A model generated the notes under the pieces. That model was given only the letters and a program-made list of their open reading frames with translations, was not told the DNA's origin and did no database searches. Below, one piece after another: positions 1 to 47,965 of a stretch of DNA of 47,965 nt (positions are counted from its first letter, which is position 1; every line of letters starts with the position of its first letter). The stretch is taken from positions 1-47,965 of the forward strand of contig JAITTS010000060.1 in NCBI GenBank assembly GCA_031286995.1, in the 5' to 3' direction. A program made the position numbers and the translations under genes. Source of the DNA: Oscillospiraceae bacterium. GTDB taxonomy: Bacteria > Bacillota > Clostridia > Christensenellales > Aristaeellaceae.

Positions 1-16
1 TATCCGCATAAAAAAC

Positions 17-46
17 TTGCAATCCTGCCCGGTGCGGCGTTACAAT
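17..46 (+). promoter_or_regulatory. Predicted sigma-A promoter of the MATE/ABC/L,D-transpeptidase cluster
   Basis: A TTGCAA -35 box (17-22) and a TACAAT -10 box (41-46) are separated by 18 bases. They lie just upstream of the MATE start at 88. No other good promoter was found before the next two co-directional genes, so this one may serve all three. Confidence 0.6.
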
Positions 47-87
47 AGCTGTGGTCGCACATACGCCGCAAAGGAGACCTCCCCCGG

Positions 88-1482
88 ATGAACATATCCC
101 TTGCGCTGCGCCGCTTGGCCACGCGCGGCACAGACCTGGATGCGCACGATTTTCGGCGCATCCTTACCATCACCGGCCCGGCGATGCTGGAGCTGGTGCT
201 TTCGCAACTGTTCGGCATGGTGGATACCATCATGCTGGGGCGTAGCCGCGTATCCACGGTGGGCATCGCCTCCGTGGGGCTCACCCACAACCCGATCAAC
301 CTGCTGCTGGGCATCATGAGCGCCTTCAACGTAGGCACCACAGCGGCCATCGCCTGGGCCATTGGCAGGCGCGACAGGGCAGAGGCCCGCGCCTTGGCGC
401 GCACCGCCATGGGGCTGAATTTGCTTCTGGGCGCGGTGGCTACGCTGCTGGGCTACCTGCCCGCGCCGGTAATCCTGCGCTTTATGGGCGCGCAGGCGGA
501 TACCTACGGTTACGCGCTGGCCTATCTGCGCATCGTCTCCCTGGGCTTTTTGCCCTCGGCGCTCAACATGGGTGTCACCGGCTGCCTGCGCGCGGCGGGG
601 CTGACACGCCTGCCCATGGTTTACAACCTGGCGGCCAACCTGCTCAATGTAGTGGGCAACTGGGCGCTCATCTTCGGCCACCTGGGTTTTGCCCCCATGG
701 ATGTGACGGGCGCGGCCATTTCCACCACATTTTCGCGGGTGGTGGGCGCGCTGGCCGCGCTGGTTGCCCTCTACGGCATGGAAAGCCCCGTGCGTCTGCG
801 CCTGCGGCAGGGGGTGGCCCTGCGCCTGCGCGACATGAAGCGGATACTGAGTGTGGGCCTGACTACCGCGGCGGAACAAGCGCTGATGCAGGTGGGTTTT
901 ATGTTCTTTGCCCGCACGGTCAGCGCCCTGGGCACGGTGGTGTTTGCCGCGCACCAGGTGTGCCTAAACATCAACGGCCTCAGTTGGGTGCCTGCGCAGG
1001 CCTTTGGCGTGGCCAGCACCACCCTGGTTGGCCAGCACATGGGCGCTGGGGAACCGGGCAAGGCACGGCATTGCGCGCGCGTCATTCTGCGCGGGGCGCT
1101 CACCAGCAGCCTGCTGGTGGGTTGCGTGTTTTTGCTGTGGTCGCAAAGCTTTGTGCGCCTGTACGATACCAATGCGGATGTGGTGCGCGCCGGGGCATCC
1201 GCCCTGCGCATCATGGCCCTGGGCATGGCGGGCATCGGCACGCAGATGGCAGTGGCCGCCGCCCTGCGCGGCGCGGGGGATGCGCGTTTTCCGCTGCTGG
1301 CATCCTGCGCGGGTATCTGGGTTTTTCGCGTCGCCCTGGCCCCGGTGTTCGTACACACGCTGGGGTGGGGGCTCAATGGCGCGTGGCTGTGCATCGTGCT
1401 GGATCAGTCTCTGCGCGCGCTGGTGGTTTATGCGCGCTTTCGTCACGGGGGCTGGATGCGCCGCGCCGCGCCGCCGTCCTAG
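88..1482 (+). CDS. MATE family efflux transporter
   Basis: A 464-residue integral membrane protein of the MATE (NorM/DinF-like) family, which exports drugs or metabolites by Na+ or H+ antiport. About 12 hydrophobic segments are visible, in two homologous halves. The N-terminal half carries the typical run ITGPAMLELVLSQLFGMVDT (residues 28-47) and the C-terminal half repeats the pattern near residue 250 (GLTTAAEQALMQVGFMFFAR). Charged MATE signatures such as QAFGVASTTLVGQHMGAGEP (near 303-322) are present. The length is normal for the family. The ATG at 88 is preceded by AAAGGAG with an 11-base spacer. The ABC exporter gene follows 18 bases downstream, which suggests co-transcription. The substrate cannot be deduced. 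Confidence 0.92.
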   Translation: MNISLALRRLATRGTDLDAHDFRRILTITGPAMLELVLSQLFGMVDTIMLGRSRVSTVGIASVGLTHNPINLLLGIMSAFNVGTTAAIAWAIGRRDRAEARALARTAMGLNLLLGAVATLLGYLPAPVILRFMGAQADTYGYALAYLRIVSLGFLPSALNMGVTGCLRAAGLTRLPMVYNLAANLLNVVGNWALIFGHLGFAPMDVTGAAISTTFSRVVGALAALVALYGMESPVRLRLRQGVALRLRDMKRILSVGLTTAAEQALMQVGFMFFARTVSALGTVVFAAHQVCLNINGLSWVPAQAFGVASTTLVGQHMGAGEPGKARHCARVILRGALTSSLLVGCVFLLWSQSFVRLYDTNADVVRAGASALRIMALGMAGIGTQMAVAAALRGAGDARFPLLASCAGIWVFRVALAPVFVHTLGWGLNGAWLCIVLDQSLRALVVYARFRHGGWMRRAAPPS

Positions 1483-1500
1483 GCTATACAGGAGGATACT

Positions 1501-3261
1501 ATGTCTCGCAATCAAGACAATCCCCCCCGCCGCGCGGGGCGCCTGCGCGCGTTTATCCGCTTTTACAAGCCGCACAGACGGCTCTTTGCGGTGGATATGG
1601 CCTGCGCGCTGGTCATTGCGCTGGTGGATCTGGCCTTTCCCATGGTCACCCGCCACGCGCTGAACACGTACCTGCCGGGCAGGCTGTACAGCGCCTTCTT
1701 TCTCATCGTGGGGGCCATGGGCCTGGGCTACGTTCTGCGCACGGTCATGAACTATGTGGTGACCTACTTCGGCCACATTATGGGCGTGCGCATGGAGGCG
1801 GATATGCGGCGCGACATCTTTGCCCAGCTGCAGCGGCTCTCCTTCGCGTTTTACGATAAGAACCGCACAGGCTGGCTGATGAGCCGCGTGACCACGGATC
1901 TCTTTGATATCACCGAACTGGCGCATCACGGCCCGGAGGATCTGTTCATATCCACCGTGACGCTGGTGGGCGCCTTTATGTACCTGTTCGCGCTGCAATG
2001 GCAGTTGGCGCTGACCGTGTTTGTGATGGTGCCGCTGATCATCGCCTTTTCGATGACGCAGCGCCGCCGTATGCTGGGCGCCAGCGCGGCGGTGAAGGAG
2101 CGCATGGCAGGCATCAATGCGGATTTGGAGAGCAGCATATCCGGCGCGCGCACGGCCAAGGCCTTTGCCAACGAGGGCTATGAGATGCGCAAGTTTGAGG
2201 CGGGCAACAGCCGCTTCCGGGGCGCGAAGGGCAGCTTTTACAGCGCCATGGCGGTCTTTCACAGCGGCATGGAGCTTTTGCTGAGCCTGCTGGGCCTGGC
2301 GGTGCTGCTGGTGGGCGGCCTGCTCATGATGAACAGCGGCATGGGTGTGACCGAACTGGTCACCTTCAACCTCTTCGTGGGGGCCATCACTTCGCCCGTC
2401 CGCAAGCTGACCAACTTTATGGAGATGTTCGTGGTGGGCATGGCGGGCTTTCACCGCTTTATGGATGTGATGGATGAGGAGCCGGATATTGTGGATACCC
2501 CCGGCGCGCGCGCCCTGGATGCGGTGCGGGGGGATATACGCTTTGAGCACGTGCGCTTTGCTTACGGTGGTGGCGAGGCGGTGCTCGCGGATATCAACCT
2601 GCACATCGCCCCCGGGCGCACGCTGGCGCTGGTAGGCCCATCCGGCGGGGGCAAGACGACCCTGTGCCAGCTGATCCCCAGGTTTTACGATGTGCAGGCC
2701 GGGGCCGTGCTGCTCGACGGCGCGGATATCCGCACCCTCCGCGTGGCGGATCTGCGCGCGCAGGTGGGCATTGTGCAGCAGGATGTGTTTCTCTTCGCCG
2801 GCAGCGTACTGGAAAATATACGCTACGGCAAGGTGGATGCCACCCCCGGGGAAGTGATGGAGGCCGCGCGCAAGGCCGAGATACACGAGGATATCCTGGC
2901 CATGCCCGAGGGGTACGATACGGCGGTGGGGGAGCGGGGCGTGTTGCTATCCGGCGGGCAAAAGCAACGCGTGGCCATTGCGCGCGTGTTTCTCAAAAAT
3001 CCGCCCATCCTGATACTGGATGAGGCGACCAGCGCCCTGGATACCGCCACGGAGGCGCGCATACAGCGGGCTTTTGCCCGCCTGGCCCAGGGCCGCACCA
3101 CGCTGATGATCGCCCACAGGCTATCCACCATACGCGACGCGGATGAGATAGCGGTGGTGGATGAGCACGGCATCGCCGAGCTGGGCACACACCGGGCGCT
3201 GCTGGCCCAGGATGGGGTGTACGCAAAGCTCTACGCCGCGCAGTTTGATCGCGAGGCGTAG
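1501..3261 (+). CDS. ABC exporter, fused permease and ATPase (half transporter)
   Basis: A 586-residue half transporter of the MsbA/LmrA/BmrA type. An N-terminal six-helix exporter domain spans about residues 20-325. The nucleotide-binding domain spans about 345-580. The ATPase shows Walker A GPSGGGKTT (near 379), the Q-loop in VGIVQQDVFLFAG, the signature LSGGQKQR, Walker B ILILDEATSALD and the switch His in IAHRLST. All key residues are present, so it should be active, probably as a homodimer because no partner half transporter lies next to it. The start ATG at 1501 has a CAGGAGG ribosome site. It sits between the MATE gene and an exported L,D-transpeptidase. The substrate (lipid or drug) is unknown. 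Confidence 0.93.
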   Translation: MSRNQDNPPRRAGRLRAFIRFYKPHRRLFAVDMACALVIALVDLAFPMVTRHALNTYLPGRLYSAFFLIVGAMGLGYVLRTVMNYVVTYFGHIMGVRMEADMRRDIFAQLQRLSFAFYDKNRTGWLMSRVTTDLFDITELAHHGPEDLFISTVTLVGAFMYLFALQWQLALTVFVMVPLIIAFSMTQRRRMLGASAAVKERMAGINADLESSISGARTAKAFANEGYEMRKFEAGNSRFRGAKGSFYSAMAVFHSGMELLLSLLGLAVLLVGGLLMMNSGMGVTELVTFNLFVGAITSPVRKLTNFMEMFVVGMAGFHRFMDVMDEEPDIVDTPGARALDAVRGDIRFEHVRFAYGGGEAVLADINLHIAPGRTLALVGPSGGGKTTLCQLIPRFYDVQAGAVLLDGADIRTLRVADLRAQVGIVQQDVFLFAGSVLENIRYGKVDATPGEVMEAARKAEIHEDILAMPEGYDTAVGERGVLLSGGQKQRVAIARVFLKNPPILILDEATSALDTATEARIQRAFARLAQGRTTLMIAHRLSTIRDADEIAVVDEHGIAELGTHRALLAQDGVYAKLYAAQFDREA

Positions 3262-3339
3262 GCGGGCAGGCACGCTGTGGCCCTGCTGCTTCGTTGTATA
3301 GGGAGAGAAGCCCGCGCTTGGATGGAAAAGGAGGAAGCT

Positions 3340-4911
3340 ATGCCGCGCAAGATACTGATCTGCTTGGCCGCCCTGTCGTTGATGCTGACCCTCGGCGGCG
3401 CCCTGGCCGAAGCGCCGCAGCTTGAGGATGTGCTGCCCGGCAGCGATGTGGTGTGGCCCGGCGGCGCGCTGGTGATCACCTTTCGCGCCACCGATGGCGG
3501 CAATCTGCGCGTCACCGCCGCGCCGGATGACAGCAGCGGCGCGCAGCCCCTGCTGTGGCTGGATCAGCCCATCGCCCAAGGCGTGGGCAGCGTGGCCTGG
3601 GATGCCACCCTGGGCGGCCAGCCCGCATCCCCCGGCCCTTGGGTGCTGACCTTCAGCCTGACCAGCGGCGCGGGGGAGCGATCCATGCTGCAGGCGGTGG
3701 TGGTGGAGGTGCTGGCCCCGCCGGAGCCGGATACGGCTGCGCCCGCCCCAGCCATGGATTCGCCCGCCGGGGCGGGGGAGACGCCCGAACCCGGGCCGCC
3801 CGCCACGGCGGAGGCGCAGGGCTACGTGGCCCCCAGCACCCAGCGGCAGGTATCCCCCTATCCGGATCCGCATGAGAACTGTTTTTGGCAGATGGATCCC
3901 ACAAACTACAATGTGTATGACCCGGCGGATCAGGCGAAGATTTGGGATATTTTGATGCAGCCCATCTCGGTTCTGGATGTGGGGCCCACGGATCACGTGT
4001 ACCCGCTGATAGACCCCACCGGCGACCCCAGCGATACCGCGAACATGGCCGGGCAAGTACACGGCACCACCCAGGGCGTGCACGTGTTGGAGACCCGCCA
4101 GGATGGCTGGTCGCTCATTGAGGCGTACGCCAACGACGGGCAGCGCGCGCCGGATGAATCCCTGCAAAGCTATGCCGCCAAGCTCATCCAGGGCTACGTC
4201 AAGACCAGCCGCATCAAAACCGTTACGCCCAACCAGAATATCGCGCTGGTGATTGATAAGCTGACCCAGCGCCTCTACATCTTTCAAAAGGGCAAGCTGA
4301 CCGGCGAGCTGCTGGTCTCCACAGGTTTCCCCACCAAGAGCCAGCCCTTTAACGAGACCCCCGCGGGCGAGTTTCTCACCGCCAGCTGGGTCGGTATGTT
4401 TGTTAACGGCAAAATGCAGTGCGACCTGGCCATCCGCATCAACGGCGGCGTGCTGCTGCATGAGGTGCCGCACATCGCCATGGCCGATGAGACCCGCAAC
4501 TACACGCCCTTTGAGCCCTACTTGGGGCAAAAGGCCAGCCATGGGTGCGTGCGCGTGCAGCGCATGCGCAGCAACGCGGGCTTTAACATGGCCTGGTTGT
4601 GGAAGAATCTGAAGCGCAACGCCAAGGTGCTGGTGTGGGATGACGCGGGCCGCGCCGTGCAGCCCCAGCCGCCGGGCACCACCTACTACTACAACCCGGA
4701 TGGCGGCAAGAGCTACCACAGCGACCAGAACTGCGCCGCCGTCAGAGAGCGCTTTTTACCCCTGACGCCGCTGGCCGCTGAGGAGCTGTACGTGTCGCCC
4801 ACGGATAAGCTCATCCCCTGCTACGGGTGCCTGCCACCGGCCAAGGTGGCCGATCCCAGCCAGATCACCATCCCGGATGATGTGATCGGGGCAGGCACGG
4901 ATGATATTTAG
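3340..4911 (+). CDS. Exported L,D-transpeptidase (YkuD) with Ig-like and SH3-like N-terminal regions
   Basis: A 523-residue exported protein predicted to make 3-3 cross-links in peptidoglycan or to attach proteins to it. The start is placed at the ATG at 3340, not at in-frame codons further upstream, because a GGAGG ribosome site precedes it and a signal peptide (PRKILICLAALSLMLTLGG, cleavage near ALAEA) begins there. A beta-rich region (about 25-125) is followed by a Pro/Ala-rich linker and an SH3-like stretch with a DGWSLIEAYA-type motif. The YkuD domain spans about 295-445 and ends with the catalytic motif SHGCVRV. After it comes a short Cys/His-rich tail (YHSDQNC, then LIPCYGC) seen in some clostridial exported proteins; its role is unknown. 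Confidence 0.88.
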   Translation: MPRKILICLAALSLMLTLGGALAEAPQLEDVLPGSDVVWPGGALVITFRATDGGNLRVTAAPDDSSGAQPLLWLDQPIAQGVGSVAWDATLGGQPASPGPWVLTFSLTSGAGERSMLQAVVVEVLAPPEPDTAAPAPAMDSPAGAGETPEPGPPATAEAQGYVAPSTQRQVSPYPDPHENCFWQMDPTNYNVYDPADQAKIWDILMQPISVLDVGPTDHVYPLIDPTGDPSDTANMAGQVHGTTQGVHVLETRQDGWSLIEAYANDGQRAPDESLQSYAAKLIQGYVKTSRIKTVTPNQNIALVIDKLTQRLYIFQKGKLTGELLVSTGFPTKSQPFNETPAGEFLTASWVGMFVNGKMQCDLAIRINGGVLLHEVPHIAMADETRNYTPFEPYLGQKASHGCVRVQRMRSNAGFNMAWLWKNLKRNAKVLVWDDAGRAVQPQPPGTTYYYNPDGGKSYHSDQNCAAVRERFLPLTPLAAEELYVSPTDKLIPCYGCLPPAKVADPSQITIPDDVIGAGTDDI

Positions 4912-4924
4912 GCTACAGGCGCAC

Positions 4925-4956
4925 AGCATAGCCCCGGCTCCGGCTGGGGCTATGCT
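4925..4956 (+). terminator. Hairpin after the L,D-transpeptidase gene
   Basis: A perfect 11-base inverted repeat (AGCATAGCCCC at 4925-4935 and its complement at 4946-4956) surrounds a 10-base loop, 13 bases after the stop. No T-run follows on either side, so termination by the intrinsic route would be weak. It may be a transcript-stabilising stem instead. Confidence 0.4.
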
Positions 4957-4996
4957 TGCGCGCGCCCAGGCTGGTTGACGCACAGCGGGCCCGTTG

Positions 4997-5026
4997 TTGC
5001 AAAATAACGTGTGTATACTGTATAAT
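4997..5026 (+). promoter_or_regulatory. Predicted promoter of the CstA-like gene
   Basis: TTGCAA (4997-5002) and a perfect TATAAT (5021-5026) are separated by 18 bases. The site is 59 bases upstream of the chosen ATG at 5085 and supports that start over in-frame codons that would lie upstream of, or inside, the promoter. Confidence 0.65.
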
Positions 5027-5084
5027 AAGCGAAAGCATCCGTCCCGGCATGTCACGCGCGGGTGGGGCGGAAAGGGGGCCATCC

Positions 5085-6899
5085 ATGGCGCTGTTGGGCG
5101 GGTTTTGGCTTGCAGGCGCGGCGCTGATGCTGTTTGTGTGGTATCGCCTGTGGCGGCGCTACTGCGCGCGCGGCTTTGGTATGGATCCCTACCGCATTCA
5201 GGCGGTGGCGGATAGGCGATCCGCGCCGGTTTGGGTGCTGGTGATGGCACAGGTGGCGCTGCTGTGCGGGGTGCCCTTGGTCAATTACACGCAGGCCGCT
5301 GTGTATGGGGTAGGCCCCATGGCCCTGTGGGTGCTGCTGGGGGCGATGCTGCTGAGCGCGCTGCCCACCGCGGCGCTGATTTGGCTGCCCACGCGCACAA
5401 AAGGCCTGGGCGCGGCGGCCATGCTGCGCGGGCAGCTGGGGGAACGGGGGGTGCGCGCGATATCGCTGGCCGCGTGGCTGCTGTGCATGCTGTGCCTGGC
5501 CGTGATGCTCGATACCGTAGCCGGCAGCCTGGATGGCATCCCCGCGCGTGTGATGCCCGGCGATTATCTGGCCGATGAGGAGCGCTACAACCAGGTTGAC
5601 GCCTTGACAAGTTACCGGGGCGAGCAGCCTGTGGATGTGATGGACTATGTGGATTTGCCCGCCTTTAACGCCGCCCGGGAGACCAGCGAGTGGGAGGCGG
5701 CGCGCCGGGGCGTGACGGCGGGCGCCTTGGTGGCGGTATCTTTGCTGGCGCTGGTCTTCGGGCAGGCGGTGTTTCGCGTGCGGCGCTCGTCCCTGTTGGC
5801 GGGCGTGCTGGTGATGGCGCTGTTTATCGCCTATTGGGCGGCGCTGGCCTGGCAGTACCCTCTGCGCCTGACTGTGGGGCAATGGCGGCGGGGGCTGTTT
5901 GTGTACGCCGTGGTGGGCATGTTTGTGCGTCCCGTCACCCTCAGCCGTCCCCGGGATACCCTGGCGGGGCTGCTGACCCTGGCCCTGGCGCTTGCCGCTA
6001 CGGCAGGGGCCTGGATGGGCGGCGTGGCGGTTGCACCGCCCCTGTGGCTGGGCACGGCTGCGCCGGGCATGCCGCCCATGCTGCCAACGTTGTGCACGAT
6101 AGGGTTGGCCGGCGGCGCGGGCGTGCTGGGCTTTTTTTCCGCAGCGGGGCGCAACACACCACAGCTGACGGGCGAGCCCCAGGCTGCCCGTGTGGGCCTG
6201 GGTGGGGCGCTGCTCGCCGCGTGGGTAGGGCTGGTGTTTGTGGTGGCCCTGGGCAGCTACAGCGAGCCAGCCGCCGGCGGCGCGCTGCTCGCCCCCGTGC
6301 CCGTGCGCGCCTTGGCCGACCTGGCCGTGCAGGCGCTGGAGCCCGCCCTGGCCGCCCTGGGCCTGGCGCAGGCGGGTTTGGCGCGGGAATGGGCCGCTGT
6401 GTGGGTGATGTTGGTGGTCGCGCTGTGCGCCATGAGCGCGCTGGATGTGGCCGCACGCCTGGGCTGCGCGCTGCTGCGGGGCGCTTTTGCCGGGGGATGG
6501 CTGTCAAATAAGCGCTTTGCCCCCGCGCGGCTCGTGTGCGCAGGGGTCACGGCCGGTGGCGCGTGGCTGGTGACGGAGTACCTGAATTACGATATGATCT
6601 GGCCGCTCTTCGGCGCGGTTTCACCGGGGCTGTGCGCGGCCCTCGTGCTGCCCGCTGTGGCCTGGCTGCGCCGGGCCGGGCGCGCTTGGCGCTGCCTGGC
6701 GGTCATTGCCGCGGCGCTGGCGCTTCTCTCACTGGTCAGCGGCGGGCGGATGCTGTGGCAGATGTTCACCCTGTGGCAGAGCGACGAGCTGGATTGGCCG
6801 GATCTGGCCTTTTGCGCCGCCGGTGTGCTGTGCATGCTGGTGGGTTTGGTGCAAGTAGCCACCTGCTTGCGGGGCGAGGCGGGGGCGAAGGCCGATTAG
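5085..6899 (+). CDS. Divergent CstA-like multi-pass membrane protein
   Basis: A 604-residue protein with about 14 hydrophobic segments. It looks like a remote member of the CstA carbon-starvation family (peptide or pyruvate transporters). Order and spacing of several family landmarks are kept but degraded. FGMD (31-34) stands for the CstA FG-D motif. LWVLLGAMLLSALPTA (81-96) matches the LWI-GA segment. An SRPRDTLAGLL segment matches PRDYL. LAGGAGVLGFFSAAGRNTPQ (about 338-357) stands for the IACGA-SGFHS-SGTT-KQ segment. ALDVAARLG (about 451) matches LDTATRLG, and WPLFGA (about 505) matches the WPLFGAANQ motif. The canonical His, Ser and Thr of the core are largely lost. The start ATG at 5085 has a GAAAGGGGG site. 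The LacI-type regulator follows 20 bases later, so the two are probably co-transcribed. Family membership is my inference from the motif order. Confidence 0.6.
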   Translation: MALLGGFWLAGAALMLFVWYRLWRRYCARGFGMDPYRIQAVADRRSAPVWVLVMAQVALLCGVPLVNYTQAAVYGVGPMALWVLLGAMLLSALPTAALIWLPTRTKGLGAAAMLRGQLGERGVRAISLAAWLLCMLCLAVMLDTVAGSLDGIPARVMPGDYLADEERYNQVDALTSYRGEQPVDVMDYVDLPAFNAARETSEWEAARRGVTAGALVAVSLLALVFGQAVFRVRRSSLLAGVLVMALFIAYWAALAWQYPLRLTVGQWRRGLFVYAVVGMFVRPVTLSRPRDTLAGLLTLALALAATAGAWMGGVAVAPPLWLGTAAPGMPPMLPTLCTIGLAGGAGVLGFFSAAGRNTPQLTGEPQAARVGLGGALLAAWVGLVFVVALGSYSEPAAGGALLAPVPVRALADLAVQALEPALAALGLAQAGLAREWAAVWVMLVVALCAMSALDVAARLGCALLRGAFAGGWLSNKRFAPARLVCAGVTAGGAWLVTEYLNYDMIWPLFGAVSPGLCAALVLPAVAWLRRAGRAWRCLAVIAAALALLSLVSGGRMLWQMFTLWQSDELDWPDLAFCAAGVLCMLVGLVQVATCLRGEAGAKAD

Positions 6900-6919
6900 G
6901 CCGGAGAGGGGGGCCGCCC

Positions 6920-7957
6920 GTGAAGGTGACCATCAAGGATATTGCCAGGGAAGCGGGGGTTTCCCCATCCACAGTCAGCCGCGTGATGGCGGGCAGCGCG
7001 CGCATCAGCGACGCCACCGCCCAGCGTGTGCGCGCCGCCATGGAGCGCATGCGCTACCAGCCCAATCACCTGGCGCGATCCTTGGCGCAGCGCAAAACGC
7101 ACATTGTGGGCGTGGTGTTCCCCCAGGCCATCGACACCTCGCTGGAGCATCCCTTTTACCCCGAGGTTCTGCGGGGCATTGGGGCCGTGGCCGCGGGGCG
7201 GGATTATCATATTCTGCTGGCCAACCCCGCGCCGGGCAAGGACGAGGCGCAGATTGTGCGCCGCCTGGTCTACGGCGGGGTGGTGGATGGGCTGATTCTG
7301 CTGGCCAGCCGCGTATCGGATACCGTCAGTGAGGAACTGCTGACCCATCGCGTGCCCTTTGTGGTGGTGGGGCATCCGGAGCGGGATGACACTGTGCACT
7401 GGGTGGATAATGACAACGTGTACGCGGGCCGCATGATGACTGAGTACGTCATCGCCCTGGGGCACCGCCACATTGCTTTTTTGGGTTCCGCGCCGGATTT
7501 TCGGGTGACGGTGGAGCGCCTGCAGGGCTACCTTGGCGCGCTGTCGACCGCGGGCATTGATTGCGACCCCGGTATGATCATCCCAAGCCCGTTTAACGAA
7601 GGGCAGAGCGATGCGGAGCGGGTGGCGGCCCTGTTTACCAGCGACAACGCGCCGACCGCCGTGGTGGCGGGGGATGACTTTTTGGCCATTTGGCTCATGG
7701 GCGCGCTGGCGCGTCTGGGGCTGCGCGTGCCCGGGGATGTATCCATCACCGGCTTTAACCACGTGCTGGCCGGGCGCTACACCAACCCGCCCCTCACTAC
7801 GGTGGATATTGGGGCCTACAACCTGGGCAAGAACGCCTTTTCGATGCTGTACGAGGCCATGATGGATCCCGCGGCCCCGCCCCGGCATGCCCTGTTGCCC
7901 ATACAGTTTGTGCGCGGCGCATCCGTGGCCCGGTGTGCCGCGGGCGGGGGCCGTTGA
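6920..7957 (+). CDS. LacI family transcriptional regulator
   Basis: A 345-residue regulator. The N-terminal HTH (VTIKDIAREAGVSPSTVSRV, residues 2-21) and hinge helix (YQPNHLARSLAQRK) are canonical LacI. The periplasmic-binding-type effector domain runs from about residue 60 to the end. The GTG at 6920 is chosen because the HTH begins there and GGAGAGGGG lies just upstream; longer in-frame reading would run through the preceding membrane-protein gene. The domain text (FYPEVLRGIG, DGLILLASR, VDNDNVYAGRMMTEY, GHRHIAFLG) resembles MalR-type regulators of alpha-glucoside use, which would fit the maltose phosphorylase elsewhere in the window. That target is an inference. No palindromic operator was identified nearby. 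Confidence 0.88.
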   Translation: MKVTIKDIAREAGVSPSTVSRVMAGSARISDATAQRVRAAMERMRYQPNHLARSLAQRKTHIVGVVFPQAIDTSLEHPFYPEVLRGIGAVAAGRDYHILLANPAPGKDEAQIVRRLVYGGVVDGLILLASRVSDTVSEELLTHRVPFVVVGHPERDDTVHWVDNDNVYAGRMMTEYVIALGHRHIAFLGSAPDFRVTVERLQGYLGALSTAGIDCDPGMIIPSPFNEGQSDAERVAALFTSDNAPTAVVAGDDFLAIWLMGALARLGLRVPGDVSITGFNHVLAGRYTNPPLTTVDIGAYNLGKNAFSMLYEAMMDPAAPPRHALLPIQFVRGASVARCAAGGGR

Positions 7958-8021
7958 GGCTGGTTTTTTGCGCGCTATCATTCCGCCGTTTTGAGCGTCT
8001 CTACCATGTTCAGGGCTTTTT

Positions 8022-10751
8022 TCAGTCTGCCATAGGCTTTGCCACAGCCAGCGGTCTCCGCCGCGCTTTGCGCCATACCGCGATCCCCGCGATAAGCGCG
8101 GCCGTGGCCAGGCTGACCCATGCCCCGGCGGCCAGGCCCGGCGGCGTATACCGCAGATCCAGTGCGTGGATCCCCGGTGTGATGGGGATGACCATCAGGC
8201 TGGGCAGGGGTGCGCCAGGCTCGCCGCCCGCGCGCATAGGGGAGGCCGCCAGACTGAGCAGGGGCGCCACATCCTTGCCATCCACGCGCGCGCGCCATCC
8301 CTCGTCGTAGGGGAAGGTGCACAGCAGCGCTGTCTTGCCCGGCGGCACATGCACAGTGCCCGCCAGATGGCTGCCGGATAGCAGGCGCATCTGCGCGCCG
8401 CCCTCGCGGATCATTTCCACAGCCCGGGCCAGCGCCTGTGTATCCTGCTGCGCGAACTGAAAACGGGCGATGCGCAGGTAATCGCTCTCAAACCGCACGG
8501 TTACATCCGTGGTCTCGCCCAAGGCGAACAGGTTGTGGCGGTGGTAGCTATAAAAATTCCCCATATCCTGCCCGCCCGCGCTGACGCGCGCGGGCTGCCC
8601 CATGCCGGATACCTCGATATCCACGTACACCGGCCCCGCCGCTGCGTCCCTGGCTGCGGCGGTGATAGCAGCGGGCGCGGCCTTATCCTGCCTGTGGTAC
8701 ACTGTGCCGTCGCCCAGGGGCGCTGGGCGGGCATTGCTTGGGGTTACATCGCCCGTAAGCGGGCGCAGGATGGTGGTTTCTTCCCCCAGAATTGCGCTGT
8801 AGAGCCGGTTCACGGCCTCAAAGGGAGTGTCTGTGGGCAGGCACGCGCGCATCACCTCCGCGTCGGCCGCGAACACCAGCGGCAGGGCGTAGGGGTTTTC
8901 GTACACGGTGGCCTTGCCCTGGGTGAACAGGGGCCGCCAATCCGTCTGCGGCGGGGTGTTTTCCAGCGCCAGGTAGCGCAGGCCCAGCAGGCTATCCGCG
9001 GCGATGCCCGTGTGCGGGGAGTACAGGATTGTGGATATGCCGTTGCTGCTGTAGCCCAGCGCGCCGAAAAGGGCCAGCGGGCCCTGGCGCGCCACGGAGG
9101 AGAAGTTGGATAGACCGGGGTAGCCGAGGGCCAGGCTGTCGTCGGCGTTCAGCAGGGGCAGTTCCATACGGTAGAGGCCGCCATCCCGGTCGCGGATGGC
9201 CTGGGCCAAGGCAGTGTTTTGGGTGATGCGGTTCGCAATGGCCGCGCGGTTCATTTGAAAGGTGCCTGCCTGTATGCGCCGGATGGTCAGTTCGCCCTGC
9301 AGCAGAAGGTGCGCGCAGAGGATGAGCGCCAGGCCCCACGCCGCTACGGCGCGCGCCCTGGGCGCAGGGTCGCCGCAAGCCGGCCGGCGCTTGCCGCATG
9401 TGATCAGCAGGCAGCAACCCGCCACCAGCGCCACATCCAGCGCGCGCCAGGGCAGGGCGGCTGCGTCGAAGCCCTCTCGCCGGGCGATGAGCAGCGCGAG
9501 CCCCGCGAAGGCGACGGCGATTGCGAGGCCATGCCAGCGCCGTGTGCCGCCGCGCCGCGCCCAGCAACGGCCTGCCAGCGCCACCGCGCAAAAGGGAAAT
9601 AAAAAGGCGTTGCGGTAGGGGAAGCCCATGGGGCTGTTAAAGCCGTGCCAGATCAGGTTCAGTCCGGGGTCGTGAAAGCTGGTGATCAGCGCGAAGAGCA
9701 GCAGGGCGGCGGCCAGTTTTTCGCGCCAGCGTATCTGTGTGTTTAAAAAGTACAGGCCTGTCAGGGCTGTTGTGCCCGCGCCGCAGAACAGGGCGGGGAT
9801 GGCGGGGAAAGCGTCCTGTTCCGTGGCCAGGGGCACGGTGAGCAGCCCGGATAGGATGCCCAGGCGGGGTGCGCCATCCGTGCCCCGCAGGGCGGCCAGG
9901 CTTTGCAGCACGCCCAAGGATGCCTTGCTGTCGGATGAGAGGGAGGCGAACACGGGCAACAGCACGAAGGCCGCCAGCCCTGCCGCGCCCAGGGATGCCA
10001 GGGTGAACAGCCCCGCACGCCGCCCCAGCCAGGCCAGGGTGTGCCGCCTGGGCGCGCCCGCCAGGCACCCCAGCGCGAAGGCCAGGGCCGAGAAAAGGCA
10101 CAGCATGTATCCGATGTAGTAGTGGGTGATGAGCGCCCCAGCCAGACTGAACAGGTACAGCCACGGGCTTCGCCCGGCGAAGAGGCGGCGCAGGCCCAGG
10201 GCAACCAGGGGCAGTAAAATAACCCCATCCAGCCACATCACGTTACTGAAGTAGCGGGTGGTGTAGCCGGATAGGGCGTAGGCGGTGGATAGGGCGACGG
10301 TGACAGGCGTGGCGAAGGGCGGCCCGTCCTCCGCCCGCGCGCACAAAAACAGCGCGCAGGTCAGCCCGCACAGGCCGGTTTTGAGGGTGACCACGCACAG
10401 TAGCGCTTCGGGCAGCCGCGCGGCGGGGAAGAGCCCTGCCAGCAGGTTGACCGGGCTGAAGAGGTAGGTGGCGGCCAGATCCCACATGTTGCCGCCGGGG
10501 GATTTGGCCAAGCTGTAGAGCAGGCTGTTCTGCCCGCGCAGCACGCCCTGCAGGTAGGCAAAAAAGCTGATGTACTGGTTGCGCATATCCGCCAGCACCA
10601 CGCTGTGGGGGCCGAAGGGCGCCCAGCCCCGCAGCGCGGCCAGGGTGAGCCAGAGGCAGGCGGGCAGCAAAAAGGCCGCGGATAAAACGCGCCAGGATCC
10701 GCGGCCCGCGCCCCTTTGTGGTGCGCCCGCCTTGCCGCACCTGTCCATCAT
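8022..10751 (-). CDS. YfhO family multi-pass membrane protein
   Basis: A 909-residue protein of the YfhO family, large GT-C-like membrane proteins of Firmicutes involved in glycosylation of wall or lipid-linked polymers. About 12 hydrophobic segments fill residues 20-480, with the family's N-terminal motif around GGNMWDLAATYLFSPVNLL (near 88-106). A large extracytoplasmic beta-rich region follows (about 490-870) and a last membrane helix lies near the C-terminus. It is the last gene of a minus-strand operon. Its ATGATG start at 10746-10751 overlaps the TGA of the upstream HD-GYP gene (10748-10750), which suggests translational coupling. The coupling to a sensor kinase hints at regulated envelope glycosylation, but nothing in the sequence shows the substrate. 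Confidence 0.82.
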   Translation of the reverse strand: MMDRCGKAGAPQRGAGRGSWRVLSAAFLLPACLWLTLAALRGWAPFGPHSVVLADMRNQYISFFAYLQGVLRGQNSLLYSLAKSPGGNMWDLAATYLFSPVNLLAGLFPAARLPEALLCVVTLKTGLCGLTCALFLCARAEDGPPFATPVTVALSTAYALSGYTTRYFSNVMWLDGVILLPLVALGLRRLFAGRSPWLYLFSLAGALITHYYIGYMLCLFSALAFALGCLAGAPRRHTLAWLGRRAGLFTLASLGAAGLAAFVLLPVFASLSSDSKASLGVLQSLAALRGTDGAPRLGILSGLLTVPLATEQDAFPAIPALFCGAGTTALTGLYFLNTQIRWREKLAAALLLFALITSFHDPGLNLIWHGFNSPMGFPYRNAFLFPFCAVALAGRCWARRGGTRRWHGLAIAVAFAGLALLIARREGFDAAALPWRALDVALVAGCCLLITCGKRRPACGDPAPRARAVAAWGLALILCAHLLLQGELTIRRIQAGTFQMNRAAIANRITQNTALAQAIRDRDGGLYRMELPLLNADDSLALGYPGLSNFSSVARQGPLALFGALGYSSNGISTILYSPHTGIAADSLLGLRYLALENTPPQTDWRPLFTQGKATVYENPYALPLVFAADAEVMRACLPTDTPFEAVNRLYSAILGEETTILRPLTGDVTPSNARPAPLGDGTVYHRQDKAAPAAITAAARDAAAGPVYVDIEVSGMGQPARVSAGGQDMGNFYSYHRHNLFALGETTDVTVRFESDYLRIARFQFAQQDTQALARAVEMIREGGAQMRLLSGSHLAGTVHVPPGKTALLCTFPYDEGWRARVDGKDVAPLLSLAASPMRAGGEPGAPLPSLMVIPITPGIHALDLRYTPPGLAAGAWVSLATAALIAGIAVWRKARRRPLAVAKPMAD

Positions 10752-11815
10752 GGGTTGATCTTCTCCGCAAAACTGAGGTAGATATCCTGTATGGCGGCCT
10801 TTTGATCCAGAAAGGCGTCGATGATGTCCGGATCAAAGTGCTTGCCCCGCGCCTCGAGCATGCTCTGCAGGGTCTGGTCGAAGGAGCGGGATCGGCGGTA
10901 GGGCCGCAGGCTGATCATGGCATCCAGCACATCCGCCACGGCCACGATGCGCGCCGCCAGGGGGATCTGCTCGCCCCGCAGGCCCCTGGAGTAGCCGCTA
11001 CCATCCCACTTTTCGTGGTGGCACAGGGCGATTTGCCGTGCGGTGGCCAGCATGCCATCCGGGTCTTGGGCATCCGGTGTCTCCAGCGCCTGTGCGCCGT
11101 ACACCGTGTGCTTTTTCATAATGTCGTATTCCTCCGGGGTCAGGCGGCCCGGCTTGAGCAGAATGGCGTCGGCAATGGCCACCTTGCCTATATCGTGCAG
11201 CTGGCAGCACAGCACAACGCGCGCCGCGTCCTCCTCGGCGATCAGGCGATCTGGAAAGAGCGTGTTGTACCCCAGAATGATCTTGCGCGTAACGGCCTGC
11301 ATGCGCTGTATGTGCAGGCCCTTGGGCTGGTCGCGGTACTCCACCAGGTTGGCGAAGAGCGCTGTGAGCAGGTTGCGCTCGTTCAGCGCTGCCCTGGCCT
11401 GTTCCTCGGCGACCAGGGCGGCCTGGGCGCGCAGATCAAACAGTTCCAGGTACAGGGCGATCATCCGCTGCAGCGCGGCGGGTTGGAAGGGTTTGCGCAC
11501 AATATCCACCACGCAGGGGTCGTTCATATCCGCCATGGGCTGGGCGATATCCATCATGCCCGTCATCAGGATGATGGGCACCCGCGCCTGCTGGGGCATG
11601 GCGTGGGCGGCGCGGGCCAGCTCTTGCCCGCTCATGGCGGGCATTTCCACATCCACCAGCATCAAATCCACGCTGTTTTGCTCCAGGTACTGCAGTGCCT
11701 CCGCGCCACTGCGCACGGGCACGCACTGGTAGGCATCCTTTAGCAGACCATGCACCAGCATGAGGACGATGTTGTCGTCATCCACCACCAGGATATTTTT
11801 GCGGTCACTAAACAT
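10748..11815 (-). CDS. Response regulator with HD-GYP domain
   Basis: A 355-residue protein with an N-terminal receiver domain (KNILVVDDDN at the start; phospho-acceptor Asp in LMLVDVEMPAMSG near residue 57; conserved Lys in VRKPF) and a C-terminal HD-GYP domain (about 160-350). The HD-GYP core is intact: HDIGK, HHEKWDGSGY and the following DVLDAM region. It is therefore probably a c-di-GMP phosphodiesterase switched by phosphorylation. The canonical P after GY is replaced by S (GYS). The start is set at the ATG at 11815, where AGGTG lies 7 bases upstream and the receiver begins at once. It overlaps the end of the histidine kinase gene by 8 bases, so the kinase is its likely partner. Confidence 0.9.
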   Translation of the reverse strand: MFSDRKNILVVDDDNIVLMLVHGLLKDAYQCVPVRSGAEALQYLEQNSVDLMLVDVEMPAMSGQELARAAHAMPQQARVPIILMTGMMDIAQPMADMNDPCVVDIVRKPFQPAALQRMIALYLELFDLRAQAALVAEEQARAALNERNLLTALFANLVEYRDQPKGLHIQRMQAVTRKIILGYNTLFPDRLIAEEDAARVVLCCQLHDIGKVAIADAILLKPGRLTPEEYDIMKKHTVYGAQALETPDAQDPDGMLATARQIALCHHEKWDGSGYSRGLRGEQIPLAARIVAVADVLDAMISLRPYRRSRSFDQTLQSMLEARGKHFDPDIIDAFLDQKAAIQDIYLSFAEKINP

Positions 11816-14654
11816 GGGGCAACACCTCGCTGTCTGTGATGGCGGTATCCGCCTGGGCCTGGGGCGCATCCTGTACGGAAGAGGGAGGCTCTTCCTGCGT
11901 CTCTTGCACCGGTGTGGTCAGCTTTTGCAGCAGGGCCGTGGCCTCGCGCTCTACGGCGCGGTAATCAAAGGTCTGTAATGCGTCAAAGAGCGTGGCCAGC
12001 TGCTCTTGCGCCAGGTAGGCGGCAGTGTCGCGCAGATCGGCCAGGGATTGGGTGGCATCCGTGTACCGGGATTCGCGCGCTTCCTGGATCAGGCGCTCAA
12101 GCAGCAGTTCCTCGGGTGTGCGGCGGATGCTCGCCAGGCTGGATGCGGTCAGAGCCTCCTGCAGGTCGGTGTGGAACGCTCCCAGCTCTGTGACGAAGAA
12201 GGGCAGGTTTTCGCGCGCAAAGCCCAGCTCGCCATTCGCCAGGGCTTCAGCCAGCAGCTTTGCCCGGGTGGCCAGCCGGGCTTCGCCAACCTGATCAAGC
12301 AACGCGTGCAAGGTGCGCAAGGGGCGCCCCAGGGTGTGGTAGCGGGTGATGCGGGGCACCACATCCCGCAGGGCGGCCAGGTAGGGGGCCAGGGCAGCCG
12401 CGGCGCTCTGCGCATCCATTAGGTACTGATCAATGCGCTCAATGTCGCCCGTGACCAACAGCTGCGCGGCTTTGGCCAGGGCCAGGGGACGTAGCGCCTG
12501 GTGCAGTTGCTGCAGGCGGGTCTGTAAAAAGCTGTTTTGTGCGCCGGGGCTTTGGATATCCAGCCGCTTTCCCTCCGGCAGGTAGGTGGATAGCAGTTTG
12601 CTCAGCCGCGGCAGTTCAATGGGCTTGGCCAGGGTGTCGCTGGCCCCCGCCGCCAGAAAGGCCCGGTGGGATTCGGGCATAACGTTGGCCGAGAGCATCA
12701 GAATGGGCTGCTGTGCGAATCGCCCGCCCATGGCGCGGATGGTGCGTATGGTCTCAATGCCGTCCATATCCGGCATAATGTGATCCACGAACACAATATC
12801 GTAGGCCGTGTTTTCCAGCAGCGTGATGCCCTGGTTGCCGCTGCTGGCCTTATCCACCTGCAGGCCGAACAGGGCCATCAGGTTGGCCGCGACCAGGCTG
12901 CCCACCTCGTTGTCATCGATGAGCAGCACCCGCGCATCCGTGGTCTGAAAGATGCACTCGCGCACCTGCCGCGCCGGGGTGGCGGCCTTGCCGGAGAGCG
13001 CGTCATTGAGCAGCGCGGATAGGGCGATGACGTGCAGGGGGGAGAACAGCAACCGGTCGTTCATGCGGATGTAGGCCGTGAGCGTGGAGCCGGGCTCAAT
13101 GAGCAGCGCGCGCTGGCAGCCCGGCGGGGTGGGCTGGCGCACCCAGGTGTAGGCGGCCTCGGCGGAAAGATCCACCAGCATGTGGGTGAAGCCCGTGGCC
13201 TGGGCGGGCAGGCCGCGCACGGCCTTCACCTTCAGCCTGGCAGCCATCTCAATGGCGTTTTCGCACAGCGCCCTGTTGTCGCTGCAAATCAGCAGGCGTT
13301 TCTCTCTGGCGTCGGGCACCCCGGCGATGGGGGCGTCATCCACCATCTGTTGAGGGATCGCAAAGCTGAAGGTGGTGCCGCCGCCAAACTCGCTGGCTAC
13401 ATCCAGGCGGCCGCGCATCAACTCTACCAATTTGTTGCTGATGGCCAGGCCCAGGCCCGTGCCGTGCTGGTTTTGCCTGCGGGTGCTATCCAACTGCTCA
13501 AAGGCGGCGAAGAGGCGGCTGATATCCTCAGGCCGGATGCCGTTGCCCGTATCCGTCACAGCGAAGCGCAGCTGCAGCTGGTTATCCTGGTAGAGCCGCT
13601 GCGCTTCCAGCAGCACCCAGCCTTGCTGGGTGAATTTGACGGCGTTGCCCAGCAGGTTGAGCAGCACCTGGCGGATGCGCTGGCTGTCGCCGATCATCTC
13701 TTTGGGGATATCCGGGTCTACCTGGGTCAGAAAGGCGAGGCCCTTCTCCTGCGCGCGCATGCCGATGATGGAGACTACGTCGTGGAACATGGTGGGGAAG
13801 TCGTAACGATCCTCGTAGAGTTCCATCTTGCCGGCGTCTATTTTGCTGATATCCAGAATGTCGTTGATCAGCCCCAGCAGGTTTTGTGAGGCCAGCTTAA
13901 TGTTTTCGGCCTGCATGTGCTCGGTGGGGCCCAGCTGGTCGCTGAGCAGCAACATATCCGCCATGCCGGATATGGCGTGCATGGGGGTGCGTATTTCGTG
14001 GCTCATGCTGGCCAAGAAATCGCTCTTGACTTTATCCGCCTCGCTGAGGCTGTACTGGGTATCGAGCAGTTGCTCGTTGAGCACGCGGGCCTTCTCTACC
14101 GCTTGCAGGGTCTGGTGGGCTATCCGCTCCAGCCCCAGGGAGAGCGCCCAGTTCAGCACCAGCAGCGTGCCGTAGGTGCCGATGGTGATGGTCAGCGCGC
14201 CGGGGGATACAAAGACGCCTTCGGCCAGGGCCCCCAGGGTCATCATGGCGCTGTGCAGGGCCTGCCAGAAGCGGCACTCCTCTTGATCGGGCAGCGCCAT
14301 GGTGCCCAGCAGGGGGGTGAGCAACGCCACGCTCACCACCACTAGGCCTTCCTCACAGCCGCCGAAGGCCCACTGGATGGCAGTGGGGTACAGTAGCCAA
14401 AAAAACAGCGTGCCGCGCAGCAGCCACCGGCGGCGCAACAGGGATGAGAGGTTGATCCACATCAGCACCAGCAGCGGTAGCATGGAAAGCACCACCGCCA
14501 TGGGCAGGATGCGCCCGCCCAGGGGGATGCAGCACAGAACGGTGAGCACCGCAAACACTGTCAGCAGCAGGCGCAGCCACAGGGTGCCGATGACGGCTGG
14601 CCCCGGGGCGGACGCGCTCTGCCTGGCAGTGCCGGAAACCTGGGTGGGAAGCAT
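11808..14654 (-). CDS. Hybrid sensor histidine kinase with receiver and Hpt-like tail
   Basis: A 948-residue membrane kinase. About five or six hydrophobic helices (residues 20-175) have no evident periplasmic sensor loop. A short coiled coil leads to HisKA with the phospho-acceptor His in SHEIRTPMHAISGMADMLLL, then HATPase_c with NAVKF, DTGNGI and HGTGLGLAI. A degraded receiver-like segment follows (RLLICSDNRALCEN), then a complete receiver (VLLIDDNEVG, VFVDHIMPDMDG, AKPIE). The last 250 residues are helical and contain RYHTLGRPLRTLHALL, which resembles an Hpt phosphotransfer site with an altered AHTLKG motif. The ATG at 14654 has AAAGGA 7 bases upstream; a longer start at 14711 lacks a ribosome site. 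It begins the operon with the HD-GYP regulator and YfhO. Confidence 0.9.
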   Translation of the reverse strand: MLPTQVSGTARQSASAPGPAVIGTLWLRLLLTVFAVLTVLCCIPLGGRILPMAVVLSMLPLLVLMWINLSSLLRRRWLLRGTLFFWLLYPTAIQWAFGGCEEGLVVVSVALLTPLLGTMALPDQEECRFWQALHSAMMTLGALAEGVFVSPGALTITIGTYGTLLVLNWALSLGLERIAHQTLQAVEKARVLNEQLLDTQYSLSEADKVKSDFLASMSHEIRTPMHAISGMADMLLLSDQLGPTEHMQAENIKLASQNLLGLINDILDISKIDAGKMELYEDRYDFPTMFHDVVSIIGMRAQEKGLAFLTQVDPDIPKEMIGDSQRIRQVLLNLLGNAVKFTQQGWVLLEAQRLYQDNQLQLRFAVTDTGNGIRPEDISRLFAAFEQLDSTRRQNQHGTGLGLAISNKLVELMRGRLDVASEFGGGTTFSFAIPQQMVDDAPIAGVPDAREKRLLICSDNRALCENAIEMAARLKVKAVRGLPAQATGFTHMLVDLSAEAAYTWVRQPTPPGCQRALLIEPGSTLTAYIRMNDRLLFSPLHVIALSALLNDALSGKAATPARQVRECIFQTTDARVLLIDDNEVGSLVAANLMALFGLQVDKASSGNQGITLLENTAYDIVFVDHIMPDMDGIETIRTIRAMGGRFAQQPILMLSANVMPESHRAFLAAGASDTLAKPIELPRLSKLLSTYLPEGKRLDIQSPGAQNSFLQTRLQQLHQALRPLALAKAAQLLVTGDIERIDQYLMDAQSAAAALAPYLAALRDVVPRITRYHTLGRPLRTLHALLDQVGEARLATRAKLLAEALANGELGFARENLPFFVTELGAFHTDLQEALTASSLASIRRTPEELLLERLIQEARESRYTDATQSLADLRDTAAYLAQEQLATLFDALQTFDYRAVEREATALLQKLTTPVQETQEEPPSSVQDAPQAQADTAITDSEVLPHV

Positions 14655-14725
14655 GCGGCCATCCTTTCCCGCCGCCGTGCGGGGCGTACGATACGACAAA
14701 ACTCGACACATGGTGCCTTATGGAT

Positions 14726-14753
14726 AGTATAACATAATTTGGCGGCGCTGCAA
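14726..14753 (-). promoter_or_regulatory. Predicted promoter of the kinase/HD-GYP/YfhO operon
   Basis: On the minus strand, TTGCAG (14748-14753) and TATACT (14726-14731) are 16 bases apart, about 75 bases before the kinase start. It diverges from the promoter at 14842-14870. Confidence 0.5.
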
Positions 14754-14841
14754 ATGAAATTTGCGCGCGCGGGGGGCGTTGACGCGAGCGTATAAAGGGG
14801 GGATTGCATGCTTATCCGCCGCCGGCAGCGGGCGGCGGGGT

Positions 14842-14870
14842 TTGACATATGGGCGTATGCATGATACAAT
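14842..14870 (+). promoter_or_regulatory. Strong predicted sigma-A promoter
   Basis: A perfect TTGACA (14842-14847), a 17-base spacer and TACAAT (14865-14870). It reads toward the small exported protein whose ATG is at 14923. Confidence 0.75.
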
Positions 14871-14922
14871 TTATACAAAGAAACAAGCGGGCGCCGGGGG
14901 TGGGCGCCAAGGGGCGGGCGGC

Positions 14923-15474
14923 ATGAAAAGGTATTTTGTGGGTACGTTGGCAGCGTTGCTGGCCACCACGGCGTTGGTGGCGGTGGCGCTGTCCTTTTTT
15001 GTGAACCCCGCTGATCACCAGCTGCCGGGTGAAGAGGATGCCCACAAGGCTTTTTACTTGGGCGGCAACGCGCCGCAGCGCTTTAGGCGGCTGCTGAGCA
15101 CGGGGGAGCCCACATCCTGCAAGTTTAACGTGACCAATGTGGATAGCGGCAAGCGCGCCATGGATGCGGATATGGATTTGACCATCAACACCGATTGCAT
15201 GGAGGCCCTGATCGGCATGCCGGATTTGCAGGTACGCCTGGTGGAATACCTGCCCGACAGCAGCGTGCGGGAGCTTGCGACCACCCAGGCGCGCTACGGC
15301 GTGCTGAGCTATGTGCGTGAGCGCGCCTTTTTGGCCGGCAGGCCCCAGACCCTGGCCTTTGGGCTGGTGCTGACGCGCGATATGGAAGCGGATGACACGG
15401 ACGCGGCGCGCATGCCCGTGGATATCAAAGTGCAGGTGGCCGGCACGCCGCATGTGGTGGTGGAAGATGAGTGA
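14923..15474 (+). CDS. Small exported or membrane-anchored protein of unknown function
   Basis: A 183-residue protein that I do not recognise. The N-terminus (KRYFVGTLAALLATTALVAV, then ALSFF) is a signal peptide or single membrane anchor without a lipobox Cys. The rest reads as a compact beta-rich extracytoplasmic domain with two Cys (in TSCKFNV and NTDCMEA), which could pair as a disulfide. The ATG at 14923 is chosen because it starts the hydrophobic segment and lies 52 bases after a near-consensus promoter; the upstream GGGGCGGGCGG gives only a poor ribosome site. It stands alone, diverging from the kinase operon and converging on the aldo/keto reductase gene, whose stop is 15 bases away. 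Confidence 0.7.
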   Translation: MKRYFVGTLAALLATTALVAVALSFFVNPADHQLPGEEDAHKAFYLGGNAPQRFRRLLSTGEPTSCKFNVTNVDSGKRAMDADMDLTINTDCMEALIGMPDLQVRLVEYLPDSSVRELATTQARYGVLSYVRERAFLAGRPQTLAFGLVLTRDMEADDTDAARMPVDIKVQVAGTPHVVVEDE

Positions 15475-15489
15475 GGCCTCGCCGCCCGC

Positions 15490-16614
15490 TTACGCCAAGG
15501 CCTGATCCGTTTGCGCCAGTTGTTCCCGTATCTTGAGATGCTGGGGGCATTTTTTTTCGCACTGGCCGCAGCCCACACAGGCGGATGCGGGCTTACCCGG
15601 CATCCAGGGGTACCGGCCGATGGCCGCGTACTGCTCTTTGGCGTAGGGGGTCAGGTCGTAGACCTGGTGATAATTCATAATCTCGAAATTGAGGGGAATG
15701 TTGACCTCTGCCGGGCAGGGCATGCAGTAGTTGCAGCCCGTGCAGTAGAGCTGGGCGCGCTTTTTGTTCTCCTGCATGGATTGGGCGATGCGCTGCTGCT
15801 CATCGGGGGTGAGCGGCTCGGCGCTGCCGGCCACGCGCGCGTTCTCTTGCACCATGGCCAGGTTGCCCATGCCGCTGAGTGCGCAAGTGACGTGGGGGTT
15901 GGTCAGCACGAAGCGCAGGGCGATCTGCGGGGATGATTGCAGCTTGCCCGGCAGCAGGCTCTGCACCACCTGGGATGGCACGCCCAGCCGCCCGCCGCCC
16001 ACAGGCCCCATGATCACCACGCCGAGCCCTTTTTGGTGGGCGTAGGCGATGGCCTCCTCATTGGTGCGATCCAGCAGGTTGTACTGGCAGAGCACGCTGG
16101 CGAACAGGCCGGTATCCACAAACTTGATCAGGTTCTCCGGCGCGTCGTGGAAGGAGAAACTGAGGTGGCGGATCAACCCTTCCTCCTTGGCTTGCAGGGC
16201 CATGCGCACCTGGCCCTCGGGTTGGGCCTGGGTCTCAAAGCGATCCCACGAGATGCCCCAGAGATGGTAAAAATCAATGTGATCCGTGCCCAGGCGGGCG
16301 AGGGACGCTTCCAGGCGCTTGCGGCTGGCGTCGTAGCCCCTGTCCTCACCGGGCAGCTTGGTGGATAGGTAGACGCGGTCGCGGTAGCCATCCCGCAGGG
16401 CCTCGCCCACGATCAGCTCGCTTTCGGCCTCGCAGTAATAGGGGGCCGTATCCACGTAGTTGATGCCCGCATCTATCCCCTGGCGCAGCAGGCGCGCGCC
16501 GGCCTCGTGGTCGAACACCTCTTTGCCATCCACCCTGCGCGAGGGCAGGCGCATGGCCCCGAACCCTAGTGCGGAAATTTGGATGCCCGTGTTGCCCATG
16601 GTGCGATACTGCAT
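15490..16614 (-). CDS. Aldo/keto reductase with C-terminal 4Fe-4S ferredoxin domain
   Basis: A 374-residue oxidoreductase. Residues 1-270 form the aldo/keto reductase barrel, with the N-terminal motif MGNTGIQISALGFGAMRLP, the DTAPYY segment containing the active-site Asp/Tyr region and HIDFYHLWGI. The C-terminus (about 280-374) carries two Cys clusters typical of a bacterial 4Fe-4S extension: CTGCNYCMPCP and CVGCGQCEKKCPQ. The ATG at 16614 is preferred to the one 18 bases upstream because that one would overlap its own AGGAGG site. Members of this Fe-S subfamily are common in anaerobic Clostridia and their substrates are mostly unknown. It lies 56 bases downstream of the YitJ-like gene on the same strand and may be co-transcribed. 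Confidence 0.9.
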   Translation of the reverse strand: MQYRTMGNTGIQISALGFGAMRLPSRRVDGKEVFDHEAGARLLRQGIDAGINYVDTAPYYCEAESELIVGEALRDGYRDRVYLSTKLPGEDRGYDASRKRLEASLARLGTDHIDFYHLWGISWDRFETQAQPEGQVRMALQAKEEGLIRHLSFSFHDAPENLIKFVDTGLFASVLCQYNLLDRTNEEAIAYAHQKGLGVVIMGPVGGGRLGVPSQVVQSLLPGKLQSSPQIALRFVLTNPHVTCALSGMGNLAMVQENARVAGSAEPLTPDEQQRIAQSMQENKKRAQLYCTGCNYCMPCPAEVNIPLNFEIMNYHQVYDLTPYAKEQYAAIGRYPWMPGKPASACVGCGQCEKKCPQHLKIREQLAQTDQALA

Positions 16615-16670
16615 AGGGTTGATCCTCCTCATCGGTCATTTCTGGTTTATAACCTATAGCACAGCCGGGA

Positions 16671-18482
16671 TCAGGCCAGGGTGCCGTCCTCCCGCAGGCG
16701 CTCAAGCAGGGCGCACACCACATCCGCGCGCTGAAAGGGGGTCATGATGTAAAACCCATCGGCGTGCGGGCGCACCCAGGCGGCTATTTCCGCGGCGATG
16801 GCCACGCCCGCGGCCGCAGCCTCATCCCGGCTCTGCCCCGCCTCAAAGTGGGCCAGGTACGCGTCGGGGATGCGGATGCCGGGCACCTCGTTGTGCATGT
16901 ACTGGGCGTTGCGCAGGCTGACCAGGGGCATGATGCCCGCCAGCACGAAGAGCCCCATGGCCCGCGCGGCATCCAGCGCGGATAGGGCTGCCGGGTCAAA
17001 CAGGGGCTGGGTCATCACAAAACGCGCGCCCTGGGCCTGTTTTTGCACCAGACGCTTCAGTTCCACCTGGGGCTGGGCCGCGCCGGGGTGAAACGCCACG
17101 CCCACGGTCAGCGGATCATCCGCGAACAGGTCGCGGTTCATCCGGCTGATGTGCCCGGCGAGCTGGGCGGATGTGAGGTTGAACACGCCATGCACGTGCC
17201 CCCGGTCGCTCTCGGGGATGGGGTCGCCTGTGACGGCCAGCACGGCCCGCAGGCCGGATGCGTGTGCGCCCAACAGATCCCCGTGCAGGGCGTTGATGTT
17301 GCGGTCGCGACAGCACAGGTGGGGGACGGTCTCCATGCCCAGGCTGTGCATCACCTGGGCCCCGCATAGCACGGAGCTCATGCGCGCCCGGGCCAGGGGC
17401 GAATCCGGCACGGTCAGGGCATCCACGCCCGCCACTTGCAGGCGGTAGGCGGCCTGCAGAAAACCGGATAGATCCCCGTGGCGCGGGGGCTCCAGCTCTG
17501 CCAGGGTGACGAACCGGCCCTGCGCCATGCCATCGGATAGGCGGCTGCGCGGGCTCTGCGCGGGCGCGGCGCGTGCGGGGGACGGCGCGGGCGCATGCGC
17601 GGTGCCGCTGTGCTCCGCGCAATCCGCGCCCGTCGCGGCCATGGCCTGCCCCAGGGCGCGGATGTGATCCGGCGTGGTGCCGCAGCAGCCGCCCAGCAGG
17701 CGCGCGCCCAGGGGCAGCGCCCGCACGAGGGTATCGGCAAAGTACCCGGGCGCGGCGGAAAAGCTGGCCCGATCCCCCTCGCCCCGAGGATAGCCGGCGT
17801 TGGGGAGCGCGGCCAGCGGCAGCCCCTCGCGCGCGGCGGCGGGCAGGGCGCGCAGCAGACTTACCAGGTGAGTGGGGCCCAGGCCGCAGTTGAGCCCGCA
17901 GATATCCACCGCCTTCTCCTTGCCAAGCTGGTTCAGCGCGCGGGCGACGGAGAGCCCGGCCCGGGTGTACCCATCCGCAGAGCAGGCGAACGTGGCGGCG
18001 ATAAACGCCCGCGGGCTGCTGCGGCGCAGAAACGCCGCGCAGGGCAGCAGGGGCTCCAGCTGGGCAAAGGTTTCAAACCAAAAAGCATCCGCGCCCTCGG
18101 CCAGGCAGCGCTCCAGCAGCCACAGGCGTTCATCCAGCGCTTCGGCAGGGTCGTCGTAGCCGGGCATGGGGCCTAGGGAGAGCGCGGCGACAGCCTGATC
18201 GCCCGCGGCGCGGCGGGCGATATCCAGCGCGCGCAAGGTCACAGCCAGCGCATCCTGCCGGGTGCCGCCCAGTGCGCGCGCGTTGGCCGCAAAGCTGTTG
18301 GTGCGCAGCACGCGCGCCCCCGCCTGCGCGTAGGCGCGGTGCGCGCGGTGCACCAGTTCCGGCTGGCGCAGGGTTGCCCACTCGCAGGGGCCGCCGCGCC
18401 AGCCCTGCTGGGCCAGGTAGGTGCCCATGGCGCCATCCAGCAGCAAGGGTTCGCCCTGGGCCAGCAGTGATTGTAAGCTCAA
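16671..18482 (-). CDS. Bifunctional homocysteine S-methyltransferase / methylenetetrahydrofolate reductase (YitJ-like)
   Basis: A 603-residue fusion. The N-terminal half (about 1-290) is a Zn-dependent homocysteine S-methyltransferase: LLLDGAMGTYLAQQGW at the start, and the three Zn-ligand Cys in GLNCGLGP and LGGCCGTTPDHIRAL. The C-terminal half (about 315-600) is a methylenetetrahydrofolate reductase barrel, with FVTLAELEPPRHGD, CCRDRN, AVLAVTGDP and FVMTQPLFDP. Together they reduce methylene-THF and methylate homocysteine to methionine, as in B. subtilis YitJ. A short Pro/Ala-rich linker joins them. The start is TTG at 18482 with GGGAGGA upstream. Its predicted leader is only about 35 bases, so no S-box riboswitch precedes it. 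Confidence 0.92.
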   Translation of the reverse strand: MSLQSLLAQGEPLLLDGAMGTYLAQQGWRGGPCEWATLRQPELVHRAHRAYAQAGARVLRTNSFAANARALGGTRQDALAVTLRALDIARRAAGDQAVAALSLGPMPGYDDPAEALDERLWLLERCLAEGADAFWFETFAQLEPLLPCAAFLRRSSPRAFIAATFACSADGYTRAGLSVARALNQLGKEKAVDICGLNCGLGPTHLVSLLRALPAAAREGLPLAALPNAGYPRGEGDRASFSAAPGYFADTLVRALPLGARLLGGCCGTTPDHIRALGQAMAATGADCAEHSGTAHAPAPSPARAAPAQSPRSRLSDGMAQGRFVTLAELEPPRHGDLSGFLQAAYRLQVAGVDALTVPDSPLARARMSSVLCGAQVMHSLGMETVPHLCCRDRNINALHGDLLGAHASGLRAVLAVTGDPIPESDRGHVHGVFNLTSAQLAGHISRMNRDLFADDPLTVGVAFHPGAAQPQVELKRLVQKQAQGARFVMTQPLFDPAALSALDAARAMGLFVLAGIMPLVSLRNAQYMHNEVPGIRIPDAYLAHFEAGQSRDEAAAAGVAIAAEIAAWVRPHADGFYIMTPFQRADVVCALLERLREDGTLA

Positions 18483-18523
18483 AGGGGGGATCCTCCCGAA
18501 TAGGCTGTCGGTATGTTTTCTTT

Positions 18524-18552
18524 ATTGTAAACCCCGTGGGCGCGCTTGTAAA
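18524..18552 (-). promoter_or_regulatory. Predicted promoter of the YitJ-like gene
   Basis: Minus-strand TTTACA (18547-18552), a 17-base spacer and TACAAT (18524-18529), ending 42 bases before the TTG start. This leaves too short a leader for a methionine riboswitch. Confidence 0.65.
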
Positions 18553-18935
18553 GGGAGAGAAAGCGTTTATGAAAAAGGGAAGGGCTGTACTGAGCGCTTA
18601 AGCGACACCCGGCAGAAAAATAAGCGCGGTTATGGCGGCGTGCGAAATAATGATGCGAGAGGCAGTGCAAGCGCTAAGTTGCCGAAGGCATGGCGCACAT
18701 CGGTTTTATCGGATAGCAGGTACGCGCGCGCTGTCGCGCGCGATATTTGCGGGGGTAAAGCCGCCGCAACATAAAACACCCGCCGGTGCTTTTATCGGCG
18801 GGTGGGCTACAGCGGGCGGCAATTTGCCGCCTTTGCTACTACGCGCGCTAGGCAAGGTCACTTCCCTTATGCCGAATGCTACGGTTTCGCTGCGGTAACT
18901 ACAAAGGGTGGCAATAGGGTGGGAGGAGGGCGTGC
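18553..18935. other. Gene-free block with a series of hairpins
   Basis: I see no convincing gene here. The stretch carries at least four tight inverted repeats: CGCGCGCG with a 4-base loop (18723-18742), TTGCGG and its complement (18747-18769), a terminator-like stem (18777-18804) and GGCGGCAA with its complement (about 18815-18832). The part from 18771 to 18935 would be the 3' portion of a minus-strand transcript that begins near 19033 and encodes the 24-residue peptide. Open frames through it are GC-driven and lack ribosome sites. It could be a repeated intergenic element or a small RNA. Confidence 0.5.
18771..18804 (-). terminator. Intrinsic terminator of the small-peptide transcript
   Basis: CACCCGCCG (18777-18785) pairs with CGGCGGGTG (18796-18804). 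Read on the minus strand, the stem is followed by TTTTAT (18771-18776). No such T-run follows on the plus strand. Confidence 0.65.
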
Positions 18936-19010
18936 TTACATGGTTCGAAAGCTGGCACAGACCACAATGCACGCCAGCAACGCAAGCACCGCCAAGATTC
19001 TTTTTGTCAT
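18936..19010 (-). CDS. Predicted 24-residue hydrophobic peptide
   Basis: A 75-base frame starting with ATG at 19010 and ending with TAA encodes a Met-Thr-Lys-Arg start followed by one hydrophobic helix (ILAVLALLACIVVCASF) and a short RTM tail. AAAGGGG (19019-19025) lies 8 bases upstream. A TTGACA promoter with an AT-rich -10 box precedes it, and a hairpin with a T-run closes the unit. The length suits a single-pass membrane peptide such as a type I toxin or a small regulatory protein. The function is unknown. The two Cys sit inside the predicted helix. No homologue is recognised. Confidence 0.5.
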   Translation of the reverse strand: MTKRILAVLALLACIVVCASFRTM

Positions 19011-19040
19011 CACCGGCACCCCTTTGATATTTTTTTATCA

Positions 19041-19068
19041 TATATAGAATAGCATCATTTTCTGTCAA
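19041..19068 (-). promoter_or_regulatory. Predicted promoter of the 24-residue peptide gene
   Basis: Minus-strand TTGACA (19063-19068) with TATATA (19041-19046) 16 bases downstream. The predicted start of transcription leaves a leader of roughly 20-25 bases. Confidence 0.6.
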
Positions 19069-19222
19069 ATGCAAGGCTTTGGGAAAAGATGAAATGAAAA
19101 ATAAGAATTGCTCACGGGGCGGCATTCAGCACGAAAAAAGAGGTTATGCGGAATCTCGAACTTGTATAGAGTACTTATGTTGCATTTGCTTTTTCCCACG
19201 ATTGGTTTAAGAAAAAAAGGGA

Positions 19223-19251
19223 TTGACAGCACCCGCCGCGCGTGCTATCAT
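19223..19251 (+). promoter_or_regulatory. Predicted promoter of the ABC uptake operon
   Basis: TTGACA (19223-19228), a 17-base spacer and TATCAT (19246-19251). The start codon of the first gene is 221 bases further on, leaving a long leader. Confidence 0.75.
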
Positions 19252-19440
19252 AGGGGGCAGACGAGCACCCACCCCCCGGCGTATCCGGCCATGGCGCATG
19301 GTTGTCCTACAGGGCGGTTGGTAAACCGCTCCCCAGGGTGACAAGTGGGCCAGGCGGATGAGATGAGCGAAGACAAGACGAGCGTAGGCCGTGTATCACA
19401 GCCGACAGCCAGTCTGTCCGGCTGTTTTGTTTTAACGGGG
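19252..19440 (+). ncRNA. Structured 5' leader with attenuator, possible riboswitch
   Basis: The leader between promoter and gene contains several possible stems. One is GGGCGGTT with AACCGCTCC around 19313-19333. Another is a short CCAT/ATGG stem near 19290. A C-rich strand near 19266-19276 could pair with GGGTG or GTGGG near 19337-19349. It ends in a complete intrinsic terminator only about 40 bases before the gene. That layout is typical of a cis-regulatory RNA. I compared it by eye with the TPP, SAM, lysine, glycine, FMN, cobalamin, THF, ZTP, fluoride, guanidine-I and T-box motifs and found no match, so the class is unassigned. Confidence 0.45.
19399..19433 (+). terminator. Leader terminator (attenuator) before the ABC operon
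   Basis: CAGCCGACAG (19399-19408) pairs with CTGTCCGGCTG (19414-19424) with one bulged C, followed by TTTTGTTTT (19425-19433). It lies inside the leader, upstream of the start codon at 19473, so it must be read through for expression. Confidence 0.7.
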
Positions 19441-19472
19441 GCGAAGGTAGCCGAAATGAAGGAGGTATCCCC

Positions 19473-20459
19473 ATGAAGCGCGCCCTCTCCATGCTGCTGA
19501 CCCTGCTCTTAACCATCGGTCTGTTTTGCCTGCCCGCGCAGGCCGCCGCGCCTGCCCCGATCAAGGTGGGCATTCTGCAACTGATGGATCACCCCTCGCT
19601 GCAGATCATTGAGACCGCTATCCAGGATGAACTGAAAGCCCTGGGGCTGACAGATCGCATTGCGTTGACCTATGTCAACGCCCAGGGGGATTTCCCCAAC
19701 CTTCCGCTGCTGGCCAGCCAGCTGGTGGGCGAAGGCTGCACCTTGCTCATCCCCATCACCACACCCTGTGCCCAGGCGGCCGTCACCGCCGCCCAAGACG
19801 CGGGCAACGTGGATGTAATCTTCGCCGCCGTCACCGATCCCTACGCGGCCGCACTGTTGCCGCTGGAGCCGGATCCCGCGGTGCGCGTGGCGGGCGTGAG
19901 TGACGAGGTGGCTGTGGATCGCATTTTGGATATGGCGCAAAAGCTGACCCCCGGCTTTGACACCATCGGCCTGCTCTACAATGCCGGTGAGGCCAACTCT
20001 GTATCCGGTGTGGATGCCGCCAAGGCTTATGCCCAAAGCCACGGGCTGCAAGTGACAGAAGCCGTGGTATCCAGCACCGCGGAAGTGGCGCAGGCCGCGC
20101 AGTCCCTGGCGGGCAAGGCGGATATCTGCTTTACATCCAACGACAACACGGTGGCCTCCGCCATGCCGGTGTACGCCCAGATGGGGCTGGATAACAAGAT
20201 ACCCGTCTACGTGGGCGCGGATACCATGGTAGCGGATGGCGGCTTGGCGACCATCGGCATCAACTACACGGATCTGGGCAAAGCGGTGGCCGCCATGGTG
20301 CAAGAGTACCTGGATGGCGCGACCCCGGCGCAACTCGGCGTGCGCGTACTGCCCGGCGGTGTGCCCATTATCAATGTGGATGTCGCCGAGGCCCTGGGCA
20401 TCACCATCCCCGAGGATTTGCAGGGCGCGCAACTGCTGCACACCGGCGACGCGCTCTGA
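19473..20459 (+). CDS. ABC transporter substrate-binding protein (PF04392-type)
   Basis: A 328-residue exported binding protein of the ABC_sub_bind family (COG2984), found with permease and ATPase partners of COG4120 and COG1101. The signal peptide (KRALSMLLTLLLTIGLFCLP, cleavage near AQA) has a Cys but no proper lipobox, so the anchoring is unclear. The mature part shows the two-lobed family pattern: KVGILQLMDHPSLQIIETAI, LVGEGCTLLIPITTPCAQAA, GLLYNAGEANS, and ADICFTSNDNTVASAM near the ligand cleft. Members of this family bind Trp/Tyr or unidentified small ligands. The start ATG at 19473 has AAGGAGG upstream. Expression is probably set by the leader attenuator. Confidence 0.88.
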   Translation: MKRALSMLLTLLLTIGLFCLPAQAAAPAPIKVGILQLMDHPSLQIIETAIQDELKALGLTDRIALTYVNAQGDFPNLPLLASQLVGEGCTLLIPITTPCAQAAVTAAQDAGNVDVIFAAVTDPYAAALLPLEPDPAVRVAGVSDEVAVDRILDMAQKLTPGFDTIGLLYNAGEANSVSGVDAAKAYAQSHGLQVTEAVVSSTAEVAQAAQSLAGKADICFTSNDNTVASAMPVYAQMGLDNKIPVYVGADTMVADGGLATIGINYTDLGKAVAAMVQEYLDGATPAQLGVRVLPGGVPIINVDVAEALGITIPEDLQGAQLLHTGDAL

Positions 20460-20481
20460 TCACCCGCGCGGGCAGCGCCCC

Positions 20482-20503
20482 GCATCCATCCCCTGATGGA
20501 TGC
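20482..20503 (+). other. Hairpin between binding-protein and permease genes
   Basis: GCATCCATC (20482-20490) and GATGGATGC (20495-20503) form a 9-base stem with a 4-base loop, 22 bases after the binding-protein stop. With no T-run, it probably protects the 5' mRNA segment or lowers read-through, which would allow more binding protein than permease. Confidence 0.45.
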
Positions 20504-20526
20504 GCGAGCGTAAGCGATACCTTTAA

Positions 20527-20550
20527 GGCGGACGACGCGTGTCGTCCGCC
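20527..20550 (+). other. Second strong hairpin in the same intergenic region
   Basis: GGCGGACGAC (20527-20536) and GTCGTCCGCC (20541-20550) form a perfect 10-base stem with a GCGT loop. No T-run follows. The likely role is again mRNA processing or stability between the first and second genes of the operon. Confidence 0.5.
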
Positions 20551-20556
20551 CATCTC

Positions 20557-20615
20557 ATGAAGCCGTCTATTAAGCCATCTATTAAGCCATCCATGAAGCC
20601 ATCTTTTATGAAGCC
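20557..20615 (+). repeat. 12-base tandem repeat, four units plus a partial one
   Basis: Four contiguous units of ATKAAGCCRTCY type occupy 20557-20604, and a partial ATGAAGCC follows at 20608-20615. The units are a whole number of codons and read as repeated Lys-Pro-Ser-Ile/Met in an open frame from the ATG at 20557 to a TGA at 20623-20625 (22 residues). No ribosome site precedes that ATG, so translation is doubtful. Confidence 0.75.
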
Positions 20616-20641
20616 TGACGATTGATGTAGGAAGTGTTTAC

Positions 20642-21550
20642 ATGTCCGCGCGCGAGATCATCACCTTGCTGGAGCTGGGCCTGGCCTACGCCATCCTCTC
20701 CATGGGCGTGTTCGTCACCTTTCGGGTGCTGGATACGCCGGATCTGACCACCGAGGGCTCCTTCACCCTGGGCGCGGCGGTCAGTGCGGCGCTGGCCCTG
20801 GGCGGCCACCCGGCGCTCGGCCTGCTGCTTGGTTTTGCCGCCGGCGCGCTGGCCGGGCTGTGTACCGCGCTGCTGATGACCCGCGGGCGCGTGCAGCCCA
20901 TCCTCACCGGCATACTGGTGATGACAGGGCTGTACTCGGTCAACCTGTTTGTGATGGGCGGCAAGAGCAACCTGCCGCTGATGCGTGTGGATACCGTGTT
21001 TACACCCATGGAGGCGCTGGTGCCTGGCGGCTGGCACCGGGTGGCGCTGCTGGCCCTGCTGGTCTCGCTGCTGGGCGTGGGGCTGTGCGTGTTCTTCCGC
21101 AGCAGCCTGGGGCTTTCTGTGCGCGCCACGGGGGATAACGAGCGCATGGTGCGCGCATCCTCCATCAGCACAGATGTCACCAAGGCCGTGGCCCTGTGCC
21201 TGGCTAACGGGCTATGCGCGCTCTCCGGCGCGGTGGTGGCCCAGGCCCAGCAATTTACGGATATCAGCATGGGCATGGGCACGGTGCTGGTGGCCCTGGC
21301 ATCCCTGATACTGGGGGAGACGCTGCTGCGGGGCGGGGGCATCCCCCGGGGTATGCTCAGCGCCGTTGTCGGCTCTGTGTTGTACCGGGCCATCGTGGCC
21401 CTGGTGCTCAAGACCAGCATCCCCGCCTACGCGGTCAAACTGATGACCGCGCTGCTGGTGGCCGCGGCTGTGTTGCAGCCCACCCTGGCCCGCGCCCTCA
21501 CCCTGGCCCGGGCAAAGCGCAAGGAGGCGCGCCGCCATGCTGCGCATTGA
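20642..21550 (+). CDS. ABC transporter permease (COG4120 type)
   Basis: A 302-residue membrane protein with about eight hydrophobic helices, in the branched-chain permease-like superfamily. Family landmarks include GVFVTFRVLDTPDLTTEGSF near residues 21-40, a substrate-permease segment GLSVRATGDNERMVRASSIS (about 157-176) that corresponds to the coupling region touching the ATPase, and LANGLCALSGAVVAQ. It forms the channel for the substrate delivered by the binding protein at 19473. The ATG at 20642 has AGGAAG upstream. Its last 14 bases overlap the ATPase gene, so the two are translationally coupled. Confidence 0.9.
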   Translation: MSAREIITLLELGLAYAILSMGVFVTFRVLDTPDLTTEGSFTLGAAVSAALALGGHPALGLLLGFAAGALAGLCTALLMTRGRVQPILTGILVMTGLYSVNLFVMGGKSNLPLMRVDTVFTPMEALVPGGWHRVALLALLVSLLGVGLCVFFRSSLGLSVRATGDNERMVRASSISTDVTKAVALCLANGLCALSGAVVAQAQQFTDISMGMGTVLVALASLILGETLLRGGGIPRGMLSAVVGSVLYRAIVALVLKTSIPAYAVKLMTALLVAAAVLQPTLARALTLARAKRKEARRHAAH

Positions 21551-22331
21551 GGATGTTTGTAAAACCTTTTTGCCCGGCACCGTGCACGAGCGCCGGGCGC
21601 TGGCGCACCTATCCCTGCGCGTGGCCGCAGGAGATTTTGTCACCATCATCGGCGGCAACGGGGCGGGCAAATCCACCCTGTTCAACCTGGTGGCCGGGGT
21701 GTTTTACCCGGATACGGGGCGGGTGCTGCTGGGCGGGCAGGATATCACCTACTGGCCGGAGCACCGCCGCGCGCACCAGATCGGCCGCCTGATGCAAGAC
21801 CCCATGGCGGGCACCGCGCCGGGCATGACCATTGAGGAAAACATCACCCTGGCCATGCTGCGGGGCACGCGCCGGGTGTTTGGCCTGAGCCGGCGCGAGC
21901 GCGAGCGGGCGCGTACCCTGCTGGCCCGGCTGGATATGGGGCTGGAGAACCGCCTGCACACCCGCGTGGGCCTGCTATCCGGCGGCGAACGCCAGGCCGT
22001 ATCCTTGGTGATGAGCACCGTGGTGCCGCCCCGCTTGCTGCTGCTGGATGAGCACACCGCCGCGCTCGATCCCCAGGCCGCGCGCAAGGTGCTGCGCATC
22101 ACCGATGCCGTGGTGCGCGGGGGCGAGACGCCCATCACCACCCTGATGATCACCCACAACATCGCTACCGCCCTGGAGATGGGCAATCGCACCCTGATGC
22201 TGGATGAGGGCGAGATCGTGCTGGATCTGGATGCGCCCGCCCGCCAAGGCTTGACCGTGGAGGCGCTGCTGGCCCTGTTTGCCGAGAGACGCAAAAAAAA
22301 GTTTGATGTGGACCGGGTGCTGCTCTCTTAG
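21537..22331 (+). CDS. ABC transporter ATP-binding protein (COG1101 type)
   Basis: A 264-residue ATPase that powers the permease encoded just upstream. Walker A is GGNGAGKST (about 38-46). The Q-loop region is in IGRLMQDPMAGTAPGMT, the signature is LSGGERQAVSL, Walker B is LLLLDEHTAALDP (with H after E, as is usual in this subfamily) and the switch His is in MITHNIATALEMG. The domain is complete. AAGGAGG lies inside the end of the permease gene, and the ATG at 21537 overlaps the permease frame by 14 bases. It ends the operon; a strong hairpin follows at 22405-22433. Confidence 0.92.
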   Translation: MLRIEDVCKTFLPGTVHERRALAHLSLRVAAGDFVTIIGGNGAGKSTLFNLVAGVFYPDTGRVLLGGQDITYWPEHRRAHQIGRLMQDPMAGTAPGMTIEENITLAMLRGTRRVFGLSRRERERARTLLARLDMGLENRLHTRVGLLSGGERQAVSLVMSTVVPPRLLLLDEHTAALDPQAARKVLRITDAVVRGGETPITTLMITHNIATALEMGNRTLMLDEGEIVLDLDAPARQGLTVEALLALFAERRKKKFDVDRVLLS

Positions 22332-22404
22332 CCGCCGCAGCCCTTTTCAGCGTCATGCGGCAGGGTATCCGGTGCGCACAAGGTTTTCCCCCATCATCAG
22401 CGAC

Positions 22405-22433
22405 GCGGCCCCGGTTTCACACACCGGGGCCGC
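22405..22433. terminator. Hairpin between the convergent ABC and maltose phosphorylase operons
   Basis: GCGGCCCCGGT (22405-22415) and ACCGGGGCCGC (22423-22433) form a perfect 11-base stem with a 7-base loop in the only gap between two convergent operons. The T-richness after it is weak on the plus strand (GCATGTTGTGT) and weaker on the other. It may stop transcription from both sides. Confidence 0.5.
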
Positions 22434-22510
22434 GCATGTTGTGTCATCATCGCCGGGGGCGGCTGCCGCTGCCGGCGGTACAGAGGGCGCCGCCGCCCAT
22501 GGCCGCGGCG

Positions 22511-24787
22511 CTAAAAGAGATGCGTGTGCGGCGCATCCGCCGCCGCCCGAACGGTCTGCCCATACAGGGCAAAGGGCAGCGGTTCCCCGCGCAGGATAGA
22601 GAAGACAGCGCCGCGGGCATCCACCTGCACGCTTAAAATGCGGCCCCGGTAGTGAATGCGAAAGGCGTAGCCCTGCCAGCAATCCGGCAGAAAGGGGGCG
22701 AAGGCCAGGCCATCCGCTGTGCGCATGCCCGCGAAGCCGTGGGCAATGGCCAGCCAACTGCCCGCCATGGAAGTAATGTGCAAGCCGTCATCCGTGTCGT
22801 CGTTAATGTTATCCAAATCCAACCGCGCCGTGCGCCGGTACATCTCCACAGCCTTTTCGCGCTCGCCGATCTCTGCCGCCAGAATGCTGTGCACACAGGG
22901 GGAGAGGCTGGATTCGTGCACGGTCATGGGTTCGTAGAAGAGGAAGTTGCGGCGCTTGGTCTCCCTGTCGTACAGGTGACCCAATGCGTACAGCCCCTGC
23001 AGCACATCCGCCTGCTTGATAAAGCAGCTGCGCAGGATGCGATCCCACGACCAGTGTTTGTTGATGGGCCGCTCTGCGGGCGGCAGGGCGGATGCGGGCA
23101 TCAGCTCTTTATCCAAGAACGTGTCGTGCTGCACAAAGACGCCCAACTGCGCATCCTCGGGCAGGTACATGCGGCTGGCGATGTCGCGCCAGCCCGCCAA
23201 GGTATCTTCATCCAAGCCCAACTGCGCCCGCTTTTCGGGGGAGACCAGGGCCGCGCAATCCGCCGCGTAAGCCAGGCACCAGGCGGCCATGCGGTTGGTG
23301 TACCAGTTGTTGTTGATGTTGTTTTCGTACTCGTTCGGGCCGGTGACACCGTGTATCATGTAGCAGCCCTTGGCCCGGTTGTAGTGCACGCGCCCGGCCC
23401 AAAAGGCGGCAATGCCCGCCAGCACATCCATGCCGTATTGCTTTAGGTAGTCGTCCCGCCCCGTGTACTGGGTGTAGCAGAAGATGGCATGGGCGACGGC
23501 CGCGTTGCGGTGAATCTCTTCAAAGGTGATCTCCCACTCATTGTGGCACTCCACGCCCGTAAAGGTGACCATGGGGTAGAGCGCGCCGGGCAGGCCCTGT
23601 TGCTGCGCGTTGTGGCGCGCGCCGGGCAGCTGCAGGTAGCGGTACATCAGCAGATCGCGGGCCACATCATCCCCGGCCACGGCCAGGTACATGGGCAGGC
23701 AGTAGGCCTCTGTATCCCAGTAGGTGGCTCCGCCGTACTTTTCGCCGGTAAAGCCCTTGGGGCCGATGTTCAACCCCGCATCCTGTCCCCGGTAGGTGGA
23801 TAAGAGCTGAAAAATATTGTAGCGTATGCCTTGCTGGGCCGCGTCGTCGCCCTGTATGGTCACATCCGCCTCGTCCCATATGGCTTGCCAGGCGCGCTCA
23901 TGCTCGCGCTGCACCGCCTCGTAGCCCGCTTGTGCGGCAGCCAATGCCTGGGCGCAGGCGGTGGGCGCCAGGGCCTCATCGGCCAGGGTGCGGCTGGTGG
24001 CCACGGCCACAAACTTATCCAGTGTGGCGGTTTGGCCGGCATTTAGCCTCGCCGTATAGGGCTGGCACACATAGCCGGGGTGCGCCTGGGCGGGCTCTCT
24101 TTGCGCCTGTGCGCCCGAAAAGGCGGTGGCCATGGCTGCCGCCACGGTAAAGCGGGGGGTATCAAAGGGGTTGGGCTTGGTGCGGGCCGCCACGTACAGC
24201 GCGCCATCGGTTTCGCCGTGGCCCGCAAAATCCCAAAACATTTCGTCATAGTTGCTGTCCAGGTTGCGCACATCCGCATCCAGCGCGGGCAGCCATTCCA
24301 CCGCGCAAGGGAAATTGGGCGTGACGCTGTAGCGTATGCCCAGCAGTTCGGGCCTTGCCAGCGAGACAAAGCGCCGCACACGAACGCGCACGCTGCCTTG
24401 GGGCAGGGTTACATCAAAGCCGCGCAGCAACAGCCCGGTGCGCATATCCAAGGTACGGAAAAAATCCGTGGCGGGCATGCGCGCCAAGTCAATATCCTGC
24501 CCATCCACACGCACGCGCAGGCTGAGCAGGTTGACGGCGTTGATCACCTTGCCAAAGTAGGCGGGGTAGCCGTTTTTCCACCAACCTACCCGCGTTTTAT
24601 CCGGAAACCAGATCCCCGCCAGGTACGTACCGCGGTGGGTATCGCCGGTGTACTGTTCCTCAAAATTACCGCGCATGCCCATCAGGCCGTTGCCCGTGGC
24701 GGTCAGGCTCTCCGCCAGGCGCATGTGCGCAGGGTGCAGGCCATGCTCTGTCAGTTGCCAGGGGTGGATATCGAACAAACGGTGCAC
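22511..24787 (-). CDS. mapA: Maltose phosphorylase (GH65)
   Basis: A 758-residue glycoside hydrolase family 65 enzyme. It is expected to split maltose with inorganic phosphate into glucose and beta-glucose 1-phosphate in the cytoplasm. The N-terminus closely follows known maltose phosphorylases (LTATGNGLMGMRGNFEEQYT, GTYLAGIWFPDKTRVGWWKN). The catalytic general acid is the Glu in GVTGPNEYENNINNNWYTN, a motif that favours maltose over kojibiose or trehalose phosphorylase. The usual C-terminal beta-sandwich is present (RIHYRGRILSVQVD). GTG at 24787 is chosen over the TTG 6 bases upstream because GGAGG then sits 8 bases away and the protein begins HRLFDIHPW as in relatives. It follows the sensor gene by 15 bases. 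Confidence 0.85.
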   Translation of the reverse strand: MHRLFDIHPWQLTEHGLHPAHMRLAESLTATGNGLMGMRGNFEEQYTGDTHRGTYLAGIWFPDKTRVGWWKNGYPAYFGKVINAVNLLSLRVRVDGQDIDLARMPATDFFRTLDMRTGLLLRGFDVTLPQGSVRVRVRRFVSLARPELLGIRYSVTPNFPCAVEWLPALDADVRNLDSNYDEMFWDFAGHGETDGALYVAARTKPNPFDTPRFTVAAAMATAFSGAQAQREPAQAHPGYVCQPYTARLNAGQTATLDKFVAVATSRTLADEALAPTACAQALAAAQAGYEAVQREHERAWQAIWDEADVTIQGDDAAQQGIRYNIFQLLSTYRGQDAGLNIGPKGFTGEKYGGATYWDTEAYCLPMYLAVAGDDVARDLLMYRYLQLPGARHNAQQQGLPGALYPMVTFTGVECHNEWEITFEEIHRNAAVAHAIFCYTQYTGRDDYLKQYGMDVLAGIAAFWAGRVHYNRAKGCYMIHGVTGPNEYENNINNNWYTNRMAAWCLAYAADCAALVSPEKRAQLGLDEDTLAGWRDIASRMYLPEDAQLGVFVQHDTFLDKELMPASALPPAERPINKHWSWDRILRSCFIKQADVLQGLYALGHLYDRETKRRNFLFYEPMTVHESSLSPCVHSILAAEIGEREKAVEMYRRTARLDLDNINDDTDDGLHITSMAGSWLAIAHGFAGMRTADGLAFAPFLPDCWQGYAFRIHYRGRILSVQVDARGAVFSILRGEPLPFALYGQTVRAAADAPHTHLF

Positions 24788-24802
24788 GCGCAAGCCCTCC
24801 GG

Positions 24803-26377
24803 TTACAAAATTTCGTGGTAAACCCTGTTTTGGCCGTCGCGCCCCTTGGATGCGGCGTGCTTGGCCCGCTCTATGGCTTGCCGCCACGAGGTATCCGTAG
24901 ATAGCATCAGCGACAGCCCGCACGTCACCGTCACTTCGCCCACTTCGCGTGGCGCGAAGGCATGCCCCGCGATGGTGGCGCGCAGATATTCCGCGCGGTT
25001 GAGCGCCACTTTGAGGGATATGGATGGCAGTATCAGCAAGAAGGAGGCGTTGTTCCAGCGCGCCACCAGGTCATTCTTGCGCATGCGATGGCGCAGTATG
25101 GGGGAGATGGCATCCAACAGCGCGCTGGTGTCCTCGCCACCGTTGTGCCCTGCGGGGGTATCCAGGCACAGCAGCAGCAGGGCGCTGGCGCGCGCGCCGC
25201 CCACCACATCCTCGGATGGGATGCGGGCAAAGGTTTCAAAGTTCGCATCCAGCCAAGCCATCAGCGCGGCCGGCGTCAAAAGGCCGGGGGCGGGGGGCAC
25301 GGCTTCCAGCGCGCGCAGGTCGCCATAGAGCGTGCCCAGTTTTTGCTGGGATGCGGCCACCAATTGCTCGCGGGTATCCAGATCCGCGCGCATGCGCTGC
25401 CAATCCAGCGTAGCTTGCCGATAGGTGCGCCACTGGTAGAACAGCAGGCCCGCGCCCGCCAGCGCTGTCACCAGTAGCGTTATCAGAAACACGGTGATGC
25501 ACAGGCTGTTAAAGCGGGCGATATCCGGGTGGTTCAGGATATCCGGCTCCAACTGGCGCATGCTGACGCACAGGGTCAGCCCGCTGCCGGGCAAAGAAAA
25601 GATGGCGCAGGGTTGGGGCATGGCCGCGCTGCCGATATCCGGCAAAAACAGTTCTTTGCCGGCATCCATGGAAGCCAGCTCTTTGGCTATGCGCGCCATA
25701 GGCAACGCCAGTGGTTCGGCGCCGGGCGCCTTGTAACCGTACACCGCCGGGGTGGCGGCAGGTATGGATCGGCGGTAGGCGATGGGCGCAGAGGTGCTAT
25801 CCCGCTGCAACCACGCCAGCAGGGCGTGCGCCTCCGGCTGCCAGGATGAGAGCAGGTCAATGGCCGCGCGCTGCAGGGCGTTATCCAGCGTGGCCTGATC
25901 CACGTACAGCAACCAATGCTCGCCCCTGGATGTTTGCGCTTGGCGGCGATACGGCTGCGCCCACACGGCGGCCGCGGCTTCGGAGAAATGCATGGCTCGC
26001 AGCCTGTTCGGTACGCCGGCAGATGCGCCTGCCAGGCTGCCATCCAGCCCGTAGTGCAGCCAGTTGATGCCATCCGGGATGCTGGGGGGGGCGCCGCCTA
26101 TCGCGCCTTCGGAGCCGAACCACATGACCAGCCACGCCAGCGTTTCGTCGTATTGGGTGCGGATGGAGGCGACTTCGCTTAGATAATTTTCGGATATGTG
26201 GTTGGCGGTCAGGCGTAGCCAGTTCCGCTGATTTTCGGTATCCGTAGGCATCAGCAGCTGGTTGACGCCCGCATCAAAGATTATCTGTACAGCGAACAAC
26301 TGGCCGATGGCCAGTATACAGACCAACGCCGCAACAACCCACGCGCTGCTGCGCATCATGCTCCGCAGTGTCCGCAT
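24803..26377 (-). CDS. Membrane sensor with degenerate GGDEF domain
   Basis: A 524-residue protein. Membrane helix 1 (about 10-32) and helix 2 (SLCITVFLITLLVTALAGAG, about 292-311) enclose a large extracytoplasmic sensor region. A short coiled segment (ATLDWQRMRADLDTREQLVA) leads to a C-terminal domain with the GGDEF fold pattern. The catalytic GGDEF is replaced by NNASF (in VARWNNASFLLILPSIS), and the end keeps VTVTCGLSLM and KGRDGQNRVYHEI. An RxxD motif (RKND) lies exactly 5 residues before NNASF, where the c-di-GMP inhibitory site normally sits. It should not make c-di-GMP but could bind it. The ATG at 26377 has AGGGAG 7 bases upstream. It is in one operon with maltose phosphorylase. Confidence 0.75.
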   Translation of the reverse strand: MRTLRSMMRSSAWVVAALVCILAIGQLFAVQIIFDAGVNQLLMPTDTENQRNWLRLTANHISENYLSEVASIRTQYDETLAWLVMWFGSEGAIGGAPPSIPDGINWLHYGLDGSLAGASAGVPNRLRAMHFSEAAAAVWAQPYRRQAQTSRGEHWLLYVDQATLDNALQRAAIDLLSSWQPEAHALLAWLQRDSTSAPIAYRRSIPAATPAVYGYKAPGAEPLALPMARIAKELASMDAGKELFLPDIGSAAMPQPCAIFSLPGSGLTLCVSMRQLEPDILNHPDIARFNSLCITVFLITLLVTALAGAGLLFYQWRTYRQATLDWQRMRADLDTREQLVAASQQKLGTLYGDLRALEAVPPAPGLLTPAALMAWLDANFETFARIPSEDVVGGARASALLLLCLDTPAGHNGGEDTSALLDAISPILRHRMRKNDLVARWNNASFLLILPSISLKVALNRAEYLRATIAGHAFAPREVGEVTVTCGLSLMLSTDTSWRQAIERAKHAASKGRDGQNRVYHEIL

Positions 26378-26437
26378 GCACACACTCCCTACAGGCTTTC
26401 GCGCATACAGGTCCCTCAGTAAAACCGTACAGTAATT

Positions 26438-26466
26438 AATCTACAATAACTGGCCGGACATGTCAA
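26438..26466 (-). promoter_or_regulatory. Predicted promoter of the sensor/maltose phosphorylase operon
   Basis: Minus-strand TTGACA (26461-26466), a 17-base spacer and TAGATT (26438-26443), about 60 bases before the sensor start. Confidence 0.6.
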
Positions 26467-26549
26467 TTCATTATTATAAACATTAATAAAGAATTAAAGA
26501 TTCGCACGCTAAATATGTGAAAATCTACAAATTTTGCTAAAATACAAAG

Positions 26550-26584
26550 CGCGCGGGAAGGGGCGAAGCCGTCTCTCCCGCGCG
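26550..26584 (-). terminator. Terminator after the TM2 gene
   Basis: CGCGCGGGA (26550-26558) pairs with TCCCGCGCG (26576-26584). On the minus strand the stem is followed by CTTTGTATTTT. It isolates the TM2 gene from the sensor operon downstream. Confidence 0.6.
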
Positions 26585-26608
26585 GAGTATCTGCTTTGCC
26601 GCGGTGCG

Positions 26609-26839
26609 TCAGTAGATGAGCGGCAGGCCCATGCCATCGCGAAACCAGCCGAAGAGCAGGCAAAACAGGTCGTACAGCCAGCCAAGGCCAAAGAGCCCGC
26701 CGGTCAGCAGGTACAGCAGGCCCGAGCCCCCCTTGCCCACATAGAAGCGGTGTATGCCCGCCCAGCCGAAAAGGAAGCACAGCACCGCCGCGAACCAGCG
26801 GCTGCGCGGGCTGACAGGCGCGTAATAGGGTTGATACAT
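26609..26839 (-). CDS. TM2 domain-containing membrane protein
   Basis: A 76-residue protein consisting almost entirely of a TM2 domain (PF05154). A polar start (YQPYYAPVSPRS) is followed by two hydrophobic helices joined by the signature loop FGWAGIHRFYVGKGGSGLLYLLT, which I quote only to identify the core GIHRFYVGK (about residues 28-36). The second helix ends in WLYDLFCLLFGWF. The molecular role of bacterial TM2 proteins is not established. AGGAGG lies 8 bases before the ATG at 26839. It is transcribed alone, divergently from telA. Confidence 0.9.
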   Translation of the reverse strand: MYQPYYAPVSPRSRWFAAVLCFLFGWAGIHRFYVGKGGSGLLYLLTGGLFGLGWLYDLFCLLFGWFRDGMGLPLIY

Positions 26840-26996
26840 GGTGTTTCCCTCCTATTTTCAATTGCTCCGGGTTGTGGCGCTGCCCGGGGGCCCCGGTACA
26901 CGCTCATCATAGCGCCTCCGCCAGGCCCTTGCACGAGAGAGGCGCTAAAGAAGCATGAGAAATGCATGAGAAAATGAGGCCGTGGGGCCGGCGCTC

Positions 26997-27025
26997 TTGC
27001 CCTTTATGCGCGCTTGCGGTATGAT
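26997..27025 (+). promoter_or_regulatory. Predicted promoter of telA
   Basis: TTGCCC (26997-27002), a 17-base spacer and TATGAT (27020-27025), 44 bases before the GTG start. Confidence 0.55.
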
Positions 27026-27068
27026 AAAGAAGTAAGTCTACCATATATAGTAAAAGGAGGGAATCGCC

Positions 27069-28181
27069 GTGACAGATACGGAGATGATTGCCGCGCAGCC
27101 CCAGCAGGACGCGACGCTGACTGAGCAGGAGGCCGCCAAGCGTGACGCGCTGGCATCGGGCATTGACGTGCGGGATACCGCGCAGGTGCTGGCCTTTGGC
27201 AGCGAGGCGCAGCAGAAGATCGCCAGCTTTTCGGATGAGGTGCTGCAGGGCATCCGCACCCGGGATACGGGCGAGGTGAGCGACATGCTGACCCAGCTGG
27301 TGGCGGAACTGAAGGGCTTTGATACCAAGGGGGAAAAGCAGGGCTTCTTCGCGCGCCTGTTTCAATCCTCCGCGAACCAGATCGTCAGCATGAAAGCGCG
27401 CTACGATAAGGTGGAGACGAACGTATCCGTCATCGTGGATGCGTTGCAGCGGCACAAGGGCCAGTTGATGGATGATATTGGCACGCTCGATCACCTCTAC
27501 GCGCTGAATCAGCAGTACTTTCGCGAGCTGAACGTGTTTATCGCCGCCGGAGAAGAGAGGACGCAGACGCTGCGCGAACAGGATCTGCCCGTGCTGCTGC
27601 AAAAGGCGCAGGAGAGCGGCGACGCGGTGGATGCCCAGGCCGCCCGCGACTTTGCCGACCAGGTGGAGCGGCTGGAAAAGAAGGTGCACGATCTGCGGCT
27701 GACCCGCACGGTCTCCATCCAGATGGCGCCCCAGGTGAGGCTGATGCAAAACAACGACAACGTGCTGGCTGAAAAGATACAGTCCACCCTTGCCAACACC
27801 ATCCCGCTCTGGAAGAGCCAGATGGTCATCGCCCTGGGCCTGGCCCACGCGGATCGCGCGCTGCAGGCGCAGCAAGCCGTGGCGGATATGACCAACGAGT
27901 TGCTGCGCAAAAACGCCGAGGCGCTGCACCAGGGCACAGTACAGACCGCCAAAGCCGCAGAGCGCGGCGTGGTGGATATCGAGACCATCCGTATCACCAA
28001 CCAGGCGCTCATTCAGACCCTGGATGAGGTGAAGCAGGTGCAGATTGAAGGCGCGGCTGCCCGCGCTGCGGCCCAGGCCGAGTTGGTGCGTTTGGAGGAA
28101 GAGTTGAAGCAGAAATTGCTGGCTTTTCGCGCCAACCCCGCCCCCGTGGCCGCGCAGCCCGCGGAGGGCACTGTGCAGTAA
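27069..28181 (+). CDS. TelA/KlaA-family protein (toxic anion resistance)
   Basis: A 370-residue, largely alpha-helical cytoplasmic protein of the TelA family (PF05816), often linked to tellurite and other stress resistance. Family segments are visible in order: LAFGSEAQQKIASFSDEVL near residues 39-57, then a YDKVETNVSVIVDALQRHKG region, the VSIQMAPQVRLMQNNDNVLA block (about 216-235) and LWKSQMVIALGLAHADRAL. The C-terminus is a long coiled coil ending in an Ala/Glu-rich helix. The GTG start at 27069 has AAAGGAGG upstream. The length is normal. No ter genes lie beside it, so a role in tellurite resistance itself is not supported here. Confidence 0.9.
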   Translation: MTDTEMIAAQPQQDATLTEQEAAKRDALASGIDVRDTAQVLAFGSEAQQKIASFSDEVLQGIRTRDTGEVSDMLTQLVAELKGFDTKGEKQGFFARLFQSSANQIVSMKARYDKVETNVSVIVDALQRHKGQLMDDIGTLDHLYALNQQYFRELNVFIAAGEERTQTLREQDLPVLLQKAQESGDAVDAQAARDFADQVERLEKKVHDLRLTRTVSIQMAPQVRLMQNNDNVLAEKIQSTLANTIPLWKSQMVIALGLAHADRALQAQQAVADMTNELLRKNAEALHQGTVQTAKAAERGVVDIETIRITNQALIQTLDEVKQVQIEGAAARAAAQAELVRLEEELKQKLLAFRANPAPVAAQPAEGTVQ

Positions 28182-28222
28182 ATTGTATTAGACTGAAAGT
28201 CTTTATTTTGCGGAGCTGCTCC

Positions 28223-28246
28223 CCGCCAATGCAGGGGGCGGTTTTT
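28223..28246 (+). terminator. Terminator after telA
   Basis: CCGCC (28223-28227) pairs with GGCGG (28237-28241), followed by TTTTTGCTTTTTT. The stem is short but GC-rich and the T-run is good. Confidence 0.55.
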
Positions 28247-28419
28247 GCTTTTTTCTGGGGCGGCAGGAAGAAAAGCTCGGCCCACGCCGTTGGATGGATG
28301 ACAGTCCCTGTCTATCTATAGTATGCGAACATCAGGGCATGTCCATCCGTTGTATGCCATAGGGAGGCATCCGAAGGAGGCCCCGGGCGCAACACCGGGA
28401 AAGGCATTGGGGGGAAGCG

Positions 28420-31400
28420 ATGATGAGGAAATATTTTGCGCGGGGTGCGGGGCCGCTGAAACGGGCGCTGGCAACCCTGCTTTGCCTGGTCTTTTGGGCG
28501 CACAGCGCGCCCGTATACAGTTTTTGGGTAGGGATTGAGGCGGATCTTATGCCGGCCCCCGCGGCGCCGGAGCAGCCGCCCGAGCGAGGACAGCCGCAGC
28601 CCCTTCGCGAGGAACCCGCGCATACAGAAGCGCCCGCGCGCCAGACTGATGCCCCGCGCGCGACAGAGCCCCCGAACGAGACCGCCGCGCCGCATGAGAC
28701 CGAACCCCCGCGGCCCACGGATATCCCCCAAGAGAGCGAAACGCCGGCGGAGACGGATGTGCCGCAGGAGACCGGCTCTCCGCAAGAGACCGAGGCGCCG
28801 GCAGGCACGGACACCCCGCAAGCATCCTCTGCCCCGGAACCGACAGCCGAGCCGCAGAACGCACACGAGTTTTCAGGCTTTACACACGGCTATGTGCGCG
28901 TGATGACGGCCACACAGGTGCGCACCGAACCCCATGACAGAGCAAAATCCGAAGAGGTGCTGGCCCTGAATGAGGGTGAGGTGGTGCTGGCCGTAAGCCG
29001 CCGGGCCTTTGAGCCAGCCCCCAGGGAGGAAGCCCCCGAAGACGCGCCCGATTGGTTTCGTGTGCGCGCGCGGGATTGCGAGGATGTGCTGGTGACGGGT
29101 TACGTCAGCGGCACGGAGCTCTTTCCGCTGACGAAAGAAGAGACCGATAGTCTGCTTTCCGCCTGGCGGGAAGAGGATGTCCCCGTGGGGCAGGATGGCG
29201 TGCCGCGCGTAGGCGGGGCCTTTGTGTCCCCCGGCAGCCAGGAGGAGGGGCGCACCGTGCGTCCGGAAAAAACGGCGACGCCGCAGCCCGGGGAAACCCC
29301 GTCGCCTGCGGGGACGGCGCAGCCAGAGCCCACATCCGCCCCGGATGTGACGCTGCCGCCGGAAGCCACACAGCCGCCCGAATCCCCGCTGCCGTGGGAA
29401 GAGGAGGAGGCCGGGCCGCCCGAGCCCACCGCTACGCCGGATCCTCTGGCGGAATCCCTGGCGCGGGCGGAAGAATTGCTGGCGGAAGGCGAGGGCTTTC
29501 TAGAGGCGGCGACCCAGCGCGCCCGAAATGCGCTGGCCGCCGCCGCGCTGCCGCCGGATACCACCGCGCCGGTGATCAACGACACCCGCATCCAGCAGAG
29601 CGCCCAAAGCCCTGTGACAGAGGCCGTGCTGCTCATTTACGTAACCGACCCTGCGGGCGCCGGCGAGCAGGTCAGCGGGGTGGATGAAGTGTACATCATG
29701 TTGAACGGCAGACGCTACGATTGCGTTTACGACGCGCAGCTTGGCGCTTACACGGTGACGGTGTACGACAACGACAGTTATGCGGTGCACGCGGTGGATG
29801 CGGCGGGTAACCCGGCTGTGCCCGTTACCCTGACCGTCACCAGCATCACCAACGCCAACCCCGGCGCGGCGGATACCACGCCGCCCCAGGTGGATGCGCT
29901 GGATCACGATCCCACGGGTTGGTGCGACAGCCTGACGGTGACCGCACAGGTATCCGACCCGCCCGGCGCGGGGCAGACCGCATCCGGCGTGCGCGATGTG
30001 TGGATTACAGGCCCGGCCCCGGCCACGGATCGCATCGCCTGCGGGGGACAGGGCACGGACTGGATGGCCGAGCTGACCCAAAACGGCAGCTATGAACTGC
30101 ATGTACGGGATCGGGCGGGCAACGTGGCGGTGCAGGCCTTTGTGATAGATAACCTGCGCGCGGATGACACTTACCCGCCCCTGGCGGATGATGCGGTGCT
30201 CGATCCGCCGCCACGGGATGACGGCTTTATGGAGCCTTTTGTGGAGGCATCCGTAAGGACATGGGATGTGCCGCGCCCCGGCGCGAACCCGCCGGAACGG
30301 GCCACAGGCGTAGCCTTGGTGCAGGTGGCCTGGCGCGAAATCGACCCCCGAACGGATCAGCCCATCTACGAGGTGCTGGGCGAGTGCTACACCATGCAGG
30401 AAAGGAATCGCTGGGGCTATACCCTGCAGGAGGACGGCAACTATTCCTTCCTGATCTTTGACGGCGCGGGCAACCTTACCGTGCGAGATTTTTACATCGG
30501 CCACATCGGCGTAAACAGAACGCGCATCCCCAACCCGGATTGGTACTTGCGCCCTGTGGATGACGATGGCGACGGTTTGTACACAGAAACCGAATATCGG
30601 TTGGGTTTGAACCCGGCGAACAGGGATACCAACGGCGATGGCCTGTGGGATGGCTTGAGCGTGCGCCTGGGTTTCTCCGGATCGGCGGATAACCCCAAGC
30701 CCGCGCGCAGCGTGCTGGCGCGGGCGGGCAGCGCCGCCCCGCTGGAGAAGCTGGTGGCGGCGGGCGTGCTGGCCGCGCCGCTGACGGAGACGAGGCCGGC
30801 CAACGCGCGCCGGGATATGCAGAGCCTGTGGCGCTCTTTGCGCAACACCGTGGCATGGATGACCCGCGACGGCGATGCCCTGCTGTGTGTCAACAGCCGT
30901 AGCGTGTTCACGGCGCACATGCCCAGCAACGAGCGCCTGGTGGTGGATGGGGCGCTAAACCTGTACACCCTGGGTATGCAGAGAATGGGCAAGGGCGAGG
31001 TTCGCTCGCTGGAAGCGACGGCGGATGGCAGCATGGCGCTGCTCTACGACCGCCAGGGGCACGGCGGCCTGCTGGCGCGCGATGCGTACCTGATTGATAC
31101 CGCCCGCATGCAGGCCTACCGCGTGCCGCAGACCCAGGGCGCGCGCAGTGTGGCGATCAGCCCCGATGGCGCGCACCTGGCCATCTGGCGGCCGCAAAGC
31201 CTGACCCGGGTGTCTGTGGCCACCGCAGAGACCCTGCAAATCACCGATCCGGCGCGCTGCGCCGCGGTGGATATGCTGCGCTTTCTGCCGGATGGCACGC
31301 TGATCACCCGCGCCACGGCCCTGGGCTACAGCGCCCTGGGCACGGATGGGGAGCGGGTGGTGGGGTTGATGCAGGATTTATTGGATCTGCCCTGCCTGAT

Positions 31401-31590
31401 TCAGTGGCAGGATGTACAGACCATGACCCTGGTGGATAGAGAGATGCGCCCCCTCACCATCGAATTGCAGCTGTTGCTGCGATCCACCGGCCTCTTTGTG
31501 GATGGGGAGCCCCCGAAACAAAAGATAGCGCGAAACCTTTCCCCCCGCGAGATGTACGAGCGATCGGTGCTGATAGCGGGGCTGCAGTAA
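28420..31590 (+). CDS. Large secreted multi-domain protein
   Basis: A 1056-residue exported protein. After a signal peptide (hydrophobic LKRALATLLCLVFWAHSAPV, about 13-32), residues 45-145 are a Pro/Thr/Glu-rich stalk with ETxxPxET repeats. An SH3-like domain (about 150-225, YVRVMTATQVRTEPH) follows, then a second Pro/Thr-rich linker (about 265-345). Two Ig/cadherin-like beta modules come next (DTTAPVINDTRIQ and DTTPPQVDALD as module starts), then a calcium-binding stretch with DDDGDG and DTNGDG (about 708-745). The last 270 residues resemble a beta-propeller (SVAISPDGAHLAIW). No LPxTG or C-terminal anchor is present, so it is probably released or held by the SH3-like domain. The function is unknown. 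GGGGGGAAGCG precedes the ATG. Confidence 0.75.
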   Translation: MMRKYFARGAGPLKRALATLLCLVFWAHSAPVYSFWVGIEADLMPAPAAPEQPPERGQPQPLREEPAHTEAPARQTDAPRATEPPNETAAPHETEPPRPTDIPQESETPAETDVPQETGSPQETEAPAGTDTPQASSAPEPTAEPQNAHEFSGFTHGYVRVMTATQVRTEPHDRAKSEEVLALNEGEVVLAVSRRAFEPAPREEAPEDAPDWFRVRARDCEDVLVTGYVSGTELFPLTKEETDSLLSAWREEDVPVGQDGVPRVGGAFVSPGSQEEGRTVRPEKTATPQPGETPSPAGTAQPEPTSAPDVTLPPEATQPPESPLPWEEEEAGPPEPTATPDPLAESLARAEELLAEGEGFLEAATQRARNALAAAALPPDTTAPVINDTRIQQSAQSPVTEAVLLIYVTDPAGAGEQVSGVDEVYIMLNGRRYDCVYDAQLGAYTVTVYDNDSYAVHAVDAAGNPAVPVTLTVTSITNANPGAADTTPPQVDALDHDPTGWCDSLTVTAQVSDPPGAGQTASGVRDVWITGPAPATDRIACGGQGTDWMAELTQNGSYELHVRDRAGNVAVQAFVIDNLRADDTYPPLADDAVLDPPPRDDGFMEPFVEASVRTWDVPRPGANPPERATGVALVQVAWREIDPRTDQPIYEVLGECYTMQERNRWGYTLQEDGNYSFLIFDGAGNLTVRDFYIGHIGVNRTRIPNPDWYLRPVDDDGDGLYTETEYRLGLNPANRDTNGDGLWDGLSVRLGFSGSADNPKPARSVLARAGSAAPLEKLVAAGVLAAPLTETRPANARRDMQSLWRSLRNTVAWMTRDGDALLCVNSRSVFTAHMPSNERLVVDGALNLYTLGMQRMGKGEVRSLEATADGSMALLYDRQGHGGLLARDAYLIDTARMQAYRVPQTQGARSVAISPDGAHLAIWRPQSLTRVSVATAETLQITDPARCAAVDMLRFLPDGTLITRATALGYSALGTDGERVVGLMQDLLDLPCLIQWQDVQTMTLVDREMRPLTIELQLLLRSTGLFVDGEPPKQKIARNLSPREMYERSVLIAGLQ

Positions 31591-31705
31591 AGCGCGTGTA
31601 GAGCCCCGGCCGGCCCGTCAAAACAATCCGCTTGCGGGCCTCGCGTTCGCAGGCAGATTTTTGGGGCGAATTGAAGAAATTTTTTGGTTTTTCGCAAAAA
31701 GTGAA

Positions 31706-31734
31706 TGTACATTGTTGCCCTCTTTTGGTATGAT
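31706..31734 (+). promoter_or_regulatory. Predicted promoter of the sugar/xth operon
   Basis: TGTACA (31706-31711, four of six consensus bases), a 17-base spacer and TATGAT (31729-31734), 41 bases before the first start codon. Confidence 0.45.
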
Positions 31735-31775
31735 AAGGACAAACGGTTGCACAACCGCCGCAAAGGAGGAGAACC

Positions 31776-32540
31776 ATGTTGATTGCCTTGCAGCTCTATT
31801 CCATCCGCGATCTGCTGGAGAAGGATGTGTGGGGTACCCTGGCGCAGGTGAAGGCCGCGGGCTTTGACGGGGTGGAGTTTGCCGGGTTCTTTGATTTATC
31901 CGCCCGGGAACTGCGCGCCCGGGTAATGGACTTGGGGTTGACGCCCTTTGCCGCGCACATTCCGTTGCAGCGCTTCGCGCAGGAGGAGGCGCAGGCCACG
32001 GCGGATTATGTTGCGGCACTGGGGTTGGCCTACGCCATCGTGCCCTGGACACGCGCGGATACGGTGGAAGATTGCCAGCAGACCAATAGTCTGCTTCGCG
32101 CTGTCACCCCGGTGTTCGCCGCGCGGGGCGTGGGGGTAGGGTATCACAACCATCGGCAAGAGTTTGCCCGCCTGGGGCCGCAGAACCGTTACGCCCTGGA
32201 TATCATCGCCGACGGGTTGGATGGCGTTGTGGAGCTGGATACAGCCTGGGCACAGGCCGCCGGGGTGGATCCCGCCGCCTATGCGGCCACGCTGGGGCAG
32301 CGCGTGGGGCCCATCCACGCTAAGGATTTGAACCGGGATTACACAGGCGGCCCGGATGAAAAGCCCAACGTCAACATCGGCCAGGGCATCGTCGATTTTT
32401 CCGCCCTGTTCACCGTGCTGCGCAGCGCGGGCACGCTGGGCCGCGGTGTGGTGGTGGAGCAAGAGGCCTTTGTGGGCCCGCCCATGGAGGCGCTGGCGCA
32501 GAGCGTGGCGGCGCTGCGCACCTTGGCGCAACCGATATAA
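31776..32540 (+). CDS. Sugar phosphate isomerase/epimerase (TIM barrel, IolE/AP endonuclease-2 fold)
   Basis: A 254-residue xylose-isomerase-like barrel. Visible marks are the N-terminal ALQLYSIRDLL, FDGVEFAGFF, the metal-ligand segment VGYHNHRQEF (about 125-134), ELDTAWAQAAG and the C-terminal HAKDLN. These supply the Glu, Asp and His that bind a divalent metal in this fold. It probably isomerises or epimerises a sugar or polyol. AAAGGAGG precedes the ATG at 31776. It heads an operon with a Gfo/Idh/MocA dehydrogenase 56 bases downstream, a pairing common in inositol or rare-sugar catabolism. The substrate is not evident. Confidence 0.85.
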   Translation: MLIALQLYSIRDLLEKDVWGTLAQVKAAGFDGVEFAGFFDLSARELRARVMDLGLTPFAAHIPLQRFAQEEAQATADYVAALGLAYAIVPWTRADTVEDCQQTNSLLRAVTPVFAARGVGVGYHNHRQEFARLGPQNRYALDIIADGLDGVVELDTAWAQAAGVDPAAYAATLGQRVGPIHAKDLNRDYTGGPDEKPNVNIGQGIVDFSALFTVLRSAGTLGRGVVVEQEAFVGPPMEALAQSVAALRTLAQPI

Positions 32541-32596
32541 TCACCAAGAGACGCGCCCCGGCGCGTCCATCAACAAACATAAGGAGGCTCCCCCCA

Positions 32597-33685
32597 ATGT
32601 CAGCAGACCAGCAATTTCGAGTCGGTATCGTGGGTTGCGGCGGCATCGCCAATGGCAAGCACCTGCCCGCCCTGCAAAAGCTGCCCCAGGTGCAGCTTGT
32701 CGCCTTTTGCGACATCGTGCCTGAGCGCGCGCAGCAAGCCGCGGAAAAGTACGGTGCGCCCGGCGCGAAAGTGTACACGGATTACCGCGAATTGGTGGCG
32801 GATTCTGCGCTGGATGCGGTGCACGTGCTCACGCCCAACAAATCGCACGCGCCCATCACCATCGCCGCGCTGGAGAGCGGCAAGCATGTGCTGTGCGAAA
32901 AGCCCATGGCCAAGACCTACGCGGATGCCAAGGCCATGCTGGATGCCGCCCGGCGCACGGGCAAAACCCTCTCCATCGCCTATCAGAACCGTTTCCGCCC
33001 GGATAGCCTGTACCTAAAGCAGCTGTGCAGCCACGGCAAACTTGGCGAGATCTACTACGCCCGCGCGCACGCCATCCGCCGCCGGGCCGTGCCCACCTGG
33101 GGCGTCTTTCTCAATGAGGAGGAGCAGGGCGGTGGCCCCCTGATCGATATCGGCACCCATGCCCTGGATTTGACCCTGTGGGAAATGGATAACTACGATG
33201 TGCACTACGTGGCGGGCAACGTGTACCGCAAACTGGCGGATACGCAGAACGCGGCGAACGCCTGGGGCCCGTGGGATCCCAAGGCCTTTACGGTGGAGGA
33301 CAGCGCCGTTGGATTCATCACCATGAAGAATGGCGCTACCATCGTACTGGAAGCATCCTGGGCGCTCAACTCTCTGGATGTGGATGAGGCCAAGACCACC
33401 CTGCACGGCACCAAGGCCGGCGCGGATATGCGCGACGGCCTGCGCATCAACGGTGAGGAGTTCTCCCGTATGTACGTCACCAAGCCAGAACTGAGCGCTG
33501 GCGGCGTGGCCTTCTATGACGGCGCGGAGAAGCAGCCGCAGGACCTGGAGGCGGAGGGCTTCTACCGCGCCCTGGCAGAAGGCGCCGCGCCCCTGGTGTT
33601 GCCCGAGCAAGCGCTGATGGTCACGCGCATCCTTGAAGCCATCTACACATCCGCCAAGACCGGTCAGCCCGTCTATTTTATTTAA
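32597..33685 (+). CDS. Gfo/Idh/MocA family NAD(P)-dependent oxidoreductase
   Basis: A 362-residue dehydrogenase. The Rossmann fold starts with VGIVGCGGIANGKHLPALQ (about 9-27), and the family EKP motif appears in HVLCEKPMAKTYADAK (about 95-110), with the catalytic Lys. The C-terminal beta-sheet domain carries GGGPLIDIGTHALDLTLWEM, the usual GG-L-D-G-H-D active-site segment. It oxidises or reduces a sugar, inositol or sugar acid with NAD(P). AAGGAGG precedes the ATG at 32597. It sits between the TIM-barrel isomerase and the beta-phosphoglucomutase and probably acts on the same substrate as the former. Confidence 0.92.
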   Translation: MSADQQFRVGIVGCGGIANGKHLPALQKLPQVQLVAFCDIVPERAQQAAEKYGAPGAKVYTDYRELVADSALDAVHVLTPNKSHAPITIAALESGKHVLCEKPMAKTYADAKAMLDAARRTGKTLSIAYQNRFRPDSLYLKQLCSHGKLGEIYYARAHAIRRRAVPTWGVFLNEEEQGGGPLIDIGTHALDLTLWEMDNYDVHYVAGNVYRKLADTQNAANAWGPWDPKAFTVEDSAVGFITMKNGATIVLEASWALNSLDVDEAKTTLHGTKAGADMRDGLRINGEEFSRMYVTKPELSAGGVAFYDGAEKQPQDLEAEGFYRALAEGAAPLVLPEQALMVTRILEAIYTSAKTGQPVYFI

Positions 33686-33720
33686 AACAGACTCTGGGTC
33701 TAAGATAGGGGAGAGGCCTG

Positions 33721-34401
33721 TTGCCCATTATACGCGCCGCGCTGTTCGATCTGGATGGTGTGCTGGTGGATACCGCCAAGTACCATTACTTAGCCTGGAA
33801 GCGCCTGGCCGACGAACTGGGGTTTACCTTTTCCCCAGAGCACAACGAACGCCTGAAGGGCGTCAGCCGCATGCGCTCTTTAGAGATTTTGCTGGAAGTG
33901 GGCAATCTGGGCGGTTTGCCTGCGGATGAACGGGAGACGTTGGCCGCCAAGAAGAACGCCTGGTACGTGCAGATGCTGGGCACGCTGACGCAGGCCGATG
34001 TGTTGCCCGGGGCCAGGGAAACCCTGCAGAGCCTGCGCGCGCGCGGCATCCGTACAGCCCTGGGCTCGGCCAGCAAGAACGCGCCGCTGATTTTGGAGAA
34101 GCTGGGTATCGCCCCCCTGCTGGATGCGATAGTGGATGGCAACAGCGCTCACCGGGCCAAGCCCGATCCGCAGGTGTTCACCCTGGGCGCACAGGCCCTG
34201 GGGTTGCCGGCGGCGGCCTGCGCGGTGTTTGAGGATGCCGTGGCGGGCATAGAGGCAGCCCATCGGGGCGGCATGGTGGCCGTGGGCGTGGGGGCGGCGG
34301 AAAAGCTGCCGCAGGCGGATTACCACGTGCCCGGCCTGTACGCGCTGGATATTGACGCCATGCTGGCCCATTTTGCGGCGGGGGAGGGTCGGACGCAATG
34401 A
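33721..34401 (+). CDS. pgmB: Beta-phosphoglucomutase
   Basis: A 226-residue HAD-superfamily mutase that converts beta-glucose 1-phosphate to glucose 6-phosphate. The nucleophile and acid/base Asp are D10 and D12 in LFDLDGVLVDTAKYHYLAWK. The cap domain has the substrate-specificity segment RLKGVSRMRSLEILL, and the remaining HAD motifs are GSASKNA, KPDPQVF and FEDAVAGIEAA. Length and motifs are typical. It begins with TTG at 33721, preceded by GGGGAGAGG; no ATG or GTG alternative fits. It is the natural partner of the maltose phosphorylase at 22511-24787, although about 9 kb away. Its last four bases overlap the exonuclease III start (ATGA). Confidence 0.92.
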   Translation: MPIIRAALFDLDGVLVDTAKYHYLAWKRLADELGFTFSPEHNERLKGVSRMRSLEILLEVGNLGGLPADERETLAAKKNAWYVQMLGTLTQADVLPGARETLQSLRARGIRTALGSASKNAPLILEKLGIAPLLDAIVDGNSAHRAKPDPQVFTLGAQALGLPAAACAVFEDAVAGIEAAHRGGMVAVGVGAAEKLPQADYHVPGLYALDIDAMLAHFAAGEGRTQ

Positions 34402-35159
34402 AGTTGGCATCGTGGAATGTGAACGGCCTGCGGGCCTGCATGGGTACGCGCGGTCTGTTTTTGCCTTATTTGGCGCGGGAAAACGCGGATATCTACTGCC
34501 TGCAGGAGACGAAGCTGAGCGGCGAAGCGCCGGATCTGGATATGCCGGGGTATCAGTTCTATTGGAACTATGCGCAAAAAAAAGGATATTCCGGCACCGC
34601 GGTGCTCACCCGGCGGCAACCGCTGAGCGTCACCTACGGCATCGGCATGCCCGAGCACGACGCAGAAGGCCGGGTGATCACCCTGGATTTCGGCTCGTTC
34701 TGCCTGGTGTGCGCCTACGTGCCCAACAGCCAGCGCGGTCTTCTGCGCTTGCCGTATCGCATGACCTGGGAACGGGATTTTAGGGCCTATCTCTGCGCCT
34801 TGGATGCGCAAAAACCCGTGATCATGTGCGGGGATTTGAATGTGGCCCACGAAGTGATAGACATTAAGAACGCTAAAGCCAATCGCATGAACGCCGGTTT
34901 TACGGATGAGGAGCGGGGACAGATGACCGAGCTGCTGCGTAGCGGCTTTGCAGACAGCTTTCGCCGCCTGCATCCGGATGCACGGGATGCCTACACCTGG
35001 TGGAGCTACTTTGGCACCGCCAGAGAGCGCAACATCGGGTGGCGCATCGATTACTTCATCGTCAGCGAGCGGCTGCTGCCGCGGGTTTCCGCGGCGGAAA
35101 TACGGGCCGATGTGTTGGGATCCGATCATTGCCCGGTAACACTGGAATTAGAGTGCTAG
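34398..35159 (+). CDS. xth: Exodeoxyribonuclease III (Xth/ExoA family AP endonuclease)
   Basis: A 253-residue EEP-fold nuclease that cuts at abasic sites and removes 3' blocking groups in base-excision repair. Key residues are visible: Asn in KLASWNVNGLRA, the metal-binding Glu in YCLQETKL, GDLNVAH with catalytic Asp and Asn, the NAGFTDEER segment and the final SDHCPV with the catalytic His. The length is normal. Its ATG overlaps the pgmB stop by four bases, so it is translationally coupled to a sugar gene, with no obvious functional link. After its stop, the style of the DNA changes to an AT-richer accessory stretch. Confidence 0.95.
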   Translation: MKLASWNVNGLRACMGTRGLFLPYLARENADIYCLQETKLSGEAPDLDMPGYQFYWNYAQKKGYSGTAVLTRRQPLSVTYGIGMPEHDAEGRVITLDFGSFCLVCAYVPNSQRGLLRLPYRMTWERDFRAYLCALDAQKPVIMCGDLNVAHEVIDIKNAKANRMNAGFTDEERGQMTELLRSGFADSFRRLHPDARDAYTWWSYFGTARERNIGWRIDYFIVSERLLPRVSAAEIRADVLGSDHCPVTLELEC

Positions 35160-35199
35160 ACCATTACTCTTCGTAAAAGTTTTCTTTTGCGCATAGTTT

Positions 35200-35370
35200 A
35201 TGAGTGACTACAATGTTAAAAGCACCCTCAAGTCTTGCAGTTTCGATCCGTCGCCTAAAATACAAGACGTTATTTTTAGTCCAAAAATTAGCGACGAACG
35301 CTCATAAGCGGTGGCAAACTCGCTCTCGCCCATCTGGACAGGGAAACTGTTTATGCGAGTTCGCCCCACC
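35200..35370 (+). other. Short open frame and imperfect inverted repeat between xth and the DUF1653 gene
   Basis: An ATG at 35200 opens a 35-residue frame ending at 35307 that reads as plausible protein (SDYNVKSTLKSCSF at its start) but has no ribosome site. Directly after it, GGTGGCAAACTCGC (35310-35323) pairs imperfectly with GCGAGTTCGCCCCACC (35355-35370), about 12 of 14 positions. The block marks the edge between GC-rich backbone and the accessory genes and may be a gene remnant or the end of a repeated element. Confidence 0.35.
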
Positions 35371-35413
35371 AAGGACGCAAAAATTTTATGTGAAAGCGTT
35401 GGAGGGGCTGTGC

Positions 35414-36118
35414 GTGCAACCATTAAAGCTTGGCGTTTACCGCCACTACAAGGGCAATCATTACGAGGTCATCGGATTCGCCAAACATAGCGAATCCCTC
35501 GAAGATATGGTTATCTATAAAGCGCTGTACGGGGAACGCGGGACTTGGGTTCGTCCATTGTCCATGTGGGAGAACCCCATGGACGTTGGCGGCAAGACGA
35601 TCCAGAGATTCGAGTATGTCGGCGACAGTGAAATCATCAACCGGCCGGAAAAGAAAATCGTCTACTTCGATATGGATAATGTCCTTGTTGACTTTGAAAG
35701 CGGCATAGACAGACTATCCCCGGAGATACAAAAAGCGTATGAAGACAACCTGGACGAAGCGCCGCACATTTTCAGCCTGATGGATCCAATACCCGGCGCT
35801 ATCGAAGCGGTTCACCGGATTGCCGAACATTACGAGGTGTATATCCTCTCCACCTCGCCATGGAAGAACCCGGACGCCCTGCAGGACAAGCTGGATTGGA
35901 TCAAGAAGTACTTTGGCGCCGGAAATGATAGTCCGTTCTACAAACGGGTCATCATCACGCACCATAAGGACTTGAACAAGGGGGCTTTCCTGATTGATGA
36001 CCGGACGAAAAACGGCGCTGGAGAATTCGAGGGAGAATTGATTCAGTTCGGTACGGCGACATTCCCGGACTGGGCTGCTGTACTGGCATACCTGCTGCCG
36101 AAGAAGCCAGTGCCATGA
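35414..36118 (+). CDS. DUF1653 domain fused to a HAD/5'-nucleotidase-type phosphatase
   Basis: A 234-residue protein. Residues 1-70 are a DUF1653 domain (GVYRHYKGNHYEVIGFAKHS, YKALYGERGTWVRPLSMW). Residues 77-234 are a HAD hydrolase resembling the small 5'(3')-deoxyribonucleotidase (NT5C) group: YFDMDNVLVDFESGI supplies the two catalytic Asp, ILSTSPWKNP is motif II and FLIDDRTKNG is the terminal acidic motif. The GTG at 35414 is chosen because GGAGGGG lies 6 bases upstream and DUF1653 begins there; upstream in-frame sequence is unlike protein. The predicted reaction is removal of phosphate from a nucleotide, but the substrate is not known. Codon use is less GC-biased than in the genes before xth. 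Confidence 0.75.
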   Translation: MQPLKLGVYRHYKGNHYEVIGFAKHSESLEDMVIYKALYGERGTWVRPLSMWENPMDVGGKTIQRFEYVGDSEIINRPEKKIVYFDMDNVLVDFESGIDRLSPEIQKAYEDNLDEAPHIFSLMDPIPGAIEAVHRIAEHYEVYILSTSPWKNPDALQDKLDWIKKYFGAGNDSPFYKRVIITHHKDLNKGAFLIDDRTKNGAGEFEGELIQFGTATFPDWAAVLAYLLPKKPVP

Positions 36119-36184
36119 CAGGCGCCGGGCCGGCGCGGTGCGCGGCCACCTGCCAGACAAAAAAACTGTTAAGGGGGAACAAAA

Positions 36185-36604
36185 ATGAATCAGGTCATCT
36201 ACTGCACAAAAACAGGCAACACAAAAAAACTTGCGCTTGCCGTGGCCCAGCGTACAGGGGCGATGATGAAAGCCGTTGATGAGCCGGGCGAAATCGCCGC
36301 TACCGGCACACTGTTTGTCGGCGCATCCGTCTACGGCGGCAAAATTGACCCGAAACTGCGGGCGTTCCTGCAAACGCTAAACCCCGGCATCGTCAAGCGG
36401 GTTGCGGTATTTGGTACGGCAATGGGCAAGCATTCCGCGCTTCCCGAGGTGACGGAAATTCTCTCCGGGAAAGGCATCGCGGTTTCCGAGAGAGAGTTTT
36501 TCTGCAAAGGCCGGTTTCTGTGCTTCTGCCGCAACCGCCCCAATGCCGATGACCTGGCGAAAGCCGGGGCCTGGGCACAGGAAATGGCCGAAGCCAAGGC
36601 CTGA
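36185..36604 (+). CDS. Flavodoxin-like protein
   Basis: A 139-residue protein with a flavodoxin fold. The FMN phosphate loop is visible as YCTKTGNTKKLALAVAQ (residues 6-22; T-x-T-G-N-T), and the second flavin loop is in LFVGASVYGGKIDP. It is about the length of a short-chain flavodoxin and would carry electrons in the cytoplasm or shield against oxidants. The CKGRFLCFC segment adds Cys residues that are unusual for flavodoxins. GGGGGAA precedes the ATG at 36185. It sits in the accessory insert between the DUF1653-HAD and Imm5-like genes, with no evident redox partner. Confidence 0.75.
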   Translation: MNQVIYCTKTGNTKKLALAVAQRTGAMMKAVDEPGEIAATGTLFVGASVYGGKIDPKLRAFLQTLNPGIVKRVAVFGTAMGKHSALPEVTEILSGKGIAVSEREFFCKGRFLCFCRNRPNADDLAKAGAWAQEMAEAKA

Positions 36605-36631
36605 TGCGCGAGCAAGGGTGAGGGCGCAAGC

Positions 36632-37153
36632 ATGATTCTGCCGGCAATCCGCGACAAACGGTTTATCACAATCCGCAGGGGCGGCACATTGACAGACGAC
36701 CACCATCGGCTCTTGGCGATTTGGGCGGCAGAATGTGCGGAACACGTCTTATGCTGTTTTGAAGCTGTTTCGAACGATGACCGCCCGCGCCGCGCGATAG
36801 AAACGGCCCGTGCCTGGGTAAACGGCGAAATCAAAATGACACAGGCCAAAGAAGCCGCGGGCGCGGCGCAAGACGCCGCGCGGGGGATAAAAGAAGTATC
36901 GGAAGCGGCACGCATGGCGGCGCTTTCAGCAGGGCAAGCGGCTGTCGTCGCGCACGTTGCGGCGCACGAATTGGGCGCGGCGGCTTACGCAATCCGCGCG
37001 GTTATGCAAGCCGTACCGAAAGCCGACAAAGAAGCGGCGCGCATTGCTGAATGCGCGTGGCAGCAAAGCCGGCTTCCTGTTCAAATCCGCGAGCTCGTGC
37101 TTGACGACCAACGCCTGAGAAACAACATTTGTTGGTTTGTATTTGGGCACTGA
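36632..37153 (+). CDS. Imm5-like putative immunity protein
   Basis: A 173-residue, mostly helical protein. The Ala-rich helices (QAKEAAGAAQDAARGIKEVS, then AAVVAHVAAHELGAAAYAIR with conserved His residues) and the preceding RAWVNGEIKMTQ segment resemble the Imm5-like family of polymorphic-toxin immunity proteins. It starts with ATG at 36632; AGGGTGAGGG upstream is a weak ribosome site. No toxin gene lies next to it, so it may be an orphan immunity gene or serve another role. It ends the accessory insert and is followed by a strong bidirectional terminator. Confidence 0.6.
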   Translation: MILPAIRDKRFITIRRGGTLTDDHHRLLAIWAAECAEHVLCCFEAVSNDDRPRRAIETARAWVNGEIKMTQAKEAAGAAQDAARGIKEVSEAARMAALSAGQAAVVAHVAAHELGAAAYAIRAVMQAVPKADKEAARIAECAWQQSRLPVQIRELVLDDQRLRNNICWFVFGH

Positions 37154-37199
37154 CAGCGCTCCCCCCTCACCCCCGCTGGCCACGAATTGTGCACACATC

Positions 37200-37239
37200 A
37201 AAGGGCTCCCTTGGTCACGCGTGACCAGAGAGCCCTTTT
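37200..37239. terminator. Strong bidirectional terminator
   Basis: AAAGGGCTC (37200-37208) pairs with GAGCCCTTT (37230-37238), and TGGTCAC (37212-37218) pairs with GTGACCA (37221-37227). On the plus strand TTTTAG follows; on the minus strand the stem ends in CTTTGATG. It separates the Imm5-like gene from the convergent prolyl-isomerase gene. Confidence 0.8.
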
Positions 37240-37353
37240 AGATTGCAGCTTGCTACGCCGCAGAAGGCGGAAACCGCCGCTTAAGGCTGTACTCAAGACG
37301 GTCTTTGTCTTTGTATCCCCTTGGCATGGCGCGACAACCGGCGTCGGCGCGAA

Positions 37354-39732
37354 TCAGGGCGCGGCGGTTGCCGCGGGCGTGCTCACCGGCGCAGCGGTGG
37401 GGGTTACTGTGGGCGCTGCCGTGGGCGTTGCAGCCGGGGCCTGCGTGGGTGCTGTGGTGGGCGCGGCGGTCGGTGTCGCCGCAGGCTCGGCTGCCGGGGC
37501 CTCCGTGGCCGGGGCATCCCCCACCTTGGCAAAGGGATATTCGGCACCGTAGGTCTCTACGTACACCAGGCGCATCTGCTGCACGATCTGGTTGGGTTTG
37601 TCGCTGGCATCCCTTGGGGTGCCCACAATGGCATCCGCCGTATTCATGCCGCCCAGCACACCGCCAAAGGCCGCGTACTGGCCATCCAAGAAGGAGGCAT
37701 CCGCCACGCAGATAAAGAACTGCGAACCCGCGCTGTCATTATCCGCACTGCGGGCCATGGATAGGATGCCCCGGGCATGGGTGACGGGGTTTTCCACACC
37801 ATTCGTGGAGAACTCGCCCTGGATGCTGTAGCCGGGCCCGCCTGTGCCCGTGCCATCCGGGTCGCCACCTTGGATCATAAAATCCGGGATGACGCGGTGG
37901 AAGATGGTGCCGTTGTAGAAGCCGCTACCCGCCAGTGAGACAAAGTTGCCCACGGAGATGGGCGCGGTCTCGGGGTACAGCTCGCCGTAAATCAGGCCGC
38001 CGTCGTTCATTACGATGGTGAACACGGGCTTTTTGCCCGCAGCATCCACAGCCTGCGCGGTGACAGCGCCGGCGGTCAACGCCGCCTCATCCGCCACGGG
38101 GACCGTATCCGCCAGGTTTACATAGCCGTAGCGTGGCAGGGCATCCGCAAGGGATACAAAGGCCCACGTTACCCCCGCCTCGTCGGTCAGCTTGCCCAAC
38201 ACGGTCAGGCCGGTATCTGCGGCCAACAACGCCAGGGGCGTGCCCGAGGGCTTATCCAGCAGGGCAACGCCATCCGTCGCGGCTTTGGCGTAGGCGGTGG
38301 CCAGGGGGACGGGTTCGGCCACGGGCGGCGCAGTCACCAGCGTATCCAGGAAGGTTTGGATGTTGGCGGTCTCCAACCATTCGGATTTGGCTACGGCAAA
38401 CGCGTCGCTCTTCTTCTGGCTCAGTTGGCTCTCTATAAAAGACGCCTGGTCTGTTTCAAAAGGCGTCTCCCCCTCCGCGATGTCGGCTGCGTAGCGCAGA
38501 ATGTGCGCGCCCACATCCGTCATCACCACCGGGGAGATATCCCCCGGCTTGGCCAGCGCCATGGCGGCGGTGGCAAAAGCCTCGCCATAGCCCTGCACGC
38601 CCGCGGCAACGGGGTAGCCATTGGGCAACGTGGCCATGCTGGCATCCTGCCCGTACTCGGTCATGGCCTCGAGAAAATCTTTGCCTGCCTGTAGCTCGGC
38701 CAGTATCTCCTCCGCGCGGGCCTGGGCGGCGGTGAACTCCTCCTCCGCGGCGGCTTGCAGCATAATGTGCTGTATGTAGCGATAGCCCGGCGGGTTGTAG
38801 ACGATCTGCGTGCCGCCCAACATGTCACTGACATAGGCGTCGGGGTTTTCCGCATAGGCCTGTTTGGCGTTGGTCACCATGTCCGCATAAGCAGCGCGGG
38901 CCTCTTCCTCGGTGACGGTCACATCCTTGGTCACGCTCTCCTCTACCCTGCTGTACATCGCATCGTACTGTGCCTGGGCCAACAGCGATTCCGGCGTGTA
39001 CTGATAGCTCTGCAGCTCGGCCACGGTCAAGGCATCCAGCTCATCCTCTCCCGCGTCAGGGTGCGTCTCCTTCATCTCGGTCTTGGCCAGATCAAAATTT
39101 TGCTGATAGTCGGCCTGCACCTGCTGGGCGATGGTGGCCTCCTGCTCCGGCGTGGCCTGGGCCACACCCAATTCTTGCGCGTTGCTCTGTACCACCATGC
39201 GCTCGGCCTTGTTCTGCAGCACGGATTCCGCAATCGCCCGCTGCAGCTCCATATCCGTCAAGTCCACGGTCTGTCCGTACATGGACATGTACATGGCGTA
39301 GACCTGCTTTTGTGATTCAATCTCCGCGATCACATCCTTGCGCAGGATATTCTGCCCATTCACCGTGGCCACTACGGTGTCGCCGTTCGCCTCCGCAGGG
39401 GCCTCTTCAGCGGTCGCGGATGCCGTCGCAACGGGTACGGGTGTGGCGGGCTGTGTGGGCTGCGCCGTGGGTTCTACTGTCGGCTCCGCCGTGGGCGCGG
39501 CTGTCGGGGCTGCCGTTGGCGCGGCGGTGGCAACCGCTGTGGGCTGCGCCGTGGGTTCTGCTGTCGGCTCCGCCGTGGGCGCCTCAGTAGGCGCCGGTGT
39601 AGGGGCCTCTGTGGGCGCTGCCGTGGGCTCGGGCGTAGCGGCGGGGGGTTGCTGCCCGCACCCGGCCAGTAGCAGGGCCAACGCCAGCACCAGCGCCAGA
39701 ATGGTTCCCTTGCGCGCGCGGTTTCGTATCAA
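37354..39732 (-). CDS. Lipoprotein with parvulin-like and cyclophilin-type prolyl isomerase domains
   Basis: A 792-residue lipoprotein, probably a folding factor outside the membrane. The lipobox LAGC places the lipid on Cys25. Residues 30-125 and the last 45 are Pro/Thr/Ala repeats. A SurA_N/PrsA-like helical region (about 140-310) leads to a parvulin-like domain (about 325-430; YRYIQHIMLQA, VQGYGEAFATAAMAL). An SH3-like segment (about 490-560) comes next, then a complete cyclophilin domain (about 590-745) with FHRVIPDFMIQGGDP, the active-site Arg and ILSMARSADNDSAGSQFFI. The TTG at 39732 is chosen because GGAGGG lies 7 bases upstream and the signal peptide starts there. Having both isomerase folds in one chain is unusual. 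Confidence 0.85.
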   Translation of the reverse strand: MIRNRARKGTILALVLALALLLAGCGQQPPAATPEPTAAPTEAPTPAPTEAPTAEPTAEPTAQPTAVATAAPTAAPTAAPTAEPTVEPTAQPTQPATPVPVATASATAEEAPAEANGDTVVATVNGQNILRKDVIAEIESQKQVYAMYMSMYGQTVDLTDMELQRAIAESVLQNKAERMVVQSNAQELGVAQATPEQEATIAQQVQADYQQNFDLAKTEMKETHPDAGEDELDALTVAELQSYQYTPESLLAQAQYDAMYSRVEESVTKDVTVTEEEARAAYADMVTNAKQAYAENPDAYVSDMLGGTQIVYNPPGYRYIQHIMLQAAAEEEFTAAQARAEEILAELQAGKDFLEAMTEYGQDASMATLPNGYPVAAGVQGYGEAFATAAMALAKPGDISPVVMTDVGAHILRYAADIAEGETPFETDQASFIESQLSQKKSDAFAVAKSEWLETANIQTFLDTLVTAPPVAEPVPLATAYAKAATDGVALLDKPSGTPLALLAADTGLTVLGKLTDEAGVTWAFVSLADALPRYGYVNLADTVPVADEAALTAGAVTAQAVDAAGKKPVFTIVMNDGGLIYGELYPETAPISVGNFVSLAGSGFYNGTIFHRVIPDFMIQGGDPDGTGTGGPGYSIQGEFSTNGVENPVTHARGILSMARSADNDSAGSQFFICVADASFLDGQYAAFGGVLGGMNTADAIVGTPRDASDKPNQIVQQMRLVYVETYGAEYPFAKVGDAPATEAPAAEPAATPTAAPTTAPTQAPAATPTAAPTVTPTAAPVSTPAATAAP
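37360..37530 (-). repeat. Low-complexity Pro/Thr/Ala codon repeat, C-terminal tail of the isomerase gene
   Basis: Short GC-rich units coding for PTAAP and PTQAPAA-type steps repeat through the last 45 codons. A matching tract lies at about 39430-39650 near the other end of the same gene. Such tracts recombine easily, and copy number may vary between strains. Confidence 0.6.
39430..39650 (-). repeat. Low-complexity Pro/Thr/Ala/Glu codon repeat, N-terminal stalk of the isomerase gene
   Basis: Tandem units coding for PTAEPTA and PTAAPTA follow the lipobox. One longer block (AVGSTVGS-type sequence in other frames) occurs twice almost identically near 39470 and 39550, a sign of recent internal duplication. 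Confidence 0.6.
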
Positions 39733-39783
39733 TGTGTTTCCCTCCAATTTTTGTTTTACAAACACCTTGCCGTGTATTGGGTC

Positions 39784-39813
39784 ATTATATCATGATAGAT
39801 GCGCTAAACGCAA
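39784..39813 (-). promoter_or_regulatory. Predicted promoter of the prolyl isomerase gene
   Basis: Minus-strand TTGCGT (39808-39813), an 18-base spacer and a perfect TATAAT (39784-39789), 51 bases before the TTG start. The -35 box lies inside a perfect palindrome (39809-39824). The remaining gap up to 40031 shows no gene. Confidence 0.6.
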
Positions 39814-39824
39814 CAAATGTTGCG
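39809..39824. promoter_or_regulatory. Palindrome over the -35 box, possible operator
   Basis: CGCAACAAATGTTGCG is a perfect 7-2-7 palindrome overlapping the predicted -35 box of the isomerase gene. Size and position suit a dimeric repressor such as a LacI or TetR protein. Confidence 0.4.
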
Positions 39825-40031
39825 GCAGCGCGCGGGCTTGCGGCGTGCGCGCCGGCAGTTCCGCCACCCGGCGGGCTGGGGAGAGCAGCGGCAGCCACGC
39901 CCCCATGCGCCGTTGCCGGGGCTTTTGACGGGTTTGCCCGTGCCCATGGGCACAGACGGGTACAAAATAACAGGCCCTCCGGTTCGCCGTGGGCGCGCAT
40001 CTTCACGGTCACCCGCATCCTCGCCTGCTTC

Positions 40032-41609
40032 TTACATCAGCGGCGCGAAGAGCCTCAACACGGGCTGGGCCATCTTTTTATACCAAGGACGGCGCTGCCA
40101 GGCCGCCAGCGATATCTCCCCGGATACGGCCAGCGCCGCCTCAATATCCTCCTGCACGGCGCCGGGCATATCGCCCCCCGCCACCCACACCGCGCACTCA
40201 TAGTGCAAATGAAAAGACCGGTAGTCCATATTAACGCTGCCCACAGCCGCCATGGCTCCATCACAAACCATCAGTTTGGAATGGATGAATCCGGGCGTAT
40301 ACTCATACACCCGCACTCCCGCGCGCAGCAATTCTCCGTAAAAGGATTGGCTGGTGAGGTGCACGTACCAGTGATCCGGCACGCTGGGCAGCAAAATGCG
40401 CACATCCACCCCGCACTGGGCGGCCACACACAGCGCGTCGAGCATGATATCATCCACCACCAGGTAAGGCGTGGTGATATACAGCGTGTGCTGGGCCGCG
40501 GCGATCATCTGGCGGTATACATTCTCAGCTGGGTTATTCGGGTTGTTGTGCGGGCCGTCTTCATAGGGCTGGGCGAAGCCCGGCCCATCCATCCCGCTTG
40601 CGGGCGGCGGCACGGGCAGAGGCGCTTCCGCATCATCCCCGGCCATAGCCTGCCACATTTGGGTGAAAAACAGCGTCAGGCTGTGCGCCGCCGGGCCCGC
40701 CACCCGCAGGGCGCTATCCTTCCAGTGCCCGCCCAGCTTGGCGTACAGGTTAGCGTACTCATCGGCGATGTTAATGCCCCCTGTGTAGGCCACATGGCCA
40801 TCCACGGCCAATATTTTGCGATGATCGCGGTAATTGAGGTAAAGCTGGCTGGTGTAACGCTGCACAGGATTGAACACGCGCACCTGAATGCCCGCAGCGC
40901 GCAACCGCTCTAAAAAAGCGCGGTTCGTGGTCAGCAGCGAACCGATATCATCGTAGAGCAAGCACACGGTCACCCCCTGGGCCGCCTTGCGCGCCATCAC
41001 ATCCAAGAAGCGCTCGAACAGCGCACCCTCGAATACGATAAAAAATTCCATATAGATGAAAGCCTGCGCGCCCTCCATATCCGCCAGCATGGCCTCGAAA
41101 GCCGGGGCGCCCTCGCCCCAGTAGTGCAACTGCGACCCCGTGTACAGGGGAAAGCCCTGCCCTGCCAGGTAGCGCGCCACGCGCAGGCCCTGGGGCTGCG
41201 CCGCAGCCAGCGCTTGCAGCGCCGCGGCGGAGGGCAGCGCCTCATCCGCACGCCGCGCAGCCGCGCGCTGCAAGCGCCTGCCAAACGCGTTGTAGCGGCT
41301 GCCCCTACCCCACAGCAGGTACAGCGCCAGGCCAAACACACCTAACAGCAGCACAATGAGCACCCAGGCGTAGCGGTAAGATGGATTTTGATGGTTGTTG
41401 AGCAGCGCTACCACCGCCAGGCCGCTGAGGAGTTCCAGCCCCGCGTAAAGGGGTACGGCGTCGCGCGATAAAAAACGCAAAAACAGCCAGCACAGCGTCA
41501 ACTGAGAGGCTACCATCACCACAACCAGCAGGATACGCGGCGCAACGGCCAGCCACAGCGCCGCGTTGGATCGCCTGCCCGCCGCCCGCTTTTTCATTCC
41601 GCGCGCCAT
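40032..41609 (-). CDS. cls: Cardiolipin synthase (phospholipase D family)
   Basis: A 525-residue membrane enzyme that joins two phosphatidylglycerols into cardiolipin. Two or three N-terminal hydrophobic helices (about 18-95) are followed by two phospholipase D domains, each with an HKD motif: HRKILAVDGHVAYTGGINI (about 267) and HSKLMVCDGAMAAVGSVN (about 445). Both have the full H-x-K-(x)4-D set. The length is typical of the Cls type. The ATG at 41609 has GGGGAGGGG upstream. It is transcribed alone from a strong promoter, divergently from feoA. Confidence 0.93.
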   Translation of the reverse strand: MARGMKKRAAGRRSNAALWLAVAPRILLVVVMVASQLTLCWLFLRFLSRDAVPLYAGLELLSGLAVVALLNNHQNPSYRYAWVLIVLLLGVFGLALYLLWGRGSRYNAFGRRLQRAAARRADEALPSAAALQALAAAQPQGLRVARYLAGQGFPLYTGSQLHYWGEGAPAFEAMLADMEGAQAFIYMEFFIVFEGALFERFLDVMARKAAQGVTVCLLYDDIGSLLTTNRAFLERLRAAGIQVRVFNPVQRYTSQLYLNYRDHRKILAVDGHVAYTGGINIADEYANLYAKLGGHWKDSALRVAGPAAHSLTLFFTQMWQAMAGDDAEAPLPVPPPASGMDGPGFAQPYEDGPHNNPNNPAENVYRQMIAAAQHTLYITTPYLVVDDIMLDALCVAAQCGVDVRILLPSVPDHWYVHLTSQSFYGELLRAGVRVYEYTPGFIHSKLMVCDGAMAAVGSVNMDYRSFHLHYECAVWVAGGDMPGAVQEDIEAALAVSGEISLAAWQRRPWYKKMAQPVLRLFAPLM

Positions 41610-41643
41610 GGGTCCCCTCCCCTGCCTTTGTTTCGTATATATG

Positions 41644-41673
41644 ATTGTAGCGGCGGGCGCTTTCGCTTGTCAA
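41644..41673 (-). promoter_or_regulatory. Predicted promoter of cls
   Basis: Minus-strand TTGACA (41668-41673), an 18-base spacer and TACAAT (41644-41649), 34 bases before the ATG. Confidence 0.7.
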
Positions 41674-41719
41674 GTGCGCGAGGCAAAACAAAACAAATCA
41701 CAAAAATCAAAAATTAGTC

Positions 41720-41748
41720 TTGACAAACTTTTGGATGCGCCCTATAAT
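41720..41748 (+). promoter_or_regulatory. Consensus promoter of the feo operon
   Basis: A perfect TTGACA (41720-41725), a 17-base spacer and a perfect TATAAT (41743-41748), 37 bases before feoA. No clear Fur-type box could be assigned, although control by iron is expected for this operon. Confidence 0.85.
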
Positions 41749-41785
41749 CGTTAACGTAAGGTAACAAGAGAAAAGAGGCGCCACC

Positions 41786-41998
41786 ATGACGCTGCATCAA
41801 TGCCCCTTAGGCAGAGAAGTGACCATCAGGGCCTGCGACCTGGATGTGGATCTGCGCCGCAAGCTTGACACCATGGGCCTGCTGCCCGGCGCGCGCATAA
41901 CGCCTCTGCGCGCCACGCACGGCAACCTGGTGCTGTGCGTGTACGACGGACGCCTGGCCATTGACATGGGCCTGGCCAAAAGGATCACCGTAGCCTGA
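41786..41998 (+). CDS. feoA: Ferrous iron transport protein A
   Basis: A 70-residue SH3-like FeoA protein, a cytoplasmic accessory of the FeoB Fe2+ transporter. Family marks are LPLGREVTIRA-type N-terminal text (here CPLGREVTIRACD), LRRKLDTMGLLPGARI and the closing IDMGLAKRITV. The length is normal. It starts with ATG at 41786 after AAAGAGG and lies 28 bases upstream of feoB in the same operon, under a consensus promoter. Confidence 0.95.
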   Translation: MTLHQCPLGREVTIRACDLDVDLRRKLDTMGLLPGARITPLRATHGNLVLCVYDGRLAIDMGLAKRITVA

Positions 41999-42025
41999 CC
42001 GCCATCACAAAGGAGGGATTCCCCC

Positions 42026-44107
<2,082 letters not shown>

Positions 44108-44140
44108 CGGCACAAATACACGCGACAAGGAGATTGAACC

Positions 44141-44320
44141 ATGTCTTGGCTGGATATAGTGATCATCGCGACCGTCGCCGCACTGGTGGGGCTCATCGCC
44201 TGGCGCGGCGCGCGCAAGCGGCGGGCGCGCAAGCAGAACCCCTACGCCGCAGGAGGCGGATGCTGCGGATGCGCGGGATGCGCCGCGCAGAGCTGCCCGG
44301 ATAGGCAGCGGGGGGACTAA
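44141..44320 (+). CDS. FeoB-associated Cys-rich membrane protein
   Basis: A 59-residue protein missed by length filters. It has one N-terminal membrane helix (WLDIVIIATVAALVGLIAW, residues 3-21), a basic stretch and a Cys cluster GGCCGCAGCAAQSC (about 39-52). This is the FeoB-associated Cys-rich family that follows feoB in many Clostridia and is thought to assist iron uptake. ACAAGGAG lies 9 bases before the ATG at 44141. It is 33 bases after feoB and is followed by the operon terminator. Confidence 0.88.
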   Translation: MSWLDIVIIATVAALVGLIAWRGARKRRARKQNPYAAGGGCCGCAGCAAQSCPDRQRGD

Positions 44321-44343
44321 CAAACTGTACATTTCATAAAAAA

Positions 44344-44387
44344 GGGCTGCTTGCCGGCTGAAACCCCGGCAGGCAGCCCCCCTTTGT
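44344..44387 (+). terminator. Terminator of the feo operon
   Basis: GGGCTGCTTGCCGG (44344-44357) pairs with CCGGCAGGCAGCCC (44366-44379), followed by CCCTTTGTT. AAAAAA on the left side may make it work on the other strand too. Confidence 0.75.
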
Positions 44388-44444
44388 TCTGCAATGTCAA
44401 AGGTATTTCGGATAGTCGAAAAAATAATTTTTGCGTAACGCTAT

Positions 44445-44732
44445 ATGCCCGCTATCACTACCGATAATTCCCATTATGAAATCCGCGACGGAGTAGAAGT
44501 ATGTATTGATGAGGAATTGCCGTTTGATATTCCCGATTCGTGGGTGTGGGTTCACCTTGAAAGCGTGTGCGAGTATATTCAGCGCGGCAAGTCTCCGAAA
44601 ATACTCGCTCATCAAAAAATACCCCGTTGTGGCGCAAAAATGCAATCAGTGGAGCGGGTTTAGCATCGAAAAAGCGCAGTTCATTGAGCCGGATAGTTTG
44701 GCTTCATACGGTGAAGAACGCTTGTTGCTTAA
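44445..44732 (+). pseudogene. Type I restriction specificity subunit (HsdS), N-terminal remnant with frameshift
   Basis: The frame from 44445 reads as HsdS target-recognition text: [20 protein letters not shown], then IQRGKSPK. At a run of four A (44598-44601) the reading must shift by one base to continue as [20 protein letters not shown] and [16 protein letters not shown], again typical HsdS. After that the homology stops. A full HsdS has about 400 residues and two recognition domains, so only the first part of one remains, and no hsdR or hsdM lies in the window. The single extra A could also be a sequencing error, but the truncation makes it a relic either way. Confidence 0.75.
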
Positions 44733-45063
44733 CTTGCTTCCCATTACCGAACTCATGCAGAAGTGCATTGAGGAGAACGCCCGCTTCGCCCTCGACCAGA
44801 CCGATTACCAAGAACGTTACGACGGGCTTGTCACCCGCTTCGATACGACGAAGGATCGCTATGAGGAGGTCACGGGGCTTATCTCAGAGCGGAAGGCTCG
44901 CGGCGAAATGATGGGCGCTTTCATCGCTGAACTGCAAAGGCAGGACGGACTGATAACCGATTTTGACGAGTGGCTTTGGTACAGCCTTGTGGACTGCGCC
45001 ACAATCTACAAGGAAAGCGACGTGCGGTTCACTTTTAAGAACGGCGCTGAAATACAGGCATAG
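44733..45063 (+). pseudogene. Serine recombinase, C-terminal fragment
   Basis: In the same frame that ends the HsdS remnant, about 110 codons encode the tail of a large serine recombinase of the Tn4451/TnpX group: a coiled coil ([20 protein letters not shown]) and the characteristic end [32 protein letters not shown]. The catalytic resolvase domain and zinc ribbon are missing. It indicates that a mobile element integrated here and was later deleted through the neighbouring hsdS. It is followed by a terminator at 45077-45119. Confidence 0.8.
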
Positions 45064-45076
45064 TCAGAAAAGCAAG

Positions 45077-45119
45077 AACCCACGGAGAGTTATATTCGCT
45101 ATCGTGGGTTTATTTTTAT
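45077..45119 (+). terminator. Terminator before the AbiE operon
   Basis: AACCCACG (45077-45084) pairs with CGTGGGTT (45103-45110), followed by TATTTTTAT. It ends transcription from the recombinase relic. Confidence 0.7.
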
Positions 45120-45173
45120 GCCAGTATTGATTTTATTAACGGCACAAAAATCAAATTTCAATCGCAATACCTA

Positions 45174-45202
45174 TTGACTTTCGTGCAAGTTTTATTTATA
45201 AT
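45174..45202 (+). promoter_or_regulatory. Promoter of the AbiE operon
   Basis: TTGACT (45174-45179), a 17-base spacer and a perfect TATAAT (45197-45202), 31 bases before the antitoxin ATG. Confidence 0.8.
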
Positions 45203-45215
45203 AGTTGCATGAAAA
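45178..45215. promoter_or_regulatory. Inverted repeat around the AbiE promoter, probable AbiEi operator
   Basis: CTTTCGTGCAA (45178-45188) and TTGCATGAAAA (45205-45215) are complementary at 9 of 11 positions and flank the -10 box. AbiEi antitoxins are known to repress their own promoter by binding inverted repeats, so this is the likely operator. Confidence 0.6.
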
Positions 45216-45233
45216 TCAAAGGAGGTGGTCGCT

Positions 45234-45827
45234 ATGCCGCTGCCAATCGCACTTGCGGAAATCCTCACGCAAAACGATGGTGTAATCACCACCGCGCAAG
45301 CTAATACAATTGGCGTTTCCAACGAACGTCTGCGCCTTCTGGCAAATGCCGGGGAGCTGGATCGGGTATCGCACGGGGTTTATATTTCCCCTGACGAGTT
45401 TGTCGACAAGATGTACGTCGCACAGCTCAGGAGACCGAAAATCATCTACTCCCATGAGACGGCGCTTTTCCTGCACGAACTTACCGACCGAGACCCTATT
45501 AGTTATACCGTGACCGTACCTACCGGATATAACGCGGCAAGGCTGCGTGACGACGGGCTGAATGTCTTCACCGTTAAACGCGAGCTGCATGAAGTGGGGA
45601 TGGCGCAGGCAAAGACCGTATTCGGTCATACCGTCACGACTTATGGGCTGGAACGCACAATTTGCGACTGCATCCGCAGCCGCAACCAGATGGACATCAC
45701 GGTTGTTACCGATGCCATGAAACGCTATGCAAAACGGAGCGACAAGAATCTGAACACGCTGATGGAGATGGCGGAGACATTCCGCGTGACCAAGCTGCTT
45801 AGAAGTTACATGGAGGTACTTTTATGA
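45234..45827 (+). CDS. abiEi: AbiEi-type antitoxin / transcriptional repressor
   Basis: A 197-residue antitoxin of the type IV AbiE system. The N-terminal winged helix (about 1-60) contains QNDGVITTAQANTIGVSNER and ELDRVSHGVYISPDEF. The C-terminal antitoxin domain shows IIYSHETALFLHELTDRDP, YTVTVPTGYN and YGLERTICDCIRSRNQMD, all typical of AbiEi. The ATG at 45234 is chosen because AGGAGG lies 8 bases upstream. It overlaps the toxin gene by four bases (ATGA), the usual coupled layout. Autoregulation is suggested by the inverted repeat at its promoter. The AT-richer codon use differs from the backbone genes, as expected for a transferred module. Confidence 0.92.
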   Translation: MPLPIALAEILTQNDGVITTAQANTIGVSNERLRLLANAGELDRVSHGVYISPDEFVDKMYVAQLRRPKIIYSHETALFLHELTDRDPISYTVTVPTGYNAARLRDDGLNVFTVKRELHEVGMAQAKTVFGHTVTTYGLERTICDCIRSRNQMDITVVTDAMKRYAKRSDKNLNTLMEMAETFRVTKLLRSYMEVLL

Positions 45828-46657
45828 AAACATCGACGCAACTGAAGGCTCTCGTCCGCAACCTTTCCAAAGCAAAGGGGGTGGAGGCGGAAATCATCCT
45901 GCGAAGCTTCATGCTCGAACGGTTCTTGGAGAGAATCTCCAAATCGGAGTACAAGAGCAATTTCATCCTGAAAGGCGGTATGCTGATCGCTGCGATGGTC
46001 GGTATAGACACCAGAACCACGATGGACTTGGACGCCACCATCAAGGGACAGACGCTTAACGAAACACAAATCACCGAAATCATCGAGGGCATCCTTCTGG
46101 TTCCCGTTGACGACGGCGTTCTCTTTACATTCCGTAGGATTGAGGAAATCCGCGAGGAAGCCGACTATCCCGGATACCGCGTATTGATTGACGCCGCGCT
46201 GGACAAGACCCGCCAAACCATGCATATCGATATTACAACCGGCGATTTCGTCACCCCAAAGGAAATTGAATATAGCTTCAAGCTGATGTTTGAAGAAAGG
46301 TCTATCAGCATTCTGGCCTATAATCTTGAAACCGTACTGGCCGAAAAGTTCGAGTCCATCGTCTCACGGGGCTTGACCAACACTCGGATGAGGGATTTTT
46401 ATGATATCTACATCCTGACTACTACGCAGCAATTTGACGCCGCAACATTCCGTATGGCTTTGGAGAAAACAAGCGCAAAGCGAAAGACTGCCGAACAGGT
46501 AAAAGGCGCAGAAACAGTCGTCGAGCGTATTTCGGAAAACAAAGTCTTAACCGATTTATGGAGGCGCTACCAGAGCAAATATGTCTATGCCGCCGATGTG
46601 TCTTGGGAGCAGGTAATTGAGGCACTGCGAAATTTGGCGCTGGCGAATCTCAGATGA
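45824..46657 (+). CDS. abiEii: AbiEii-type nucleotidyltransferase toxin
   Basis: A 277-residue toxin of the AbiE system, a nucleotidyltransferase (DUF1814 family) that causes growth arrest and can abort phage infection. The NTase motif I is FILKGGMLIAAM (about 46-57) with the metal-binding DLD in TTMDLDATIKG (about 65-75). The later conserved Lys/Asp segment is LAEKFESIVSRGLTNTRMRDFYDIY (only its core, TNTRMRDFYD, need be noted). The length and all core residues fit an active enzyme. The start overlaps the antitoxin stop by four bases. A third gene follows after 12 bases. Confidence 0.93.
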   Translation: MKTSTQLKALVRNLSKAKGVEAEIILRSFMLERFLERISKSEYKSNFILKGGMLIAAMVGIDTRTTMDLDATIKGQTLNETQITEIIEGILLVPVDDGVLFTFRRIEEIREEADYPGYRVLIDAALDKTRQTMHIDITTGDFVTPKEIEYSFKLMFEERSISILAYNLETVLAEKFESIVSRGLTNTRMRDFYDIYILTTTQQFDAATFRMALEKTSAKRKTAEQVKGAETVVERISENKVLTDLWRRYQSKYVYAADVSWEQVIEALRNLALANLR

Positions 46658-46669
46658 GGAGGGACTCAT

Positions 46670-47539
46670 ATGGATACCGCATTAAAGTTGCGAATGAGCA
46701 TAGATAGCAGACAGCCTTTGTCTGACCATAATATTGACAACTTGCTGGCACAATCAGCCTTGGTTCAAAAACTGACGGCGGACTTCATGGAACAACCTTT
46801 GTTTGCGGTTTTCCGCATTATGGGCTTGTGCGAAATCCCCTATGCGCAGAAACTTCCTTATACACAAAAACTGATTGATTACATTAACCAAACAATAGCG
46901 ACAGATGAAGGCTTCGCCTGTTTGGGAGCGACAAAAGAACTCGTTCCGTGCTATAACGCAATGCTTCTGGAGGCCTACAGCAAATTAGGAATGGCGGCAA
47001 GCGCCCCGGCACAATCCGCCTTGAATTGGATTAAGCAATACCAATTGTTTGAACGCAATCAAACTACAACATGGCCGTATGGCGGAGTTTGCAAACATGG
47101 CGGCTGTCTCGGCGTGGTTCCATGCTATATCGGGGTAGGCAAGACAGTCCGTTCGCTTATCACCTATTCAGAGTATTTGGAGCGCAAAGATGTGGAAATC
47201 GAAAAGTTAATAATTCAGGGTGTAGAGTATATGCTGCGTCATAATATGTACCAACGGCTATCAACCGGAAAGCCAATTAGCGCACATATTACAGATATCA
47301 TGATGCCGCAAAACTACGCACTGTCGTTGACCGATTTGACATATATTGTAGGGAAACGAAAGTTACGAGACGATTCTCGTATCAGCCCGCTCTTGTCGAT
47401 GCTAAAAGAAAAACAAGTTGCCGAAAGTCAGTGGAAAATCGATTATCTTTATTCCTATAGAGGCTATATCGCGTTCGAGAGCAGAAGAAAGGCATCCGAG
47501 TGGATTTCATACCTTTTCCCGTTGTGGCTTTCTGATTAA
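46670..47539 (+). CDS. Putative alpha/alpha-toroid (terpene cyclase/prenyltransferase-like) protein
   Basis: A 289-residue protein of unknown function. Its repeats of paired helices resemble the squalene cyclase/protein prenyltransferase toroid fold found in many uncharacterised bacterial proteins. The best marks are WPYGGVCKHGGCLGVVPCYIG (about 142-162; only the C-H-C spacing matters, a possible metal site), IQGVEYMLRHNMYQRL (about 183-198) and a late SPLLSMLKEKQVAESQWK repeat. The catalytic DxDD or DDXXD motifs of cyclases are not seen. The ATG at 46670 has GAGGAGG upstream and lies 12 bases after the AbiE toxin, so it is probably in the same transcript. No signal peptide is present. Confidence 0.55.
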   Translation: MDTALKLRMSIDSRQPLSDHNIDNLLAQSALVQKLTADFMEQPLFAVFRIMGLCEIPYAQKLPYTQKLIDYINQTIATDEGFACLGATKELVPCYNAMLLEAYSKLGMAASAPAQSALNWIKQYQLFERNQTTTWPYGGVCKHGGCLGVVPCYIGVGKTVRSLITYSEYLERKDVEIEKLIIQGVEYMLRHNMYQRLSTGKPISAHITDIMMPQNYALSLTDLTYIVGKRKLRDDSRISPLLSMLKEKQVAESQWKIDYLYSYRGYIAFESRRKASEWISYLFPLWLSD

Positions 47540-47603
47540 CCAATCTTAATTTGTAACCCCTGCACACAGGCTCTCATCCCGTCATCGTAGGGGCTGTTTG
47601 TGA

Positions 47604-47783
47604 TTATTTAGGCGCAAGGTTGTCTCCGAAGTTGGCGATAGCCTTCTCGACGTTTGACCACGCTGTATTCTGAGTCAGCACCGCGCCGACCATCACTTCG
47701 TATGGCGTCCTCGCAGGCCACCAGTGTAACTCGCCGTAATGGGCGAGAAGTGTTTCGTATATGGATAACAGCTTTTCGCTCAT
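47604..47783 (-). pseudogene. Truncated endonuclease III-like protein (HhH-GPD), N-terminal 59 residues
   Basis: The frame begins at ATG 47783 after GGAGG and reads HYGELHWWPARTPYEVMVGA, VLTQNTAWSNVEKAIANF, the N-terminal segment of the endonuclease III-related glycosylase family, normally about 220 residues. It stops at 47604-47606 after an unrelated LAPK end, before the helix-hairpin-helix and the catalytic Asp. It cannot be an active glycosylase. The intact ribosome site suggests recent truncation, or the short product may be retained for another use. Confidence 0.75.
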
Positions 47784-47805
47784 TGCGACCTCCTTCTACT
47801 CAACC

Positions 47806-47832
47806 GTTAAACTAAATCCGGCAAATGCCGGA
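47806..47832 (-). terminator. Terminator after the HTH gene
   Basis: TCCGGCA (47817-47823) pairs with TGCCGGA (47826-47832). On the minus strand it is followed by TTTAGTTT. It lies 13 bases after the stop of the partial HTH gene. Confidence 0.5.
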
Positions 47833-47844
47833 GTAAGATTTTTT

Positions 47845-47965
47845 TCAGTCTACTGATTTTGGCTTGCGTCCCGGTTTCTTATCGGTGGTGCGCGTAGGTT
47901 TCTCCGCGCTTTCAGGGATAGCCCAAGCGTTCCCGAATTTGACCGCGCCGTCAATCTTGCCCTGC
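47845..47965 (-). CDS. Excisionase-like helix-turn-helix protein, C-terminal end (runs off the window)
   Basis: The last 39 codons of a minus-strand gene read QGKIDGAVKFGNAWAIPESA, EKPTRTTDKKPGRKPKS. This is the end of the small winged-helix DNA-binding proteins (MerR/excisionase-like) that are common in Clostridia beside toxin-antitoxin and mobile genes. The GAVKFGNAWAIP core forms the wing. The start lies beyond the window, so the length is unknown. The basic tail may contact DNA. Confidence 0.7.
   Translation of the reverse strand, partial: QGKIDGAVKFGNAWAIPESAEKPTRTTDKKPGRKPKSVD

Follow-up and report, generated by a model that had tools for sequence, protein, structure and literature searches.

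A probable TRAP-dependent transcription attenuator in the leader of a predicted tryptophan ABC importer operon

TRAP (MtrB) is the textbook RNA-binding attenuation protein and has been studied almost wholly in Bacillus, where tryptophan synthesis is the process under control. The B. subtilis protein binds 11 GAG or UAG repeats with spacers of 2 or 3 nt (PMC3913778), the TRAP sites of that species contain 9-11 repeats each (PMC4347634), and at least 7 repeats are stated for stable binding by B. subtilis TRAP (PMC4027176). In the trp leader of that organism the antiterminator extends from +60 to +111 and the terminator from +108 to +133 (PMC4027176). The leader described here lies in a 47,965-nucleotide stretch of DNA, called the window, and it is very probably a TRAP-dependent transcription attenuator located before a tryptophan ABC importer.

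A first-pass annotation of this DNA described a leader RNA carrying its own terminator in front of an ABC uptake operon, and listed a consensus promoter, a structured stretch and a complete intrinsic terminator. This layout was confirmed, as the promoter and the large 5' hairpin are well supported (Table 1) and none of 200 shuffles folded as well as the terminator hairpin. Promoter-like sites occur three times in 19000-19500, against 0.4 expected in shuffles. The transcript would start at about 19258, and a structured leader of approximately 175 nt, which ends in the intrinsic terminator, separates the promoter from the operon. The folding excess of the whole leader is modest (z -1.96). The ATG at 19473, preceded by the Shine-Dalgarno (SD) sequence AAGGAGG, is the first start codon in the operon. 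The interval from the terminator to this ATG yielded no promoter-like site, so expression of the operon probably needs read-through. Rfam produced zero matches on the leader at gathering scores and, at E <= 10, a 14-bit nematode snoRNA as the sole match. The first-pass annotation had recognized no core motif of the common classes by eye. The identity of the leader as 6S RNA was also considered and rejected, and a separate 6S gene sits on another contig. The divergent neighbor on the minus strand (16671-18482), approximately 740 bases from the leader promoter, encodes a fusion of homocysteine S-methyltransferase and methylenetetrahydrofolate reductase.

Table 1. Features of the leader and the operon, in window coordinates.
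Feature	Coordinates	Strand	Evidence
Promoter TTGACA-17-TATCAT, TG before the -10 (extended -10)	19223..19251	+	11/12 consensus matches
Two further NAG triplets, CAG-AC-GAG, at the 5' end of the leader	19258..19265	+	sequence; role in TRAP binding uncertain
Large 5' stem-loop with imperfect pairing, its end at the first NAG triplet	19282..19360	+	-42.1 kcal/mol, z -3.64, 0/200 shuffles
Predicted TRAP site of six NAG triplets (GAG, GAG, AAG, AAG, GAG, UAG), every spacer exactly 2 nt	19360..19387	+	shuffles, genome scan
Predicted antiterminator hairpin, 5' strand holding NAG repeats 4-6	19372..19418	+	-18.5 kcal/mol, z -3.89, 0/200 shuffles
Intrinsic terminator, stem 19398-19425 then U-rich tail	19398..19433	+	-15.4 kcal/mol (19395-19434); z -3.57 (19399-19430)
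Substrate-binding protein (PF04392), probable tryptophan-binding TrpX	19473..20459	+	domain match, relatives, tree
ABC permease (PF02653), TrpY-like	20642..21550	+	domain match
ABC ATPase (PF00005), TrpZ-like	21537..22331	+	domain match

The first-pass annotation did not mention an array of NAG triplets that repeats every 5 nt directly ahead of the terminator, with the RNA sequence GAG-AU-GAG-CG-AAG-AC-AAG-AC-GAG-CG-UAG. This array is non-random: in 5000 dinucleotide-shuffled versions of the leader the chain averaged 1.9 repeats and never reached six. Throughout the genome, at least five such repeats (with a first base other than C) occur at two places, the array itself and C145:5519-5546. The second match, a GAGGT tandem run at a contig end, is probably simple sequence. 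HutP was considered as the binder of the array; its NAG motifs have longer spacers, and the 2-nt spacing here fits TRAP. The leader has six strict repeats, two of which are AAG, and two separate triplets at 19258-19265, and the six strict repeats are few in comparison with the Bacillus sites (9-11, with at least 7 for stable binding).

The same genome has a TRAP gene on contig C62 (PF02081, E 2e-39), and its product exceeds the NCBIfam MtrB equivalog cut-off. The protein is close to the solved TRAPs and contains the EKLD and SA-K-RG segments, which we take to hold the RNA-contacting residues Lys37, Lys56 and Arg58. Among the 308 genomes surveyed in the same family TRAP was found in ten, which belong to three genera. 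A phosphofructokinase gene adjoins the TRAP gene in all ten, which indicates that the TRAP gene is not a stray contaminant. The only trp gene looked for was trpE, the first of the tryptophan-synthesis genes, which was detected in none of the ten TRAP genomes and in all 14 control genomes.

The occurrence of arrays matches that of TRAP across genomes. The other nine TRAP genomes all contain NAG arrays by the start of the orthologous operon, with strict chains of five repeats in five of these operons, seven in two and three in one, which is longer if other spacers are allowed; four strict GAG repeats were counted by eye at a truncated locus. In five of these genomes (G087, G112, G154, G207 and G217), the operon array is the only strict five-repeat match in the genome. 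The longest strict chain was two in the tryptophan-clade operons of genomes lacking TRAP, taken together with the operon of one genome from another family (G036), outside the TRAP survey. In addition, no NAG array was found at the non-tryptophan binding-protein paralogues of the TRAP genomes. These cases are not independent because the genomes are related, and the pattern is carried by three genera.

In the two other TRAP genera, the tryptophan-clade operon is preceded by a T-box and then by an array adjoining the SD sequence, for example AAG-AC-GAG-AU-GAG-AC-GAG-AC-GAG-A-AAG. The UGG specifier of these T-boxes was read by eye from the aligned context GAA-UGG-A. Nine loci combine a tryptophan T-box and a TRAP-type array in one leader, and their arrays lie in the last 30-75 bases before the start codon of the binding protein. 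Such a leader may act as a dual sensor, of tRNA charging and of free tryptophan. Among open-access papers, none was found that describes a leader with both a T-box and a TRAP site. A different, short leader was observed approximately 60 bases before the start codon of six non-tryptophan paralogues, consisting of UAG, a small hairpin and AGUAG before the SD sequence, and it occurs both with and without TRAP.

The first-pass annotation considered the ligands of this transporter family to be uncertain. The sequence relationships of the binding protein now indicate that the ligand is most likely tryptophan. The protein is related to the solved proteins 3lft and 6hni, and its only NCBIfam match is NF041285 (TrpX), at 263 bits and below the cut-off of 390. 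This cut-off does not settle the identity as TrpX, since L079, a relative that itself has a UGG T-box, reaches 248. In a tree of 43 relatives, the window protein was placed inside a clade (support 100/98) whose T-boxes all read UGG, and the T-boxes with UUC (Phe) and UAC (Tyr) specifiers, read by eye, were all in the other clade. The exact place of the window protein within the tryptophan clade is unsure because of its long branch. Ten PF04392 paralogue operons contain T-boxes with UUC or UAC specifiers (by eye), which would assign aromatic amino acids to those unassigned transporters.

The folds predicted for the leader are mutually exclusive, as the antiterminator and the terminator have 21 bases (19398-19418) in common. 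In the free leader, repeats 4-6 are predicted to pair with the upstream portion of the terminator and so to form the antiterminator, which has the lower energy (-18.5 kcal/mol, against -15.4 for the terminator). The antiterminator is completed seven bases earlier than the terminator stem, which is followed by the U-rich tail UUUUGUUUU. When 19360-19387 was constrained to be unpaired, the predicted fold switched to the terminator. Thermodynamic modelling thus places the NAG triplets in an antiterminator that would exclude the terminator. The stem-loop at 19282-19360 is possibly the counterpart of the 5' stem-loop in the B. subtilis trp leader, and it may help TRAP to bind. A four-way-junction fold of 19258-19350 (-33.9 kcal/mol) was rejected because it is overtaken by the long hairpin once 19351-19362 is transcribed.

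We infer from this arrangement a switch in which TRAP binds the array. When tryptophan is plentiful, tryptophan-loaded TRAP would bind the triplets as they are released by RNA polymerase, the antiterminator would be blocked, the terminator would form and transcription would end before reaching the importer operon. Under tryptophan scarcity, TRAP would be off, the antiterminator would sequester the 5' terminator arm and RNA polymerase would read through into the operon. High tryptophan would thus stop import and low tryptophan would release it. The trp leader of B. subtilis follows the same logic.

Four other explanations were considered. First, TRAP may bind the array but act mainly in another way than by excluding the antiterminator, for example through direct induction of termination or a block of translation. 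The arrays of the relatives adjoin the SD sequence, and in B. subtilis termination can be induced by TRAP in the absence of the attenuator (PMC3913778). However, at least 85 nt separate the window array from the start codon downstream, and the array lies within a significant antiterminator sharing bases with the terminator; we consider such an action unlikely. Secondly, the leader may belong to a new riboswitch class, in which the hairpin at 19282-19360 would be an aptamer for the transported ligand and would steer the terminator. This hairpin is strongly structured (z -3.64) and does not match any Rfam family, but a single-sequence covariance model of it found only itself among the 308 genomes of the family. 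There is thus no sign of a conserved aptamer, as the hairpin is absent from the other 307. DNA comparison of the leader with 200 genomes of the family identified just short chance matches and no homologue, and a scan of GTDB contigs using the binding protein yielded none that was confirmed. No relative sharing this leader was found by the DNA, hairpin-model or GTDB contig searches. Given the NAG array and the TRAP gene, no aptamer is needed to account for the layout, and the suggestion in the first-pass annotation of a new or strongly diverged ligand-sensing riboswitch is accordingly improbable, somewhat more so than another mode of TRAP action.

Third, in leader-peptide attenuation the fold would be decided by a ribosome on one of two frames, 19298-19324 (MVVLQGGW) or 19363-19476. 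The former ends in a Trp codon, and the latter is preceded by AGGCGG and runs into the beginning of the binding-protein gene. However, the former contains a single Trp codon and has no clear SD sequence, both frames are short enough for chance and neither has support from relatives, which makes this explanation very unlikely. The frame at 19363-19476 has 37 codons and spans the NAG array and the terminator, and it may be a chance occurrence. Lastly, a strongly diverged T-box is scarcely credible: most orthologous operons in the family have T-boxes, with UGG in the tryptophan clade, but RF00230 had no match at E <= 10 in 19150-19500 while six T-boxes were found elsewhere in the genome, and no recognizable T-box sequence precedes the terminator. 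Of the three options named in the first-pass annotation, the protein-dependent attenuator is thus retained, the riboswitch is disfavored by its unique hairpin and the T-box by the absence of a model match.

The mechanism proposed here, TRAP-dependent attenuation, is an established one, and what is new is the kind of target and the setting. In these genomes, none of which has a detectable trpE, the evident target of TRAP is an importer, and there are two layouts, the predicted transcription attenuator of the window and the SD-adjoining sites behind a tryptophan T-box in the relatives. One history that would account for this, and which we regard as evenly balanced between right and wrong, is that a lineage of probable tryptophan auxotrophs kept TRAP only for tryptophan import. 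TRAP control would then have been stacked on the tryptophan T-box in two genera, and in the genus of the window the T-box would have given way to a short-array TRAP attenuator aided by the 5' stem-loop. If this is true, the stacked mRNA senses tRNA charging at the level of transcription and free tryptophan at the level of translation. Two questions become testable in this system: the minimum number of repeats for a natural TRAP site, and how the control of one gene shifts between tRNA sensing and protein-mediated sensing of an amino acid.

The importer of the window and trpP (yhaG) of B. subtilis, which we take to belong to different transporter families, can be compared by their control. Like the predicted arrangement here, trpP is a tryptophan transporter under TRAP control (PMC4347634). 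In trpP, TRAP blocks the ribosome binding site, whereas the window contains a predicted attenuator, and the SD-adjoining sites of the related genomes match trpP more closely than the window does. The trpXYZ operon of Streptococcus suis, an organism auxotrophic for tryptophan, encodes an ABC importer of homologous type and also has an attenuator leader (PMC9382623). In contrast to the window, the sensor there is uncharged tRNA-Trp, read through a tryptophan T-box, and that paper makes no mention of TRAP. A close likeness in layout is to the trpEDCFBA leader of B. subtilis, where an antiterminator and a terminator also overlap, the 5' strand of the antiterminator holds GAG/UAG-type triplets with short spacers, and a 5' stem-loop lies upstream (PMC3913778, PMC4027176). 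The window differs in having six strict triplets, two of them AAG, instead of 11, in the lack of a detectable trpE in its genome, and in its target, which is an importer operon here and a synthesis operon in B. subtilis.
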